From the NCBI GenBank assembly GCA_026197095.1, contig JAPHTF010000108.1:1-62933 (forward strand): a DNA stretch of 62,933 nucleotides, written 5' to 3'. Shown here one piece after another: positions 1 through 62,933 of this stretch. The first letter of the stretch is position 1, and every line of letters starts with the position of its first letter. This stretch comes from Gammaproteobacteria bacterium (GTDB taxonomy: Bacteria > Pseudomonadota > Gammaproteobacteria > UBA6429 > Thiohalophilaceae). Below the pieces are notes generated by a model, which worked only from the letters and a program-made list of their open reading frames with translations, was not told where the DNA came from and did not search any database. A program made the translations under genes and the position numbers.

Positions 1-516
1 GATTTAACACCATATTATCCTGTTGAAGAAGATGTTGTGCACTGGCATAGCGTAGCAAAACAAGCTTGCGAACCCTTTGGTAAAGAAGCCTATCCCAAAT
101 ATAAAAAATGGTGTGATGAATACTTTTATTTGAAACATCGAGATGAAACACGTGGTGTAGGTGGCTTGTTTTTTGATGATTTAAATGAACAAGGTTTTGA
201 AAAAAGTTTTGCTTTTATGAAAAGTGTGGGTGATCACTATGTTCCGGCCTATGTACCAATAGTGAGTAAACGTAAAGCGATGGAATATGGTGAACGTGAA
301 CGTGATTTTCAGCTTTATCGTCGTGGACGTTATGTTGAATTTAATCTTGTTTATGATCGTGGTACCTTATTTGGTTTACAAACAGGTGGCCGCACAGAAT
401 CTATTTTGATGTCGTTACCTCCATTAGTGAAGTTTCGTTATAACTGGAAACCTGAACCTGGATCAGAAGAAGCTAAGCTATACGATCGCTATCTGAAACC
501 ACAAAACTGGTTATAA
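1..516 (+). CDS. hemF: Oxygen-dependent coproporphyrinogen III oxidase, C-terminal part
   Basis: This is the last 171 codons of an aerobic heme-biosynthesis enzyme that oxidatively decarboxylates coproporphyrinogen III to protoporphyrinogen IX in the cytoplasm. The reading frame is open from base 1, so the true start lies upstream of the window; the first ATG in frame (base 37) is internal. The hallmarks of HemF are visible: the segment [11 protein letters not shown], then [28 protein letters not shown] and [17 protein letters not shown]. The end of the protein matches the usual HemF C-terminus, so only the N-terminal part is missing. It converges on the TRAP transporter genes, with only a short A/T-rich spacer. 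Identification is very secure. Confidence 0.97.
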
Positions 517-571
517 GATTTTAAAAATTTTTTACCACAGAGGCCTCAGAGGTCATGGAGGTTAAGTTGGT

Positions 572-1957
572 TTAATTTCCATAAATCAAAGTTGGTAACC
601 ATGTCGCCAGTTCTGGCCAGAAAACCAGGATACCCATTGTAAAAATTTGAATAGCAATAAAAGGAACCACGCCGCGATAGATTGCACTGGTGGGGATTTC
701 TTTTGGCGCAACACCACGTAAATAAAACAGGGCAAAACCAAATGGTGGGGTAAGGAATGAAGTTTGTAAGTTGATTGCAAACATTATACCTAACCAAACA
801 GGATCGATACCCATTGTAAATAAAATAGGTGCAACAATAGGTACCATTACAAAGGTAATTTCAATAAAGTCTAAAATAAAGCCAAGTAAAAACATAACCA
901 GCATAACGATAAACATTGCGCCAATTACACCACCGGGTAAGTCGGTTAAGATTTCACGAACAACATCGTCACCACCAAATCCTCTGAATACAAGTGAAAA
1001 CAATGAAGCACCAATAAAAATAAGAAAGACCATGCTGGTAATACGTAAAGTATCACGCATGACGTGCTGTAATATTTCTAAAGTAAATTGCCGTTGGCTA
1101 ATAGCAAGAAAGATTGCACCAATTGCACCGACAGAAGCGGCTTCAGTCGGTGTTGCAAGGCCGGCTAAAATTGATCCAAGCACAGCAAGGATTAAAAACA
1201 ATGGGGGAAATAAAACTTTTAAAACACGTATATAAAGATCATAGTAACTAATATTACGTTCATCTTGAGGGATAGCAGGCATCGAATCAGGTTTTATAAA
1301 AGTCATTGCTATGAGATAAATAATGTATAAAACAACGAGCACTAAACCAGGCAGTAATGCGCCTGCAAATAAATCTCCTACTGATACGGACTTAGGTGTA
1401 AATATACCCATATCAAGTTGCGCTTGTTGATAAGCCGAAGATAAAACATCACCAAGTAAAATGAGAATGATAGATGGTGGAATGATTTGACCTAAGGTGC
1501 CCGAGGCGCAAATTGCTCCGGTAGCAATGGCAGGATCATAGCCGCGTTTAATCATAGTGGGCAAAGATAACAAGCCCATCGTCACCACGGTGGCACCAAC
1601 AATGCCGGTGCTCGCTGCGAGTAACATGCCCACCAGGATCACCGAGATACCTAAACCACCTCGCAGTGAACCAAATAAAAGTGCCATGGTGTCGAGTAGC
1701 TTATCTGCAACCTTTGATTTTTCTAACATAACCCCCATGAAAATAAACAAGGGTACGGCAATCAAAGTCATATTCGACATGATGCCGTAAAGTCGGTTAG
1801 GTAATGCCGATAAAAATGCGGTATCGAATGTGCCGGTAATGATGCCAATAAAGGCAAATAAAAGTGCTGTGCCACTTAAGGCAAAGGCAACGGGATAGCC
1901 CGTTAAAAGAACAAGACAAACAGAAATAAATAAAAGTAAGGCCATCACTTCAGCCAT
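572..1957 (-). CDS. TRAP transporter large membrane subunit (DctM type)
   Basis: This 461-residue polytopic protein is the substrate-translocating subunit of a tripartite ATP-independent periplasmic transporter, which imports organic acids with a sodium gradient. It has about a dozen hydrophobic segments and the conserved DctM stretches GTLGQIIPPSIILILLGD (about residues 154-171) and PVWLGIMFAINLQTSFLTPP near the C-terminus. It is a little longer than classical DctM because of a loop after the first half. The small subunit lies directly upstream, separated by only 2 bases, so the two are cotranscribed. No periplasmic binding protein (DctP) gene is present here; it may be elsewhere. The substrate cannot be read from the sequence. 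Confidence 0.93.
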   Translation of the reverse strand: MAEVMALLLFISVCLVLLTGYPVAFALSGTALLFAFIGIITGTFDTAFLSALPNRLYGIMSNMTLIAVPLFIFMGVMLEKSKVADKLLDTMALLFGSLRGGLGISVILVGMLLAASTGIVGATVVTMGLLSLPTMIKRGYDPAIATGAICASGTLGQIIPPSIILILLGDVLSSAYQQAQLDMGIFTPKSVSVGDLFAGALLPGLVLVVLYIIYLIAMTFIKPDSMPAIPQDERNISYYDLYIRVLKVLFPPLFLILAVLGSILAGLATPTEAASVGAIGAIFLAISQRQFTLEILQHVMRDTLRITSMVFLIFIGASLFSLVFRGFGGDDVVREILTDLPGGVIGAMFIVMLVMFLLGFILDFIEITFVMVPIVAPILFTMGIDPVWLGIMFAINLQTSFLTPPFGFALFYLRGVAPKEIPTSAIYRGVVPFIAIQIFTMGILVFWPELATWLPTLIYGN

Positions 1958-1959
1958 GC

Positions 1960-2475
1960 TTATGATTCCATATTTTTGATTAGTAGCAGGCTTTTTAGTG
2001 CGAGGGCTGCACCCTGAAACATGAGCAGTAGAGGCATAACTAATAATGTTGTTTTTATAACATAGACAAATGCCAGGCCACCCGCCTCACCTGATTCTTC
2101 TAGTTGTGACCATGAGGTTAAAACGTATTCCCAACTGCTAAACATAATGAACAGGCAAACAGGAAATAAAAGTAGCAGTGTGCCCAGTAAATCAACCCAG
2201 GCTTTTTTTATTATCGACATTTTGCGATAAAAAATATCAACACGAACATGGCTGTCATGCTTAAGGGTATAGGCTGCACCTAACATAAACACGAGTGCGT
2301 GCATGTAACTGATGGATTCTTGTAACGCAATGGAACCTATATCAAACATGTAGCGCAATACGACAACCATAAAAGTAATCAGCACGATAAATAGTGTGAG
2401 CCAGGCAATCAGTCGTCCTGATAACTCACTTATTTGTTCGAGTTTATTAATAATCGATAGCATGCAAAGCGCCAT
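1960..2475 (-). CDS. TRAP transporter small membrane subunit (DctQ type)
   Basis: This 171-residue protein with four predicted membrane helices is the small partner of the DctM-like subunit that follows it. The DctQ features seen are the second-helix region with VVLRYMFDIGSIALQE, the loop LKHDSHVRVD and a C-terminal helix. The first ATG is used here; a second ATG four codons downstream (2463) is also possible, because the ribosome-binding site is weak. In some TRAP systems the Q and M subunits are fused; here they are separate and nearly overlapping. Confidence 0.88.
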   Translation of the reverse strand: MALCMLSIINKLEQISELSGRLIAWLTLFIVLITFMVVVLRYMFDIGSIALQESISYMHALVFMLGAAYTLKHDSHVRVDIFYRKMSIIKKAWVDLLGTLLLLFPVCLFIMFSSWEYVLTSWSQLEESGEAGGLAFVYVIKTTLLVMPLLLMFQGAALALKSLLLIKNMES

Positions 2476-2836
2476 AACCTTTCGTAGCTTAGCTTAAATA
2501 AAAGCTGGCTAGTTTGTACGTTCAGGCTTTAAAAATCAATTATTTAGGCTTACTGAGGGATAATGGACAGTAGGAAAATGAGGCGCACAGGAATATTTTG
2601 CTCATATTATGCACAAATGACGTTATTAAGCTGTAAGCAAGAAGAAAATATAATATGCATATTTTTAAAACGATAAAATTAGTATAACTCATTGATTATA
2701 TTGAGTTTAGCTTGCAGTTCTCGCATTCAAAAAGAGAGGTTAGCCTATTATATATAGCAAAAAACTAATTTAGTGATGTTATCCACGGAGTTACCCACAA
2801 AGTTATCCACAGCTTAATCCGCCGCTCAGTCTACCT
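2476..2836. other. Intergenic region between thrB end and dctQ start
   Basis: A 361-base A/T-rich stretch lies downstream of thrB and upstream of the TRAP operon, so it must hold the TRAP promoter on the minus strand. The only clear structure is a set of three DnaA-box-like 9-mers at its thrB end, described separately. No convincing open frame or intrinsic terminator was seen. Confidence 0.6.
2779..2811 (+). promoter_or_regulatory. Three tandem DnaA-box-like 9-mers with 12-base period
   Basis: The sequences TTATCCACG (2779-2787), TTACCCACA (2791-2799) and TTATCCACA (2803-2811) lie in the same orientation exactly 12 bases apart. The last is the canonical DnaA box; the other two differ at one position each. 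A related TTTAATCCACA follows at 2836-2846. Same-phase spacing suggests cooperative DnaA binding. The site could be part of an origin, a DnaA-titration site or a regulatory site; the sequence alone does not decide. Confidence 0.55.
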
Positions 2837-3796
2837 TTAATCCACAGCGGACTTGATGTGATGCTCTAATATTTTCTGATATTCCATCGGGTTTTTGCTG
2901 TGTGTGAGTGTGTCTTGCGTGGGTGTTAAGTTGTTAGAGCTGAAGGAATCTTCCAGTCGGGATAGCCAGAACCGCATGGCAGCCATTCTTAACATGATTG
3001 GCCAGGCTTGAGCTTCGGGCTCAGTGAGAGGCCGAATTGATTGATAACTTTTCAGAAAAGCATTTACAACAGGTTCATTTAATTTTTTATTTTCATCTAT
3101 ACACCACGCATTGACGGTAATAGCCATGTCATACAAATAGGTATCATAACAGGCATCGTAAAAATCAATAATCCCACTTAATCGATCATTTTCAAATAAC
3201 GCATTATCTTTAAATAAATCAGCATGAATGATCCCTCTGGGTAAGTTGGAATCATCAAATGATTGATAAAATTTAATCTCGCTGGAAATTAAATTCGCTT
3301 CATAAGCGGAAACGTGAGCCATTAAATTTTTAGCGGTCTCTTCACGCCACGCTTTTCCGCGACGATTGGGCAGTAAATTATTTGCAGAGTGAGTAGCAGA
3401 GAATAATAAGGTATGGAGTTTAGCCAGTTCTATAGCAATGGCTTTACATTGCTCGATATTAGCTGAAGTTAAATTTTTCCCCTTAAGACGGGAAACAAGG
3501 GTAAAGGGTTTTGATTTTATTTCATTAATGCTGCAATCGTTAATATCGACCTGAGGTTGCGGACATGAAATATCCGCTTGTGATAATTCTTGTAACAGGG
3601 AAATATAAAAGCCTAATTCCTGTTGATTAATTTTCTCAAACAGGGTGAAGACATATTCACCTTGCGATGTCGTTAGAAAGTAATTTGTATTTTCGATACC
3701 TGCCTGGATTCCCTGTGCAGAGATGAAATTACCGAGATTATAAGATTTTAATATTTCAGAAAACTCTCTATCTGAAACAGAAGTATAGACAGACAT
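2837..3796 (-). CDS. thrB: Homoserine kinase (APH-fold, ThrB2 type)
   Basis: This 319-residue enzyme phosphorylates homoserine with ATP on the route to threonine. It belongs to the aminoglycoside-phosphotransferase-like fold used for homoserine kinase in Pseudomonas and relatives, not the GHMP-kinase type of E. coli. The catalytic loop GIIHADLFKDNALF and the metal-binding IIDFYDACYDTYLYD are both intact, and the length is normal. The start ATG gives MSVYTSVSDREF, typical of the family. The neighbouring DUF2782 and polA genes reproduce the Pseudomonas order, which supports the call. Confidence 0.94.
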   Translation of the reverse strand: MSVYTSVSDREFSEILKSYNLGNFISAQGIQAGIENTNYFLTTSQGEYVFTLFEKINQQELGFYISLLQELSQADISCPQPQVDINDCSINEIKSKPFTLVSRLKGKNLTSANIEQCKAIAIELAKLHTLLFSATHSANNLLPNRRGKAWREETAKNLMAHVSAYEANLISSEIKFYQSFDDSNLPRGIIHADLFKDNALFENDRLSGIIDFYDACYDTYLYDMAITVNAWCIDENKKLNEPVVNAFLKSYQSIRPLTEPEAQAWPIMLRMAAMRFWLSRLEDSFSSNNLTPTQDTLTHSKNPMEYQKILEHHIKSAVD

Positions 3797-3822
3797 ATAA
3801 GTCTATTTATAGATGTAAAAAA

Positions 3823-4200
3823 TTACCACTCTAATAAAATCCATTGATTAATGGGAGGGTTAGCAAAGTTATCATCTCTTGTTTCCAGTACACCATCACC
3901 ATCCATATCAACCATATAATAAGGTTTGCCAGAAGTGGGTGTAATTTTGATAAAGCGTAAACGTCCATCTACCCGGTATTCTTCAATGACGGTATCTTTT
4001 TTATGAATAATGCGCACTTCTGGTTGTGGAATATTACGACTGTCATCTTCCTCATCAGGTATGGTAGGGATCACCCCATTATTATTTGTGGTAAAGTTTT
4101 TTTCTTCTTTGTTTAATGAAGGTGGAGTATCTTCCACCGCTAAAGTCATAAAAGAAAAAACGAATAGCGTGAATGATGCGATGACTTTTAAGAATGTCAT
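3823..4200 (-). CDS. DUF2782 family exported protein
   Basis: This is a small 125-residue protein with an N-terminal signal peptide (hydrophobic to about residue 22, cleavage after LAVED or nearby), so it is probably periplasmic. The C-terminal half carries the DUF2782 pattern: PEVRIIHKKDTVIEEYRVDGRL, then GKPYYMVDMDGDG. The function of the family is unknown. It is regularly found next to polA and thrB in gammaproteobacteria, as here, with 26 bases to thrB and 9 to the LOG-family gene, which suggests one transcript. Confidence 0.88.
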   Translation of the reverse strand: MTFLKVIASFTLFVFSFMTLAVEDTPPSLNKEEKNFTTNNNGVIPTIPDEEDDSRNIPQPEVRIIHKKDTVIEEYRVDGRLRFIKITPTSGKPYYMVDMDGDGVLETRDDNFANPPINQWILLEW

Positions 4201-4209
4201 AATAAATCC

Positions 4210-4929
4210 TTATAATTGAAGCAGTACTTCGGCTTCTTCTGCCGAGGGTTCAAAACCACATGTTTCATAATGCTCGAATATGGCATTGGCAATTTGTTTT
4301 GGATCATCAATAATTTGAATTAAATCCAGATCTTCTGCATTAATGACCTTTTCATCAACCATGGTTGATGCAAACCAGTTTAACAAACCTTCCCAGAAAG
4401 GGCGATGCACCAGGATGATAGGTATACGGCGGGTTTTTTTAGTCTGCACCAGGGTGAGTATTTCAGCTAACTCATCGAGTGTGCCGAAACCACCGGGCAT
4501 CACGACATAGGCTGATGCATATTTTACAAACATGACTTTGCGTGAGAAAAAATGTTTGAACGACAAGGAAATATCCTGGTAGGGGTTACCGGATTGTTCA
4601 TGAGGTAATTGAATATTAAGGCCGATACTGGGTGACTTGCCTTCAAATGCCCCTTTGTTCGCGGCTTCCATAATACCGGGGCCGCCACCACTGACAACAG
4701 AAAAGCCAGAATCCGAGAGTTCGCGGGCAATATCGATCGTGAGCTTGTAATATGGATGCTCAGGATCAGTCCGGGCTGAACCAAATATGCTGACAGAGGG
4801 TTTAACACAGGCCATGCGTTCAAAACCTTCAACAAATTCAGCCATAATCTGAAATATTTTCCATGATTCACGTGTCAGCATTGAATCATTAATCGGGCTC
4901 ATACCGGGGTGTTTAGATTTATCTTCCAT
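4210..4929 (-). CDS. LOG-family (TIGR00730-type) nucleotide 5'-monophosphate phosphoribohydrolase
   Basis: This 239-residue Rossmann-like protein belongs to the family once labelled lysine decarboxylase-like. Characterised members cleave the N-glycosidic bond of nucleoside monophosphates, releasing the base and ribose 5-phosphate. The two defining motifs are present: SGGGPGIMEAANKGA (about residues 80-94) and PGGFGTLDELAE (about residues 146-157), the second providing catalytic Arg/Glu context. An N-terminal extension of about 40 residues precedes the core. It is the first gene of a probable minus-strand group with DUF2782 and thrB, and is divergent from polA. The precise substrate is not predictable. 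Confidence 0.85.
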   Translation of the reverse strand: MEDKSKHPGMSPINDSMLTRESWKIFQIMAEFVEGFERMACVKPSVSIFGSARTDPEHPYYKLTIDIARELSDSGFSVVSGGGPGIMEAANKGAFEGKSPSIGLNIQLPHEQSGNPYQDISLSFKHFFSRKVMFVKYASAYVVMPGGFGTLDELAEILTLVQTKKTRRIPIILVHRPFWEGLLNWFASTMVDEKVINAEDLDLIQIIDDPKQIANAIFEHYETCGFEPSAEEAEVLLQL

Positions 4930-5045
4930 AATGTCTCACTGTAATGTGTTGTTGCCAAGTTTCAGGCTAATAGTTGAGCGTGTTAGCATGTCTTAGCGTA
5001 AAATAACCTGCATCATTTTTTATTAATTCTATTAAGTTTAATTAT

Positions 5046-7778
5046 ATGTCAAAAAAATCAAACAAACCTTTTGTTCTTGTTGATGGATCATCTTATTTAT
5101 TTCGTGCTTACCATGCGATGCCGGGTTTTAGTAACTCTAAGGGAGAGCCAACGGGTACGGTTTATGGTGTAATTAATATGATTCGTCGCCTGTTAAAAGA
5201 TTATGACCCCGAACATATCGCCGTTGTGTTTGATGCCAAAGGTAAAACTTTCCGTAATGACATGTTTAAAGAATATAAAGCGAATCGCCCTCCGATGCCA
5301 GATGACTTGCGTCAACAAATTGAGCCTGTGCATGAAGTCATTAAAGCCATGGGATTACCTTTGCTATGTGTGCCTGGGGTGGAAGCGGATGATGTTATTG
5401 GTACGTTATCGGATCAAGCGACTGCAGCGGGCATCGATACGGTTATTTCGACCGGCGATAAGGACATGGCTCAACTGGTCAATCAACATGTCAGCCTGGT
5501 GAATACCATGACGGATGTTCATATGGACATTGAAGGGGTAAAAGAAAAATTTGGTGTGTCACCTGAACGGATTATTGATTATCTCGCATTAATCGGAGAC
5601 ACCGTAGATAACGTACCAGGAGTACCTAAAGTCGGACCTAAAACCGCGGTTAAATGGCTGGAATTGTATGATTCACTCGATGGCATAATGCAGCACGCGG
5701 ATGAGATCAAAGGTAAGGTTGGTGAAAACTTACGCGATTTTATGAGTCAATTACCGCTGTCACGTGATTTGGTAACAATTAAGTGTGATGTTGAGCTGGA
5801 AGAAAGCCCGGATTCCTTAACACGGCAAGATCCAGATAATGAAAAGTTAACCGAACTATATGGTCACCTGGAATTTAAAACCTGGTTAGCTGAAGCAAAA
5901 GCGAGTGGCAATACAAGTAACAGTGACAATTCAGCCTTCGCTAAAAAAACTGAACAAGAAGTTAAAGATATAACGGCAAATTACGAAACGATTTTTAGCC
6001 ATAAAGCGTTGGATAATTGGCTAAAAAAATTAACACAAGCAGAGTGCTTCAGTTTTGATTTAGAAACAACCAGCCTGGATTACATGCAGGCAGAAATTGT
6101 AGGAGTATCATTTTCCGTTAAAGAAGGTGAAGCGGCCTATGTCCCGGTTGGGCACGATTATTTAGATGCGCCGGTTCAACTTGATCGAAAAGACGTTTTA
6201 GAAAAATTAAAACCTTTATTAGAAGATAAAAAAGTTTGTAAGTTAGGTCAAAATTTAAAATATGACATGAATGTGCTCGGTAACTATGATATTCAGATGC
6301 AAGGTATCCAGCACGACACCATGCTGGCATCTTATGTTTTAGACAGTACCTTAAGACATAATATGGATGACATGGCTGTTCGCCATTTAAGTTACAGCAC
6401 CATTCATTATGAAGATGTGGCCGGTAAAGGCGCAAAACAATTAACCTTTAATCAGGTTGATATTGATACAGCCGCACCTTATGCCGCAGAAGATGCTGAT
6501 ATAACGTTACGCTTACACCAGATCTTATATCCACAGGTACAGGAAGTTAAATCGTTAGAAAAAGTTTATAGTGAAATTGAAATACCACTACTACCTGTAT
6601 TATCGCGCATGGAACGCAATGGTGTTTTGCTTGATGTTAATATGTTGGCGAAACAAAGCAAACAATTGACTCAGCGATTAAAAGAACTTGAACTGGAAAT
6701 CTATGAAATTGCAGGTGAAGAATTTAATATTGGTTCACCAAAACAACTGCAAGTCATTTTATTTGAAAAACTGGAATTACCGATCATTTCAAAAACACCC
6801 AAAGGACAACCATCAACCGCAGAGTCTGTATTACAAGAACTTGCGCATGACTATCCTTTACCCAAATTGATTTTAGAATACCGTAGTTTAAGTAAACTCA
6901 AATCAACCTATACAGATAAATTACCGAAGCAGGTCGAACCGAAAACAGGTCGGGTGCATACATCCTATCACCAGGCGGTTGCTGCAACAGGTCGGTTATC
7001 TTCTTCAGATCCAAACTTACAAAATATTCCTATTCGCACAGAAGAAGGGCGCCGTATCCGCCAGGCTTTTGTTGCAGCTCCGGGTTATAAAATGGTGGCA
7101 GCCGATTATTCGCAGATTGAACTGCGTATCATGGCACACTTATCCAGTGATAAAGGGTTGCTTGATGCTTTTGCAAAAGGCCTGGATGTGCATAGTGCCA
7201 CTGCGGCAGAAGTGTTTGCTGTGGCTACAGCGGACGTTACCAAAGATCAACGTCGTTCAGCTAAAGCGATTAACTTTGGTTTGATCTATGGCATGTCGGC
7301 TTTTGGCCTGGCAAAGCAGTTAGATATTACGCGCCCCGAAGCACAACAGTATGTTGACCTTTATTTTCAACGTTATCCAGGCGTGAAAAATTACATGGAG
7401 CAAACAAAAGAAAAGGCCAAAGAACAAGGCTATGTTGAAACTGTGTTTGGTCGACGTTTATATTTACATGAAATAAATGCACGCAATGGTATGCGTCGCC
7501 AGTATGCAGAACGCACCGCGATCAATGCGCCTATGCAAGGCACAGCAGCGGATATTATTAAACGTGCAATGATAAATTTAGATAAAGAAATTCAAAGTGG
7601 TGATTTAGACATGCATATGATCATGCAAGTACATGATGAATTGATATTTGAAATTAAAGAATCTCAGGTTGAACAAGCGATAAAACTGATCCGTGACAAA
7701 ATGGAATCAGCTGCTGAGCTAGATGTACCTTTAGTGGTTGATGTAGGTATCGGAATGAATTGGGATGAAGCTCATTAA
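5046..7778 (+). CDS. polA: DNA polymerase I
   Basis: This 910-residue polymerase serves Okazaki-fragment maturation and repair. Three domains are complete. The N-terminal 5'-3' flap exonuclease runs over about residues 1-290 (FVLVDGSSYLFRAYHA, GVEADDVIGTL, STGDKDMAQLV, GDTVDNVPGV). The 3'-5' proofreading domain begins near residue 325 with FDLETTSLD, so the catalytic DxE pair is intact. The polymerase domain carries DPNLQNIPIRTEEGRRIR, AADYSQIELRIMAHLS (about 685), RRSAKAINFGLIYGMS and QVHDELIFE (about 860). Length is close to the E. coli enzyme. It is divergent from the LOG-family gene, as is usual for polA in this neighbourhood. Confidence 0.99.
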   Translation: MSKKSNKPFVLVDGSSYLFRAYHAMPGFSNSKGEPTGTVYGVINMIRRLLKDYDPEHIAVVFDAKGKTFRNDMFKEYKANRPPMPDDLRQQIEPVHEVIKAMGLPLLCVPGVEADDVIGTLSDQATAAGIDTVISTGDKDMAQLVNQHVSLVNTMTDVHMDIEGVKEKFGVSPERIIDYLALIGDTVDNVPGVPKVGPKTAVKWLELYDSLDGIMQHADEIKGKVGENLRDFMSQLPLSRDLVTIKCDVELEESPDSLTRQDPDNEKLTELYGHLEFKTWLAEAKASGNTSNSDNSAFAKKTEQEVKDITANYETIFSHKALDNWLKKLTQAECFSFDLETTSLDYMQAEIVGVSFSVKEGEAAYVPVGHDYLDAPVQLDRKDVLEKLKPLLEDKKVCKLGQNLKYDMNVLGNYDIQMQGIQHDTMLASYVLDSTLRHNMDDMAVRHLSYSTIHYEDVAGKGAKQLTFNQVDIDTAAPYAAEDADITLRLHQILYPQVQEVKSLEKVYSEIEIPLLPVLSRMERNGVLLDVNMLAKQSKQLTQRLKELELEIYEIAGEEFNIGSPKQLQVILFEKLELPIISKTPKGQPSTAESVLQELAHDYPLPKLILEYRSLSKLKSTYTDKLPKQVEPKTGRVHTSYHQAVAATGRLSSSDPNLQNIPIRTEEGRRIRQAFVAAPGYKMVAADYSQIELRIMAHLSSDKGLLDAFAKGLDVHSATAAEVFAVATADVTKDQRRSAKAINFGLIYGMSAFGLAKQLDITRPEAQQYVDLYFQRYPGVKNYMEQTKEKAKEQGYVETVFGRRLYLHEINARNGMRRQYAERTAINAPMQGTAADIIKRAMINLDKEIQSGDLDMHMIMQVHDELIFEIKESQVEQAIKLIRDKMESAAELDVPLVVDVGIGMNWDEAH

Positions 7779-7840
7779 TCAGGTTTTTTAAACAGCTGAT
7801 AAAAATAAAAAAATAATAAAAAGGAAATAAGGAGAGAATA

Positions 7841-8980
7841 ATGGAAGGTACAAGTGAAGTAAGCGCTGCAGCAATAATAAAAGAACCCTTTAAGTTTACC
7901 GGTAAAGCGGGAGAGTTTTTTGCTATATGGATTGTTAATGTTGCACTGACAATTTTAACCCTGGGAATTTATTCTGCCTGGGCAAAGGTAAGAACGCATC
8001 AATATTTTTATGGCAATACTTTTCTTGCAGACGCTTCATTTCGATATACTGCAAATCCTGTTCAGATATTAAAAGGTCGTATTATAGCCTTTATTGTTTT
8101 TGTTCTTTATTCAGCATCAACATCAATGAGCCCAATTATCGGAGGCAGTGCACTAATCATTTTAATGTTATTGGTGCCGGCATTTATGGTGATGTCGATG
8201 GCTTTTCGTTTACGCAACTCGATGTACCGGAATGTAAGATTTAATTTTGATAAAAATTTCAAACAAGCTTATATCGTATTCGCAATACCGGTGTTAATAA
8301 CAGGTTTGTATATTTTTACGGTAACTCAGTTACAAAATGTCCTGATTGAAAATCCCGAGGCTAAATTTTTCCCGATAGCGATGCTGGTTTTGGCGTTATC
8401 CATGGGTTTAATGTTTCCATGGTGGGAATATATGATCACAAACTTTAAGGTAGTACATGCGAAATATGGAGTAAGCGATTTTAAATTCACTGCATCAACA
8501 AAAAATTACTATGGTATGTATTTAAAATTGTACGGATTAATGATTCTCATCTTCGGCGGCATGGGCTTTTTGCTTTCAATTATGATGAGAACAATGGATC
8601 AGGGATCAGGTATGTCCGGTGCCGTCGTAGTAATAATAATGCTGTTTATGTTTCCTGCGTATCTTTGGATATTTGCCTATATCCAGGCAAAACGAACGAA
8701 CCTGATGTACAACAACCTGGATATTAGTGGCAACAAAGTGCAATCAGAATTAAAAACGGGTTACTTGTTATACCTCTATGTTACAAATACTCTGGCGATG
8801 ATGCTGACGTTAGGTTTGCTTATGCCATGGGCAAAAATTCGTACAGCACGTTATCGTGCTTCAGTGACATCACTTAATGTTGCAGGCGATTTGGGGCAAT
8901 ACACGTCAGCTCAGGAACAACAACAATCTGCTTTAGGTGAAGAAATAGGCGAGATGTTCGATATGGATCTTGGATTTTAA
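7841..8980 (+). CDS. DUF898 (YjgN-like) multispanning membrane protein
   Basis: This 379-residue inner-membrane protein has two repeated halves. The first contains FKFTGKAGEFFAIWIVN followed by LGIYSAWAKVRTHQYFYGNT; the second echoes it with TLGLLMPWAKIRTARY. Both are typical of the DUF898/YjgN family, whose function is unknown. A good ribosome-binding site (AAGGAGAG) precedes the ATG. The M48 protease gene follows after 29 bases on the same strand; this pairing is common in proteobacteria and suggests a shared membrane role. Confidence 0.88.
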   Translation: MEGTSEVSAAAIIKEPFKFTGKAGEFFAIWIVNVALTILTLGIYSAWAKVRTHQYFYGNTFLADASFRYTANPVQILKGRIIAFIVFVLYSASTSMSPIIGGSALIILMLLVPAFMVMSMAFRLRNSMYRNVRFNFDKNFKQAYIVFAIPVLITGLYIFTVTQLQNVLIENPEAKFFPIAMLVLALSMGLMFPWWEYMITNFKVVHAKYGVSDFKFTASTKNYYGMYLKLYGLMILIFGGMGFLLSIMMRTMDQGSGMSGAVVVIIMLFMFPAYLWIFAYIQAKRTNLMYNNLDISGNKVQSELKTGYLLYLYVTNTLAMMLTLGLLMPWAKIRTARYRASVTSLNVAGDLGQYTSAQEQQQSALGEEIGEMFDMDLGF

Positions 8981-9009
8981 AGTGGGACTCTAAAGTTGGA
9001 TTTTAAAAA

Positions 9010-10152
9010 ATGATAAAAGGAAGTTACTTTAATGGTGAGACATCAGATAAAAAAGATGTCTCGCTTTACTATAAGGATGATGGCAATGTTGGGTTTGAAG
9101 AACTTGATATTGCTGAAGTCCCGCTTCATTTAATAAACATATCCTCACGTATTGGTAACACCCCACGTTATCTAAGTTTTCCTGATGGCTCACAGTTTGA
9201 AACTGAAGATAATGCCGCCATCGATAAAATGGTAAATACATTATCAAATGATCCGCTGCATGGCCTGGCGCATAAGCTTGAAAGTACTAAAGGCTTTATT
9301 CTTTTTACTTTAGTAGCGGTTGTTTTATTTGGCTGGTTGTTTATTCAATACGGTATTCCTGCCATGAGCAAACAACTTGCCGAGATGTTGCCAGAAGAAG
9401 CCTCACAATATATGGGTCAGGGTGTACTTGATGCCATGGATAAAAATTTGTTCGAGCCGAGCCAGTTAGAACAGCAAAGACAAGATGAATTGCGAATATT
9501 GTTTAATGACTTGTTGAAAAATATTGAGGGCAGCCAAAGCTATAAAATTGAATTTCGCTTGGGGGGGAAAATAAAGGCAAATGCTTTTGCCTTACCCAAT
9601 GGCACGATTGTTTTTACTGACGAATTAATTAACCTTGCAGAAAATAATTTAGAAATCGTATCGATTATGTTGCATGAGATCGGACACCTGAAAAGAAAGC
9701 ACAGTCTTAGAGCAACTATTCAACAATTTAGTCTGGCCATGTTTGTGATGGTGGTAACAGGTGATGTTTCAACAAGTAGTTCAATTATCACAGCAATCCC
9801 CATTATGCTGGTTGAATCAGGCTTCTCTCAAGGTATGGAAACCGAGGCTGACACCTATTCATTAGACTATATGCGTAAGCATAATATTGATCCAAACTAC
9901 TTTGCCATTATGATGGAAAAACTGGAAGCCAGTTACAGCCAGGAATATGTAGCTTGTATGGAGGCGATCAGTAAAGAGTCAAACAAGCAGAGTAAGATAA
10001 TTCAATGTATAAATGATGCGGTTAAACTAAATAAAGAAGAAAATGGTAAAGCGAATAAAACGGCAGTGGATTATTTTTCTACCCATCCATCTTCAGAAGA
10101 ACGGATAGGAAGATTTCGTGAAAAAACGAGCTCAAGTGTGAAAAAGAAATAA
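9010..10152 (+). CDS. M48-family membrane metalloprotease
   Basis: This 380-residue protein is a zinc protease. The metal site is intact: HEIGH within MLHEIGHLKRKHS (residues about 222-234) and the third ligand Glu in GMETEADTYSLDYM. A single strong hydrophobic segment lies at about residues 95-112. It is preceded by a roughly 90-residue beta-rich N-terminal domain often found in M48 proteins paired with DUF898 genes; the protease domain probably faces the periplasm. It resembles the HtpX/BepA class in the catalytic core only. It is probably cotranscribed with the DUF898 gene. Confidence 0.88.
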   Translation: MIKGSYFNGETSDKKDVSLYYKDDGNVGFEELDIAEVPLHLINISSRIGNTPRYLSFPDGSQFETEDNAAIDKMVNTLSNDPLHGLAHKLESTKGFILFTLVAVVLFGWLFIQYGIPAMSKQLAEMLPEEASQYMGQGVLDAMDKNLFEPSQLEQQRQDELRILFNDLLKNIEGSQSYKIEFRLGGKIKANAFALPNGTIVFTDELINLAENNLEIVSIMLHEIGHLKRKHSLRATIQQFSLAMFVMVVTGDVSTSSSIITAIPIMLVESGFSQGMETEADTYSLDYMRKHNIDPNYFAIMMEKLEASYSQEYVACMEAISKESNKQSKIIQCINDAVKLNKEENGKANKTAVDYFSTHPSSEERIGRFREKTSSSVKKK

Positions 10153-10344
10153 TGTTGCAGCTTTCAAACGATTAACTATAATTAAGTTCATAATTTATAT
10201 GGATTTATTAGTGATTTTTAATTTTTTTGGTTAAGTTTTTATAAAAATAGAAATAAGGTTTAAAAAGTAATAAGCTATTTAATAAAATATGCTTTAAACA
10301 CAGCTTTTTAATGAAATTTATCAGTATTAGTTGGGATGATTACC

Positions 10345-10920
10345 ATGCAATTTAAAAATATATTATTACTACTTAGCTCTGCATTATTTATTTTTGCCTG
10401 CTCAAGTACAAAAGCACCAGAGGAAAATGTAAGCTCTGCAAGTGTCGATTTAATGCAAAAAGGTTTCTTGTTGTCTCTGCCGGAAGAAGATGGTTGGCAA
10501 GTTGTAAAAAAAGGTGACTACAAGGTATTGTTAAGTAAAAAAGGTGCATCCGGTAGTTACACCATTCAGGCGCTTGTTGTCGCATTACCCACGTTTGAAG
10601 ATGATGATCAATTTTTAGAATTCATTAAAAATCGTATGGCTGAGAGTAGTAAAAAACACAAAGTATTAGAAAATAATACGGCAATGTATGCAGGCACCAA
10701 TGAAGTATGTGTGCAATATACAAGCAAAGAAGAAAGAAAATCTAAAACGGGGCAAGCACTGACTTTAGAAGTGGCAAGTTTCACATGCCGCCATCCTAAT
10801 AACCCCAATGCAGGGGTATATATGGCTTTATCAAAGAATTATGCGCCGGGTAACTCAGATGAAAATATGGCAGAAAAAGCGATTGAGCTTTTCAATCGCC
10901 TTTATTTCACTGAGCTGTAA
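10345..10920 (+). CDS. Putative lipoprotein of unknown function
   Basis: This roughly 191-residue protein has a lipoprotein signal: MQFKNILLLLSSALFIFAC, lipidation expected on the Cys before SSTK. The ATG at 10345 is chosen over an in-frame ATG at 10336 because GGGA lies at the right distance before it and the signal peptide then begins normally. The mature part is soluble and mixed alpha/beta with two cysteines (EVCVQY, SFTCRHP). I do not recognise the family. It follows the M48 gene after about 190 bases of A/T-rich sequence and probably has its own promoter. Confidence 0.72.
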   Translation: MQFKNILLLLSSALFIFACSSTKAPEENVSSASVDLMQKGFLLSLPEEDGWQVVKKGDYKVLLSKKGASGSYTIQALVVALPTFEDDDQFLEFIKNRMAESSKKHKVLENNTAMYAGTNEVCVQYTSKEERKSKTGQALTLEVASFTCRHPNNPNAGVYMALSKNYAPGNSDENMAEKAIELFNRLYFTEL

Positions 10921-11120
10921 AATTTACATCAGGAAAAATTCACATCAAAAAAGATTTAAATTAAGCCTTAAAGATTATCGGCTCTGTTGTCAGGGCCCGA
11001 TAATTTAACCTCCTTCTCCCCCTGCCACTTTCGTATTGAACACCCCTTATGATGGCTGTGACTGAATAATTACGAATTTCGTCGCCTGCACAACATATTT
11101 TTGAACTTTATAATGAACAC

Positions 11121-11259
11121 AGGGTCCCATGATTAGTGCTGATGCGCTCATTCTCACAACTCTCCCTTAGACGTGAGAATGTTTGGTTTGGTTCACCCCA
11201 ACCGAACTAAAGTAATTATCCCCCGGTTACGTAACCCTTTTCGTACCGGGGTTTTTTTT
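11121..11259 (+). ncRNA. Candidate small RNA 1, three hairpins with C-rich loops
   Basis: Three successive stem-loops are visible. CATTCTCAC (11149-11157) pairs with GTGAGAATG (11173-11181) around a 15-base loop containing CTCTCCCTT. TTTGGTTTGGTT (11182-11193) pairs with AACCGAACTAAA (11200-11211), with two G-U pairs, around the loop CACCCC. A terminator hairpin with eight T closes it. A TATAAT at 11109-11114 could be the -10 element, putting the 5' end near 11121; its -35 is weak. Loops with CUCCC are complementary to Shine-Dalgarno sequences, a common seed type in trans-acting sRNAs. The polA-engB interval holds Spot 42 in E. coli and ErsA in Pseudomonas, but I see no direct sequence match. 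Confidence 0.6.
11221..11259 (+). terminator. Strong intrinsic terminator
   Basis: CCCCGGTTACG pairs with CGTACCGGGG, one bulged T, followed by eight T residues at 11252-11259. It ends candidate sRNA 1; no protein gene precedes it within 300 bases on this strand. Confidence 0.85.
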
Positions 11260-11334
11260 GCTTTTTTCTCTTTCGAGGGTTCACAAAAGTTCACAAATCG
11301 TGACTTTAAAGTTGCGGGGTTGATGCCTATATTT

Positions 11335-11481
11335 ACTTTAACTTAATACTACTTTTTAATCCCTTGGTGGTATTGAGCGTCTGGTCCCCAATGCCAGACA
11401 AACTTTTACCCCGGAATGATAAGTATGAATCTTATTTTGTACTCTTCCCCATCCCAACCCCTATTTCCGGGGTTTTTTTTT
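11335..11481 (+). ncRNA. Candidate small RNA 2, hairpins with C-rich loops
   Basis: AATACTAC (11345-11352) pairs with GTGGTATT (11367-11374) around a loop containing ATCCCTT. GTCTGG (11379-11384) pairs with CCAGAC (11394-11399) around TCCCCAATG. A less structured C-rich tail with TTCCCC and ATCCC follows, then a terminator with nine T. The 5' end is uncertain; TTGATG at 11312 with TTAATA 17 bases later is a weak promoter candidate. The architecture parallels candidate sRNA 1, so the two may be a related tandem pair or parts of one longer RNA read through the first terminator. Confidence 0.5.
11456..11481 (+). terminator. Strong intrinsic terminator
   Basis: AACCCC (11456-11461) pairs with GGGGTT (11469-11474) around TATTTCC, followed by a run of T to 11481. 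An alternative pairing uses CCCCGG at about 11409 with CCGGGG. It closes candidate sRNA 2. Confidence 0.85.
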
Positions 11482-11787
11482 ACCCTTGAAACGTCCTGAG
11501 AATTTGAATTTCGTTACTTAATGAACCACTGCGCGTTTACCTCAGAACGGCCTTCGGCAGATCACCAGGTACTACTTGGCTTTGCTTAGGTCGCACAGTA
11601 TTACCCTAAACTGCTCCACACGTTCTGCATCGTTGTAAATTTACTCAAAATCATCACTTACTTTTTGTAAGTTCTAATTTTTCGTACAAATTTGCGCCTT
11701 GAGTTTTTCTAATCACAGGGTGTTTTAGCGAGTTGCAGAGAGCAAGTAGCCTGAGGGGATGGATATTCTTATCAAAATTGTTATGTA

Positions 11788-12714
11788 TTATTCATACATC
11801 TTTTTTAATTCACCAATTTTTTCAAGTGCTAATGAAGTGAGTTCTTGTGCTGCCAATAATAGCTCTTCATTTGTTGCTGTTTCTACAATGGAGTCATAGA
11901 AAGCAAAACTGCGATCACAACAAGACCATAGTCGCTGTAACTCGATATCAGGCTCATCTTGGCTTTGTTCTTCATTGGCTCGGAATTGCTTAAGTTGGTT
12001 TATATTCTCCAGTATATCTTTGCTGGGCGGCGTTTTTGTCTTTAAATCATTTTCAAATTTACTGATTTGTTGCTCTGTTTTGGTTGCCAGCAAATTCATT
12101 TCGGCTTTATTTTTACTGATTGAATGCATTTGTTCTGCTAAATAACGATTTATATGAATGGCTGCGGTTAATAAATCAGCTTCATTATGCACAGCTTGTG
12201 GATCTAATCTTGGTTCCCTGGGTTTTGATTCTCGTTCGGCATGGTAAGCGTAGCGTCGTTCAGCTCGAAGCAAGGCGGCATGGCCAAGTTCTTCTTTGGC
12301 TAATATTTCAGCATATTTACGTACTGTCCCATTATCTGAATTTGCGGCAACATGTGTGTAAAAACGAAAGGCAATTTCTTCATTATGTACCGCAAAGGCC
12401 AGTGCTTTATAAGGTGAGCTAAAGAAAGGATCGTGTGCTTCATCATTATAGGTTGTTGAAACATTTGGATCTGACCAGCTAATGGGTTCAATCTGAGAAT
12501 TTACTTCTATCCCTTCTTGCTCCATCCATTCAAGGAGTAAGCGCTCATGTTCTACTTCTTCAGTAACCATACGCTCAAATAGTGCAGCACTTGATTCATT
12601 GTTACCTTTGCGCATCATGCTAACAAGTTTTGTATAACGTCTTATTGCTTCGCGTTCTGCTTCTAGCGCAATACTCATTAAGTCGCTGGTAGTTTTTACA
12701 TTGGTTGATAACAT
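11788..12714 (-). CDS. Ferritin-like / rubrerythrin-like diiron protein
   Basis: This roughly 308-residue, mostly helical protein has the four-helix diiron pattern: EAEREAIRRY, MVTEEVEHERLL (EExxH), HNEEIAFRFY and LAKEELGHAALL (EExxH). A C-terminal extension of about 130 residues is helical and probably coiled coil, with a CC pair (LWSCCDRS). The start is placed at the ATG (12714) because AGGTG lies suitably upstream; a GTG at 12726 is also open. It has no signal peptide. It is divergent from nosR, and the shared FNR/DNR-type box sits at the correct distance for activation of this gene. A role in peroxide, NO or iron handling during denitrification is inference; the family also includes iron-storage proteins. 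Confidence 0.78.
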   Translation of the reverse strand: MLSTNVKTTSDLMSIALEAEREAIRRYTKLVSMMRKGNNESSAALFERMVTEEVEHERLLLEWMEQEGIEVNSQIEPISWSDPNVSTTYNDEAHDPFFSSPYKALAFAVHNEEIAFRFYTHVAANSDNGTVRKYAEILAKEELGHAALLRAERRYAYHAERESKPREPRLDPQAVHNEADLLTAAIHINRYLAEQMHSISKNKAEMNLLATKTEQQISKFENDLKTKTPPSKDILENINQLKQFRANEEQSQDEPDIELQRLWSCCDRSFAFYDSIVETATNEELLLAAQELTSLALEKIGELKKMYE

Positions 12715-12776
12715 GTTTGCTAACACCTACAGGATCAGGATAGACCTCAATGTTAATTCTTGATTTAATTACACTA

Positions 12777-12790
12777 TTGATCTATATCAA
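12777..12790. promoter_or_regulatory. Perfect FNR/DNR-type box in the nosR/ferritin-like divergent promoter
   Basis: TTGATCTATATCAA matches the FNR-family consensus TTGAT-N4-ATCAA in every specified base. It is centred at 12783.5. On the plus strand TAATAT (12812-12817) would be a -10 element with its start near 12825. On the minus strand TAACAT (plus-strand 12750-12755) would place a start near 12742. Both put the box centre near -41.5, the class II activation position. One box may therefore serve both genes. Known FNR, DNR and NNR regulators activate nos genes under low oxygen or NO; which one acts here is not visible. Confidence 0.85.
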
Positions 12791-12833
12791 TGTTTGGAAT
12801 TAAAAATTGTCTAATATCACACATGTATTTAAG

Positions 12834-12875
12834 TTGGTTCTAATATATCTAGATTTGTTCTAACTATAACTAGAA
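12834..12875. repeat. Direct and inverted repeats in the nosR leader
   Basis: TTGGTTCTAA (12834-12843) and TTTGTTCTAA (12854-12863) are direct repeats exactly 20 bases apart. The second also forms an inverted repeat with TAGAA at 12871-12875. They lie just downstream of the predicted nosR transcription start, in a leader of about 148 bases. They could be a second regulator's operator or an RNA element; this is inference. Confidence 0.35.
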
Positions 12876-12972
12876 TAGCTGACTATTATAGTATTGCATT
12901 GCACTGATAACTCATACTTTTAAAGGTAAGACGTTGAGTTGTTTTATGTCTGCCATTTAGGAGTTTGGGTAT

Positions 12973-15210
12973 TTGTTAGGCCTTTTTACACAAGTATACA
13001 CATCACTGATGAATTATCGTTATACGCTTAAATTTTTTATTATACTAATATTAAGTCAGTTATTACTCATTAGTGTTGCCCACGCAGAGTCAGAATTACC
13101 CCGTTTTCTTAAGTCTATAACCAGCCAGGAAATTTTCCCGAATGCAGACAAGTTAGGAGATCCTATCGGTGATCCTCCCGTCGCCCCTGCTTATGAAAAA
13201 GGAAAGCAGGTTGGCCTCGTTTTTTTAACTTCTGATTACGTAAATACAATTGGTTATTCGGGTAAACCCATACACCAACTTGTTGCGATTGATATGCAAG
13301 GCATACTTAAAAAGGTGTTATTAGTCGAGCATCATGAGCCTATTGTTTTAATTGGTATCCCTGAAGAGCGTATTACTCGCGTGCTTAAAAACTATGAAGG
13401 TTTAGATGTGGGCGAATTGGTGCGTGGCACGCAACAACACCAGATTGATGCCGTTTCAGGTGCGACAGTGACCGTCATGGTCATGGATGACAATATTTTT
13501 CGTAGCGCCATTAAGGTTGCCCGAAATTATGGCTTATCAGGCTTGAAGGAAAAAACTAAGCAGTCCGCAGGGCCGATTGCTGCAGTCAATAAAGAGCTTG
13601 ATGTGATTAAAAGCTGGCAAGAGTTGATTGATGAAGGCTCTGTACAGCAATTAAAAATTTCTGTTGGGCAAATTAACAGGGCATATATAGAGGGTGGCAA
13701 TCAACTTGCGATTGATAATGCCGAAGACGGTAATGCAGATGAAGTTTTTATTGAGCTTTATGCAGCCATGGTATCCATACCCAGTATTGGTAGAAGTATT
13801 TTAGGTGAGAATGAATACAACAATTTAATGAAAAAAATACAACCTGGTGAGCAAGCTATTGTGCTAGCAGGTGATGGACGTTTTTCATTTAAAGGTTCTG
13901 GTTATGTTCGGGGTGGAATCTTTGATCGTTTCCAGGTTATCCAGGAAGACATTTCGGTTCGTTTTCATGACAGCTACCACAAGCGATTACGTAAGATTGC
14001 TGCAGACGGAGCACCTGAACTTAAAGATGTCGATTTATTTAGAATACCTGCAAATCTGAAATTTAATCCTGCAACACCCTGGATTTTGCAGTTACTGGTG
14101 GGTCGAGATGTGGGCCCGACGAGTAAAGTCTTTTTAACCTTTGACCTCAATTATCGTGTACCAGATACATACTTAAGCTTTACTGAAGAAGCGCCCTCTG
14201 TTGAAGATGAGGATCAGGTCTTGACGCAAAAAGCCGATCCTATATGGAAAAAAATGTGGGAGCTGAAAATATCAGAAGTTGTTGTTCTTGGTATTGCTCT
14301 TGTTATTTTGACCTCGATTTTCTTTTTTCAAGACTGGTTGGTTAAACGTCCTGTACTCACTGATCGTATTCGTGTGGGTTATTTGATCTTTACGCTGGTT
14401 GGCCTTGGTTGGTATTTAAATGCACAGCTATCCGTCGTTAATATTTTAGCGATGTTTAATGCCTTTGTGACGGGGTTTGATTGGAGTTATTTCTTAATGG
14501 AGCCTTTGATCTTTATTTTATGGGGTTCTGTTGCTGCGGCATTATTATTTTGGGGACGTGGTCCATATTGTGGTTGGTTGTGTCCCTTTGGTGCCCTGCA
14601 AGAATTGATTAACCGGGTGGCTAAAATATTTTCAATTAAGCAATTTACTATGCCTTGGGCTATCCATGAACGTATTTGGACGTTTAAATATTTGATTTTT
14701 CTTCTGCTCTTTGGCTTTTCTTTATATTCCCTGGATTGGGCTGAACGCCTGGCTGAAGTTGAGCCTTTTAAAACAGCGATTATTTTAAAATTTATTCGTG
14801 AGTGGCCTTATGTACTTTTTGCTTTGGCCGTTTTAATTCCGGGTATTTTTATAGAGCGTTTTTATTGTCGTTATTTATGTCCTTTAGGTGCAGCCCTGGC
14901 AATTCCAGGCAGAATGCGCATGTTTGCATGGCTCAAACGTTATAAAGAATGTGGCACGCCATGTCAGCGTTGTAGCAACGAATGTATGGTGCAAGCCATT
15001 CATCCTGAAGGGAATATTAATGTTAATGAATGTTTGTATTGTCTGCATTGCCAGGTGGTTTATTCAGATGATCACGCATGCCCCGTGGTTATACAGAAGC
15101 GCTTGAAAAGAGAGCGTCAAACAGCTCGTGCGGAGGCGTCAGTATTAGCTTCATCGGGAAACATAAAAGAAGAATCTGCAATTAAAATTGAAATAAATAA
15201 AAGTAAGTAA
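12973..15210 (+). CDS. nosR: NosR, flavin/iron-sulfur membrane protein for N2O reductase
   Basis: NosR is needed for nos expression and for electron supply to NosZ. The 745-residue protein has a signal sequence ending about VAHA, then a periplasmic FMN-binding domain with the flavinylation motif SGAT in DAVSGATVTVM (about residue 161). Further membrane helices run over about residues 430-640. Cytoplasmic polyferredoxin motifs follow: CGWLCPFGALQE and CRYLCPLGAA, then two Cys clusters (CGTPCQRCSNEC and ECLYCLHC). The start is a TTG: AGGAG sits 9 bases before it, while the in-frame ATG at 13009 has no ribosome-binding site. Covalent FMN attachment needs an ApbE/NosX protein, which is not encoded in this window. 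It is first in the nos operon. Confidence 0.96.
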   Translation: MLGLFTQVYTSLMNYRYTLKFFIILILSQLLLISVAHAESELPRFLKSITSQEIFPNADKLGDPIGDPPVAPAYEKGKQVGLVFLTSDYVNTIGYSGKPIHQLVAIDMQGILKKVLLVEHHEPIVLIGIPEERITRVLKNYEGLDVGELVRGTQQHQIDAVSGATVTVMVMDDNIFRSAIKVARNYGLSGLKEKTKQSAGPIAAVNKELDVIKSWQELIDEGSVQQLKISVGQINRAYIEGGNQLAIDNAEDGNADEVFIELYAAMVSIPSIGRSILGENEYNNLMKKIQPGEQAIVLAGDGRFSFKGSGYVRGGIFDRFQVIQEDISVRFHDSYHKRLRKIAADGAPELKDVDLFRIPANLKFNPATPWILQLLVGRDVGPTSKVFLTFDLNYRVPDTYLSFTEEAPSVEDEDQVLTQKADPIWKKMWELKISEVVVLGIALVILTSIFFFQDWLVKRPVLTDRIRVGYLIFTLVGLGWYLNAQLSVVNILAMFNAFVTGFDWSYFLMEPLIFILWGSVAAALLFWGRGPYCGWLCPFGALQELINRVAKIFSIKQFTMPWAIHERIWTFKYLIFLLLFGFSLYSLDWAERLAEVEPFKTAIILKFIREWPYVLFALAVLIPGIFIERFYCRYLCPLGAALAIPGRMRMFAWLKRYKECGTPCQRCSNECMVQAIHPEGNINVNECLYCLHCQVVYSDDHACPVVIQKRLKRERQTARAEASVLASSGNIKEESAIKIEINKSK

Positions 15211-15304
15211 AATTTTAAAACGAGAAGTAACTAAAAAAGAAAGAGAAAAATTCCGCTAAGGAATAAATATTTCTATATTTGGTAGACATAAAAAGGAGAG
15301 TGTT

Positions 15305-17227
15305 ATGAGTAAGCACGATGATAAAGAAGAAGTCAGTATCTCGCGTCGTCAGTTACTTGGTGGTTCTGCCAAGTTAGTCGCAATAGCAAGTGCTGCAAGT
15401 GTAGGCGGCGTTGCTGGCATGGGTATTATGACACCACAAGCTGCAGAAGCGGCTGTAAAAGCGAAGTACCACGTTGGACCGGGTGACCTGGATGAATATT
15501 ATGGTTTCTGGAGTAGTGGCCAGGGTGGTGAGTTACGTATTCTGGGTATGCCTTCAATGCGTGAATTAATGCGTGTTCCTGTATTCAATCGCTGCAGTGC
15601 ATCAGGTTGGGGGCAAACCAATGAGAGTCGCAAGATTTTGCGTGATGGTTTATTACCTGAAACCAAGAAGTTTCTTGATTCTGGTGGCCGGGGTGGCATT
15701 TGGACAAATGGTGATTTACATCATCCTCATATGTCATTCACTGATGGCACCTATGATGGCCGCTATTTATTTATGAATGATAAAGCGAATACACGTGTAG
15801 CACGTGTTCGTTGTGATGTTATGAAGGTGGATAAGATTACCGAAATCCCGAATGCTTCTGATATTCATGGTTTACGTCCACAAAAATATCCACGTACGGG
15901 TTATATATTTGCTAATGGTGAGCATCGTGTACCTATTCCTAACGATGGCAGTATTCTTGATGAGCCAGAAAAATATCATGCAATTTTCACTGCGCTAGAT
16001 GGCGATTCAATGGAAGTGGCATGGCAGGTTATGGTTGATGGTAACCTGGATAACTGTGATGCGGATTATCAGGGTCTCTACGCTTTTTCAACCTGTTATA
16101 ACAGTGAAGAGGGCGTTAACCTCAGCGGCATGATAGCTAATGAGCGTGACTGGGCTGTTGTCTTTGATATTAAAGCGATCGAAAAGGGTGTTAAGAACGG
16201 TGACTTTAAACGTATTCAAGGTGTTCCTGTACTTGATGGACGTAAAGGATCAAAATATACCCGTTATATACCTGTTCCAAATAGTCCGCATGGTTGTAAC
16301 ACTGCACCTGATGGTATACACGTTGTCTTCAATGGTAAGTTATCACCCACTGTTACAGTCATTGATGTAAGACGTTTACCGGATCTCTTTAAAGATAAAA
16401 TTAAGCCTCGTGATACTGTTGTTGCTGAACCTAAATTAGGTTTAGGGCCACTGCATACTGCATTTGATGGTAAAGGTAATGCTTATACAACCTTATTCCT
16501 TGATAGCCAGATGGTTAGCTGGAATATCGAAAAAGCCATTCAGGCTTATAAGGGTAAGAAGGTTGACCCGATTATTGATAAAGTCGATGTTCATTATCAA
16601 CCAGGTCATAACCATACCAGTATGGGCGAAACTAAAGAGGCCGATGGTAAGTGGTTAATCTCGTTAAATAAATTCTCGAAGGATAGATTTATTAATGTAG
16701 GGCCTTTAAAGCCAGAAAATGAACAGTTGATTGACATTAGCGGTAAGAAGATGAAGGTTGTTCATGATGGCCCGACTTATGCTGAACCCCATGATGTCAT
16801 TATTGTTCGTGCTGATATCGTTAATCCGGACTCACTGTGGACTAAAGGTGATCGTATGTGGGCGGACGCCAGTGCTCAGGCGAAAAAAGATGGCATTAAA
16901 TTAACTGAAGAATCTAAGGTCATTCGTGATGGTAACAAAGTTCGCGTCTATATGACTTCAGTAGCGCCTAACTTCAGCATGGAAAAATTCACTGTAAAAC
17001 AGGGTAACGAAGTGACTATCATTGTCAGTAACAATGATGCGATTGATGATTTAACACATGGCCTTACTATTGCAAACTACGGGATAGCAATGGAAATTGG
17101 ACCACAACAGACATCATCAGTGACCTTTACAGCTGATCGTGCCGGTGTTCACTGGTTCTATTGTCAGTGGTTCTGTCATGCGCTACATATGGAAATGCGT
17201 GGTCGTATGCTGGTTGAACCTGCTTAA
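15305..17227 (+). CDS. nosZ: Nitrous-oxide reductase, clade I (Tat-exported)
   Basis: This 640-residue periplasmic copper enzyme reduces N2O to N2. The N-terminus has a twin-arginine signal (SRRQLLGG), marking clade I. All seven CuZ histidine contexts are present: [44 protein letters not shown] and EPHDVI. The CuA site is intact in the C-terminal cupredoxin domain ([12 protein letters not shown], with the His of DDLTHGLT). AAGGAG precedes the ATG by a good spacing. It is preceded by nosR (about 94 bases) and followed by nosD. Nothing suggests inactivation. Confidence 0.99.
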
Positions 17228-17234
17228 TTATATT

Positions 17235-18566
17235 TTGTTATTGTTCAAGCAGAAAACAAATAATCCACTTGTTAGCCATTGGCTGGCAGGTGGATTGTTT
17301 TTTATATCAGCCGCATTTATTTCTTTTTCTGTTCATGCAGAAGAAATTAAAGTCACGCCGGGCAGTGGTAAGTTACAGGCTGCTATAAATTCAGCCCGTA
17401 AGGGTGACACGCTAATTCTTAAGCCTGGGATATATTCGGGTTCTATAAATATTGATCGTAGCCTGACACTTTTAGGAAGTCAGGACAGTATTATTGATGG
17501 AGAAGGAACTGGGCATGTTGTTGTCATATCCGCAGCCAATGTTCGGGTGAAAGGTTTCACTATCCAGCACTCAGGTAACAACTTGAATACTGAGGACAGT
17601 GCAATATTTGTAACCGTGAAAGGTGATAATGCACGTATTGAAAATAATTATTTTAAAAACAACCTGATTGGTGTTTATTTAAAAGGCCCAAAGTCCGCGA
17701 TTGTGAGTGACAATATTATTATTGGTAGTCAATTTCATCGCGTTAATGATCGCGGCAATGGTGTTTACTTATGGAACACACCTGGTTCAGTTATTAAAAA
17801 TAATGATATACGTTATGGGCGTGATGGCATATTTGTTAATGTCAGCCAAAACAATATTTTTGATGGCAACCGTTTAAGTGATTTACGTTTTGCCATTCAC
17901 TACATGTATACCAATAACAGTGAAGTTAAAAACAATGTTTCAATTAATAACAATGTGGGCTATGCCTTAATGTTTTCTCACCATATTGTTGCAAAGAATA
18001 ATCAATCAATTGGGGATAATGAACGAGGTTTATTTTTTAACTTTACCAATTACTCTACGATTGAAGGCAATAGCGTAAGTGGAGGCACAGAAAAATGTGT
18101 TTTTATTTATAATGCTAATTTTAATGCCATTAATAATAATTCATTTGCAGACTGTGACATTGGTATTCATTTTACTGCTGGATCTGAAAGTAATAAAATT
18201 TATTCAAATGCCTTTATTAATAACCGCACTCAGGTAAAGTACGTTGGCACCCGATATATCGAATGGTCTAATGCAGGTAAAGGAAATTACTGGAGTGATA
18301 ATGCTGCATTTGATATTGATAAAAATGGTATAGCCGATCAGCCGTATCGCCCAAATGATCTTGTTGATCAGATTGTTTGGCGTCACCCTATGGCAAAGTT
18401 ATTATTGAATAGCCCATCTGTACAAATATTAAAATGGGCGCAGTCTGAATTTCCGGGACTGCATCCGGGTGGTGTGACAGATAGCGTACCATTAATGTTA
18501 GCTCCAGAAATCAATAATGTTGTAAACAGTAAAGAAAAGCGAAAAGTAGAATTAATCAATGGCTGA
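17235..18566 (+). CDS. nosD: NosD, periplasmic copper-site maturation protein
   Basis: NosD, with NosF and NosY, forms the ABC complex that helps assemble the CuZ site of NosZ. The protein shows the right-handed beta-helix (CASH/PbH1) repeat pattern, with many N-I-I/N-N motifs, for example ADNARIENNYF-like turns over residues 90-330. A signal peptide ends at VHA before EEIKVTPG. No ATG gives a good start: the frame is open back into nosZ (ATG at 17139), but that would put the signal peptide about 35 residues in. TTG at 17235 or 17241 gives a normal signal peptide and is preferred, perhaps by coupling to nosZ translation. It overlaps nosF by 8 bases. Confidence 0.9.
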   Translation: MLLFKQKTNNPLVSHWLAGGLFFISAAFISFSVHAEEIKVTPGSGKLQAAINSARKGDTLILKPGIYSGSINIDRSLTLLGSQDSIIDGEGTGHVVVISAANVRVKGFTIQHSGNNLNTEDSAIFVTVKGDNARIENNYFKNNLIGVYLKGPKSAIVSDNIIIGSQFHRVNDRGNGVYLWNTPGSVIKNNDIRYGRDGIFVNVSQNNIFDGNRLSDLRFAIHYMYTNNSEVKNNVSINNNVGYALMFSHHIVAKNNQSIGDNERGLFFNFTNYSTIEGNSVSGGTEKCVFIYNANFNAINNNSFADCDIGIHFTAGSESNKIYSNAFINNRTQVKYVGTRYIEWSNAGKGNYWSDNAAFDIDKNGIADQPYRPNDLVDQIVWRHPMAKLLLNSPSVQILKWAQSEFPGLHPGGVTDSVPLMLAPEINNVVNSKEKRKVELING

Positions 18567-19506
18567 GAAAGAAGTTAGAGCTAACAATATTATTTCATTA
18601 GAATCGGTAAGAAAGCAGTATGGTAAAGATACAGTCTTACATGATATTAATTTTAATGTGCAGGCGGGTGAAAGCATTGTTTTAGTTGGCCATAATGGTG
18701 CGGGTAAAACAACTTTAATGAAATTGATGTTAGGTTTAACACGGCCTACCTCCGGAACGGTTGAAGTTTTAAAAGGTAATCCGGTTTTAAGTACAGCAGT
18801 AGAGCAACGTCTTTCATTAGGTTATTTACCAGAGAGTGTTGCTTTTTATGATGCAATGACTGGCCGGGAAGTCCTCAGTTTTTATGCTGCTCTTAAAGGT
18901 GCATCCCAGCAGGAGTGCAGTAATTTATTAGAGTTAGTTGGATTGAGTGATGCATCGAAACGAAAAGTAGCGACCTATTCAAAAGGGATGCGGCAACGGC
19001 TCGGTTTAGCACAAGCTATGTTGGGTGATCCTCAGTTATTATTTCTTGATGAACCAACCACAGGTCTTGACCCTTTATTAAGGCAACATTTTTATGAGTT
19101 GATTGATAAGCAACATAAAAAGGGTGCCACATCGATAATTTCATCTCATGCCTTAAGTGAAGTGGAAGCAAGAGCAAATCGTTTTGTCATTTTGAAAAAA
19201 GGTGTTCTGGTGGCTTGTGGAACATTAGATGAGCTTTATCAGCAAGTTAGTTTACCCACACGTATAAATTTAAAAGTGCAGGCCGGGCAGGCTTCTGTTG
19301 TTGCTGAACGTTTAGGTTCAGATGCGCGTATTCAGAAAGTGAACGAGCTTGATAAAGATGGCTTAACCTTATTGTGTAGTAAACAGGAAAAAATGCCTTT
19401 AATTCGTTACATCAGTAACCTGGGTGAGGTTGTTCAGGATATGCAGGTGATCCCTCCTCGACTCGATGAAATCTATAGTTACTTTATGAGCGGGGCAACA
19501 GCATGA
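18559..19506 (+). CDS. nosF: NosF, ABC transporter ATPase for N2O reductase maturation
   Basis: This 315-residue cytoplasmic ATPase pairs with NosY. Walker A is GHNGAGKTTLMKL (about residues 37-49), the signature is YSKGMRQRLGLAQAM, and Walker B is LLFLDEPTTGLDP, followed by the switch His in SSHALSE. The C-terminal roughly 100 residues are the usual NosF-type extension. Its ATG lies inside the end of nosD, and its stop overlaps the nosY start (ATGA), so translation is coupled across nosDFY. Confidence 0.96.
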   Translation: MAEKEVRANNIISLESVRKQYGKDTVLHDINFNVQAGESIVLVGHNGAGKTTLMKLMLGLTRPTSGTVEVLKGNPVLSTAVEQRLSLGYLPESVAFYDAMTGREVLSFYAALKGASQQECSNLLELVGLSDASKRKVATYSKGMRQRLGLAQAMLGDPQLLFLDEPTTGLDPLLRQHFYELIDKQHKKGATSIISSHALSEVEARANRFVILKKGVLVACGTLDELYQQVSLPTRINLKVQAGQASVVAERLGSDARIQKVNELDKDGLTLLCSKQEKMPLIRYISNLGEVVQDMQVIPPRLDEIYSYFMSGATA

Positions 19507-20330
19507 AAATGATCTGGATCCTCGCACTTAAAGAGTTACGCGATGGTTTGCGAAATCGCTGGATAGCATCTGCCATTTTATTACTGGCAACACTAGCCAT
19601 TGTTTTATCGTTAATGGGTTCAGCACCAACGGGCTCAGTAAAAGTAAGTGCGCTCGATATTACGGTCATTAATCTTGCCAGTTTAAGTGTATATTTAATT
19701 CCCCTTATTGCATTAATGCTGTCGTTCGATGCCCTAGTGGGTGAGTTTGAACGAGGTACCATGTTGTTACTACTGACTTACCCGGTGACACGGTGGCAAG
19801 TTATTATGGGTAAATTTGCTGGTCATGTATTGATTCTCTTTATTGCTATTTTTGCAGGTTATGGCCTTGCTTTATTATTTATGGTGGTGATGAGTGGAGG
19901 TGATTTTGCAGGTTGGCAAGCTTATTTTACCATGATGACGAGTTCGCTTTTACTTGGCGCGGTATTTGTTGCCCTGGGTTACCTGGTGAGTGTCCTGGTT
20001 AAAGAGAGAGCCACAGCAATAGGAAGTGCTATGGGTTTATGGTTAATTTTTGTTGTCTTATATGATCTGCTTTTATTCGGTGCATTATTACTTGATAAGC
20101 AACAGGTGATAGGGCAGAAATTATTTTCAACATTAATGCTCATCAGCCCGACGGACAGTTATCGTATTTTGAATCTCAGTATGTCTGAGGGTGTGAGTCA
20201 GTCTGCCGGTATTGCAGGCATAGCAAGTAATGCCGGTATGAGCACAGAGCTCTTACTGAGTGTTATGTTGTTATGGGTCATTATACCGTTAACAACCACG
20301 CTATATCTTTTTCAGCGACGCGAGCTCTAG
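19503..20330 (+). CDS. nosY: NosY, ABC-2 type permease for N2O reductase maturation
   Basis: This 275-residue inner-membrane protein has six hydrophobic segments and the ABC-2 pattern of a large periplasmic-facing start followed by FDALVGEFERGTMLLLLTYPVTR. It is the membrane partner of NosF, joining the ATPase to periplasmic NosD. It overlaps nosF by 4 bases. The length is typical. Confidence 0.95.
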   Translation: MKMIWILALKELRDGLRNRWIASAILLLATLAIVLSLMGSAPTGSVKVSALDITVINLASLSVYLIPLIALMLSFDALVGEFERGTMLLLLTYPVTRWQVIMGKFAGHVLILFIAIFAGYGLALLFMVVMSGGDFAGWQAYFTMMTSSLLLGAVFVALGYLVSVLVKERATAIGSAMGLWLIFVVLYDLLLFGALLLDKQQVIGQKLFSTLMLISPTDSYRILNLSMSEGVSQSAGIAGIASNAGMSTELLLSVMLLWVIIPLTTTLYLFQRREL

Positions 20331-20379
20331 TCTTAAATTCACAATTTTAAGTCTTAAATAAATTTAATGGGTAATCATT

Positions 20380-20868
20380 ATGTATAAATTTCTTATATTG
20401 TTTTTAGGCGTATTTCTGGTGGCTTGTGAAAAAGCCCCTCCAGCAGAAGTGCCGGTTGCACAAACTCTCACACGTGAAGCCAATGGTTATTATTGCTTAA
20501 TGACGGTGGTTTATCATGATGGACCCAAGGGGCAGATTATTCTCGATGATGGCAAAGTATTGTGGTTTACATCCGTGCGGGACACGATTTCATTTACTTT
20601 GTCACCCGAAGAACCTAAAAACATTGCTGCTATCTATGTGAATGATATGGCTGATGCAGATTGGGAGAAACCTGGATTCGATAACTGGATAGATGCACAT
20701 ACTGCCTGGTATGTTTTGGGCAGTAATAAAGCTGGCGGAATGGGTGCACCAGAAACAGTGCCTTTTTCAACTAAAGCAAAAGCTGAAGTTTTTGTCGCTA
20801 AACATGGTGGAACAATTCACAAATTTGATGCGATTCCAAAAGATTATATTGTGAAAACAGCCAGTTAA
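20380..20868 (+). CDS. nosL: NosL, copper-binding lipoprotein
   Basis: This 162-residue lipoprotein has the signal MYKFLILFLGVFLVAC, lipidated at the Cys. NosL binds Cu(I) and delivers it for NosZ assembly. The mature part carries the conserved YYCLMTVVYHDGPKGQI segment with a Cys-x-Met pair, and later MGAPETVPFSTKAKAEVF, both family hallmarks. It follows nosY after 49 bases and is the last nos gene here. Downstream, a GGAGC/GCTCC hairpin near 20910 lacks a T-tract, so the terminator is unclear. Confidence 0.94.
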   Translation: MYKFLILFLGVFLVACEKAPPAEVPVAQTLTREANGYYCLMTVVYHDGPKGQIILDDGKVLWFTSVRDTISFTLSPEEPKNIAAIYVNDMADADWEKPGFDNWIDAHTAWYVLGSNKAGGMGAPETVPFSTKAKAEVFVAKHGGTIHKFDAIPKDYIVKTAS

Positions 20869-20999
20869 TTTTCACAAAGGTGCTTTTATTTAGCCTGAAT
20901 CTATTTTGGAGCTATCATGCTCCGGGGCCATAGGAATAGTATAAATCTATCCTGCTGCCTGGCTTCTCATAGAGCCTGCTCTCTCTTGGCAACAGGTTA

Positions 21000-21617
21000 T
21001 TAGGTCGGGAAATCTAGCCACTGATCGAGCACTGATTGCGCTTCTTCTAACCCCGTGCCTTTGAGTGAGGAGAAGAGTTGAACGCTGACATTGGCCAGTT
21101 CAGCAATGTCACGTTTTACCTTTAGGAGTGAGTTTTGAGCTGCCCCACGCTTGAGCTTGTCGGCTTTAGTCAGCAAGATATGGACAGGCATATTAACGTG
21201 TATGCTCCATTGCAGCATTTGTTGGTCAAATTCGGTTAAGGGGTGGCGTACGTCCATTAACAGGATAAGTCCTTGTAAAGATTGACGTTCTCGCAGATAT
21301 TTTTCCAGTTGTATGGCCCACTCCTGCTTTACTTTATCGGGAACCTTGGCAAAGCCATACCCCGGTAAATCGACCAGGCGTCGATCATCGTCAAGACGGA
21401 AAAAAACCAGGTGCTGGGTGCGGCCGGGCGTCTTACTAATACGGGCCAGTGATTTCTGGCAGGTTATCCGATTCAAAGCACTGGATTTACCGGCATTTGA
21501 GCGCCCGGCAAAGGCCACTTCGCGACCAATATCTTCAGGGGCCTGTTCAGGTTTAGGTACACTTTTCTCAAACTGTGCAATATTGTAACGAGCGGGGTTG
21601 TTTTTAGACTTGGTCAA
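21000..21617 (-). CDS. engB: Ribosome-biogenesis GTPase EngB/YsxC (YihA)
   Basis: This 205-residue essential-type GTPase acts in large-subunit ribosome assembly. The G motifs are complete: [14 protein letters not shown] (G1), [12 protein letters not shown] (G2), [11 protein letters not shown] (G3) and LLTKADKL (G4). A short N-terminal extension of about 15 residues precedes the core. It is encoded opposite to the nos operon and divergent from the cytochrome c5 gene. In Pseudomonas it sits between polA and the c5/c4 genes; here the nos block is interposed. Confidence 0.97.
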
Positions 21618-21695
21618 ATTTGTTCACCGGTTATGTGATAAGTATGCTCTGGGGTATAATAATCAGAATTTTAGGTTGTATCGCTAGATTACGTA

Positions 21696-21701
21696 TATAA
21701 T
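21696..21701 (+). promoter_or_regulatory. Probable -10 element of the first cytochrome c5 gene
   Basis: A consensus TATAAT lies about 100 bases before the start codon. The -35 region is weak (GTTG about 17 bases upstream). The resulting leader would contain a CCACC/GGTGG hairpin (about 21704-21725) and the conserved inverted repeat at 21747-21768. Confidence 0.45.
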
Positions 21702-21746
21702 GCCACCCAAGATTTTTAGGTGGTTCCTGAACCAAATGCCATTTTA

Positions 21747-21768
21747 GCATGTCATAAACAGAACATGC
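21747..21768 (+). repeat. Conserved 22-base inverted repeat upstream of cytochrome c5 copy 1
   Basis: GCATGT (21747-21752) and ACATGC (21763-21768) are inverted arms around CATAAACAGA. Nearly the same 22 bases recur at 22173-22194, before the second c5 gene. The repeat lies 35 bases before the start codon, so it may be an operator or a leader hairpin. Confidence 0.6.
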
Positions 21769-21802
21769 GCACAGAATTTAATTAAGACGTAGAGGTTTTA
21801 TA

Positions 21803-22105
21803 ATGAAAAAATTAGTTTCAGTTTCAATCGCAGTAGTTTCCTTATTAGGCATGATGTCTGCTGTACAAGCGGACGTTAAGACTTACCGCACAGCATGTGC
21901 AGCTTGTCACGCATATGGCGCACCAGGCCCAAAAGTAGGTGATAAAGCGGCGTGGAAAGATCGCATTGCTAAAGGTATGGATGCTTTATATACCAGCGCA
22001 CTTAAAGGTACTGCTAAGGGTATGCCCCCTAAAGGTGGTCGCATGGATTTATCGGATGCAGAAATTAAAGCTACAGTTGATTACATGGTTGCTGAATCTA
22101 AATAA
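21803..22105 (+). CDS. Cytochrome c5 family monoheme protein, copy 1
   Basis: This 100-residue periplasmic electron carrier has a signal peptide (cleavage after VQA) and one heme site, CAACH at about residue 33. The distal methionine lies in GTAKGMPPKGG, and the C-terminal helix in ATVDYMVAESK is the usual class I cytochrome c helix. It is very similar to the next gene (CQACH). Periplasmic c5-type carriers can pass electrons to terminal reductases; delivery to NosZ here is inference. It is likely matured by the CcsBA system encoded downstream. Confidence 0.94.
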   Translation: MKKLVSVSIAVVSLLGMMSAVQADVKTYRTACAACHAYGAPGPKVGDKAAWKDRIAKGMDALYTSALKGTAKGMPPKGGRMDLSDAEIKATVDYMVAESK

Positions 22106-22127
22106 TATTAATGGTCGTTAATCTCAC

Positions 22128-22160
22128 ATGGTTTATAAAACGTTGATTGCAGATTGCGAC
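22128..22160 (+). pseudogene. Remnant of the start of a cytochrome c4 gene
   Basis: Right after cytochrome c5 copy 1, an ATG at 22128 reads MVYKTLIA before the match fades. It closely matches the true c4 gene (MIYKTLIA at 22580), including the upstream GTTAAT...CTC...CATG context. The c4 remnant is only about 33 bases long. It shows that a unit of c5 plus the c4 start was tandemly duplicated, leaving a truncated copy between the two c5 genes. Confidence 0.65.
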
Positions 22161-22172
22161 CTATCTACTTTG

Positions 22173-22194
22173 GCATGTCACAAACAGAACATAT
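22173..22194 (+). repeat. Conserved 22-base inverted repeat upstream of cytochrome c5 copy 2
   Basis: GCATGT (22173-22178) and ACATAT (22189-22194) flank CACAAACAGA, almost identical to the element at 21747-21768. The spacer is conserved better than surrounding noncoding bases, suggesting function rather than mere duplication. It sits about 49 bases before the start codon. Confidence 0.55.
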
Positions 22195-22242
22195 GTAGAG
22201 AAATTAATATAAAATAATTGAATATTTGCTAAGGAGTTTACA

Positions 22243-22545
22243 ATGAAAAAATTAGCTTCAGTATCAATTGCTACAGTTGCTTTAATGAGCATGATGTCTT
22301 CAGCACAAGCTGATATCAAAACATATCGTACTGCATGTCAGGCTTGTCACATGACGGGTGCTGCGAATGCACCAAAACTAGGTGATAAAGCAGCATGGGC
22401 ACCACGTATTGCCCAAGGGATGGATACATTAGTCATGCATGCTACTAAAGGTTTTAAAGCTATGCCTCCTAAAGGCGGCCGTATGAACCTGACAGATGAT
22501 CAAATAAAATCAACAGTTGCTTACATGGTTGACGAATCTAAATAA
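22243..22545 (+). CDS. Cytochrome c5 family monoheme protein, copy 2
   Basis: This 100-residue tandem paralogue of the preceding gene has a signal peptide (after AQA), heme site CQACH, distal Met in FKAMPPKGGRMN and C-terminal helix STVAYMVDESK. The sequence between the heme and Met differs somewhat (MTGAANAPKLG against YGAPGPKVG), so the copies may have diverged in redox partner. It is followed by cytochrome c4 after 34 bases, probably in one transcript. Confidence 0.94.
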   Translation: MKKLASVSIATVALMSMMSSAQADIKTYRTACQACHMTGAANAPKLGDKAAWAPRIAQGMDTLVMHATKGFKAMPPKGGRMNLTDDQIKSTVAYMVDESK

Positions 22546-22579
22546 ATAAATTAATAAATTTAAGGGTAGTTAATTTCTC

Positions 22580-23185
22580 ATGATATATAAAACTTTAATC
22601 GCCATTGTTGCTTCAATGGCATTAACGGGTGTTAGCGTTGCCGCAGGTGATGCAACAGCAGGTAAAGCGAAATCAGTAAGTTGTGCTGCTTGCCATGGTG
22701 CTGATGGTAATAGTGCAAATCCAACATGGCCTAAACTTGCTGGACAAAGCGCATCATATATCGTCAAGCAATTGGCTGACTTTAAAGATAAAAAACGTAA
22801 TGATCCATTAATGAGTTTTCAGGCAGCAGCCTTGAGTTCACAGGATATGGATGATCTTGCGGCATATTTTTCAAGTCAACCTGGTTCACAAGGTGCAGCT
22901 GATGAGAAGTTAGCCGCAGCAGGTGCAAAACTATATCGTGGTGGCAACAAGAAAAAAGGTGTTGCAGCATGTATCGCGTGTCACGGCCCGACTGGAGCAG
23001 GTAACCCAGCAGCGAAATTTCCAATGTTAAGTGGCCAACACGCTGCATACATTGAAAAAGCAATGAAAGATTTTCGTGAAGGTGCACGTAATAATGATAT
23101 GAATAAAATGATGCAAAGTGTTGCAGAAAAAATGAGCGACAAAGAAATACAAGCTGTTGCTTCATACATTTCTGGTTTACATTAA
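22580..23185 (+). CDS. Cytochrome c4 (diheme)
   Basis: This 201-residue periplasmic diheme cytochrome has a signal peptide, then two similar class I domains: CAACH at about residue 35 and CIACH at about 132. The distal Met ligands lie in NDPLMSFQAA and DMNKMMQS. Cytochrome c4 carries electrons from the bc1 complex to terminal oxidases in gammaproteobacteria. The c5-c4 order after engB matches Pseudomonas. A bidirectional terminator follows. Confidence 0.96.
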   Translation: MIYKTLIAIVASMALTGVSVAAGDATAGKAKSVSCAACHGADGNSANPTWPKLAGQSASYIVKQLADFKDKKRNDPLMSFQAAALSSQDMDDLAAYFSSQPGSQGAADEKLAAAGAKLYRGGNKKKGVAACIACHGPTGAGNPAAKFPMLSGQHAAYIEKAMKDFREGARNNDMNKMMQSVAEKMSDKEIQAVASYISGLH

Positions 23186-23234
23186 TTCATTATTTTTTAG
23201 CCCTTCCGGGTTTGCTAAAGATGAATAAACATAA

Positions 23235-23266
23235 AAAAGGGCGGTTAATAAACCGCCCTTTTTTAT
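23235..23266. terminator. Bidirectional intrinsic terminator after cytochrome c4
   Basis: GGGCGGTT (23239-23246) pairs with AACCGCCC (23251-23258), flanked by an A-run on the left and a T-run on the right, so it can act on both strands. Confidence 0.9.
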
Positions 23267-23300
23267 GTGTCTTGTTTAATAAAGTGAAAAGAAAATCGCT

Positions 23301-25301
23301 GTGAATAAACCTAATAAAAAACATTCTCGTCTGGATATAATTCTTGAGTTTTTTGGCTCAATGAATTTAGCCATTACAATACTTGTTGCGATTGCTTTTG
23401 CTTCAGTCATAGGGACAGTATTACAGCAAAACCAGCCTTATAATGATTACATCATTAAGTTCGGCCCGTTCTGGCATGAAGTTTTTCAAACACTGGGTTT
23501 ATATAATATTTATGGCGCCTTGTGGTTTCTCGCGTTATTAATTTTTCTGGTTTTAAGCACCAGTGTTTGTATTTATCGAAATACACCAATCATGTTGCGA
23601 GATATGCAGCAGTTTCGATTAAACGTAAAAGAAAAATCCTTACGCTTAATGAGCAATACACAATCGTGGACAACTGAAAAAAAAGCAGAAGAAGTCGAAA
23701 AAATTATACAGCATTTTTTAAAGCTAAAAGGTTTTCGTACGCGTATTAAAGATCATGAAGATCATCGTGTTATCGCGGGTATGAAAGGTCGCTGGAATCG
23801 TAGCGGCTACATATTCACCCATGTTGGAATTATTGTTCTTTGTATTGGCAGCTTTCTTGATGGTGGTTTTGGTTTAACGATTAAAGAATGGACAGGCCAA
23901 ATTATTCCTGAAACCAGGGATATTCGTGCGGATAAAGTACCTAAAATATCACGCTTAAAACCTCAGGACTCCATTTCATTCAGAGGATCTATTTCATTAC
24001 CTGAAGGCGGCTCAAGCAATATTGTATTTTTAAATGTAAGAGATGGTTACCTGGTTCAGGAGCTTCCTTTTGCTATTGAATTAAAAGATTTTCGTGTAGA
24101 ACATTACACCTCAGGTATGCCTAAATCATTCGAAAGCGATCTTATTATTCATGATGATCAACTTGATGAACCTTTAGAACAAACGATCTCAGTAAACCAT
24201 CCGTTAATTTATCGTGGTTATGCTTTATACCAGGCAAGCTTTGGTGATGGTGGTTCGAATCTTACATTACGTGCATGGCCATTTCATAGCCAAAAACTTC
24301 AAACACTGGATATAGATATTGCGGTAAAAGAAAACCGTAGTTTAAATACTTTATTTGGAAAATATCGACTTGAAGTGGATGACTTTAAAATGTTCAACAT
24401 TTTTCCAAATACAGAAGAAGAAAAAGCCGTAACAGGAAAACGTTTTAAGAACTTTGGCCCAAGTTTTACTTTCAAGGTGCGTGATGCCAGTGGTGTTGCA
24501 AATGAATACCATAATTACATGTTGCCGGTGACACAAGATAAGCGTCGTTTTTACCTTTCGGGTATGCGCAGTACTGTTGCTGAACCTTTTCGCTATTTAC
24601 ATATACCGGCTGACAATAAAGACAGTTTAGATCGTTTTATGGCCTTTCATGCTTTATTACATGATCCAATAAGAGCGAAACGAATTGCGCAAGACAGTGT
24701 CAAAGCGGCAATGAGTGATGTAAATAAAACAGATAAAAAATTGCAAGACGACGTTGTTAATTCAATGATGAATTTATTAACCCTGTTTAACCAGGGGGGA
24801 TATAGTGCGATTGAACGGGATATTAAAAATAAAGTCCCTAAAGACAAGCAGGTTGATGTTGCGCAAGCCTATGTTAAGATTTTACAGAATCTTTTGCAGA
24901 ACACATATATTGCTTTGTTAAAGCAGGAAGGCGTAGAGACTGAAAAAGATGTCAGTGATTTCGATAACCAGTTTTATGAAGATGCTATTTCAGCTTTCGC
25001 GGGAATTGGTGCCTATGGCTCCCCTGTTTATCTTCAGCTTGCAGATTTTAAACATCGTGAATCTTCTGGAATTCAAATTACCCGTCATCCCGGACAGAAT
25101 ATTTTTTACCTGGGTTGTTTAATGTTAATCATCGGTATTTTTATGATGTTTTATATTTCATATCAACGTATCTGGCTAATATTAAAACCTGAAAATGGAC
25201 AGTTAATGATTACATTTGCTGGCTCGGGCAATCGAAATCAACGTGACTTTGCTGTAGAGTTTGAACAGTTGAAAAGTCATGCAGTAAAAATTACATCATG
25301 A
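23301..25301 (+). CDS. Cytochrome c biogenesis protein ResB/CcsB
   Basis: ResB (also called CcsB) is the large partner of CcsA in System II heme delivery to apocytochromes c. The 666-residue protein has N-terminal membrane helices (about residues 20-45 and 70-92), another at about 165-185, a long periplasmic domain, and a final helix near 615-635. The start codon is GTG. Conserved stretches include FGSMNLAITILVAIAFASVIGT and the NHPLIYRGYALYQASFG segment. It is followed by ccsA after 34 bases, the normal pair. Because the System I ccm genes are not here, this pair probably matures the c5, c4 and other cytochromes. Confidence 0.94.
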   Translation: MNKPNKKHSRLDIILEFFGSMNLAITILVAIAFASVIGTVLQQNQPYNDYIIKFGPFWHEVFQTLGLYNIYGALWFLALLIFLVLSTSVCIYRNTPIMLRDMQQFRLNVKEKSLRLMSNTQSWTTEKKAEEVEKIIQHFLKLKGFRTRIKDHEDHRVIAGMKGRWNRSGYIFTHVGIIVLCIGSFLDGGFGLTIKEWTGQIIPETRDIRADKVPKISRLKPQDSISFRGSISLPEGGSSNIVFLNVRDGYLVQELPFAIELKDFRVEHYTSGMPKSFESDLIIHDDQLDEPLEQTISVNHPLIYRGYALYQASFGDGGSNLTLRAWPFHSQKLQTLDIDIAVKENRSLNTLFGKYRLEVDDFKMFNIFPNTEEEKAVTGKRFKNFGPSFTFKVRDASGVANEYHNYMLPVTQDKRRFYLSGMRSTVAEPFRYLHIPADNKDSLDRFMAFHALLHDPIRAKRIAQDSVKAAMSDVNKTDKKLQDDVVNSMMNLLTLFNQGGYSAIERDIKNKVPKDKQVDVAQAYVKILQNLLQNTYIALLKQEGVETEKDVSDFDNQFYEDAISAFAGIGAYGSPVYLQLADFKHRESSGIQITRHPGQNIFYLGCLMLIIGIFMMFYISYQRIWLILKPENGQLMITFAGSGNRNQRDFAVEFEQLKSHAVKITS

Positions 25302-25335
25302 GATGTTTAATTAAGTACAAGGTAAGGTAAGAAAA

Positions 25336-26511
25336 ATGTCTGTACCCAATGAATATATGAATGTTGAAATGCAACCGCCATTTTATAAACAGCTAAATAT
25401 AGTTGACTGGATTTTCGCCATATTACTCATTGCTGGCAGTATTTTTGCCTTTCAAAAATACTCAGGCTTAATGGATGGTTATGAAGTAGGAATTTTATTT
25501 GGCACGGCTATCTCGCTTATTGCAATCGGCTGGGTATGGAAACCGATGCGTGCTTTAATGTTTTATATTGCCGTATTAAGTTTGTTTGCAATTAATTTAT
25601 ACGGTAATGACCTTGCCGCTGCTGAAAATAACTTTTTCTTAAAGTTTTTATTTTCAGGGCAATCAGCCACGATGTGGATGAGTGCTTTATTTGTTATGGC
25701 CACAGTGGCATATTTTGTGGAGTTATTTTCTGGCAATGCGTTCACCGGAAAAGTTGCCACTGCAATGACCTGGGCTGCAACAGCGATGGGATTCATTGGT
25801 TTACTGGTACGCTGGCGTGAAACTTATTTACACGGTATTGATGTTGGCCATATCCCCGTTAGTAATTTATACGAAGTATTTATTCTGTTTGCCATTATCA
25901 CCGCACTGATTTATCTCTATTATGAAAAAAAATATGAAACCCGTTCGATGGGTGCGTTTGTTTTATTAGTGATTACCGCAGCTATTGCATTTTTACTCTG
26001 GTACCACTTTGAAAGAGATGCTGCTGAAATTAAGCCATTGGTTCCTGCGTTACAAAGTTACTGGATGAAAATACATGTACCGGCTAACTTTGTTGGTTAT
26101 GGTGCCTTTGCGCTAGCCGCCATGATTGGTGTGGCTTACCTGATAAAAGATGTTGCGGTAAAACGAAACCCTCAGGGTAGGGTTGCAGCACGCTTGCCTT
26201 CACTCGACATGATGGATGATGTAATGCACAAGTCCATCGCTTTAGGCTTTGCCTTCTTTACCATCGCGACGGTCCTGGGTGCCATGTGGGCAGCTGAAGC
26301 CTGGGGTGGATACTGGTCGTGGGATCCTAAAGAAACCTGGGCGCTGATTGTCTGGTTAAATTATGCAGCCTGGTTGCATATGCGTCTGATGAAAGGTTTG
26401 CGTGGCCCCGTATTGGCATGGTGGGCGGTGATTGGCTTGTTTGTGACTTTATTTGCATTTGTCGGGGTGAATATGTTCCTCTCGGGTTTGCATTCTTACG
26501 GTGAATTGTAA
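25336..26511 (+). CDS. ccsA: Cytochrome c biogenesis protein CcsA (System II heme handling)
   Basis: This 391-residue polytopic protein has the tryptophan-rich heme-handling motif WGGYWSWDPKETWAL (about residues 325-339), the signature of the CcsA/CcmC/CcmF family. Conserved His residues lie near the second half (HVPANFVGYG, LHMRL, SGLHSYGEL). It forms the heme export and ligation complex with ResB. Some databases label this protein CcsB; function is the same. An intrinsic terminator follows 31 bases after the stop. Confidence 0.94.
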   Translation: MSVPNEYMNVEMQPPFYKQLNIVDWIFAILLIAGSIFAFQKYSGLMDGYEVGILFGTAISLIAIGWVWKPMRALMFYIAVLSLFAINLYGNDLAAAENNFFLKFLFSGQSATMWMSALFVMATVAYFVELFSGNAFTGKVATAMTWAATAMGFIGLLVRWRETYLHGIDVGHIPVSNLYEVFILFAIITALIYLYYEKKYETRSMGAFVLLVITAAIAFLLWYHFERDAAEIKPLVPALQSYWMKIHVPANFVGYGAFALAAMIGVAYLIKDVAVKRNPQGRVAARLPSLDMMDDVMHKSIALGFAFFTIATVLGAMWAAEAWGGYWSWDPKETWALIVWLNYAAWLHMRLMKGLRGPVLAWWAVIGLFVTLFAFVGVNMFLSGLHSYGEL

Positions 26512-26542
26512 ATTGTTGATCCGGAATCTAGATTTTTTGTAG

Positions 26543-26565
26543 GTCGGGCTTTAGCCCGACTTTTT
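26543..26565 (+). terminator. Intrinsic terminator after ccsA
   Basis: GTCGGGCT (26543-26550) pairs with AGCCCGAC (26553-26560), followed by five T residues. Confidence 0.88.
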
Positions 26566-26645
26566 ATTTATATGTCCGATTTGACTTAATAAACCTCTAC
26601 GAGGTTTGTCAGTATGACCCTAACGTATACCATACGTTCTGGCCG

Positions 26646-26862
26646 CGCCGGACAGCCGGGTTATTTTTTCTTATTTGTCCAAGGAAAAGTGACCAAAAAA
26701 GAAAGACACCCAGAGTCTTGACCTCGTTTTACTCGGTTGCCCTCAATGCTCGCATAAAACGGGCACTGACATCAGAATACTTTGTGTTCATCAGGCACTC
26801 CCTGAACATTCCATGTCCTGGTCGCGCAACTTGCGCCAAGCAAAGCTTCTTAAGCGGACAAA
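26646..26862 (+). repeat. Intergenic repeat, copy A (left border of LysR cassette)
   Basis: This noncoding stretch resembles, in inverted orientation, the one at 30313-30545. Shared blocks in the same order include ACCAAA-(A/G)-AAA-GACACCC, CTC-CATAAAAC, AACAT-CC-TG and a final GCAAA-CTT-CGG-CAAAC block. The motif GACCAAAAAAGAAAGACACCC is of a type common in proteobacterial intergenic regions near former mobile or degenerate coding sequence. The 404 bases from 26512 to 26915 contain this repeat, the ccsA terminator and nothing else I can name. Confidence 0.6.
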
Positions 26863-26915
26863 CTACCTGATAATAACTGAGCTAGTACGAGATAGTTATT
26901 TCAGGGATACAAAAT

Positions 26916-27803
26916 TTATACCTTCCAGGCATCAACAAGAAAATCAACAAATGCACGGACCTTTACAGAGACGAGCTTACTGTAAGGGTATACCGCATAT
27001 AAGCCAGGCATAGCAGAGGTGTAGTCGTCTAAAACTGTTTTTAATTGACCTTCTTTTAAAGCATTAGTAACCATGTATGTTGGTGCAATAAATATTCCGT
27101 TACCATTGAGTGCAGCCTTCATTAATAAATTACCAGTATCCGAATGAAGATTGCCTTCAACTTTTATATTCAATATTTTCCCATCCTTATCCTTGAAACC
27201 CCAGTTAGCTGATCTCTGACCTTGTGAATAAATAAGACAATTGTGTTTACTGAGTTCATCTGGATGTTGAGGGGAGCCATTTTTTTCAAGGTATTTTGCT
27301 GATGCGCAGACATGAAAACTACACGGCATTAACAAACGAGCAATTAAGCTTGAATCTTCCATCTCACCAACCCGAAGCGCTACATCAATCCCTTCTTCTA
27401 TAAGATCTACAAAGCGACCTGATATATGGACATCAAGCTCAAGCGTAGGGAATTTTTGCTGAAAATTTAAGAGCACTTCAGGAAGCAAAGAAAGAGCAAG
27501 ACTCTCGGGAGCAGATATGCGCAACCTGCCACGTGGCTCACTTTGTAATGGCAAAACGGACTGCTCGGCCTCCCTAACATCCGCCATTATTCGTTTTGAA
27601 TAACTGGCAAAGACTTCCCCGGCATGGGTTAAGTGCAGACGCCTGGTAGTGCGCTGCATCAGTTGCACGCCCAAATGCTGTTCCAGCTGGGAAACCTGCT
27701 TGCTCACTACTGGCTTTGAAATGCCTAGCGCATCGGCCGCAGCAGTAAAACTGCCCTTTTCAACTACCGTGGCAAACGTCTCTAAGTAAGGAAGAATAGT
27801 CAT
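26916..27803 (-). CDS. LysR-family transcriptional regulator
   Basis: This 295-residue regulator has an N-terminal winged helix-turn-helix (about residues 3-60: FAAVVEKGSFTAAADALGIS-like helix, then KPVVSKQVSQLEQHLG) and a substrate-binding co-inducer domain over about 90-290. It is divergently transcribed from the cytochrome b561 gene with about 150 bases between, the classic arrangement for a LysR regulator controlling its neighbour. It most resembles the AaeR/DmlR-like group in the FAEMV-type N-terminus, but the inducer cannot be named. The start fits the family. Confidence 0.92.
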   Translation of the reverse strand: MTILPYLETFATVVEKGSFTAAADALGISKPVVSKQVSQLEQHLGVQLMQRTTRRLHLTHAGEVFASYSKRIMADVREAEQSVLPLQSEPRGRLRISAPESLALSLLPEVLLNFQQKFPTLELDVHISGRFVDLIEEGIDVALRVGEMEDSSLIARLLMPCSFHVCASAKYLEKNGSPQHPDELSKHNCLIYSQGQRSANWGFKDKDGKILNIKVEGNLHSDTGNLLMKAALNGNGIFIAPTYMVTNALKEGQLKTVLDDYTSAMPGLYAVYPYSKLVSVKVRAFVDFLVDAWKV

Positions 27804-27954
27804 ATTATTAAAGAATTAGAAACAATAAGTTTCTTTATAGCACGTTTATGTTGAAAAAATATAGGTATAGACTGTTTTAAAACGTGAATCGATCCTTTGT
27901 CGGGTTCGAGCCATCCATTAAATACAAATGCTATGAGTTATTCGGAGAAATATC

Positions 27955-28497
27955 ATGTTAAAGAATACTGCTAATACATACGGAATTGTCGCAAAAGCCT
28001 TCCACTGGGTGCTATTCCTGATGCTCACCTTTTCAATTATCGCGGGTAATTTTCTAGCCGCTATGCCTAAAGGCGCGGAGAAACTCCAGGCCGCAGGGAT
28101 GCACAAGTCATTTGGTGCCGTTATCTTAATGCTAATAATGCTGCGCTTTGTCTGGAAGCTGCTCAATGAAACACCTGATCTTCCCGCTGGTACCACTGCA
28201 AAAGAAACAATGCTGGCCAGGGGAATGCACTGGTTTCTTTATGCCTTGATGTTCGCGCAACCCTTGTCAGGAATCATGATGTCCCAGGCTGCTGGTATCC
28301 CGGTGAGCTTCTTTGGACTTTTTGAATTTCCTGTTTTCCTGGAAAAAGCCCCTGAACTTGCAAAATTCTTCCGTGGTGTGCATGGCACCGTATGGATTTT
28401 ATTAGTTGTATCAGTAGTAGGACATGTTGGCGCAGCCCTGCACCATCATTTTATCAGGAAGGATAACGTGTTGAAGCAAATGACGACTGGGGCTTAA
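27955..28497 (+). CDS. Cytochrome b561 family membrane protein
   Basis: This 180-residue protein with four membrane helices binds b-type heme. Histidines expected for heme ligation lie in KAFHWVLF (helix 1), GMHKSFGAV (helix 2 region), GMHWFLYALM (helix 3) and VHGTVWILLVV plus GHVGAALHHHFIRKD (helix 4). CGGAG precedes the ATG. It transfers electrons across or within the inner membrane, often from quinol. Its neighbour downstream is an exported metallo-beta-lactamase-fold protein, and the LysR regulator is divergent, so these form one regulated cassette. Confidence 0.92.
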   Translation: MLKNTANTYGIVAKAFHWVLFLMLTFSIIAGNFLAAMPKGAEKLQAAGMHKSFGAVILMLIMLRFVWKLLNETPDLPAGTTAKETMLARGMHWFLYALMFAQPLSGIMMSQAAGIPVSFFGLFEFPVFLEKAPELAKFFRGVHGTVWILLVVSVVGHVGAALHHHFIRKDNVLKQMTTGA

Positions 28498-28552
28498 GCA
28501 TCATCACGATTAAATCTGAAATTAACTATGAGAATAAAAAGAGGATAAAAAA

Positions 28553-29452
28553 ATGAAACATCTATTATTAAAGTTTACTTTTGTACTTAGCCTGTTGTTT
28601 TCATCCACGGCAATGTCTGCTGACTTCCCGACGAAAGAACCTATGGGCGGACAGCCTTTTGGACACAGCGTTAAAAAAGTGAGTGATGGCTTATATGTAT
28701 TTCGCTGGTGGGTTTATCGAAACATATTTATGGTTACCGATGAGGGCGTCATTGTTACTGACCCATTAAACCCAAAAGCGGCCAAGCTATTACGCAATGA
28801 AATTCGTAAGATCACAGATAAGCCTGTTAAGTATGTTGTCTACAGCCATAATCATCATGATCACATTTCCGGTGGTAATATCTTTAAAGAAGAAGGTGCG
28901 AAATTTATTGGACATAAAAATATTTTAAAAGAACTTGGCGATCATCCAAGTGCTGTAACACCGCTTCCAGATATTACTTTTGATAGTGAGTACACATTGC
29001 AACTTGGTGGTAGAACAATAGAACTTAAATACTTCGGTCCAAACCATGGTGAAAGCCTCGTGGTTATGATGCTACCGAAAGAAAAAATACTGTTTGTTGT
29101 TGATATTGTTACACCTCGACGTGTTGCTTTTAGAAGCATGCCAGATTTCTGGCCTGATGAATGGATTCGATCACTAAAAGAAATCGAACAACTGGATTTT
29201 GATTACGTTATTTCAGCTCATGGTCCAGAAAATCAACCTGCTATCGATCCAGCTGCAGTAGTTAAAGAACAACGTATGTACCTGGAAGACCTTATCGCCG
29301 CAGTAAAAGTGGAATGGGATAAAGGTACGCATAGTCCAGATAAATTACGTAAGTTGGTCAAACTACCTAAATACAAGCATTGGCGTTCATATGAACAGTG
29401 GTTACCAATGAACGTAGAACGTATCTGGGCTTATTTACATATGGGCTGGTAA
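28553..29452 (+). CDS. Exported metallo-beta-lactamase-fold hydrolase
   Basis: This 299-residue protein has a signal peptide (cleavage near SA/DFPTKEP) and an MBL fold. The metal motif HNHHDH (HxHxDH, about residues 100-105 in YSHNHHDHISGG) is intact, with later ligands in GPNHGES (His), VDIVTP (Asp) and SAHGPE (His). The natural substrate is unknown. Its close position behind cytochrome b561 and the LysR regulator suggests a periplasmic detoxification or redox role, which is inference. An intrinsic terminator follows. Confidence 0.88.
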   Translation: MKHLLLKFTFVLSLLFSSTAMSADFPTKEPMGGQPFGHSVKKVSDGLYVFRWWVYRNIFMVTDEGVIVTDPLNPKAAKLLRNEIRKITDKPVKYVVYSHNHHDHISGGNIFKEEGAKFIGHKNILKELGDHPSAVTPLPDITFDSEYTLQLGGRTIELKYFGPNHGESLVVMMLPKEKILFVVDIVTPRRVAFRSMPDFWPDEWIRSLKEIEQLDFDYVISAHGPENQPAIDPAAVVKEQRMYLEDLIAAVKVEWDKGTHSPDKLRKLVKLPKYKHWRSYEQWLPMNVERIWAYLHMGW

Positions 29453-29466
29453 TCATATAAATCAAA

Positions 29467-29507
29467 GGAGGAATGCTTATTCTAAGTTAGCGTTCCTCCC
29501 ATTTTAT
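29467..29507 (+). terminator. Intrinsic terminator after the MBL-fold gene
   Basis: GGAGGAATGC (29467-29476) pairs with GCGTTCCTCC (29490-29499) with one mismatched pair, then a T-rich tail CATTTTATTTG. The methyltransferase gene starts only 18 bases later, so it may depend on read-through or a promoter inside this region. Confidence 0.75.
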
Positions 29508-29524
29508 TTGTTAAGGAGTATAAC

Positions 29525-30115
29525 GTGTGGAACCAGAGATACAGTACTGAGACATATGCTTATGGTATAGAACCGAATGATTTTTTGGTTTCAATGTTAG
29601 ATAAGTTACCTGCAGGTAAAGTCTTATGTCTTGGAGATGGTGAAGGACGAAACTCGGTCTGGTTAGCGGAACAGGGATTTGATGTTACAGCCGTCGATCT
29701 GTCTGAAGTTGGATTAGCTAAAGCCAATAAACTTGCAAAATCACGTGGCGTTAATATCACAACAGCTCATCAAGATCTTGCGGACTTTGATATTGGTGTA
29801 GAACAATGGGATGTTATTGTTTCAATTTTTTGTCATCTCCCGCCAACATCAAGAGCAGATGTGCATCGTCGTTGTAAAATGGGTTTACGCCAGGGTGGCA
29901 TGCTGTTACTTGAAGCTTATACACCTCTGCAACTTGAGTACAAAACCGGTGGACCTGCAACTGCGGACATGATGATGAATGTTCAATCATTGAGTGATGA
30001 GTTTATTGGGATGGAGTTCCTTCATTTACAAGAGCGCATCCGTGAAGTAATTGAAGGTAAATTCCATAATGGAACGGGAGCTGTTGTGCAAATGCTTGGA
30101 AAAAAATCTGAGTAA
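29525..30115 (+). CDS. Class I SAM-dependent methyltransferase
   Basis: This 196-residue protein has the methyltransferase motif I VLCLGDGEGRNSVWLAEQG (about residues 35-53), then VTAVDLSEVGLAKA (motif II) and WDVIVSIFCHLPP (motif IV). The start is GTG with TTAAGGAG upstream. It belongs to the TehB-like small methyltransferases; the substrate is unknown, with tellurite or thiol-type substrates among known relatives. It closes the LysR-b561-MBL cassette. Confidence 0.88.
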   Translation: MWNQRYSTETYAYGIEPNDFLVSMLDKLPAGKVLCLGDGEGRNSVWLAEQGFDVTAVDLSEVGLAKANKLAKSRGVNITTAHQDLADFDIGVEQWDVIVSIFCHLPPTSRADVHRRCKMGLRQGGMLLLEAYTPLQLEYKTGGPATADMMMNVQSLSDEFIGMEFLHLQERIREVIEGKFHNGTGAVVQMLGKKSE

Positions 30116-30250
30116 TAAATAAATCAGTGTAGAATGTCCGTTAATGCCGAAAGCAGACATTAACAATAATTTTTCCAAACTATCTAAGTGTTCAATTCCC
30201 GTTAAACGCAGTCGAGGAAAAATTTAAATCAGGATCATAGCGAGCTCAAT

Positions 30251-30280
30251 CATTCTCGGTCATTCTCGGTCATCCTTGGC
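30251..30280 (+). repeat. Short tandem 10-base repeat
   Basis: CATTCTCGGT occurs twice head to tail, followed by the related CATCCTTGGC. No function is apparent. Confidence 0.7.
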
Positions 30281-30312
30281 CTCCATGACATTAATACGTC
30301 TATGTATTTAAT

Positions 30313-30545
30313 GTTTGAGCGGATAAGACGTTTTGCTAAGCGTAACCAGAACGCGCAGCGCGCGTGCAGGGCATGTTGGATGAGACACGTAGTGATTTTA
30401 CACCGAGTTAGCGAGTGCCGGATTTAAGTTTTATGTGAGGGGATTGGAATTGGAAATTCCAACAAGTTTCCGGGTGTCTTTTTCTTTGGTACCTTTCTTT
30501 TACAAGCAAAAGAAAGATAATTGCTGTCGGGCAAAGACCGGACAT
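30313..30545 (-). repeat. Intergenic repeat, copy B (right border of LysR cassette)
   Basis: Read on the minus strand, this stretch follows copy A (26646-26862): a GCCCGACAGC block, an A/G-rich segment ending in GACACCC, CTCACATAAAAC, AACATGCCCTG and GCAAAACGTCTTATCCGCTC. Divergence is substantial, so the copies are old. Together with copy A it borders the cassette 26.9-30.1 kb. Confidence 0.55.
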
Positions 30546-30551
30546 ACAATC

Positions 30552-31052
30552 CTAGCGCATTAATCCGCCATACATATATTGGTTAAAACTGGCAATATCG
30601 ATACTGACACCACGGAAGAGGTGATCCAGGCTCATAATGGCCTGTTCAAGTAACAATACTGATATGTAAGGGTGCTCAACGCGTAAGCGGTTATACATTG
30701 TTTTAGAGATACGGAGCAATTTGGTATCTGCACTCATAGCACGGATACGGGCTGAACGAGGTTTGCCATCAAAAAATGACATCGAGCCCATGAGTTCACC
30801 CGCTTCAAGTTCACCAATTTCAACTTCCTTGCCCTGGTTCTCATGGAATAAACCGGTCACACCTTCAATAACAAAAAAGAGCGCGTCACCTATTTCACCA
30901 ATATTCGCGATTACATCACCCTTTTTATAAGAAACTGCTTCAGTAAATTCAAGAAAAGTATTAACTTCTCGAATAGTGAGAGATTCACAGAATTTATTCT
31001 GACAAAGCACATCGTTGAGGTCGAATTGTTCTGTACTGCGTTGATGTGGCAT
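30552..31052 (-). CDS. Cyclic-nucleotide-binding-fold protein without DNA-binding domain
   Basis: This roughly 166-residue protein contains one CNB (CRP-like) beta-roll: YKKGDVIANIGEIGDALFFVIEGVTGLF, then GELEAGELMGSMSFFDGKPRSARIRA. The phosphate-binding cassette shape is present (FFDGKPRSA). No helix-turn-helix follows, so it is not a CRP/FNR transcription factor. The ATG at 31052 is preferred because CAGGAG lies 7 bases before it; an upstream ATG at 31082 is open. Its partner and ligand are unknown. It is divergent from dsbA. Confidence 0.82.
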   Translation of the reverse strand: MPHQRSTEQFDLNDVLCQNKFCESLTIREVNTFLEFTEAVSYKKGDVIANIGEIGDALFFVIEGVTGLFHENQGKEVEIGELEAGELMGSMSFFDGKPRSARIRAMSADTKLLRISKTMYNRLRVEHPYISVLLLEQAIMSLDHLFRGVSIDIASFNQYMYGGLMR

Positions 31053-31195
31053 GGTGGAACTCCTGAATATTGATAAGGCCAAATTTTAAGGCTGTTTGCT
31101 GGCTAAGTGTGGGTAATGCTAACGGTAGCTTGCGCTTATTCCTGAGATTGAATACCCTGAAATTATAAAGAATATTGTAAAGGAAGTTAATAACA

Positions 31196-31828
31196 ATGAA
31201 ATGTAAATTATTTATGGCAATGCTAATGGCTGCTTTATTTAGCAATGTGGCAATTGCTGCGATAGATGAAGGAATCGAATATAAGCGTGTATCACCCGCA
31301 CAACCTACGATCACCAGGGATAAAGTCGAGGTGGTTGAGTTATTTTGGTATGGCTGCCCACATTGCTTTCATTTTGAGCCAGATCTAAACAAATGGTTAG
31401 CAAATAAACCGGATAATGTGGCATTTGTTCGGGTTCCCGCCGTTTTTAATTCAGTCTGGGCATTACACGCACGCGCCTATTATGCGGCAGAAACACTGGG
31501 GCTTTATGACAATGGCAAACATGAATTTCATGAAGCCTTTTTTGAAGAAATTCATAAACATAAAAAGCGCCTGGATAATAAAAATGCTTTAAGGACATTT
31601 TTTGCCCGATTTGGTGTTTCGGCTGAAGATTTCAATAATACGTTTGAATCCTTTGCGGTGAATACCAAGGTGAGTCGCGCAGCAACTTTATCAAAACGTT
31701 ATCAATTAGATGGTGTACCTACCTTAATTGTTAATGGTAAATATAGAACGGATGGCCCTATGGCCGGTGGCCGTCAAGGCATGCTTAAAGTTCTGGATTT
31801 CTTGATTAAGAAAGAATCAAAAAAATAG
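31196..31828 (+). CDS. dsbA: Periplasmic thiol:disulfide oxidoreductase DsbA
   Basis: This 210-residue protein introduces disulfides into exported proteins. It has a signal peptide (cleavage near AIAA/IDEG), the active site CPHC in FWYGCPHCFHFEP (about residues 54-57) and the cis-Pro loop VPTLIVNGKYR. A strong ribosome-binding site (AAGGAAG) precedes the ATG. The place after the c5/c4 genes matches Pseudomonas. Disulfide chemistry also feeds cytochrome c maturation by CcsBA, consistent with the neighbourhood. Confidence 0.95.
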   Translation: MKCKLFMAMLMAALFSNVAIAAIDEGIEYKRVSPAQPTITRDKVEVVELFWYGCPHCFHFEPDLNKWLANKPDNVAFVRVPAVFNSVWALHARAYYAAETLGLYDNGKHEFHEAFFEEIHKHKKRLDNKNALRTFFARFGVSAEDFNNTFESFAVNTKVSRAATLSKRYQLDGVPTLIVNGKYRTDGPMAGGRQGMLKVLDFLIKKESKK

Positions 31829-31908
31829 CATTCTGTTTTAAGTTTTTAACGTGATTTAAGTTTATAAAGATGAAGCCGATAGGGTTAATAGGTAAAAAGG
31901 AATAAGAA

Positions 31909-33540
31909 ATGAAAGCGGCAGAATTATTTGTAAAGTGTTTGGAAAACGAGGGTGTTGAATACATCTTCGGTATTCCAGGTGAAGAAAACCTGGACATGAT
32001 GGATGCCTTACTCGACTCATCAATAAAATTTATTACAGTACGGCATGAGCAGGGAGCGGCATTTATGGCCGATGTTTATGGCCGCTTAACCGGCCGCGCC
32101 GGAGTTTGTCTGGCAACTCTTGGACCAGGCGCAACGAACCTGATCACCGGAGTGGCTGATGCCAATATGGATCATGCTCCTATGATAGCAATAGCAGGTC
32201 AGGCCAGTACACATCGGCTGCATAAAGAATCCCACCAGGTGCTGGATCTGGAACAAATGTTTCAACCCATTACCAAATATTCCTCGCGTTTATTAACTCC
32301 AGATATTATTGCTGAAGTGGTTCGCAAAGCATTTAAGGTCGCACAAACTGAAAAAACCGGTGCGTGTTTTATTGAGTTTCCTGAAAATATTGCCGAGATG
32401 GAAATTGAGGATGAACCTTTACCGGTAAAACATGCACATACCCCTGAGCCTCCTGGTGAGCGGGTTGATCGTGCCGCAGAACTCATTTCAAATGCAAAAA
32501 ATCCCATTATCCTTGCCGGCAATGGTGTCGTGCGTGGTAAGGCCTGGAAACAGTTAGATAGTTTTGCAAAAGAATTACGCATTCCTGTTGCCAATACATT
32601 TATGGCAAAAGGTGTGATTCCTTTTAAACATAAAATGGCATTAGGTAGTGCCGGTTTGCAAGCAAATGATTATGTCAGCTGTGGTTTTAGTAAAGCCGAT
32701 GTCATTATTTGTATTGGCTATGATCTGGTTGAGTATCATCCCTATCTCTGGCATCCAACAAAAGATCGCATCATTATTCACATCGACCAGTCACCTGCGG
32801 AAGTTGATGCTTATTATCCAGTGAGTTGTGGTGTAGTGGGTGACATTAAACATTCCTTGTTACGCATTATGAATATCGCAAGCCCGAATACAGGTAACGC
32901 GATGCGTGCTTTAAGAAATGCTTTGATTGAGGATATGAATCAGCACAAAGATGATAATTGTGTGCCGATGAAGCCACAAAAAATTATCTGGGATTTACGT
33001 ACGGCAATGAAGATGGAAGATATTGCAATCTCCGATGTGGGTGCACATAAAATGTGGATGTCACGCATGTTCCGTTGTGAATTCCCCAATACCTGTATTA
33101 TTTCAAATGGCTTTGCCAGTATGGGTATTGCTGTACCCGGTGCAATTGGCGCCAAGCTCGCATTTCCAGATCGCAGCATAGTCGCTGTCACCGGAGATGC
33201 AGGATTCCTGATGAACTCACAGGAAATTGAAACGGCTTTACGTATAAAAACACCCATAGTTATTTTGATCTGGAATGATTCAGCCTACGGATTAATAGAA
33301 TGGAAACAAATGAACCAGTTTGGAAGAAAATCAAATATTGATTTTAATAATCCAGACTTTGTGAAATATGCAGAATCTTTTGGTGCAAAGGGTTATCGTA
33401 TTACCAAGGGTGAAGACTTATTACCGACCTTGAAAAAGGCACTGGCAGATAACACAGTGAGTGTGATTGATTGTCCGGTAGATTATAGCGAAAACTTAAA
33501 GCTCACTGGCAAGTTAGGTGAAATGGTTTGTCCAATATAG
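31909..33540 (+). CDS. Thiamine-diphosphate enzyme, acetolactate-synthase-like
   Basis: This 543-residue enzyme has the three TPP-family domains. The N-terminal pyrimidine-binding domain has the catalytic Glu in VRHEQGAAFMADVYGR and GPGATNLITGVADANMD. The central Rossmann domain follows. The C-terminal pyrophosphate-binding domain carries the GDAGFLMNSQEIETALR-type GDG-(25-30)-N motif ending in IWNDSAYG. It resembles catabolic acetolactate synthases (AlsS-like) that condense pyruvate. No regulatory small subunit gene is adjacent, which fits a catabolic rather than biosynthetic enzyme, but a different 2-keto-acid substrate is possible. The next gene overlaps its end. Confidence 0.82.
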   Translation: MKAAELFVKCLENEGVEYIFGIPGEENLDMMDALLDSSIKFITVRHEQGAAFMADVYGRLTGRAGVCLATLGPGATNLITGVADANMDHAPMIAIAGQASTHRLHKESHQVLDLEQMFQPITKYSSRLLTPDIIAEVVRKAFKVAQTEKTGACFIEFPENIAEMEIEDEPLPVKHAHTPEPPGERVDRAAELISNAKNPIILAGNGVVRGKAWKQLDSFAKELRIPVANTFMAKGVIPFKHKMALGSAGLQANDYVSCGFSKADVIICIGYDLVEYHPYLWHPTKDRIIIHIDQSPAEVDAYYPVSCGVVGDIKHSLLRIMNIASPNTGNAMRALRNALIEDMNQHKDDNCVPMKPQKIIWDLRTAMKMEDIAISDVGAHKMWMSRMFRCEFPNTCIISNGFASMGIAVPGAIGAKLAFPDRSIVAVTGDAGFLMNSQEIETALRIKTPIVILIWNDSAYGLIEWKQMNQFGRKSNIDFNNPDFVKYAESFGAKGYRITKGEDLLPTLKKALADNTVSVIDCPVDYSENLKLTGKLGEMVCPI

Positions 33541-34352
33541 CAACAAGCACAACATTACGAATTTTAAGTTACAACCTTCAGGTTGGAATTAAGACAAGCC
33601 GGCCAAGTCATTATTTTACAGGTAGCTGGAAACACTTAATTCCTCATTCACAGCGTCTGTCTAATCTTGATGATACGATCAATTTTTTAGAGATGTATGA
33701 CATCGTAGGCCTGCAAGAAACAGATGCTGGCAGTTTACGCAGTAACTACATTAACTTAACAGAATACCTGGCAGATCGCGCCAGGTTTCCTCATTGGTAT
33801 CATCAGGTCAATCGTAATCTGGGGCATATTGCAAAACACAGTAATGGTTTGTTAAGCCGTTTAAAGCCTTATGAAATAGAAAATATTAAATTGCCAGGCT
33901 TAATACCTGGCAGACAAGCGATTCTTGCTAAATATGGCACTGAAAAAGAAACCTTAGCGGTGTTTGTTTTACATCTCGCGCTTAGTAAACGCGCTCGCTT
34001 ACGGCAGCTGGCAATGATTAGTGAGAAAGTTAATCAATATGAACATGCCATAGTGATGGGCGATTTGAATTGCAAAGTGGATAGTGCTGAAATGCGCCAT
34101 CTATTTAGTGAAACAAAATTACATGAACCGCTGGAAGAAGTGCATACATTCCCAAGTTGGCGACCACAACATCATATTGATCACATCTTGGTCACTTCTG
34201 AACTTGAGGTTGTTACAGCAAAGTCATTGAAGCATGCATGTTCAGATCACCTGCCTATTATGATGGAAGTGAAATTACCCGAAACTCTTAAGATCAAGCA
34301 GAAGCCATTAATCACTGCAAGCCAGATAGGTAAAACTACGGAAGTAGCATGA
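33528..34352 (+). CDS. Endonuclease/exonuclease/phosphatase-family protein
   Basis: This 274-residue protein has the EEP fold: ILSYNLQVG, the acidic ETDAG (QETDAGSLR), VMGDLNCKVD (GDxN) and the C-terminal SDHLPIMM (SDH) motif. The start is a TTG with AGGTG upstream; no ATG gives the conserved N-terminus. It overlaps the preceding gene by 13 bases, so translation is coupled. In Pseudomonas its homologue sits between dsbA and a GGDEF gene, as here. Substrate (nucleic acid or phospholipid) is unknown. Confidence 0.85.
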   Translation: MSNIATSTTLRILSYNLQVGIKTSRPSHYFTGSWKHLIPHSQRLSNLDDTINFLEMYDIVGLQETDAGSLRSNYINLTEYLADRARFPHWYHQVNRNLGHIAKHSNGLLSRLKPYEIENIKLPGLIPGRQAILAKYGTEKETLAVFVLHLALSKRARLRQLAMISEKVNQYEHAIVMGDLNCKVDSAEMRHLFSETKLHEPLEEVHTFPSWRPQHHIDHILVTSELEVVTAKSLKHACSDHLPIMMEVKLPETLKIKQKPLITASQIGKTTEVA

Positions 34353-34353
34353 A

Positions 34354-35991
34354 ATGGCAAAAAATAAATATACAGACATTGATGATTCCACTTCGAGTGA
34401 TAAATGGAAAACAAAATATTTAGCCAGCCTGGAAGAACTGGAAGTAAAAGAGCAACAATGGATTGACAGTGAAAGAAACTTACGTGCATTAATCTCCCAC
34501 CTGACAAATGCAGCAGATACTTCTTCATTAAAGCTTAATCAACAATTAAGCGTATTACGTGATGCTATCAATAAAGGTGTTGCGGCAAATAAATTAAAAA
34601 AAGCCATCGATGAGGTTGCCGATAGCATCCTTGGTTTAGATGCTTTGCGTGAAAAGAAAAAAAATGAAGCCAGGGATCTGTTTGTTGATTTTATTTCACA
34701 AGTTAAGCCCGCAGGAAAAATAGAAAATAAACTCTCAAAAGTTTCAGCAAATATTTCAAAAACATCTTCAACAAAAGAAATATCTCCTTTCATTAACGAA
34801 ATGGCTAAATTACTTGTTAATTCGTTATCAGTTGCCGAGAAAAAGAAAGATAAAGGTTTCTTATCATCAGTATTGAAAAAAAATAATGAGCCAAAAGAAA
34901 AGATAATAGAGACAACGAAAGGAATCACTGCAGAAAAAGGCTTGAATTTAGATGGCGCCGTAAAGAGTTTAGCCGCTCTGTTAGAGAAAATGATTTTACC
35001 TGCCGATTTGCAGGTTGAAGCTAATTTAATAAAAAGGAAATTGAGCCAATCAGCAAATGAAGATGTGTTTCTAATCTCATTGGAGCAAACAGTAGGAATA
35101 ACAGCAGATGTTCTTGACAGGGTAAAAAAAGAAAAGAAAGAAATTGAAGATTTTTTAAAACAGTTAACCGGTCGTTTACATGAGCTGGATAAAGACATAA
35201 GAGAAACGGCAAGAATAAGAGAGCTGACTCATTTACACGGAAAGGAAATGGCAGATGGAATGAAAACAGAAATGGAATCAATGGAAGAAGGTATTAGTAA
35301 TATCAATAACCTTGATGAATTAAAAACAGCCATTCAGTCACGGGTAATATTATTGCGCAATCATGTTGACAACTTTATTTCAACTGAAGGTGGCAAAAAT
35401 CAGGAAGCCATTTCAGTAATAGAACAATTAAAAAAACAAGTTAAGGAAATGGAGAGAGAATCGGCAGAACTCAAGCAACAAATTGAAAAAGAAAAACAAC
35501 AAACTTTGCGGGATGTATTAACAGAAATACCAAACAGACTGGCTTATGAAGAAAGATTAAGTCTTGAACTGGCTAATTACCGTCGTAATAAAAATCCATT
35601 CACCCTTGTTGTCTGGGATATTGATTTTTTTAAAAAGGTCAATGACGTTTATGGTCATGCCGCGGGTGATCAGGTGTTGAAACTAGTCGCGACAATATTA
35701 AATAAAAATATGCGAGAAACAGATTTTATCGCACGCTACGGTGGTGAAGAATTTGTCTCAATTTTACCGGCTACGGATTTAAAAGCAGCGCAATTAGTGA
35801 CCGATAAGTTAAGAGAATTAATCGAGACAAGTAATTTTCATTTTCGTGAAGAGCGAGTCAATGTGACAGTGTCAGCAGGCTTTGCAGAAGTGAGAAATAA
35901 TGAAGATGGGGAAAGCGTATTTGTACGCGCCGATAAAGCATTGTATAAAGCGAAAGAAAATGGTCGTAATAACTGCCAGGCTGCATATTAA
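34354..35991 (+). CDS. Diguanylate cyclase with long coiled-coil N-terminus
   Basis: This 545-residue cytoplasmic protein makes cyclic di-GMP. Residues about 1-370 are helical and coiled-coil-rich with no recognisable input domain. A C-terminal GGDEF domain follows, starting near LRDVLTEIPNRLAYEER. The active site is ARYGGEEFVS, and the inhibitory I-site RxxD is present five residues before it (RETD). It is probably an active, product-inhibited cyclase. It follows the EEP gene at 1 base, matching the Pseudomonas order. Confidence 0.93.
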   Translation: MAKNKYTDIDDSTSSDKWKTKYLASLEELEVKEQQWIDSERNLRALISHLTNAADTSSLKLNQQLSVLRDAINKGVAANKLKKAIDEVADSILGLDALREKKKNEARDLFVDFISQVKPAGKIENKLSKVSANISKTSSTKEISPFINEMAKLLVNSLSVAEKKKDKGFLSSVLKKNNEPKEKIIETTKGITAEKGLNLDGAVKSLAALLEKMILPADLQVEANLIKRKLSQSANEDVFLISLEQTVGITADVLDRVKKEKKEIEDFLKQLTGRLHELDKDIRETARIRELTHLHGKEMADGMKTEMESMEEGISNINNLDELKTAIQSRVILLRNHVDNFISTEGGKNQEAISVIEQLKKQVKEMERESAELKQQIEKEKQQTLRDVLTEIPNRLAYEERLSLELANYRRNKNPFTLVVWDIDFFKKVNDVYGHAAGDQVLKLVATILNKNMRETDFIARYGGEEFVSILPATDLKAAQLVTDKLRELIETSNFHFREERVNVTVSAGFAEVRNNEDGESVFVRADKALYKAKENGRNNCQAAY

Positions 35992-36038
35992 AATATTAAG
36001 AATAGTATCAGGTATTAATGTCACTCCTTAAGCGATAG

Positions 36039-36512
36039 CTAAGTATTTTTTTTTGTAATTAACCAGTATGTTATCCCCAATGCCAAAACTACTGCAGCGG
36101 TAGCATAAATATATTGCGGTGTTATTCTATCGAAATCAAAAATAATTACTTTTCGGGAAATCGCCATAAGCGCAGTAGCAATAACCAGGCGCACTGGTAT
36201 TACATTGGTGCTGAGATACATGCTGATATTAATAAAGATTTCGATTGCTATAAGTACTGCTAAAAATGCACCAAATGTTGCAAGGATGTCATTAATTTGT
36301 AGAAGCAGGAATGGCGGTTCGGCTAGACGCTGGTATAAAACATAAATAACATCACCAATACCCCAGACAATAACAAGAACCATAAGTACAGCAAGTATTT
36401 TTACTGCGACTCTTATTATCCGATGTAAAAAACGAATAGTCTGGTCTTCATGTTCTAAATGAAGATCATGGCCGGGTTCATGTTCATATTTTGACGGATT
36501 ATCTGAACTCAT
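36039..36512 (-). CDS. PsiE-family membrane protein
   Basis: This 157-residue protein has a charged, His-rich N-terminus (YEHEPGHDLHLEHEDQ) then four membrane helices, with the PsiE-like segment LIAIEIFINISMYLSTNVIPVRLVIATALMAISRKVIIFDF. PsiE is a phosphate-starvation-inducible inner-membrane protein of unknown mechanism. A second member of the family lies at 58648-59043. No Pho box was recognised upstream. Confidence 0.8.
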   Translation of the reverse strand: MSSDNPSKYEHEPGHDLHLEHEDQTIRFLHRIIRVAVKILAVLMVLVIVWGIGDVIYVLYQRLAEPPFLLLQINDILATFGAFLAVLIAIEIFINISMYLSTNVIPVRLVIATALMAISRKVIIFDFDRITPQYIYATAAVVLALGITYWLITKKNT

Positions 36513-36829
36513 AGTGTCCTCAGTGATTAAAAATTAATTTTATAATCTACCTGATTGTTTTAAACCTTAACTCTATTTTAGTTCAATATGTTGCTGTTTA
36601 AAGAAAATATCTATCATATAACATTAAAATAAAGATAAATTTCAATAAAGATTATGAGAACGAATTCAGAAAAGTAATAAATTAAGATTGTGAAACCGGT
36701 CATACTTTGTGCATGATTCATATCACATATATCTATAGCAATTGTTAATAATCGTTTCTTTTATAAACGGATTCTCCAGGTGCTTGTATAGTTGATATTC
36801 ATAGTTGCACAAGAGAGGCAGCAATTATT
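36513..36829. promoter_or_regulatory. Divergent region with a weak FNR/CRP-like site
   Basis: This 317-base A/T-rich divergent region contains ATGATTCATATCAC at 36713-36726, which matches the FNR-type TGAT-N4-ATCA core but not the outer bases. A TTAATAAT follows about 21-24 bases downstream and could be a -10 for the plus-strand gene. The evidence is weak, and no other structure was seen. Confidence 0.3.
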
Positions 36830-37537
36830 GTGTATAAGATCTATTATAATTATCAATTTGATTTTCACGATGGCAATCATAAAGAGTTCCAGGTTGATTT
36901 TAATAGTAAGAGTTTGCGCTCAGAATTACCGGATGGCAGTCATTACCCTGATTGGGCACAGCTTGAAGTTCATCAATGTCTAAATTGTCCATTAACCAGT
37001 GAAGATTATTTATATTGTCCATTAGCGGTAAATCTCGTTCCAATTATTTACTGGTGTAAGGATCTTTCATCTTATGATGAGGTTGATGTCACTGTTACTT
37101 CTGCAGAACGTGAAGTGCATGCTCATACAAGTTTGCAGCGGGCAGTAAGTTCATTATTAGGTCTGTTGATGAGCAGTAGCGCCTGTCCAAAAATGAAGTT
37201 TTTAAGACCACTTGCGCGTTTTCATCTTCCGCTCGCAACACATGAAGAAACAATTTTCCGCGCGGTATCGGCAACATTTTTAAAAAACTATTTTGAAAAT
37301 AAAGGACATAACAAAGATAACGATTCATTGATGGAATTAAAAAAACAGTACCAGGAAATTCAGAATGTAAATCGGTTTATAGCAGAAAGGATACGTGGAG
37401 CAATAAAAAAAGATGCAGCAGTCAATGCAATTGTATTATTAGATGTCTTATCAAAAAAAGTATCATTTAGTATTGATGATTCATTACAACAAATTCAATA
37501 TTTATTTGATAACGATGATGAGTCAGAGGTGGCTTAG
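36830..37537 (+). CDS. Uncharacterised protein with CxxCPL cysteine motif
   Basis: This 235-residue soluble protein starts at a GTG. The N-terminal domain (about residues 1-75) resembles a small beta domain and ends in LEVHQCLNCPLTSEDYLYCPLAVNLVPI, where three Cys and a His could bind a metal or a cluster. The middle (about 80-165) and a helical C-terminus follow. It may belong to a DUF6901-like family, but I am not sure. No signal peptide is seen. It is divergent from the PsiE gene. Confidence 0.7.
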   Translation: MYKIYYNYQFDFHDGNHKEFQVDFNSKSLRSELPDGSHYPDWAQLEVHQCLNCPLTSEDYLYCPLAVNLVPIIYWCKDLSSYDEVDVTVTSAEREVHAHTSLQRAVSSLLGLLMSSSACPKMKFLRPLARFHLPLATHEETIFRAVSATFLKNYFENKGHNKDNDSLMELKKQYQEIQNVNRFIAERIRGAIKKDAAVNAIVLLDVLSKKVSFSIDDSLQQIQYLFDNDDESEVA

Positions 37538-37567
37538 GAGAAATATTATTTAGTATTTAAGCAATAT

Positions 37568-37593
37568 AAAAAGGCAGTAATGACTGCCTTTTA
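37568..37593. terminator. Bidirectional intrinsic terminator
   Basis: AAAAGGCAGT (37569-37578) pairs with ACTGCCTTTT (37583-37592). It serves the convergent CxxCPL and lipoprotein genes. Confidence 0.85.
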
Positions 37594-37604
37594 TATTATG
37601 AGAA

Positions 37605-37997
37605 TTAAAGGGCGGATAATTGTGCCTGTATTTGGCGGTTTAAATTTTGTACCCAGCTATTATAGTTTTTATGGATATTGCTGCCATCAAAATCCAGATT
37701 TTGGCTATCTTTGTAAGTAATACTGTAGGCTTTATTGGTGTATTTAACATCAACAATGGCGACATGCTTGCGCAAAAATAATGTACCAACAATATGCCCT
37801 GATTCTTTTGCTTTCATGGTCCAGCCTAGCCCCGCACCAGCACGAATAATGGCTTTTTTGATATCATTTGAGGAATGTTTACCAGTAATTTCAATGGGTG
37901 CGTCTTCAATATTTAAGATAGGATTAGCTCGGCAGCCAGCTAATATTAATAACAATGCAGTCGCTATAATGACGACGTAATTTTGTTTAATTTTCAT
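37605..37997 (-). CDS. Small lipoprotein of unknown function
   Basis: This 130-residue protein has the lipobox LAGC at about residue 22 (ILLILAGCRANP). The mature domain is small, mixed alpha/beta, with a KKAIIRAGAGLGWTMKAKESGHIVGTLFLRKHVAIVDVKYT core that resembles small outer-membrane-associated lipoproteins of unknown role. It is convergent with the CxxCPL gene and divergent from the glycosyltransferase gene. Confidence 0.8.
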   Translation of the reverse strand: MKIKQNYVVIIATALLLILAGCRANPILNIEDAPIEITGKHSSNDIKKAIIRAGAGLGWTMKAKESGHIVGTLFLRKHVAIVDVKYTNKAYSITYKDSQNLDFDGSNIHKNYNSWVQNLNRQIQAQLSAL

Positions 37998-38071
37998 AAT
38001 ATATTTTCCCTTTCGATAGAAATTTATTACAATGTTTTCAATTATATAGCGTTTTTTCTTTAGAGGTTAGT

Positions 38072-38839
38072 ATGCATCAGAATAATAAAATTAACAATTT
38101 TGCCATTGTTATTCCTGCATACAATGAAGAAGCGACCATCCGAAATATTGTAGAACGCGCTTTAAATCAGAGCGATAAAGTCATTGTCGTTGATGATGGT
38201 TCAGCGGATAACACCATTGGTGAACTTGACGGCCTAGGTATAACCCTGATAAAGCATGAAACCAATAAAGGCAAAGCTGCAAGCTTATGGGATGGGTTTA
38301 GCTCAGCATTGGAAATGTGTGTTGATGCCATTATTACGCTTGATGGTGATGGGCAGCACGCTCCTGAAGATATCCTCTTGCTACTAGAAAAAGCCAACGA
38401 TTTCCCCAGAGATATCATTATCGGCGCACGCCTGGCGGATAAATCTGCCATTCCGGCAAAACGCTATTATGCTAACAAGTTTGCTAACTTCTGGATCGCA
38501 TGGGCTGCCGCTTATCCTATTCATGACAGCCAGTCTGGCTTTCGATTATATCCCGCAGCCTTATTTAATGATTTGAAGATTTCGACAAAACATGGGTTTG
38601 TCTTTGAAAGTGAAATATTAATTAAGGCCGCGCAAAAAAATATCTATAGCCATCCTGTTAAAATACCTGCTGTATACAAAAAAGGAGCACGGCCAAGTCA
38701 CTTCCGTGGTGTTGCAGACATTACCCTGATTACTTTAATGGTTGCCAGGTCATTAATTTCCAGAGGTATGTATCTTAAAGGCTTGTATCGTTCTTTTATC
38801 AATCCTTTCGATGTAGAAAAACCCGCCGTGACAAAATGA
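38072..38839 (+). CDS. Glycosyltransferase family 2
   Basis: This 255-residue enzyme has the GT2 (GT-A fold) N-terminal motif FAIVIPAYNEEATIRNIV (about residues 10-27), the metal-binding DxD-like ITLDGDGQH, and the SQSGFRLY acceptor loop. It resembles dolichol-phosphate/undecaprenyl-phosphate sugar transferases but lacks C-terminal membrane helices. It is followed by the YdcF gene at 1 base. In APE-type clusters a GT2 enzyme is often present; this pair converges on the polyene-like operon, so a link is possible but unproven. Confidence 0.88.
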   Translation: MHQNNKINNFAIVIPAYNEEATIRNIVERALNQSDKVIVVDDGSADNTIGELDGLGITLIKHETNKGKAASLWDGFSSALEMCVDAIITLDGDGQHAPEDILLLLEKANDFPRDIIIGARLADKSAIPAKRYYANKFANFWIAWAAAYPIHDSQSGFRLYPAALFNDLKISTKHGFVFESEILIKAAQKNIYSHPVKIPAVYKKGARPSHFRGVADITLITLMVARSLISRGMYLKGLYRSFINPFDVEKPAVTK

Positions 38840-38840
38840 A

Positions 38841-39509
38841 ATGTTACCTAAGCAAGAAAATAAAATAGATATAGATGGTTACGCCATGTTGCTATTATCA
38901 ACACTCGTGGTGATAGCGACAGCAGGGTTGTCGTATGTATTGTGTTTAAGGAAAATATTTTTAACGGCAAAGAATGAAACACATTATTGTGATAATGATG
39001 TTATGGTATTTGTATTAGGTAAAAAATTACAAAAGAATAAACCTGATTATGAATATGTGCAGCGTCTGAAACGCGCTAATGCTATTTTGAATGAAGATGA
39101 TGACTCACAGGTTATTATTCTGGGCGGAAAAACAGGTGACGCTATCATTACAGAAGCGCATGCAGGAAAAGACTTTCTTGAGAAATTTGAAATAGACCCA
39201 TTACGTATTCATCTCGAACAAACATCACGCAATACACTTGAAAATATTAGAAACGCTATTTCATTTTTAAAAATAGAAAATAAAAAAATTGTGATTGTTT
39301 CTAATCGATATCATTTAGCGCGCGCCAAACAAATGGCCAATGGTTTTGGATTAGAAGTCGAACTTTGCGCTGCCGAAGAAAAATTAAGCATGGATTTATT
39401 ATTAATGGTTAAGTTGATGACAGAAGCATTACATGTGCATTGGTATTTGACTGGTAAGTATTGGGCCAGGATAACTAATAATAAAAATATGTTAAGTAGA
39501 ATTAGTTAA
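38841..39509 (+). CDS. YdcF/ElyC-like DUF218 membrane-anchored protein
   Basis: This 222-residue protein has one N-terminal membrane helix (about residues 14-36) then a DUF218 domain: VMVFVLGKKL, QVIILGGKTGDAIITEA and the EQTSRNTLENIRNA motif, with VIVSNRYHLARAKQM. The family includes the envelope factors ElyC and YdcF, possibly linked to lipid-linked sugar metabolism. The ATG lies 1 base after the GT2 stop, so the two are cotranscribed. Confidence 0.82.
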   Translation: MLPKQENKIDIDGYAMLLLSTLVVIATAGLSYVLCLRKIFLTAKNETHYCDNDVMVFVLGKKLQKNKPDYEYVQRLKRANAILNEDDDSQVIILGGKTGDAIITEAHAGKDFLEKFEIDPLRIHLEQTSRNTLENIRNAISFLKIENKKIVIVSNRYHLARAKQMANGFGLEVELCAAEEKLSMDLLLMVKLMTEALHVHWYLTGKYWARITNNKNMLSRIS

Positions 39510-39531
39510 AGCTCACAATACTGCAAGAAAG

Positions 39532-40605
39532 CTATGTGTCGATATGTCTATAATTAAACATCTTATATGCTTTATCCCATCTGTTATTTACTAAAGCGCG
39601 CTCTTTGTTAGTTATCTTGTAGATATTTTTTTTATAATTACGAGTAGAGTATAAGTAAGCTGAAATATTAGCCTCTGCTTTGCTATATCCATCAATAGCA
39701 AGCTTGCTGTAAATTGACCTGGTCATTTCGGCAGGTGATTTCTCAAGTTCCTCAAATGCTATTTCTATAAGATGTGATTTTGGAATTAATTTTTTATCTT
39801 CGCTATATGCGTTAAGCAATGATATATATCTTGATAATATAAATTTACCAGAGTCAGTTTTATTGGCTGTTAATTTGTTATGTTCAAATAATTTATTCGC
39901 TTGATGTAAGCTTGAGATAAAAACATCCTCCGGGCGACGATAAATATATATAAATTTTGCGCCTGGAAATAATTTAAGTATTTCTTTAATACGAAGAGTA
40001 TTCATTGGGGACTTAAATAGCAAACGACATCCTGTTGCATATGTGATTTTTTTTGCAAACCACAAAAATGATTTAGACCAGCGTTTTTTGTTTATTTTAT
40101 ATAATTTAAGATGTTCATTAAACGAGCTTTTATCAGGAAATATAAAATGCAACATGTAAGAGTTAGATGTAAGTTTTAACAGCGCAAACTCATCATCAAA
40201 AGGTTCATCTACACCAAATGACATTGCATCGAAAATACGTGTAGGCGGTAGTGTTTTACTAATAGCTGATTTTATAAATTTTTCAGAAGATAAAAATGCT
40301 TGAGGTAAAGCACATTGATAAAAAGAAGGTGTTGCGAACTGTTGATCTTGAGCTAATATTTTTTGTAGAAATGTGGTGCCTGATCTCCAGTGACCTATTA
40401 TAAAAACCGGAGAATCAATAATAGCCGTGTTTTTGATACGTCGGCGATATAAAATATTGTCAATGAAACTAAAAATAGAGCTAATCAGGCTAACTTTTAC
40501 CAGGCGGATAATATCTAAAAAATATTTCGTACTGATTCGATGCTTAAATAATATTTTTAATAATTTAAAAAATGAAGTGCCTGTTAAAAACTGTTGGCGA
40601 ACCAT
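39532..40605 (-). CDS. PAPS-dependent sulfotransferase, last gene of the polyene-like operon
   Basis: This 357-residue protein is of the Sulfotransfer_3 type. The 5'-phosphosulfate-binding loop is GHWRSGTTFLQK (about residues 71-82) and the 3'-phosphate site is IYIYRRPEDVFISSLHQA. The substrate is presumably a small molecule or lipid. It starts exactly after the stop of the FabG-like gene (40606), so translation is coupled and it belongs to the operon. A sulfotransferase is not part of the APE clusters I know, and it could add a sulfate head group to the product; this is inference. Confidence 0.85.
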   Translation of the reverse strand: MVRQQFLTGTSFFKLLKILFKHRISTKYFLDIIRLVKVSLISSIFSFIDNILYRRRIKNTAIIDSPVFIIGHWRSGTTFLQKILAQDQQFATPSFYQCALPQAFLSSEKFIKSAISKTLPPTRIFDAMSFGVDEPFDDEFALLKLTSNSYMLHFIFPDKSSFNEHLKLYKINKKRWSKSFLWFAKKITYATGCRLLFKSPMNTLRIKEILKLFPGAKFIYIYRRPEDVFISSLHQANKLFEHNKLTANKTDSGKFILSRYISLLNAYSEDKKLIPKSHLIEIAFEELEKSPAEMTRSIYSKLAIDGYSKAEANISAYLYSTRNYKKNIYKITNKERALVNNRWDKAYKMFNYRHIDT

Positions 40606-41337
40606 TTACATCATGGCTCCATTGATACTAATGACCTGGCTTGAAATATACCCGGCACTATCTGAAGCAAGGAAGTTAACTAATGATGCAACTTCATCAG
40701 CTGTTCCCATTCTGTTCATGGGTACAAATTTTTTAATTTTATCTTTATCAAATACTTCTTCAGTCATACTGCCTGCAATAATACCGGGAGCAACCGCATT
40801 GACAGTAATGCCACGTGATGCGACTTCTACCGCTAATGATTTAGTTGCACCAATTAGCCCCGCTTTTGCAGCGGCGTAATTTGCCTGACCCCGATTACCC
40901 ATAATACCCGCGATCGAAGACATATTGATGATTCGTCCCCAGCGGGTTTGCATCATAGGCAGTAATAATGGTTGGGTAACATTAAAAAAACCATTTAAAT
41001 TAACATCAATAACCTGGTTCCATTGCTCAGGTTTCATACCCGCAAGGATCGCATCTTGATGAAGTCCTGCATTGTTAACCAGAACCTGAATAGGACCCTG
41101 TTCGAGTAATTTTTCAATGGCGGCTAAAGAAATATCTTGCTGTGTGATATCAAAACTTATTGATTCAGCACTTCCACCGCTTGATTTAATTTTTTCAACA
41201 ACACTGTCGGCCCTGGCAATATTCTGGTTGGCATGCACAACAACATGCAAGCCAGAAGCAGCAAGTTTTAAACAAATGGCTTCACCGATATCGCCACTAC
41301 CACCTGTTACCAGGGCTCGTTTAATTTTATTAGTCAT
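40606..41337 (-). CDS. 3-oxoacyl-ACP reductase, FabG/ApeQ-like
   Basis: This 243-residue short-chain dehydrogenase has the NADPH-binding TGGSGDIG at the N-terminus (about residues 12-19), NNAG at about 90, and the catalytic Ser/Tyr/Lys triad in MSSIAGIMGNRGQANYAAAK. It reduces 3-ketoacyl-ACP. It lies in the operon after the dehydratase and directly before the sulfotransferase. Sequence alone cannot separate a dedicated polyene reductase from housekeeping FabG, but the context argues for the former. Confidence 0.9.
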   Translation of the reverse strand: MTNKIKRALVTGGSGDIGEAICLKLAASGLHVVVHANQNIARADSVVEKIKSSGGSAESISFDITQQDISLAAIEKLLEQGPIQVLVNNAGLHQDAILAGMKPEQWNQVIDVNLNGFFNVTQPLLLPMMQTRWGRIINMSSIAGIMGNRGQANYAAAKAGLIGATKSLAVEVASRGITVNAVAPGIIAGSMTEEVFDKDKIKKFVPMNRMGTADEVASLVNFLASDSAGYISSQVISINGAMM

Positions 41338-41349
41338 AATCGTATGTAG

Positions 41350-41787
41350 TTATTTGTTGTGTGAAATAGCAACAACTGTTGCTCGTCCAGATACTAATTC
41401 GTTTTCAGCGGCGAATACATTAAAGGTGTAAATCATATTACCCTCCTGGGAAAGTATTTTAGTCGCCTTGATACATAATTCAGTTTTGAGTAAATCAATG
41501 TCACATAATTCTATTTTAACATCACGTAAGGCGGCTAAATAACCTTCTGTCATTTTTAATCCTTGCTCACGATCATGTAAACCACCATGAACAGCCATTG
41601 CCTGAGCAGCATATTCTATCAGGTGTACTGAAGAAAGATTTTCTTCACGACGCAAAGGATTGTTTGGCAAAAAATGAGATTTGCTGTAGCAAACTATTTT
41701 ATTATCATCCCAGAAATCAACACGATCCAGTAAACACATATCATAACTATGCGGGATTAAACAACAGAGTTCTTCATGATTAATCAT
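41350..41787 (-). CDS. Hotdog 3-hydroxyacyl-ACP dehydratase, ApeP-like
   Basis: This 145-residue hotdog protein begins LCCLIPHSYDMCLLDRVDFWDDN (the IPH-x-LLDRV start of the ApeP family) and carries VHLIEYAAQAMAVHGGL, with catalytic-context Glu/His. It acts with FabG and the ketosynthase pair to make conjugated double bonds. It overlaps the chain-length-factor-like gene by 4 bases. The usual ApeP length is about 150, so it looks complete. Confidence 0.82.
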   Translation of the reverse strand: MINHEELCCLIPHSYDMCLLDRVDFWDDNKIVCYSKSHFLPNNPLRREENLSSVHLIEYAAQAMAVHGGLHDREQGLKMTEGYLAALRDVKIELCDIDLLKTELCIKATKILSQEGNMIYTFNVFAAENELVSGRATVVAISHNK

Positions 41788-42578
41788 TGCGTGACATCAA
41801 CGATGAGTTTTGAATTATTAAGATAGGGCAAATAAAGTGTCGCAGTGTTTTTTGTGCATACGGCTTCAAGTAACGGTAAACTTTCTGCAATAGGATTGCT
41901 GTTTTGCAAAGGAGTTAGTGAGCTGTTGCTACACTGGCTTTTTTCAATATTGTTACGAGTAATATCAAGTTTAATACCTGCATAACTACTTTCAGTTTTA
42001 TTTAAACTAAGAACAAAAGCTGTCGCAAATGCTTCACGGCTATCGCTAAATTTATCGAGTGGTGCAGGTGCAGGAAAATCATAAGCAACATATAAAACAT
42101 CTTCTTGCTGGGTCAGCACCTGTGTAACGGCTTCAAGTAATCCGCTACTAAAGGTGGTGTCACCTGTTGAGATGCTGGTTGATGCTGCCGGAGATTTTGC
42201 TGCAATCGCCCAGTAACCTGAAGGTGCATTGTGCACAGAGTTATGAAATTGTGTAGGTGATATATATTTGGGAACCTTTGTCAGAGTATCGCAGATATTA
42301 TTGGAAATCTCAAAATCACCATTGGATGATGCAAATACAGCAGGGAGTTGTTGATCGGTAAGGTTTGCTTCGCCGGCAACATGAAGCGCGAGTTTAATGT
42401 AATTGGTGGTACGGCGACGTTCATTAGCGGGTAATAATTGCGGAACAAGTTTTGGGAATTCAGCTGTTTGCCATTGAGTTTGACCTGTAAGAACAGGCAT
42501 CGCTTGTTCAAGACCAATCATATTGGCAGCGGCAATACTGAGCGTATTAATATAAACAGGTTTCGTATTAAGGCTCAT
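41784..42578 (-). CDS. Ketosynthase-like chain length factor
   Basis: This roughly 264-residue protein is of the beta-ketoacyl synthase chain-length-factor type (Ketoacyl-synt_2). The core FHNSVHNAPSGYWAIAA is typical. No catalytic Cys is present where expected (TSISTGDTTFSSGLLEA), so it is probably a non-condensing partner of the ketosynthase. The ATG at 42578 overlaps the ketosynthase stop (ATGA); an upstream ATG (42605) is open but less likely. In APE systems such a partner shapes chain length. Confidence 0.82.
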   Translation of the reverse strand: MSLNTKPVYINTLSIAAANMIGLEQAMPVLTGQTQWQTAEFPKLVPQLLPANERRRTTNYIKLALHVAGEANLTDQQLPAVFASSNGDFEISNNICDTLTKVPKYISPTQFHNSVHNAPSGYWAIAAKSPAASTSISTGDTTFSSGLLEAVTQVLTQQEDVLYVAYDFPAPAPLDKFSDSREAFATAFVLSLNKTESSYAGIKLDITRNNIEKSQCSNSSLTPLQNSNPIAESLPLLEAVCTKNTATLYLPYLNNSKLIVDVTQ

Positions 42579-43789
42579 TGTTTTAAGCCTAAAATTAAAC
42601 TGCAATTACTGCCACCAAAACCAAATGAATTAGTAATGACATTTTTTATGCTTTGTTCTGTTATTGAATTTTCTTGAGTTAAATTTTCTAATAAAATATT
42701 CATATGTAAAGCAGGATCGCGCGCCTTTAAGTTCAGATTAGCCGGTAGAAACTGGTTTTCTAATATGAGCATACAAATTAATGCTTCGGTGATACCTGCG
42801 GCGCCCAGGGTATGGCCTGTCCAGCCTTTAGTTGAACTACACGGTGTCTGACTGCCAAATATATTTGTTACCGCTTTGTCTTCAGCCGCATCGTTAGCAG
42901 GAGTACCGGTACCGTGTAAATTGACATAATCAATTTCATCTGTGGAAAGATCAGCATTCGCCAATGCTTTGCGCATGGCATCCGCCGCACCACGTCCTTC
43001 TGGATGAGGGCTCGACATATGATAGGCATCACTGCTTTCACCATACCCTTTTAACATGATATTTAGATCAGATGATGTCACGTTTGATGTTGTTTCAAGC
43101 AGTGCAAACCCGGCTGCTTCACCAATACTAATGCCGTCCCTGTTTTCATCGCATGGACGACAGGGTTCAGTTGAAGTTAATTGCAATGAATGAAAACCAT
43201 AGAGTGATACCTGGGTTATGGTATCCACACCACCCACAATGGCGGCATCACAAAATCCGGACTCAATATGTCGATGCGCAGCAGAAAAGACTTTCGCGCT
43301 GGATGAGCAGGCTGTAGAAATAACCTGGCCGACACCCGTCAGCCCTAAAGATTGCTGGGTGTAATCCAGTAACGAGGTAAAGTTGTGGGTATGCATAAAA
43401 TCATAATCAGCTGGTAACTCACCCTGTTCGTTGCGTTGTAAATAGGCTTTTTCAGTTTCTTCGGAACCTGAGGTACTGCTACCCAAAAAAACGCCAATAC
43501 GATCTGCACCATATTTTACTTTGGCTTTATTTATTGCATCGCGAAAATCATCGCTATCGAGTGTCATTTTAGCGAGCTGATTATTGCGGCAGTTAAATGT
43601 TAAAAGTGAATCTTCAAGAGGATAATCATTAACGCCTTCAACCTGACCAAGCCATGTAGAAAAATCCAGGTTGCTGGAAAGCTGTAAGCCAGAATGATTA
43701 TTGAGCAAGGCAGCAAGCGTGGCATTTTTTCCACGACCTAATGCATTAATCATGCTGCTTGCCGTAATAATAAGTGGAGAAATTGGCAT
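42575..43789 (-). CDS. Beta-ketoacyl-ACP synthase, FabF-like (ApeO/ApeR type)
   Basis: This 404-residue condensing enzyme has the catalytic Cys in VISTACSSSAKVFSAAHRHIESG (TACSSS), and the His residues in NLHGTGTPANDAAE and STKGWTGHTLGAAGITEA, completing the Cys-His-His triad. It extends the acyl chain on ACP. The next gene overlaps it. The order KS, chain length factor, dehydratase, ketoreductase mirrors APE clusters. Confidence 0.92.
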   Translation of the reverse strand: MPISPLIITASSMINALGRGKNATLAALLNNHSGLQLSSNLDFSTWLGQVEGVNDYPLEDSLLTFNCRNNQLAKMTLDSDDFRDAINKAKVKYGADRIGVFLGSSTSGSEETEKAYLQRNEQGELPADYDFMHTHNFTSLLDYTQQSLGLTGVGQVISTACSSSAKVFSAAHRHIESGFCDAAIVGGVDTITQVSLYGFHSLQLTSTEPCRPCDENRDGISIGEAAGFALLETTSNVTSSDLNIMLKGYGESSDAYHMSSPHPEGRGAADAMRKALANADLSTDEIDYVNLHGTGTPANDAAEDKAVTNIFGSQTPCSSTKGWTGHTLGAAGITEALICMLILENQFLPANLNLKARDPALHMNILLENLTQENSITEQSIKNVITNSFGFGGSNCSLILGLKQ

Positions 43790-43800
43790 AAGTGCGTCTT

Positions 43801-46149
43801 TTAGGCTTTTTGGCTGTTATTTACATTAAATACTAAAGTTAAAATAAAACAGCCAAGTACACCAAACGTCACCGTTTGTCCAAGGGCTGATAATACCGGT
43901 ATGTCAGAAAAGCCCAGTATACCGAAAGTAATCAGGGTTGAGGAGGCGCTGATAAAAATGCCATGCAAGCGATGTTGATAGTCCTCAGCTGAAGTCCACC
44001 TGCGGTCAAAAAATAAGCTGTAATCAAGTCCGATCCCCACAATGAGTAATAAAGCCAGAATATGGAATAAGGTGAGGTGGGCACCCAACATCACCTGGAT
44101 ACTGACACTGAGAAATACGGCAAGGACGACAGGTAATAAAATAATGCCAGCGCGAAGAACCGGTCGAATACTTAGCAATATCAAAGCGATGATGATTGCG
44201 CCAGTCAACAAGCGGAGCAAGGCTGTTTGTTGATAATCAAACATGAGTGATGAGGTCGCTTGCCTTAAGTTGAGATAATAGGGTGCAATATCAGGCTGCC
44301 CAGCAAGCCACTTAGCCAGGTTCGACTCATTTTGAACACCGCTAAGTCGGATAATAGACACCCACTCATTATTTTTAAAAAAGAGGTCTTGCTGCAGTAG
44401 TTTATTCAGAGGCGTGTTACTGATTTGTTCAATGCTAAGCGGTGGTAAGTTTTTGCTATGTTCTACATCATTAATAAACGTTGAAAAAAATGATTTTTTA
44501 AACGGAAGTGATGCGCTTGCAGCATGTAAATTATTTTCCAGTTGATCTCGGTCGGGTAATTGTTGCTGCTTTAAACGCTGACTTTTTTGACTGGGGAAAA
44601 AATCAATAACAGAATATATAGTGTTCGCTAACTGTTTATTTTTTAATGCTTGTAAATCATTTACTAGCTCTTCTGTACGTTGTAACAGGTTTTCTGGATT
44701 TTTATCTTTAATTAAAAATACATGGTTAACATCGGGCGCACCAACAGATTGACGTAATTTTTGATCTAATATTTTTGCCTGTTCAGGGACAGGACTAAGA
44801 TCAGAAATGTTCTTTGACCAGAGAGAATCATAGTTAAGTAATATAGCACTAATACAAAATAGTAAAACAGAAAAACTGACAAAGAATTTATACTTAAAAG
44901 AAAAGTTGAACCGTGATAAATAGGATAAGTAGTGATGATCTTGTTTAATAAAATTAATGCTTAACCAATGTGGAATTATCCAGCGAGTGACCAAAAGAGA
45001 AACGATCAAGCCTGTTACGGCAAACACCGCTAACTGTGATAAACCAGAAAAACCTGTCCCTAACATAGCAAGGTAAGCTAAAGCTGTTGTCATTACACCC
45101 AGTCGTAATGTCGGCCAGATAGACAATATCGTTTGTTGCGGAGTTTGTGATTTAGTGTGGTGACTAAATAAATGTACGGGATAATCTATACATACGCCTA
45201 ATAGCGTTATGCCGAAGGCGATAATAATTCCGTGCACCTGTTGAAAAACAATATTTGTCATACTTAATGCTGCAATAACAGCAGATATAAGCGGTAACAT
45301 TGCAATAAAAAATAAGCGCAATGAACGATAAGACCACCAGAATAACAATGACATTAATATAAGCGCGATAGCGGACAACTTTTTTGAAGTAGACTGAATG
45401 GCTGCGCGTGTCGCAACGGCCATGCTGGCTGTTCCTGTAATTTCGGTTTTAATATTATTGTCAGGTGAAAGCTGATTAATTGTGCTGCGAATATTATCTA
45501 AAGCGCTTTGTTGTTGATCCAGGTTAAAGTTTTCTAAATTCATCTCGACAAGAAGAAGCGCGGCTGTTTTTTCTTTATTAAACCAGACACCATGGTGAAG
45601 AGTATTATTACTACGTTCACTTAACGTGCGTAAATAGTTAAAAAAATGATTTTGTGGATCAGATGAAAGTGTATTTTTAAAAAAATTTATTCCTGAGCGT
45701 AACTCAGTCAGGCGTTGTTTGAGCGACAGGGATAATTCTTCTCTTGAAAAAGAGTGGTTCGGATAAAGTAAGTATCGATATTCAAAAAGAAATTTATATT
45801 CTTTATTAATGAGAGCGCTAATGTTCTTATTTTGCTGTCCATTATGAGTTAATAAAAAGTTCTTATTGGTATCAAGCTTTGATTTTAGTTGCTTGCTTAA
45901 GTTCGCAAGATTTTTAGCGTTATCACCGCTCATGCTGACTATTAATAAACGTGCAGTACTGCCTTGTTGTAGTTCATCAATTAATAGTTGCACATCTTTA
46001 TCTTTGTGCTTGTTAGGCATGAATTGAGTAATATCAGATACAACGTGTAAAGATGAAAAAAGATATACAAGAGAGAGGGCCAGTAAGCTTAACCAGATAA
46101 AATGTGAAACAAGCAATGCTCGCTGATTGTGTATGATGTGCGATAACAT
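43801..46149 (-). CDS. MMPL/RND-family lipid exporter (ApeM-like)
   Basis: This 782-residue transporter has two related halves, each with one N-terminal helix, a large periplasmic domain and about five helices. The RND/MMPL signature is seen in IIAFGITLLGVCIDYPVHLFSHH and HILALLLIVGIGLDYSLFFDRR, both with the acidic Asp in GxxxDY. It would export the finished lipid, or hand it to the LolA-like protein encoded just upstream in the operon. A similar MMPL-LolA pair is part of known APE operons. Confidence 0.9.
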   Translation of the reverse strand: MLSHIIHNQRALLVSHFIWLSLLALSLVYLFSSLHVVSDITQFMPNKHKDKDVQLLIDELQQGSTARLLIVSMSGDNAKNLANLSKQLKSKLDTNKNFLLTHNGQQNKNISALINKEYKFLFEYRYLLYPNHSFSREELSLSLKQRLTELRSGINFFKNTLSSDPQNHFFNYLRTLSERSNNTLHHGVWFNKEKTAALLLVEMNLENFNLDQQQSALDNIRSTINQLSPDNNIKTEITGTASMAVATRAAIQSTSKKLSAIALILMSLLFWWSYRSLRLFFIAMLPLISAVIAALSMTNIVFQQVHGIIIAFGITLLGVCIDYPVHLFSHHTKSQTPQQTILSIWPTLRLGVMTTALAYLAMLGTGFSGLSQLAVFAVTGLIVSLLVTRWIIPHWLSINFIKQDHHYLSYLSRFNFSFKYKFFVSFSVLLFCISAILLNYDSLWSKNISDLSPVPEQAKILDQKLRQSVGAPDVNHVFLIKDKNPENLLQRTEELVNDLQALKNKQLANTIYSVIDFFPSQKSQRLKQQQLPDRDQLENNLHAASASLPFKKSFFSTFINDVEHSKNLPPLSIEQISNTPLNKLLQQDLFFKNNEWVSIIRLSGVQNESNLAKWLAGQPDIAPYYLNLRQATSSLMFDYQQTALLRLLTGAIIIALILLSIRPVLRAGIILLPVVLAVFLSVSIQVMLGAHLTLFHILALLLIVGIGLDYSLFFDRRWTSAEDYQHRLHGIFISASSTLITFGILGFSDIPVLSALGQTVTFGVLGCFILTLVFNVNNSQKA

Positions 46150-46167
46150 AATTTGCTATAGTCCAGT

Positions 46168-46767
46168 TTAGCGGTGGTTATAAATGCTTGTGACAGAACG
46201 ATCATTGTTTGGCTCGGTAATAATTATTTTCATAAGCTTATTTTTTTTGCCAAGCATTTTTATTGAATCAACATGACCTGAGACATAGCTATCATGGGGT
46301 GATAGCAATAATGTCCATGATGTTAAATTATCTTCAAAATTAATTTTAAAGTCTCTTTTAAGCGCGTCATGATCACCAGATAGTAAACTAATAATAGAAC
46401 GTAGAATGATTGAAAACTCCGGATACTCATTCAGATTGATTGTTTGTGTTTCTCCCTGGCTGGTAATTTTAAGTACGTCGGCATGGACTTGTTGCGTAAT
46501 TTTCTCAGGTTTTAAAATAAATTTGGAAAGTTTGTCGGGTGCGATGAACTGAAGCTGGCCTGAAGATAGAACAGGTTGCTCAAGAAAAAAAGCATGTTTT
46601 TCTTCTGTAAAATCAACGGTGCTTTGTTTTATTTGTGCAAATTGAGTGAGTAATTCTGAAAGCTCTGATTTTGGTGCTATTTCAGATTCCACCGCAAGAA
46701 CTGGCGCGGTGGATAAAAATAATAAAATCAGTAAATTTTTTTTAATATGTATTTTTATTTGACTCAT
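46168..46767 (-). CDS. LolA-like outer-membrane lipid carrier protein
   Basis: This roughly 199-residue protein has a signal peptide (MSQIKIHIKKNLLILLFLSTAPVLA) and a LolA-fold domain with QIKQSTVDFTEEKHAFFLEQPVLSSGQLQFIAPDKLSKFI. The start is placed at 46767: the frame is open further upstream, but the longer product would bury the signal peptide. It overlaps the acyltransferase gene by 26 bases. In APE operons this protein shuttles lipid across the periplasm; homology to true LolA is remote. Confidence 0.85.
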   Translation of the reverse strand: MSQIKIHIKKNLLILLFLSTAPVLAVESEIAPKSELSELLTQFAQIKQSTVDFTEEKHAFFLEQPVLSSGQLQFIAPDKLSKFILKPEKITQQVHADVLKITSQGETQTINLNEYPEFSIILRSIISLLSGDHDALKRDFKINFEDNLTSWTLLLSPHDSYVSGHVDSIKMLGKKNKLMKIIITEPNNDRSVTSIYNHR

Positions 46768-47650
46768 CTTGCCAGAAGTCATAAAAGTTGAACCAGTTAT
46801 AAGGATATTTTTTAAGGTAATACTCAATGCGACTAACATATTTCTGTGTTGTGTCTTTAACGTAGTTTTCTCGTTCACCGCGGGCCAACTTTTGACCGTC
46901 GGCAATTTTTTCGATATAGATTTCATACTTATTTTTACCACAATACACACCACAGAAGAAGAAAACAGGGGCTTTAGTTATAGTTGCAAGGGTTAGAGGG
47001 CCTGCGGGAAATTCAACGTCATCACCTAATAACTGGCAGGTAATCCTTTTGTCATTTTTAACATAACGATCTCCTAACATCCCCACCATGATTCCCACAT
47101 TTAAACATTCATTCATTTCCAGCATGGCATTTTCATTGGCAAGATTAATGACAGAATTTTCAAGCTCAGGATTCAGACTATTAAAAACCTGAGTAATCAT
47201 GGCATTATGATCCTGGTACATCAGAATTTTAAAAGGCATTTTATTTTGTATTGCGAGTGAGCGTAAAAGATCAAAACTGCCCAGGTGTGCACCTAACAAA
47301 ATACATCCCTGGCCTGACGCTTGTTGAGTTTCAATATGCTCAATACCGTGAATTTTAATATCAAAGCGATGGAATTGATCCGTTAAAAAATATACACGAT
47401 CAAGAATGGTCGCGGAAAAATAAAATATATGTTTTGCAACCTGCCATGAATTTCCTGTTAGTCCATTAATTCTTTTTAAATAATGCTCGGAGGCTGTGCG
47501 CACTTGTGCTGAAGTCAGATAAAAATAAAATGTAATAGGGTATAAAAAGAAACGTGCAAAAAAACGTGAGGTATGTAGTGCTATCCAGCAAATTAATTTT
47601 AATGTTGCGGGATTACTGCGTTCTTTTTTTACTGACCAGTCCTGACTCAC
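46742..47650 (-). CDS. Lysophospholipid-acyltransferase-type acyltransferase
   Basis: This 302-residue protein has the HxxxxD motif in ILLGAHLGSFDLLRSL (about residues 125-140), as in lipid A acyltransferase HtrB-like proteins, and a membrane anchor near residues 20-55. It probably attaches the acyl chain made by this operon to a lipid or glycerol backbone. The stop overlaps LolA, and the start overlaps the upstream dehydratase gene by 4 bases, so the operon is tightly coupled. Confidence 0.86.
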   Translation of the reverse strand: MSQDWSVKKERSNPATLKLICWIALHTSRFFARFFLYPITFYFYLTSAQVRTASEHYLKRINGLTGNSWQVAKHIFYFSATILDRVYFLTDQFHRFDIKIHGIEHIETQQASGQGCILLGAHLGSFDLLRSLAIQNKMPFKILMYQDHNAMITQVFNSLNPELENSVINLANENAMLEMNECLNVGIMVGMLGDRYVKNDKRITCQLLGDDVEFPAGPLTLATITKAPVFFFCGVYCGKNKYEIYIEKIADGQKLARGERENYVKDTTQKYVSRIEYYLKKYPYNWFNFYDFWQDESNKNTY

Positions 47651-47943
47651 TGCAGACTCTTTAATTTTAGTTGGCCAGTGACGATTTTAATGTCGTTATG
47701 TGAACAATTAAAACCTATTGTTGTTTCACTTTTTTCATGAATTTCTACAGTAACCGTTTGTTCAGCTAATAGCGGGCGGATAAATTTTACCATTGCAATA
47801 CTGCTAACAACAAAGTCAGGTTTCAGCGATTTAATAATATTGATCACTTCATCAAGAATCACAACACCTGGTACAACAGGGTTGTCAGGAAAATGGCCTT
47901 TTAAAGAGGGATGCGAGGCATGAATAGTAAAAGTGTAATTCAT
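47647..47943 (-). CDS. Small FabZ-like hotdog dehydratase (ApeI-like)
   Basis: This 98-residue protein has the FabZ-type active-site motif LKGHFPDNPVVPGVVILDEV (His plus the later Asp/Glu). It is shorter than FabZ, as usual for ApeI-like proteins. With the ApeP-like protein it gives the cluster two different dehydratases. It lies between the AMP ligase and the acyltransferase. Confidence 0.85.
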   Translation of the reverse strand: MNYTFTIHASHPSLKGHFPDNPVVPGVVILDEVINIIKSLKPDFVVSSIAMVKFIRPLLAEQTVTVEIHEKSETTIGFNCSHNDIKIVTGQLKLKSLQ

Positions 47944-47955
47944 TAAAGTTTATTT

Positions 47956-49284
47956 TTATGCTGAATCTTTCAAATGCTTATTATTTCGATATTGCATGAG
48001 TAAATTAACAAGATTTTTCAGCGGTAGTTTGCCTGTTTCATTATAAGGTAATTTTTCAACTTTAATGAGTGGTCGAGGCAGAAAAGCATGATCTACTTGT
48101 TGGCTCAAAAAAGAATTAATCTCCTTAACACTTAAACACGGTGCGATAACAAATGCAGCAACACGCGCTTTCTCATCAGGTTTTTCATTTGGCATAAAGA
48201 ACACGGCATCATCTACACCCTCTAATGAGCACAGTTTTATTCTTAAATCATTCAGTGAGCCGCGTTTACCGGCTATCTTAATCAGGTCAGATTGACGGCC
48301 TAATAAATAAAAATACTGTGCATCAATGTGCTTAATTTGATCAGGTAATAATATTTCTTCACCTGCTATGGGGGTTAATAAACAGGCACTGGTTAGTTTT
48401 TCAGAAAGTTGATAGCCTGCTAACAGTTTCCATGCCGGGCTTTGTGTGGTTAACCGTGTGGCGATGACCCCTGCTTCACTACAACCGTAAATTTCATGCA
48501 CGCTCGTGTGCAAGTGTTTTTCTACATCTTGAGCAAGTTGTTGCGACAATGGTGCGGTTGCAGATAATACAAAATCTATACCTGGCCACTCTAAGTGCGC
48601 CTGGACACAGGCACGTAAATGAATGGGTGTGGTTACCAGTATAACTGGCTTATTGGCCACACTCAGTGCTTGCCGGATGTCTTCTGGAAAAAAAGGTTTA
48701 TTACTCCAAACACAGACACCTGTTACGAGCGGAAAGATTATTGTCGTTTCAAAGCCGTACATGTGTTGCGGTGGCACAGTTGCGACTAATGTGTGTTGTG
48801 ATAAATGATTTAAATTAAGCTGTTGTGCAACACGTTGTGCACTGTCAACGAGCATGCCCCACTTTTTTAAATTTGCTTTTGGCTTGCCACTGCTACCCGA
48901 GGTGAAAACAATCGCGACAACCTGGTTTATATTTATTTCGTCAGGAAAGGAAATATTCCTGGCTGCCTTGCCTTCTAACAATTTTTCTAATGCTTCGTCA
49001 TTTAAACGTTGTGTATCACTATATTCATCTTCGATTTTTTTAATTTCATTTTCAGCATAATGAGCAGGTAAGAGACAAATATTTTTTTGAATGATATTAG
49101 CAACAAAAGCAAGGGCAAAGAGATAACGATCTTCACAGAGGTTTATTGCATATTTATGTTGTTGCATATTTTCTGCAACAAGCAGGACGTTTTGTTTAAA
49201 TGTTTTATGCGAGATTTTCTTATCTTTATAAATAAAGATAGGCATATCTAAATCTAAGCTATGTAAGACAGGCAGAGAATTCAT
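47956..49284 (-). CDS. Acyl/aryl-CoA or ACP synthetase (AMP-binding enzyme)
   Basis: This 442-residue adenylate-forming enzyme has the P-loop FTSGSSGKPKANLKKW (about residues 131-146), the VSATAPLSQQLAQDV region, EIYGCSEAGVIATR and the C-terminal lysine in LPYNETGKLPLKNL. It would activate the starter acid, probably by loading it onto the operon's ACP. Its natural starter (aromatic in known APE pathways) is not predictable, and no ammonia-lyase is encoded here to make cinnamate or coumarate. It overlaps the COG4648 gene by 4 bases. Confidence 0.88.
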   Translation of the reverse strand: MNSLPVLHSLDLDMPIFIYKDKKISHKTFKQNVLLVAENMQQHKYAINLCEDRYLFALAFVANIIQKNICLLPAHYAENEIKKIEDEYSDTQRLNDEALEKLLEGKAARNISFPDEININQVVAIVFTSGSSGKPKANLKKWGMLVDSAQRVAQQLNLNHLSQHTLVATVPPQHMYGFETTIIFPLVTGVCVWSNKPFFPEDIRQALSVANKPVILVTTPIHLRACVQAHLEWPGIDFVLSATAPLSQQLAQDVEKHLHTSVHEIYGCSEAGVIATRLTTQSPAWKLLAGYQLSEKLTSACLLTPIAGEEILLPDQIKHIDAQYFYLLGRQSDLIKIAGKRGSLNDLRIKLCSLEGVDDAVFFMPNEKPDEKARVAAFVIAPCLSVKEINSFLSQQVDHAFLPRPLIKVEKLPYNETGKLPLKNLVNLLMQYRNNKHLKDSA

Positions 49285-49901
49285 TTTTTTTGCTGCAAGC
49301 TAGTGGGACGAATTTTAATGATTTTTTTCATGAACTCAAAAAATCCGACTTTGATTTCGCCTGCAAAGTGATATTTTCGATAGATAAATTCTACAATAAA
49401 TAAACTGGCAATTAGCATATAACTAATCAGATGAGTAAACAAAGACCAGCTTTCTATTGAGAAAAAAACGGCAAGTACAATACTTGTTATTGCCATGAAC
49501 AAAAAAAATAGCGCCCAAATTTTGGTAAGTGAACGATTATAGCGCATATGTTTATCTTCAAGCTTGTCATTAAACATAATGGCATAACGGGTAATGATAG
49601 GTGTTTGGCCTTTAGCTAAAGACTGGATAAAAAGTATAAACAAACTCATTAATATAAGAATGGGCGGAAAATAAACCAGGTATTCGACAGTGTCTTGTTG
49701 GGTAAAATAAGCTATGACAGAGATCAATAACAACAAGGTTAATCCAGAATACCAGTGTTTGTTACGGCATTTTTCAACCGCGACCAGGAAAATAATTAAC
49801 ATTAAGTAAGCAATCAGCATGAGCGGCTGTTTTAGCCAAAGGGCGATATAGGCAATTACCGGGTAGATGACCATCAGTGTTATCGAGAGTTTTTTTAACA
49901 T
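49281..49901 (-). CDS. COG4648-type polytopic membrane protein
   Basis: This 206-residue protein has five or six hydrophobic helices and a loop QTPIITRYAIMFNDKLEDKHMRYNRSLTKIWALFF typical of the COG4648 family found in APE clusters. Its function is not known. It overlaps the AMP-ligase gene by 4 bases and follows the ACP gene after 13. Confidence 0.85.
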   Translation of the reverse strand: MLKKLSITLMVIYPVIAYIALWLKQPLMLIAYLMLIIFLVAVEKCRNKHWYSGLTLLLLISVIAYFTQQDTVEYLVYFPPILILMSLFILFIQSLAKGQTPIITRYAIMFNDKLEDKHMRYNRSLTKIWALFFLFMAITSIVLAVFFSIESWSLFTHLISYMLIASLFIVEFIYRKYHFAGEIKVGFFEFMKKIIKIRPTSLQQKK

Positions 49902-49914
49902 TGATGGTCTAATA

Positions 49915-50184
49915 TTAGTTTTGGCGCTGGGCCTCGATATGATTCGTCAGTTCACGTAGAGACGAAAAAATCTTGGCATTATTAGGGTCATCAGACTTTA
50001 ACTGGAAACCATATTGTTGGGATATAGCCATCGCGAGCTCTAATGCATCGATTGAGTCTAAGCCCAGACCATCATTAAAAAGTGCCTCTCCAGGAGCAAT
50101 ATCTGCCGCAGAGATATCTTCAAGGGCAAGTGAATCGATAATGAGATTAGCAACTTCCCGTTCTGTGGGTGAAAGGTCGGACAT
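49915..50184 (-). CDS. Acyl carrier protein, APE-type
   Basis: This 89-residue protein has the phosphopantetheine attachment motif GLGLDSIDALELA (Ser in DSI). It is helical and acidic. It is the first gene of the 12-gene minus-strand operon. APE clusters I know carry two such ACPs; only one is seen here, which is one sign of a reduced or altered pathway. Confidence 0.92.
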   Translation of the reverse strand: MSDLSPTEREVANLIIDSLALEDISAADIAPGEALFNDGLGLDSIDALELAMAISQQYGFQLKSDDPNNAKIFSSLRELTNHIEAQRQN

Positions 50185-50718
50185 AAATTTAAACCTGTAC
50201 TTCTTATAAATAATAAAAAACGCATGAATAACGCAATATTTCGCATTTTATCATAGTGTTGCGTCTTTTTAACGTATTTTGAGCTACTCAAATAATGGCT
50301 CCTTTTTAGGAGTGTTTTGCCATTATAGCTTTTTCTAAATGTTGGCGTGCTTGACGGGAATTGACCTGCGACTACGACTTAGGAGGATAAATTAGCAGTT
50401 ATTTTCAAGTTACTTTAAATATCATAAAGCCATGTTGATCCGCTAACTAATTGATTTTAATCTAGAATCATATCTCGTGTGAATCATTTTTAAAGCCAGC
50501 CTATGCCACAGCTGTTCACCAAAAAGATACCACGACTGAGCAATAGAGATTTAATTCTTACTGTTGCTGGAATGACGATATCTTTTAATATTAATGCTAT
50601 TTATTAATATCGTTTTTGTATACGCAGCTCAGGTTATTTAAATCAAAAGGATTGTTTAGGATTAGGGGGCATGTCTTTCAAATCACATACTTCTGTGAAT
50701 TTGCCTCCTATACCTTAC
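50185..50718. other. Upstream region of the polyene-like operon
   Basis: This 534-base region lies between the ACP gene and the end of the NO reductase gene. It holds a nested inverted repeat near 50292-50326 (annotated separately). TTGATTTTAATCTA at 50451-50464 is one base off an FNR-type box but is about 270 bases from the ACP start. No gene or terminator was recognised. Confidence 0.5.
50292..50326 (-). promoter_or_regulatory. Palindrome overlapping a TATAAT upstream of the ACP gene
   Basis: ATAATGGC (50292-50299) pairs with GCCATTAT (50319-50326), with an inner CTCCT/AGGAG pair. On the minus strand TATAAT (plus-strand 50322-50327) lies at its upstream edge and could be the -10 of the operon, making the palindrome an operator candidate. 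The -35 is not clear. Confidence 0.4.
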
Positions 50719-53082
50719 TCACCTGAACCGGTACTCACTATCACTTTCATTTAATGTTGAATGCGTATCTAACTCTGGCTTTAGCTTGAATCCTCTTGAT
50801 AAGATAAACCATATCAAGGATAAAACGCCAACAACAAACACCAGGCCACCGACTGATCTAAAGTAGGTCAATGTCTGGAAGACTTCCCCCGCAACGGTTT
50901 GTTGTGCTCTTGCAAGCCAGAAGCCATTGTCTAACACGATAGAGAGTTGATACAAACCGACCGGGAACAGATCAAGGAACATCATTAAAGCAACACCAAT
51001 ATTCAATGACCAGAATGATAATTTAATAATTTTTGGATTCCAGCTCTCGGTATTAAATAGATGTTGGCAACAGAACAATACACCGGCTAATGCGATATTA
51101 CCTTTTACACCAAACATGGCGGCATGAGCATGATTGCCCGTCAGGTAGGTGGCATGTTCAAAGTAATTAACAATGGGAAGGTTGATTAATGATCCCAGTA
51201 CACCGGCGCCAAAAATATTCCAGAAATTTACCGCCAGTATAAATAACCAGACACCATCCATTATGAAATTTTGATGACCGTTTTGCTGATGGATATAGGC
51301 ACCCTTGCCTTCTTTTCTCATTTGCCAGGCATCAAGGGTTAATAGTAAAAGTGGCAAGATCTGCAATGTTGAAAAAACACTGCCCAGGGCAATGACACTG
51401 GTGGGTTTGGCAATCCAGTAGAAATTATGGGCGACGCCAATGGTTGCCGTGATTAAAAATAACATCACCGCCAGGTAGATGGTTTTTTCAGCCATAGATC
51501 TTGTGACCAGGCCCATCTGTACTAAAATGTAGCCGACGATAACCGTGGTGAAGACCTCAAACGTAACTTCCACCCACATATGAACGACCATCCATCTCCA
51601 GTAATCCGCAATCGCCCAGTTAGAGTCAATCGTGGCAAACAAACCAAAGAAAAGAAAAAACACCATTATGCCGCTGCCCCACAATAACCAGGCAGGTATA
51701 GACCAGAATGTTTTTTTAGTGATCCAGGGTTTAATGCCGCGATAGATAATAAAAATCCATAAAGCAAAACCGGCCAGCAATAACATCTGGAAAAATCGAC
51801 CGAGTTCCATAAACTCCCAACCCTGGCTGCCAAACCAGTAAGCAGCAGTGCCTGTAAGTATCCCGGATTGTCCGAAGTAAATACCGAAGACACCACCAAT
51901 ACCAACAACAGCACATATCACAAAGAGTAAATTAATCAGAAATTCCTGGTACCTGGGAACCTCTGCTAAACGAGGTAAAAAGAAAATGGTATAGCCGACC
52001 CAGCACATGAAGAACCAGAATATTTGTAACATGGTGTGGTAGCTTCTTAATATATTAAACGGCAGGACACCGGCTATTTTATGTGCGAATGGACTGGCAA
52101 AATCCATCGCGGCAAGAATACCTGCGAGTACCTGGACGCCAAATAATACAATAGCTAAGGCAAAAAATTTATAAGTAGCGCGTTGAGTAGGACGAACAAA
52201 ACCTTTTTCAAGATCGGATGTTGTTAACAATTGATTACCTGATGCCATAGTAAATGGAGAACCCGGCATGGCTTTCATCTGGCCATAAACATAGAGAACG
52301 ATCATGATGCCAACAAGCAACACAAAAATAGAAACAAAGCTCCACATCATTAACGATGTAGGAGGTGTGTTTCCGGCAGCAGGATCATAGGGCCAGTTAG
52401 AAGTATAACTATAATTGTTACCGGGACGGTCAGCACTGGCTACCCAGCTTCCCCAATAGAAAAATGCCGTGAGTTGTTTTAAATGTTGTGGGTTTGTTAT
52501 GTAATTTACAGGATGAAAGGCTTCCGAAAAAGTTTCATCGGTAAACATTCTTGTATAGTAATAATTTAAATACTCAATAGCATAAATCTGTGCATCATCA
52601 ATAATGGTTACATTGTTTTCTTCAGTATAAGTGTTCTTATGCAAATCAGTTTTAATTTGTGATTCAATTGCACGCTGATCATAATCACTTATGTCAAATT
52701 GCCATTGGTTAAGACGATCATTTTGTGTAACGGAACCCGGCTTTAATTGTTCAGCATAAAAAGCCTTCATCGCAACAGTCATTGCATGTAAAGATTCAGC
52801 ACTAAAGTCTGGCCCACGTTCGGCGCCATCACCCCAGAAAGAACCGTAGTTCATTAAACCTCTAAGATGAAATAACTCCTGTCCTTTCATAATATCTTCA
52901 GAAGATATTATGAGCTCGCCACTGCTTGCCTTAAAGTCTGGAACAGGTGGCGCACCCATATAAGTTGCACCACCCATATAAACCAAACCTGCAATTGAAA
53001 TTAGTGAAACGATCCAGAAGTGAATAAACCAGTATTTTTTACTTAGTAATAAAGTTGAAATGCTATTTTTAAATTCATTCAT
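50719..53082 (-). CDS. norZ: Quinol-dependent nitric oxide reductase (qNOR)
   Basis: This roughly 787-residue inner-membrane enzyme reduces NO to N2O with electrons from quinol. It has the N-terminal extension characteristic of qNOR, in place of the cytochrome c partner of cNOR, then twelve-odd heme-copper-oxidase-like helices. Ligand histidines are visible in LRSYHTMLQIFWFF, MVVHMWVEVTFEVFTTV (His plus the functional Glu) and TGNHAHAAMFG. The start is placed at 53082 (MNEFKNS); an upstream ATG (53094) is open. The product N2O would be handled by the nos genes 30 kb away. No clear FNR or NsrR site was seen upstream. Confidence 0.95.
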   Translation of the reverse strand: MNEFKNSISTLLLSKKYWFIHFWIVSLISIAGLVYMGGATYMGAPPVPDFKASSGELIISSEDIMKGQELFHLRGLMNYGSFWGDGAERGPDFSAESLHAMTVAMKAFYAEQLKPGSVTQNDRLNQWQFDISDYDQRAIESQIKTDLHKNTYTEENNVTIIDDAQIYAIEYLNYYYTRMFTDETFSEAFHPVNYITNPQHLKQLTAFFYWGSWVASADRPGNNYSYTSNWPYDPAAGNTPPTSLMMWSFVSIFVLLVGIMIVLYVYGQMKAMPGSPFTMASGNQLLTTSDLEKGFVRPTQRATYKFFALAIVLFGVQVLAGILAAMDFASPFAHKIAGVLPFNILRSYHTMLQIFWFFMCWVGYTIFFLPRLAEVPRYQEFLINLLFVICAVVGIGGVFGIYFGQSGILTGTAAYWFGSQGWEFMELGRFFQMLLLAGFALWIFIIYRGIKPWITKKTFWSIPAWLLWGSGIMVFFLFFGLFATIDSNWAIADYWRWMVVHMWVEVTFEVFTTVIVGYILVQMGLVTRSMAEKTIYLAVMLFLITATIGVAHNFYWIAKPTSVIALGSVFSTLQILPLLLLTLDAWQMRKEGKGAYIHQQNGHQNFIMDGVWLFILAVNFWNIFGAGVLGSLINLPIVNYFEHATYLTGNHAHAAMFGVKGNIALAGVLFCCQHLFNTESWNPKIIKLSFWSLNIGVALMMFLDLFPVGLYQLSIVLDNGFWLARAQQTVAGEVFQTLTYFRSVGGLVFVVGVLSLIWFILSRGFKLKPELDTHSTLNESDSEYRFR

Positions 53083-53641
53083 AATACATACCACTAAACT
53101 TGCAAAATAATTTGAAAGATTGATTTATGCTCCATGCGGATTTTTATAACTGAGTAACAACCTAGATATTCTTTATGATGTTTTGTTACGACGATAATGA
53201 GTTATCTAATCACTTTATTAAACTAAACAACGCAGCCTGCATAAAGGTCATCGGGATGGCTAAAACTGCGGGGCAGTGTACTATAACTTTATTGCAGATA
53301 ATAAGCGCTTTGTTACTCAAAAATATTTTTTTAATTTTGGATAACAGAAAAATATTTTATTTTATACTATGTCTAAATTTATATTTATTCTAATTCTAAA
53401 TTGCAGCAGTTTAATTTTTATTTTAGTGAAAGCATTTCATTTTTATTATTTGTTTTATATACAATACGCTTGGCATGTAGATGAAAATCAATTCTTATAT
53501 GGTTATGAATAGTATTTTATTTAGAATCATTCTTACATTTTAATAATTATTTTTTATTTTTAATGATCATTTACTTTAACAAGGTAGTTACATAAACTGC
53601 GTTTTCAATTTTTATACACATAGTTACAAGAGGTTTGTTTT
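53083..53641. other. Very A/T-rich divergent region between norZ and the dioxygenase gene
   Basis: This 559-base stretch is extremely A/T-rich, especially 53300-53600, with no credible gene. It must contain promoters for both divergent genes. I found no clear FNR, NsrR or NorR-type site. A palindromic AATGATCATT near 53560 is unremarkable. Confidence 0.5.
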
Positions 53642-54562
53642 ATGGCTAATCCTGATTACAAAGTAGAGATCGCAGACAGTCCATTTTCATTAGGCAATGA
53701 AGATCTTTATAACAAGTGGCGAGATCAAAAACTCAAAGATTATCCAGCAAGCCTGGGCGACCTTCTGGTGGAAATTAATGATCCACGTAAGTTAACCGAC
53801 AGTGAATTCGAAGCACTACAGTCACGTTGTAAAAAAGCAAATATGGCATTGTATGCAAGTAAAACAGGAACCGATCCTGATCCTGAAATTCCACTTTCAA
53901 TGGGACGCCGTTTTGGTTTAGAAAATATAAATAAAAACTGGCTGGCTGATGAAACTGGTTTAACATCATTAACTGTTGTAGATAATGGCATTCGTCAGCA
54001 ATACATTCCTTATACAAATAAAGAAATTAACTGGCACACCGATGGTTATTACAACGAAGCAAATAAACAAATCCATGCGCTAAATTTACATGTTGTACAA
54101 CAAGCTGCGACGGGTGGTGAAAATGCCATTATGGATCATGAAATTGCTTACATGTTATTACGTGATAAAAATCCCGAATATATTCGCGCCTTAATGGCAA
54201 ACGATGCTATGACTATTCCACCACGCATTGATGAAGGCGGAACGGTTGCCAGGAAAGAAGAGCCCGGTCCTGTATTTAGTATTATGCCAAGCGGTGACCT
54301 GCATATGCGCCATACCATTCGCGTGAATAATGTTATCTGGACTGAAGATCCTGTTGCGCAAGAAGCCCTGGCTTATCTTCAGGATATTCTTAATAGTGAC
54401 TCACCCTATATATATCGTGGGCGTTTAGAATCAGGCATGGGTCTGGTGAGTAATAATGTATTACATGATCGTGCTGCATTCACCGATGATGCAGAACACA
54501 AACGTCATTATTACCGCGCACGTTATTTTGATCGTTTGGCAGGTACAGGTGTATTAGATTAA
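53642..54562 (+). CDS. TauD/TfdA-like Fe(II)/2-oxoglutarate dioxygenase
   Basis: This 306-residue protein has the iron-binding facial triad: HTDGYYNE (HxD, about residues 131-133) and the distal His in NNVLHDRAAF, with a following Arg (RHYYRARYF) for 2-oxoglutarate. The substrate is unknown. It is divergent from norZ, so an O2-using enzyme shares a promoter region with an NO reductase. Relation to taurine use is only by fold. Its stop is followed by a strong hairpin. Confidence 0.82.
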   Translation: MANPDYKVEIADSPFSLGNEDLYNKWRDQKLKDYPASLGDLLVEINDPRKLTDSEFEALQSRCKKANMALYASKTGTDPDPEIPLSMGRRFGLENINKNWLADETGLTSLTVVDNGIRQQYIPYTNKEINWHTDGYYNEANKQIHALNLHVVQQAATGGENAIMDHEIAYMLLRDKNPEYIRALMANDAMTIPPRIDEGGTVARKEEPGPVFSIMPSGDLHMRHTIRVNNVIWTEDPVAQEALAYLQDILNSDSPYIYRGRLESGMGLVSNNVLHDRAAFTDDAEHKRHYYRARYFDRLAGTGVLD

Positions 54563-54962
54563 GTTTTATATAGGGGTGTTATTACTTATAACACCCCATA
54601 ATTTAAAACAGCGTTGATGCGAATGAAGCACACTCATTCTTATATTACTAACTAACTTTAGAAACCAACGAGGTAACTTCCGGCCAACTGAGTTCAGTGA
54701 GGCCGTAGAACACGGCCTTGCTGTCTCAATCTGCGTCTCGATCTGTAAAGACTAATAAAATTTTTACAGTAATCAGATTTTTTTCAAACATAACTAAATT
54801 ACCAGGCTTTACTTCCAATAGTTTAATTATTGCCTATATTAGTAGGTATAGTTTATTTTTTATAAAATAAACTTATATCTTCTGCCATCAAAAATAAGAT
54901 AGTTGTAGTTACATGCACTATAAAGGGTTGACACTAAAATGCTGTAGGAATTCTTATTTTCA
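54563..54962. other. Region between the dioxygenase and the GGDEF/EAL gene
   Basis: This 400-base region holds the hairpin at 54573-54598 and otherwise little. TTGACA at 54928 suggests a -35 for the next gene, but the expected -10 is poor. No gene was found. Confidence 0.5.
54573..54598 (+). terminator. Hairpin after the TauD-like gene
   Basis: GGGGTGTTAT pairs with ATAACACCCC around TACTT. The following bases are A/T-rich (ATAATTT) but lack a clean T-run, so termination may be partial. Confidence 0.55.
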
Positions 54963-57900
54963 ATGAAAGACAAGGTAATAACCCCACCACAGAGTAATCG
55001 CGCCAGGTATCGAGTATTCAACCTCCGGATCCGTCACCTGTTGCTGCTTATTTTCGGCACACTGAGTCTTATCGCTATTTCAGCTATCATATGGAATGCT
55101 TTTCATGTCTATTCTGATTACATCGATGCAGAATTTATCGCCGGCTCGAATGAAATTGGCCAACAGGCGCTGGCACTAAACGCGTTGTTGGCACGTGAGC
55201 GCGGTCTTACTGCTGGCATGCTCTCCAATCCGGGTAACTATACTGACGAGAACCGGCACCATCTGTCCCAGTTGCGAACAAGCACCGATGCAGGCCTGGA
55301 ACAGTTATACAAAAAAATTAACCAGCACCGATCGAAAGTGAACACCTTAACGATCGATGACCGCCTTAAGGCTGCCTCGAGTCATCTGCTTGATACCCGC
55401 CGGCGTGTGAACCAGGCCCTGGAGCAAAACACCTCTGTAAATATAATTACTTCCGATGAATGGATCACTATCGCGACCAAAATCATTAGCGAGATGGACA
55501 TGATCAGTCGCCAGATAATGGCACCCATGAAAGAAACCGAACACGCAACACGCCATGGCGGAACAGTAAAACAGACGTTCTTTAACTTCAGCGAAAATGC
55601 AGGCCGGGAACGCGCCTTAATCAGTGCTGTTATCGCCCAGAATCGGCCCTTTAGTCCGGAAGAATTCCAGCAGTTAAATATTTATCAGTACAGCAGCCTG
55701 CGGATTGAGGAAGAACTCACCAAGCTACTGATTTATTTTCCATCAACACCTGCCATTGTCCTGGCAAAATCTGAATTTGAGCGTGCATATAAAAAGGAGT
55801 ACCAGGCGCTACGTAAAAAGGTGCTGCAAAGCAGTCAGAATGCACAACCCTACCCGGTTGATACCATCGAATGGTTTACACAGGCCACCAGTGCTGTGAA
55901 CTCGATTCTTAATTTTGCGCATGCCACCGATATGCATATCAATGATGACATCGAGCAAATAAAAGCGCAGGCACGCAAAACGGTAACCATGCTTTTCCTG
56001 ACCATGTTGCTGGTGGTGGTGGTATTTATTATTGCGTTTATCACTTCCCAGCGACGGATACTGCGGCCATTGCATTACCTGGAATCATCCGCTCACACCA
56101 TCGCTACCGGTGACTTTACCAGGGCTTTACAAATTGATACCAAAGATGAATTCGGTGAAGTAGCTGAAGCCTTCGAGGTTATGCGTAACTATCTTTTTCA
56201 TGATCGGGAACAACGACAAAGCGCCGAGGATGAATTACGCAAGTTGACCACGGCCATCGAACAAAGTGTCAGTTCCATCATTATCACCAACATCGATGGT
56301 AAAATTGAATATGTGAATCCCCAGTTTCATAAAACAACCGGTTATGAAGCTGATGAAGTGATTGGATGTAAATTTGAGTTGCTCAACTCGGGTAAGATGC
56401 CCTTAGCGACCTACAGTAACCTCTGGGAAACCATCAAGCAGGGACGGGTCTGGCATGGTGAGTTACTTAATAAAAAGAAAAATGGTGAACTCTACTGGGA
56501 GCTGGTTTCGATTTCCCCTGTTCGTGACCGGGAAGGTCATATTGCCCATTTTATCGGTATTCAGCATGACATTACCGAGCGCAAGGCATTAGAAGATCGC
56601 CTCAATTTCATGGCCTATCATGATGAACTTACCGAGCTGCCAAACCGGACCTTGTTAACAGATCGCTTTAATCAAATCACCAACTATGCACGCCGGTATC
56701 ATAACCAGGCGGCCCTGATGATACTGGACCTGGATCGTTTTAAACTGATCAATGATACTCTCGGCCATGATATCGGAGACAAGCTGCTGATCGAAATCGC
56801 ACACCGCCTCGGTGAATCTCTGCGAGACAACGATACCATCGCCCGTTATGGAGGAGACGAATTTGTCATACTTGCTGATGGTTTTAACGATATCCAGGTG
56901 CTGGTCGATCTTGCTACTCGACTAGTGAACGCGGTTGCTGAACCCCTCATTATTGATCAACATTCCCTGCACATCTCCGCCAGCATTGGCATCAGTATCT
57001 GGCCTGATGACGGAGATGACCTGGGAACCCTGTTACGCCTGGCAGATACTGCCATGTACCACGCTAAGGATCTGGGCCGCGCCCAGTTCCAGTTCTATAC
57101 GGATGAGCTCAATTTGCGAACCAGTCAGCGTTTACAACTGGAAAATAATTTGCGCAATGCAATCGATAATGGAGAATTAGAACTATATTACCAGCCCCAG
57201 GTTCACCTTAGCAGTGGCAAAATTATTGGTGCCGAAGCACTGATACGTTGGCATCATCCCGAACTTAGACTTGTCCCCCCGATGCGATTCATTCCATTAG
57301 CAGAGGATACTGGTCTTATTAATCCCATTGGAGACTGGGTATTGCAGACCGCCTGTGAACAGCTCACCCAATGGCAGCAGGCAGGACACACTGAGCTGTC
57401 CATGGCAGTTAATGTTTCGGCTCGTCAGCTCGATGATCCTGACTTTATATCCCGTGTTCAAACTATTCTGCAAGAAACGGATTTTGATCCCAGCAAACTG
57501 GAAATTGAGATTACTGAAAGTTCGGTAATGAATCATCCTGATAAAATGCTGGAAGTCCTCAAAAATCTCAAGAAACTTGGCATTAAACTGGCGCTGGATG
57601 ATTTTGGCACGGGTTATTCAAGTCTTTCTTATCTTCGACGTTTTCCCTTCGATAAACTTAAGATCGATCGTTCATTTATAATGGACATAGCCAACAAGTC
57701 GGAAAATGCCACCATCACCCGCAGCATCGTGGAGATGGCACACAGCCTGGATATGGTTGTATTGTGTGAAGGCGTGGAGACTGAAATTCAGCTGTCTTAT
57801 TTGCGCAATAGTGCTTGTGATGAAATTCAGGGCTATCTGATCAGCCGCCCGGTACCGGCCGAGGCCTTTCGGAATCAGCTTGAAAACCCCGAACCGGCTG

Positions 57901-58310
57901 TCCGTAAGCTGATAGAAACAACTGAAAAACCGAGCGTTCTCCTTGTTGATGATGATCCTCATATTTGTAGTGCTATTCACCGTATCATCAAAAAACCCTG
58001 GCTGGATATTATTGAAGCCCACGATGGACAGGCCGCACTGGATATCCTCACCACCCGGCCGATCCAGGTTGTTGTAGTTGACTGCCATATGCCCGGTATT
58101 GATGGCATCGACTTACTGAGCCATATCAGGGATCTCTATCCCGACGTGATGCGTATCGGGTTATCCGGCAGCGTGCACAGAGAAGACATAGTTCGCGCTA
58201 TCAACCAGGGCATCGTGCATCGATTTTTACTCAAACCCTGGGACAATGAGGAACTCAAATCAATCGTTCTGGATACCTTCAAAAAGCATGTTCTGGTGAG
58301 GCGTAACTAA
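54963..58310 (+). CDS. Membrane cyclic-di-GMP signalling hybrid: NIT-like, HAMP, PAS, GGDEF, EAL, REC
   Basis: This 1115-residue protein has two membrane helices (about residues 25-47 and 338-358) enclosing a helical periplasmic sensor with the LLARERGLTAGML and RERALISAVI repeats of NIT (nitrate/nitrite-sensing-like) domains. A HAMP, a PAS/PAC (IEQSVSSIIITNIDGKIEYV), a GGDEF with intact ARYGGDEFV and RxxD I-site, an EAL with GAEALIRWHHPE and DDFGTGYSSLSYL, and a C-terminal receiver domain (LLVDDDPHI, DCHMPGIDG, LKPWDNEEL) follow. Both catalytic domains look active. Base composition is visibly richer in G+C than its neighbours, and it sits next to tRNA-Arg, so transfer is plausible. Confidence 0.92.
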   Translation: MKDKVITPPQSNRARYRVFNLRIRHLLLLIFGTLSLIAISAIIWNAFHVYSDYIDAEFIAGSNEIGQQALALNALLARERGLTAGMLSNPGNYTDENRHHLSQLRTSTDAGLEQLYKKINQHRSKVNTLTIDDRLKAASSHLLDTRRRVNQALEQNTSVNIITSDEWITIATKIISEMDMISRQIMAPMKETEHATRHGGTVKQTFFNFSENAGRERALISAVIAQNRPFSPEEFQQLNIYQYSSLRIEEELTKLLIYFPSTPAIVLAKSEFERAYKKEYQALRKKVLQSSQNAQPYPVDTIEWFTQATSAVNSILNFAHATDMHINDDIEQIKAQARKTVTMLFLTMLLVVVVFIIAFITSQRRILRPLHYLESSAHTIATGDFTRALQIDTKDEFGEVAEAFEVMRNYLFHDREQRQSAEDELRKLTTAIEQSVSSIIITNIDGKIEYVNPQFHKTTGYEADEVIGCKFELLNSGKMPLATYSNLWETIKQGRVWHGELLNKKKNGELYWELVSISPVRDREGHIAHFIGIQHDITERKALEDRLNFMAYHDELTELPNRTLLTDRFNQITNYARRYHNQAALMILDLDRFKLINDTLGHDIGDKLLIEIAHRLGESLRDNDTIARYGGDEFVILADGFNDIQVLVDLATRLVNAVAEPLIIDQHSLHISASIGISIWPDDGDDLGTLLRLADTAMYHAKDLGRAQFQFYTDELNLRTSQRLQLENNLRNAIDNGELELYYQPQVHLSSGKIIGAEALIRWHHPELRLVPPMRFIPLAEDTGLINPIGDWVLQTACEQLTQWQQAGHTELSMAVNVSARQLDDPDFISRVQTILQETDFDPSKLEIEITESSVMNHPDKMLEVLKNLKKLGIKLALDDFGTGYSSLSYLRRFPFDKLKIDRSFIMDIANKSENATITRSIVEMAHSLDMVVLCEGVETEIQLSYLRNSACDEIQGYLISRPVPAEAFRNQLENPEPAVRKLIETTEKPSVLLVDDDPHICSAIHRIIKKPWLDIIEAHDGQAALDILTTRPIQVVVVDCHMPGIDGIDLLSHIRDLYPDVMRIGLSGSVHREDIVRAINQGIVHRFLLKPWDNEELKSIVLDTFKKHVLVRRN

Positions 58311-58338
58311 GGCGAAAACAATTTGGAGGCAAAGAAGA

Positions 58339-58415
58339 TGGCGCGCCCGACAGGAGTCGAACCTGTGACCCCTACCTTCGGAGGGTAGTACTCTATCCAT
58401 CTGAGCTACGGGCGC
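58339..58415 (-). tRNA. tRNA-Arg (anticodon CCG)
   Basis: On the minus strand the acceptor stem GCGCCCG pairs with CGGGCGC, followed by G and an encoded CCA. The D-arm is AGCTCAGATGGATAGAGT, and the anticodon stem is CTACC/GGTAG with loop CTCCGAA (anticodon CCG, codon CGG). The T-arm CAGG-TTCGACT-CCTG is standard. The total of 77 bases including CCA is normal. Confidence 0.97.
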
Positions 58416-58647
58416 ATTACCCCTAAAATTTCAAGGTTTTAGAAGCATATTGAGCGCTAGCTTACCTGTGTTCAACGGCCTCGTCCATGTTTGTTGAAAA
58501 GGATGGTTTTACATAATATTTTCAGCATGTAGTACTAACTAATAAAGCTAAGCTAAGCATAGTGCTAAAAATAGCTATGAACATTACGAAGGCAAATAGC
58601 TAATTTGTTGCAGGTCTATCTGATGCGGGATCTTGGTACTATTCGGG

Positions 58648-59043
58648 TTAGCTATCGTCCTTATCATAGGGGAACGTGGTGTGGCCGTAGCGAATGGCGA
58701 GGATTGATATGGCAAGGATGAATACTGCCCCTGCAAGTCCCAGCATTCTTAAAGTATCCAGATTTTTCATATCCAAAATCATGTAGCGTGCTAACGCCAC
58801 TATAGTAATGTAAAGCGGTATACGAACAGGAAGCTTGCCTGACTTGAGGTATATTCCAACCATAGCTAAAACTTCAAGGTAGATAAAAAGTAACAACAGA
58901 TCCGCGAGTGTCACCTTCATAGCATTAAACATGGCGACAATCTCAAAACCCATTGCGATCACCGTTGCTAAAGCAATAATGAGTAAACCAAAATCTTCAA
59001 CGATGACTAAAGCTTTATGCCCTGAATTTTTTATCTTATCCAT
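58648..59043 (-). CDS. PsiE-family membrane protein, second copy
   Basis: This 131-residue protein has four membrane helices and the PsiE-like LLLLFIYLEVLAMVGIYLKSGKLPVRIPLYITIVALARYMILD. It is a diverged paralogue of the protein at 36039-36512, without the His-rich N-terminus. It follows the aldolase gene after 26 bases on the same strand and may be cotranscribed. Confidence 0.8.
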   Translation of the reverse strand: MDKIKNSGHKALVIVEDFGLLIIALATVIAMGFEIVAMFNAMKVTLADLLLLFIYLEVLAMVGIYLKSGKLPVRIPLYITIVALARYMILDMKNLDTLRMLGLAGAVFILAISILAIRYGHTTFPYDKDDS

Positions 59044-59069
59044 TTTAACTATGCCGTTTTCTTATTGAG

Positions 59070-60308
59070 TTAACTCGGTATGCCAAACCCAGCTTGTTTT
59101 TGTATGTGTGCGGGAAGATCTTGCGCAGCAGAAATACTGTCCTGAAAATCAATACTAATACGTTCGCCGGCAAAAGGCCGAAATAGCTTATCGGCGAAAT
59201 CAAGATGATCAGGATGCTTACGATAACTCTCGATAACGGCTTTATGAGTAAAGCGGATTAGCCAGCAGAATTTATACCTGGTGCCTTCTTCTACTGCCTG
59301 ACCAGCAAAGACTTCTCTTACACCGGGTATTTTCGCTAATACGCGGCGGCCTTCTGACATCATGGCTTGTGCTTGCTCATCACTCATACGTTCTACATTG
59401 TAGATAATAAGATGTTCAACTGAAGCCCATGGCGCACATTGCGTTAATACTTCAGCCGCACGACCGGCACTACCCCATAATCGTAAACAACGTTCTACAT
59501 CTTCACCAATCGCTTCTTTTACACCTTGTTTCATGTCGGTGAAACTACCGGTGCGTTCAGATTTAATCCGCTCACGCATAGTTTGTGCGGCGATATCAGA
59601 TAAACCGGTAAAATAATTAATTTTTGAAATCCCTAAAGAGGTCAAACGCCGAAACTGATCGCCATTCAGCCCTGTGCCGCCATGGATCACCAGGGGAATT
59701 TTTACGGTCTGATTAAGCTGCTTTAAGCGGGTAAAATCCAGTTTTGCTTTGCCTTTCATACGTCCTTGTACCGTACCTATCGACACCGCAAGAAAATCGA
59801 CACCGGTGCGTTCAACATAGGCTTTGGCCTGAGAAGGAATAGTGAGTTCGGTTTCCCCCGGGTGTTGTGCCGCACCTTCACCTTCAATACCGGCAACATA
59901 ACCTAACTCACCGACAACAGGTATACCGCAGGCATGCGCCATATCAACAACTTCTTTGGTGGCATTAATGTTGTCGGGCAAGCTCATATTGCTTGCATCC
60001 ATCATTACACCATTACAGCCGAGATTGATTGCTTTAATTGTGGATTCAAGGCTGTTGCCATGATCAAGCTGAATGGCGACAGGAATGGATGCACGCTTGG
60101 CCGCAGCTTCGATGGCGGGCAGCATAAGCTCAAAATCATAATGCGCAAAATGAGGTTCGGCGACACTGAGTATGACAGGTGCACGGCAGCGTTCGGCTGC
60201 GCCAATAACGGCTTCAAGAAAATCCAGGCTAACAAGATCAAATGCGCCTACTGCGTAACTATTTTCATAAGCGTGATAAAGCATATCGCGCATATTAACA
60301 AGTGGCAT
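59070..60308 (-). CDS. Class II aldolase-like protein fused to a Dabb domain
   Basis: This 412-residue protein has an N-terminal class II fructose-bisphosphate (or tagatose-bisphosphate) aldolase domain (about residues 1-285). It shows QLDHG, MMDASN, GELGYVAG and VIHGGTGL. The usual GTxHG zinc-ligand motif reads GTVQG, so one expected His is Gln. From about residue 310 a Dabb (stress-responsive A/B barrel) domain follows: VEHLIIYNVERMS...PGVREVFAGQAVEEGTRYKFCWLIRF...HLDFADKLFRPF. The fusion and the His-to-Gln change suggest a specialised or altered activity. It lies beside a CbbO/NorD gene, so a link to carbon fixation is possible but not shown. Confidence 0.85.
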   Translation of the reverse strand: MPLVNMRDMLYHAYENSYAVGAFDLVSLDFLEAVIGAAERCRAPVILSVAEPHFAHYDFELMLPAIEAAAKRASIPVAIQLDHGNSLESTIKAINLGCNGVMMDASNMSLPDNINATKEVVDMAHACGIPVVGELGYVAGIEGEGAAQHPGETELTIPSQAKAYVERTGVDFLAVSIGTVQGRMKGKAKLDFTRLKQLNQTVKIPLVIHGGTGLNGDQFRRLTSLGISKINYFTGLSDIAAQTMRERIKSERTGSFTDMKQGVKEAIGEDVERCLRLWGSAGRAAEVLTQCAPWASVEHLIIYNVERMSDEQAQAMMSEGRRVLAKIPGVREVFAGQAVEEGTRYKFCWLIRFTHKAVIESYRKHPDHLDFADKLFRPFAGERISIDFQDSISAAQDLPAHIQKQAGFGIPS

Positions 60309-60376
60309 ATCTGTTCCTCCTTTTTTATCTTGTTAGCAGTATAAAAACGCTTAAAAATGTTGCTGATAATAAAACG

Positions 60377-60739
60377 TTAGTCCGTTTTATTTATCAATTT
60401 ATGCTCAAGTTCTTGTTCCATTAACTCGAGTGAATGAGCCCGTACTTTTGAGGCTGCAAAATGATAGTGATTTAATTTGCACTTAACAGGGGTATGAAGT
60501 GCATCACGTCCCTGGTCTTGAAATTCAACCCATGCAAGTATAGGCATGTCGTTTTCTCTTTCGTTAACAATAACCCATTCATGGGTTTCCAGAACCATGA
60601 CCAAGCCACGATACCCTTCAAGAGAAATACGTATTGGTAGATCAAAGTGAAGTTTTGCTCGCCGCCATAAATTATAGAGTTTAGCAGAGACCTCATCTTC
60701 CCTTTGTTCATATACAGGTAAATCCCCTACCCGACTCAC
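60377..60739 (-). CDS. Small protein of unknown function between CbbO-type and aldolase genes
   Basis: This 120-residue soluble protein starts MSRVGDLPVYEQREDEVS and has a beta-rich middle (DLPIRISLEGYRGLVMVLETHEWVIVNERE) and a helical C-terminus (ASKVRAHSLELMEQELEHKL). No signal peptide or known motif was recognised. It lies 12 bases after the VWA gene on the same strand and is probably cotranscribed, so it may serve the same system. Confidence 0.75.
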   Translation of the reverse strand: MSRVGDLPVYEQREDEVSAKLYNLWRRAKLHFDLPIRISLEGYRGLVMVLETHEWVIVNERENDMPILAWVEFQDQGRDALHTPVKCKLNHYHFAASKVRAHSLELMEQELEHKLINKTD

Positions 60740-60751
60740 AAGTTATGCCTC

Positions 60752-62933
60752 TTAACTCGTTAAGCTTGCAAACAAGGTGGGGAGTTTTTCGGGTAAACGA
60801 TTAACGTTATCGATAACGGTATAGTTGTTTTCACCAAAAATACGTTTCACATAAGCATCAGCATGCGGATCTAATGTTAAGCAATAAGTCAGTACACCTG
60901 TGCTATATAACTCTTCTACTGCTTTTTTCGTATCGTGGCGCAAATGCTGAGGATCGCGTTCATCAATATCCGCGGGTTCACCATCGGTGACTAACAGGAT
61001 TAATTTACGTTTCTCTGGTTGCTTATGTAAGTGAGTACCCGCATGTCTCAAGGCGGCGCCCATGCGTGTCGATAATCCACCTTTCATTCCTGCCAGGCGT
61101 GATTTAGCGTCATCATCGAACTTCTGACTAAAGTCTTTGAAGCGATAATATTGCACATCATGACGACCATCTGAGGCAAAGCCATGCAAAGCAAAAGGAT
61201 CACCGATGCCACTAATGGCAGTCGAAACTAACGTTGCCGCTTCACGTGTTAATTGCAGAACGGTCTTGTCTGATCCTTCCATCGCTTCGTTTGTTGATTC
61301 AGATAAATCCATTAACACGACAACAGAAAGATCGCGATTTTTAACCACGTTACGCATAGTGATACGTGGACTGGGTTGTTCACCCATACGAATTGAAATC
61401 ATGGCATCAACCGCGGCATTGAGATCAATTTCATCACCATCTTCTAAACCACGCTGGCGTTGCACACCTTCCGGTGTTAACAAGTCGATAATTTGTTTAA
61501 TGCGATGTGCCACAGGCTTATATTCATCAAGAATAAGTTTGATATCTTCAGGATCACCTTTTGGCTGGCGACGTTCATATATCGTTGCCCAGTCAGGACG
61601 ATGTAATTGAATTTGATAATCCCATTCCTGGTAATGGAAAGGATCAGAAACAGGTTCTTTGCCCCACATATCATTGAAGCTGGCTTGACCATCTGTCAGA
61701 TCATCTTCATAGGGACGCATATTGGTTGAACATGTCCATATTTCCTGAGCGTCATCGCCGGCCAGTTCACAGTCAACTTCATTGGCCATTTCTATGACAC
61801 TCACCTGGCGGCGTACCTGGCGTTCACTGGCAGACACATATTCAAATTCAGCGTTCATGTCGAACTCTTCAAATTCCCAAACGTAACGATTGTCATCACG
61901 GTAAGGAATGCGAATACGTTCGAGTATGCGTAAGCTAGGCACTTCTTTGCGTGCCGATAATATATTGTATAACTCCAGACCCTTATGCCATGAAAGCTGG
62001 TTATCATTCTGACGTGCTTCTATCTCTTCATGAAAACTGGCTACCAGTTGATTGATCTGTTCATCATCCGATGTTTGCGTATTATCAATTAACATCAACG
62101 CAACGTGCTCAAGTAACTTCATGGTTGGATGCTCTGGCTCTTCATCTGCATCGGCAATACTTAGCAACGATGTCCAGAGTTTTTTCAAACCAGGAAAATC
62201 CTGGGTGGCTTTATATTCCACTCGCGCATCTTCTAGCAGACCAATGAAAAACATTTGAGCCGGACTGAGCTGTTCTGCCGAAATGGGTTCACTTGAATAA
62301 CACATGTGTGCAGCCATATGCGCAGCAGTCGCACGGTATAACTCTAAGCCGGGAATTTTATTATCCGCTGGACTCTTGATGTTTAAAATCAAGTCATCCA
62401 CCGCATCTGGCATATGCAAAATACGGTGTTCGATATAGGGACGAAAATCCGTGTAATCAGCACCGGTTGGACGCAGGAAGAAATCTCTGCCCCATAGAGC
62501 GCGCAGATAAAAATTTAATTTACGCTGTACTTTATTAAACAGCACACCGGCACGTTCTTTTTGTAGCATGGCTTTAGAGTCAGCAGATTCTAAATTAAAG
62601 TACGCAGTTAAATTATTAAAGTCGCGGCGATAAGCTTGTGCACCAAAGTTAGCCCAGCGACGCAGACCACTTAAGGTGAGTTTGCCCAGCAAGTCATCAA
62701 TGTGATTTAACATGGGGCGCAACGCACGTGAAGCGGTTGATGCTAACTGATGGATAAAGGTCAGGTAGCCTCGCAATAATTCAGCGTCACCGAGGTTACG
62801 TGCTGCGGAGGGTAAGCTGCCTAACAATAATGAAATCACTTCGCCGGAAGTCATTGATGATAATTTCATTGCTGCGGTAATACAGTCAGGAATGACATCT
62901 TCACCGCATTCTTTTACCACCAGTGGCATTTCC
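60752..62933 (-). CDS. CbbO/NorD-type von Willebrand factor A protein (N-terminus cut)
   Basis: This protein of at least 725 residues has a C-terminal VWA domain with the MIDAS motif DLSES (VVVLMDLSESTNEA), LVTDGEPADIDERD and a late SLTLDPHAD-like strand. A long helical N-terminal part over about 550 residues contains no known catalytic motif. The frame runs past the first ATG (62929) to the window edge, so the start may be upstream. CbbO and NorD work with MoxR-type ATPases (CbbQ, NorQ) to activate Rubisco or NO reductase; the partner would lie beyond the edge. Which of the two this is cannot be settled here, but qNOR normally does not need NorD. Confidence 0.8.
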   Translation of the reverse strand, partial: EMPLVVKECGEDVIPDCITAAMKLSSMTSGEVISLLLGSLPSAARNLGDAELLRGYLTFIHQLASTASRALRPMLNHIDDLLGKLTLSGLRRWANFGAQAYRRDFNNLTAYFNLESADSKAMLQKERAGVLFNKVQRKLNFYLRALWGRDFFLRPTGADYTDFRPYIEHRILHMPDAVDDLILNIKSPADNKIPGLELYRATAAHMAAHMCYSSEPISAEQLSPAQMFFIGLLEDARVEYKATQDFPGLKKLWTSLLSIADADEEPEHPTMKLLEHVALMLIDNTQTSDDEQINQLVASFHEEIEARQNDNQLSWHKGLELYNILSARKEVPSLRILERIRIPYRDDNRYVWEFEEFDMNAEFEYVSASERQVRRQVSVIEMANEVDCELAGDDAQEIWTCSTNMRPYEDDLTDGQASFNDMWGKEPVSDPFHYQEWDYQIQLHRPDWATIYERRQPKGDPEDIKLILDEYKPVAHRIKQIIDLLTPEGVQRQRGLEDGDEIDLNAAVDAMISIRMGEQPSPRITMRNVVKNRDLSVVVLMDLSESTNEAMEGSDKTVLQLTREAATLVSTAISGIGDPFALHGFASDGRHDVQYYRFKDFSQKFDDDAKSRLAGMKGGLSTRMGAALRHAGTHLHKQPEKRKLILLVTDGEPADIDERDPQHLRHDTKKAVEELYSTGVLTYCLTLDPHADAYVKRIFGENNYTVIDNVNRLPEKLPTLFASLTS

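Follow-up and report, generated by a model that had tools for sequence, protein, structure and literature searches.

In Xanthomonas, sX13 (RF02232) is a single-copy small RNA (sRNA) encoded adjacent to polA and composed of three hairpins with CCCC/CCCCC loops; these C-rich loops were shown experimentally to repress mRNAs with G-rich motifs (PMC3771888), and its activity is independent of Hfq. ErsA (Pseudomon-1, RF01719) of Pseudomonas aeruginosa, also a single copy, is encoded between polA and engB, carries C-rich SL2 and terminator loops and has been described as an unstructured domain between two stem-loops; its transcription is sigma-22 dependent (PMC5819304). The gene for Spot 42 (RF00021) of E. 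coli shows the layout polA > sRNA > < yihA/engB, and the alpha-r7 sRNAs of the Alphaproteobacteria are described with a polA locus, three stem-loops and apical C-rich motifs (PMC3771888). The name of a further family, anti-hemB or Burkholderia RNA 7 (RF02837), implies an antisense to hemB. RF02837, RF02232 and RF01719 carry no clan label in Rfam release 15, and ErsA and sX13 were not mentioned together in the papers reached by a literature search that was weak on subscription journals.

The DNA analysed here (the window, 62.9 kb) is part of a 3.1 Mb gammaproteobacterial genome that is 98.5% complete; the host family, Thiohalophilaceae in the NCBI taxonomy, includes Thiohalophilus thiocyanatoxydans. 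An initial annotation had proposed that a pair of neighbouring sRNA genes with C-rich loops lies between polA and engB, a proposal borne out by the folds, by conservation and by covariance-model matches. The finding is broader than that proposal, which missed both the paralogy of the two RNAs and their promoters.

Two structured RNAs downstream of polA

The locus is anchored by two genes:

5046–7778, + strand: polA, anchor gene
21000–21617, − strand: engB (yihA), second anchor gene, displaced by nos genes

The sRNAs lie 3.4 kb from polA, with three ORFs before sRNA1 (for a DUF898 protein, an M48 peptidase and a product that matches no Pfam entry). Beyond sRNA2, a rubrerythrin-domain ORF on the opposite strand, a nosR-like ORF and nosZ precede engB, at a distance of 9.5 kb; in most relatives, engB is the immediate neighbour of the sRNAs. 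The interval given in the initial annotation was correct, although engB is not adjacent in the window. Order and strands (polA > sRNA > < engB) are kept in the window despite the larger gaps. In the stretch 12973–21617, inserted nos genes (the nosR-like ORF at 12973–15210, nosZ at 15305–17227 and the ORFs after it) split sRNA2 from engB.

Two other elements flank the pair. A hairpin (ATTATCGG...CCGATAAT) at 10973–11005, 3′ of the ORF at 10336–10920, may be the terminator of this ORF or the end of an element. Immediately 3′ of sRNA2, at 11488–11512, lies an element with the sequence GAAACGTCCTGAGRA, also present at loci L003, L006, L028 and L032; in genomes G004 and G007 two inverted copies of it stand about 105 bp from each other, resembling a small mobile palindromic element, of which the window shows one end only.

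The predicted parts of sRNA1 are the following:

11135–11259 (approximately), + strand: sRNA1 (copy A), four hairpins plus T-tract, with a predicted transcription start near 11135
11135–11148, + strand: SL0, predicted 5′ hairpin AGTGC-TGAT-GCGCT, also in most class members
11149–11181, + strand: SL1, from the fold, with loop AACTCTCCCTTAGAC
11182–11212, + strand: SL2, from the fold, with CACCCC in the loop
11219–11259 (approximately), + strand: SL3, terminator from the fold and the R2 model described below, with C-rich loop, GC stem and T-tract

Those of sRNA2 are:

11340–11481 (approximately), + strand: sRNA2 (copy B), three hairpins plus T-tract, with a predicted transcription start near 11340
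11342–11377, + strand: SL1, from the fold and covariation in the genus, with loop TTTTTAATCCCTT
11379–11399, + strand: SL2, from the fold and covariation in the genus, with loop CCCCAAT
11409–11481, + strand: SL3, terminator from the fold, with GC stem, T-tract and a long loop containing TTCCCCATCCCAACCCC

The loop strings that had been named in the annotation (CACCCC, ATCCCTT, TCCCC and others) are present in the sequence, and strong terminators, consisting of a GC stem and a T-tract, end both RNAs (11220–11259 and 11409–11481) as it had stated. Its segment did contain the sRNA genes but probably opened too early, at 11121, the likely start of sRNA1 being near 11135.

Both RNAs fold far better than their dinucleotide shuffles (z −4.5 for sRNA1 and −6.3 for sRNA2, with 0/200 shuffles as good in each case). 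Three hairpin loops of sRNA1 bear CCC, compared to a shuffle mean of 0.38, and only 0.2% of the shuffles reach three. For sRNA2 there are two such loops, a count that is not significant by itself because 10% of the shuffles match it; thus, the number of C-rich loops is beyond chance in sRNA1 alone, and the case for sRNA2 is one of conservation.

Relatives across the Gammaproteobacteria

When the window was scanned with Rfam, the only sRNA models that touched both or one of the RNAs were anti-hemB and, more weakly, ErsA, all below threshold. The anti-hemB model matched both RNAs end to end with 21.9 and 21.4 bits (cut-off 49.5), and the ErsA model gave 18.4 bits on sRNA1 only (cut-off 50). The sX13 model (gathering score 50) had no match in the window, nor did that of Spot 42 at any threshold listed. 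Only one Rfam match in the window, a tRNA gene (58342–58415, − strand), exceeds its gathering score.

The anti-hemB model was also run over a class sample of 94 gammaproteobacterial genomes, one per family. Matches at E 0.01 were found in 54 of them, two above the cut-off of the model, and for 27 of the best 30, polA and/or engB is at most 1.5 kb away. The 28th of these 30 (L084) lies beside cytochrome-c-like and ResB-like genes, read from translations; this neighbourhood contains engB elsewhere, and engB was not found in the genome of L084.

A covariance model (R2) was built from 20 sequences, none of them from the family of the window. As likeness to anti-hemB, not position, governed the choice of these 20, the synteny of R2 matches is independent evidence. 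When RNAalifold derived the structure automatically (alignment A1, model R1), shifting loop lengths caused SL1 to be missed, and a structure given by hand was used instead on alignment A2. On a plain MAFFT alignment of the 20 sequences, 21 of the 24 pairs of the three-stem structure showed two-sided changes, a value reached by 0/500 shuffles.

In the window, R2 matched sRNA1 at 11150–11262 (40.1 bits, E 4.7e-9) and sRNA2 at 11346–11483 (37.8 bits, E 2.1e-8), E-values that are rough owing to a short calibration, and these were the top two matches of the whole host genome. Over the 94 class genomes, 56 had a match at E 0.001; about half carry related RNAs. Of the 43 best matches of at least 40 bits, 38 have polA or engB no more than 2.5 kb away, and for 35 of these the layout is that of E. 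coli spf; the window is one of the five positional exceptions, as genes are inserted on both sides of its sRNAs. Outside the class, R2 found nothing at E 1e-5 in 200 genomes of the phylum. A copy away from polA occurs at locus L074 (G054:C44; 540–720 and 1501–1604), with about 0.8 kb between the sRNA copy and a 6S RNA gene.

In individual minimum-energy folds, class members form SL0, SL1 (loop CCUCCCU), SL2 (loop CCCCAA) and a terminator whose loop is rich in C. The core CTCCC was found in the SL1 region of 28 of the 31 aligned members. The stems covary while the CCUCCCU and CCCCAA loops persist. Only the terminator stem is better conserved than the loops, contrary to the possibility, raised in the initial annotation, that only the terminators are maintained. 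Genes, structure, conservation and synteny are thus directly supported here.

Regarding the named sRNAs, the sX13 gene of genome G051 (103 bits, above the cut-off, 177 bp after polA) is exactly the best R2 match of that genome; weaker sX13 matches fall on R2 matches in G121, G107, G060 and G111, but not in G054 and G103. All four ErsA-model matches in the 94 class genomes coincide with R2 matches. As the anti-hemB, sX13 and ErsA models match the same loci below their cut-offs, the three Rfam families appear, from these sequence comparisons, to be one. The initial annotation found no obvious likeness to ErsA, which holds for the plain sequences; the covariance models, however, show the RNAs to be genuinely related to anti-hemB, sX13 and ErsA. 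Like sX13, the window RNAs combine a polA locus with hairpins bearing CCCC-type loops, and with ErsA they share the location, the C-rich SL2 and terminator loops and, as a motif at sRNA1, an ECF sigma promoter; in contrast to both, they form a pair, and a CCUCCCU hairpin takes the place of the unstructured domain of ErsA. The locus and loops that these RNAs have in common do not point to antisense action on hemB as the main role. The alpha-r7 sRNAs are likened by description only. On E. coli Spot 42, R2 gave the best match of that region, with 17.7 bits, mostly in the terminator and leaving the C-rich loops unmatched, so that as far as tested the relation to Spot 42 seems only positional. Individually, the window RNAs are members of an already known kind of sRNA.

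Duplication and a probable promoter switch

Homologous sRNA pairs also occur elsewhere in the genus, in other species, and in many more genera of the family; Thiohalophilus thiocyanatoxydans has both copies. By sequence, sRNA1 and sRNA2 are tandem paralogues, sister copies of a gene duplicated in the window's own family, near Thiohalophilus. In congener G006 (L020) the copies face each other instead of being in tandem (1524–1659, + strand, and 1912–2026, − strand), and engB precedes copy B in the same orientation. Tandem copies exist in other families too, at L156 (G060:C49; 492–848) and L157 (G111:C7; 515–811).

Upstream of the two window genes, the following elements were found:

11103–11129, + strand: sigma-E/ECF-type promoter motif of sRNA1, GAACTT (11103–11108), N15, GTCCCA (11124–11129)
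11280–11295, + strand: tandem box TTCACAAAAGTTCACA upstream of sRNA2, a motif with the layout of a CpxR site
11305–11333, + strand: sigma-70-like promoter of sRNA2, TTTAAA, 17 nt, TATATT, conserved in the genus

The motif GAACTT-N15-GTC, which has the form of an RpoE/AlgU-type promoter, has a single match in the window (11103–11126), 5′ of sRNA1; its −10 element there (GTCCCA) is a weaker version of the one found in relatives (GTCATA). With its last T left free (GAACT-N16-GTC), the motif precedes 18/23 copy A genes in the family of the window, as well as 15/29 class genes at the exact spacing and 19/29 at a relaxed one (shuffled mean 0.02–0.04). It is absent upstream of the copy B genes, including sRNA2. 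Both tandem copies at L156 and L157 retain sigma-E-like promoters; therefore, the promoter switch appears peculiar to the family of the window.

The pattern TTnACA-N4-TTnACA also has a single match in the window, at 11280–11295, and occurs in 14/18 copy B genes against 0/23 copy A and 0/29 class genes. The paralogy and these motifs are directly supported, and from the motifs we infer that copy A would be transcribed by an RpoE/AlgU-type ECF sigma factor and copy B under a CpxR-like or other OmpR-family regulator, CpxR being read solely from the layout of the motif. Read on the opposite strand, TTnAC-N5-TTnAC becomes GTnAA-N5-GTnAA, which is the CpxR spacing; the CpxR consensus is GTAAA-N4-8-GTAAA and the regulator is active in both orientations (PMC5063474). 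There is nevertheless a serious chance, if somewhat short of even, that with the same genes and mechanism copy B responds to another OmpR-family regulator (PhoB-, OmpR- or AmgR-like) or to a repressor rather than to a CpxR homologue. A tandem repeat with a 10-bp period, centred about 50 bp upstream of the predicted start, is typical of the whole family, other members of which likewise bind repeats of similar period, weighing against a firm assignment to CpxR, and the half sites are TTCAC or TTTAC, not strictly TTTAC.

The fate of copy B after the duplication allows for a second alternative, in which sRNA1 is the working member, while sRNA2, a duplicate in decay or with a new function, would serve chiefly to titrate sRNA1, Hfq or some other RNA as a sponge or decoy, and not to repress mRNAs. 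Across the family, copy B scores lower and varies more than copy A (16–47 bits with R2, many genomes) and has lost its C-rich loops in several members. Against this, the SL1 and SL2 loops of sRNA2 and most of its terminator loop are nearly invariant over five species of the genus, while 99% of the pair cells of its stems stay paired and four pairs show two-sided changes. As the loops are kept while the stems covary, and the promoter box is kept in 14/18 copies, these sequence criteria place sRNA2 under selection; its loops are similar in kind to those of sRNA1, and a mere decoy is improbable.

The copies of one congener differ in another way. In G004 (L032), copy A (2546–2634) lacks both the SL1 C-rich loop and GAACTT-N15-GTC and thus seems, from its sequence, to be decaying; its copy B is intact.

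It is very improbable that the hairpins are just intrinsic terminators or 3′ UTR structures of upstream ORFs (10336–10920) and not independent sRNA genes. They do follow ORFs on the same strand and have terminators at their ends, but a conserved promoter lies directly 5′ of each RNA, conservation extends to the loops and to the stems other than the terminator, the RNAs persist where the neighbouring ORFs differ and their relatives sX13 and ErsA are independent transcripts. That they encode a small protein, as suggested by the spfP annotated in E. coli spf (SpfP of Spot 42) and by chance short frames in each copy, is hardly credible and was rejected, since no start codon or frame common to copies of either type was found.

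Proposed function

The reading that we favour, and consider probable, is that sRNA1 and sRNA2 are tandem paralogous trans-acting sRNAs of the polA-locus family, whose C-rich loops block G-rich ribosome sites, with copy A under sigma-E and copy B under an OmpR-family, most likely CpxR-like, regulator. A rigid row of hairpins would present unpaired pyrimidine loops (CCUCCCU, UCCCCAA and the C-rich terminator loop). The loops resemble the anti-Shine–Dalgarno sequence at the 3′ end of 16S rRNA and may pair with the G-rich ribosome-binding regions of target mRNAs, much as the C-rich loops of sX13 act on G-rich motifs, so that translation of the targets would be blocked during envelope stress. Copy A would be transcribed by the envelope-stress ECF sigma factor of RpoE/AlgU type, whereas copy B, having lost that promoter, would be switched on by the response regulator. 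Targets of this kind are predicted, and so is the use of Hfq, which the host genome encodes.

The hfq mRNA, a target of sX13, was considered as a candidate and ruled out, as no G-rich site was found at the start codon of hfq in the host genome.

As far as the literature search, weak on subscription journals, can tell, three things are new: the joining of these RNAs across the class, their sigma-E promoter, and a tandem pair in which one copy has changed its promoter. We propose tentatively, as a possible but rather doubtful generalization, that a single ancient RNA of the Gammaproteobacteria, driven by sigma-E and bearing anti-Shine–Dalgarno loops, goes locally by the names anti-hemB, sX13 and ErsA, and that it was duplicated in the window's family, where a Cpx-type regulator captured the second copy. 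The present data predict sigma-E control for most members of the joined family, which would count among the more widespread trans-acting sRNA families on record. If this were true, the two main envelope-stress pathways would each own a sister sRNA, and the tandem pair would represent a natural experiment in promoter switching.
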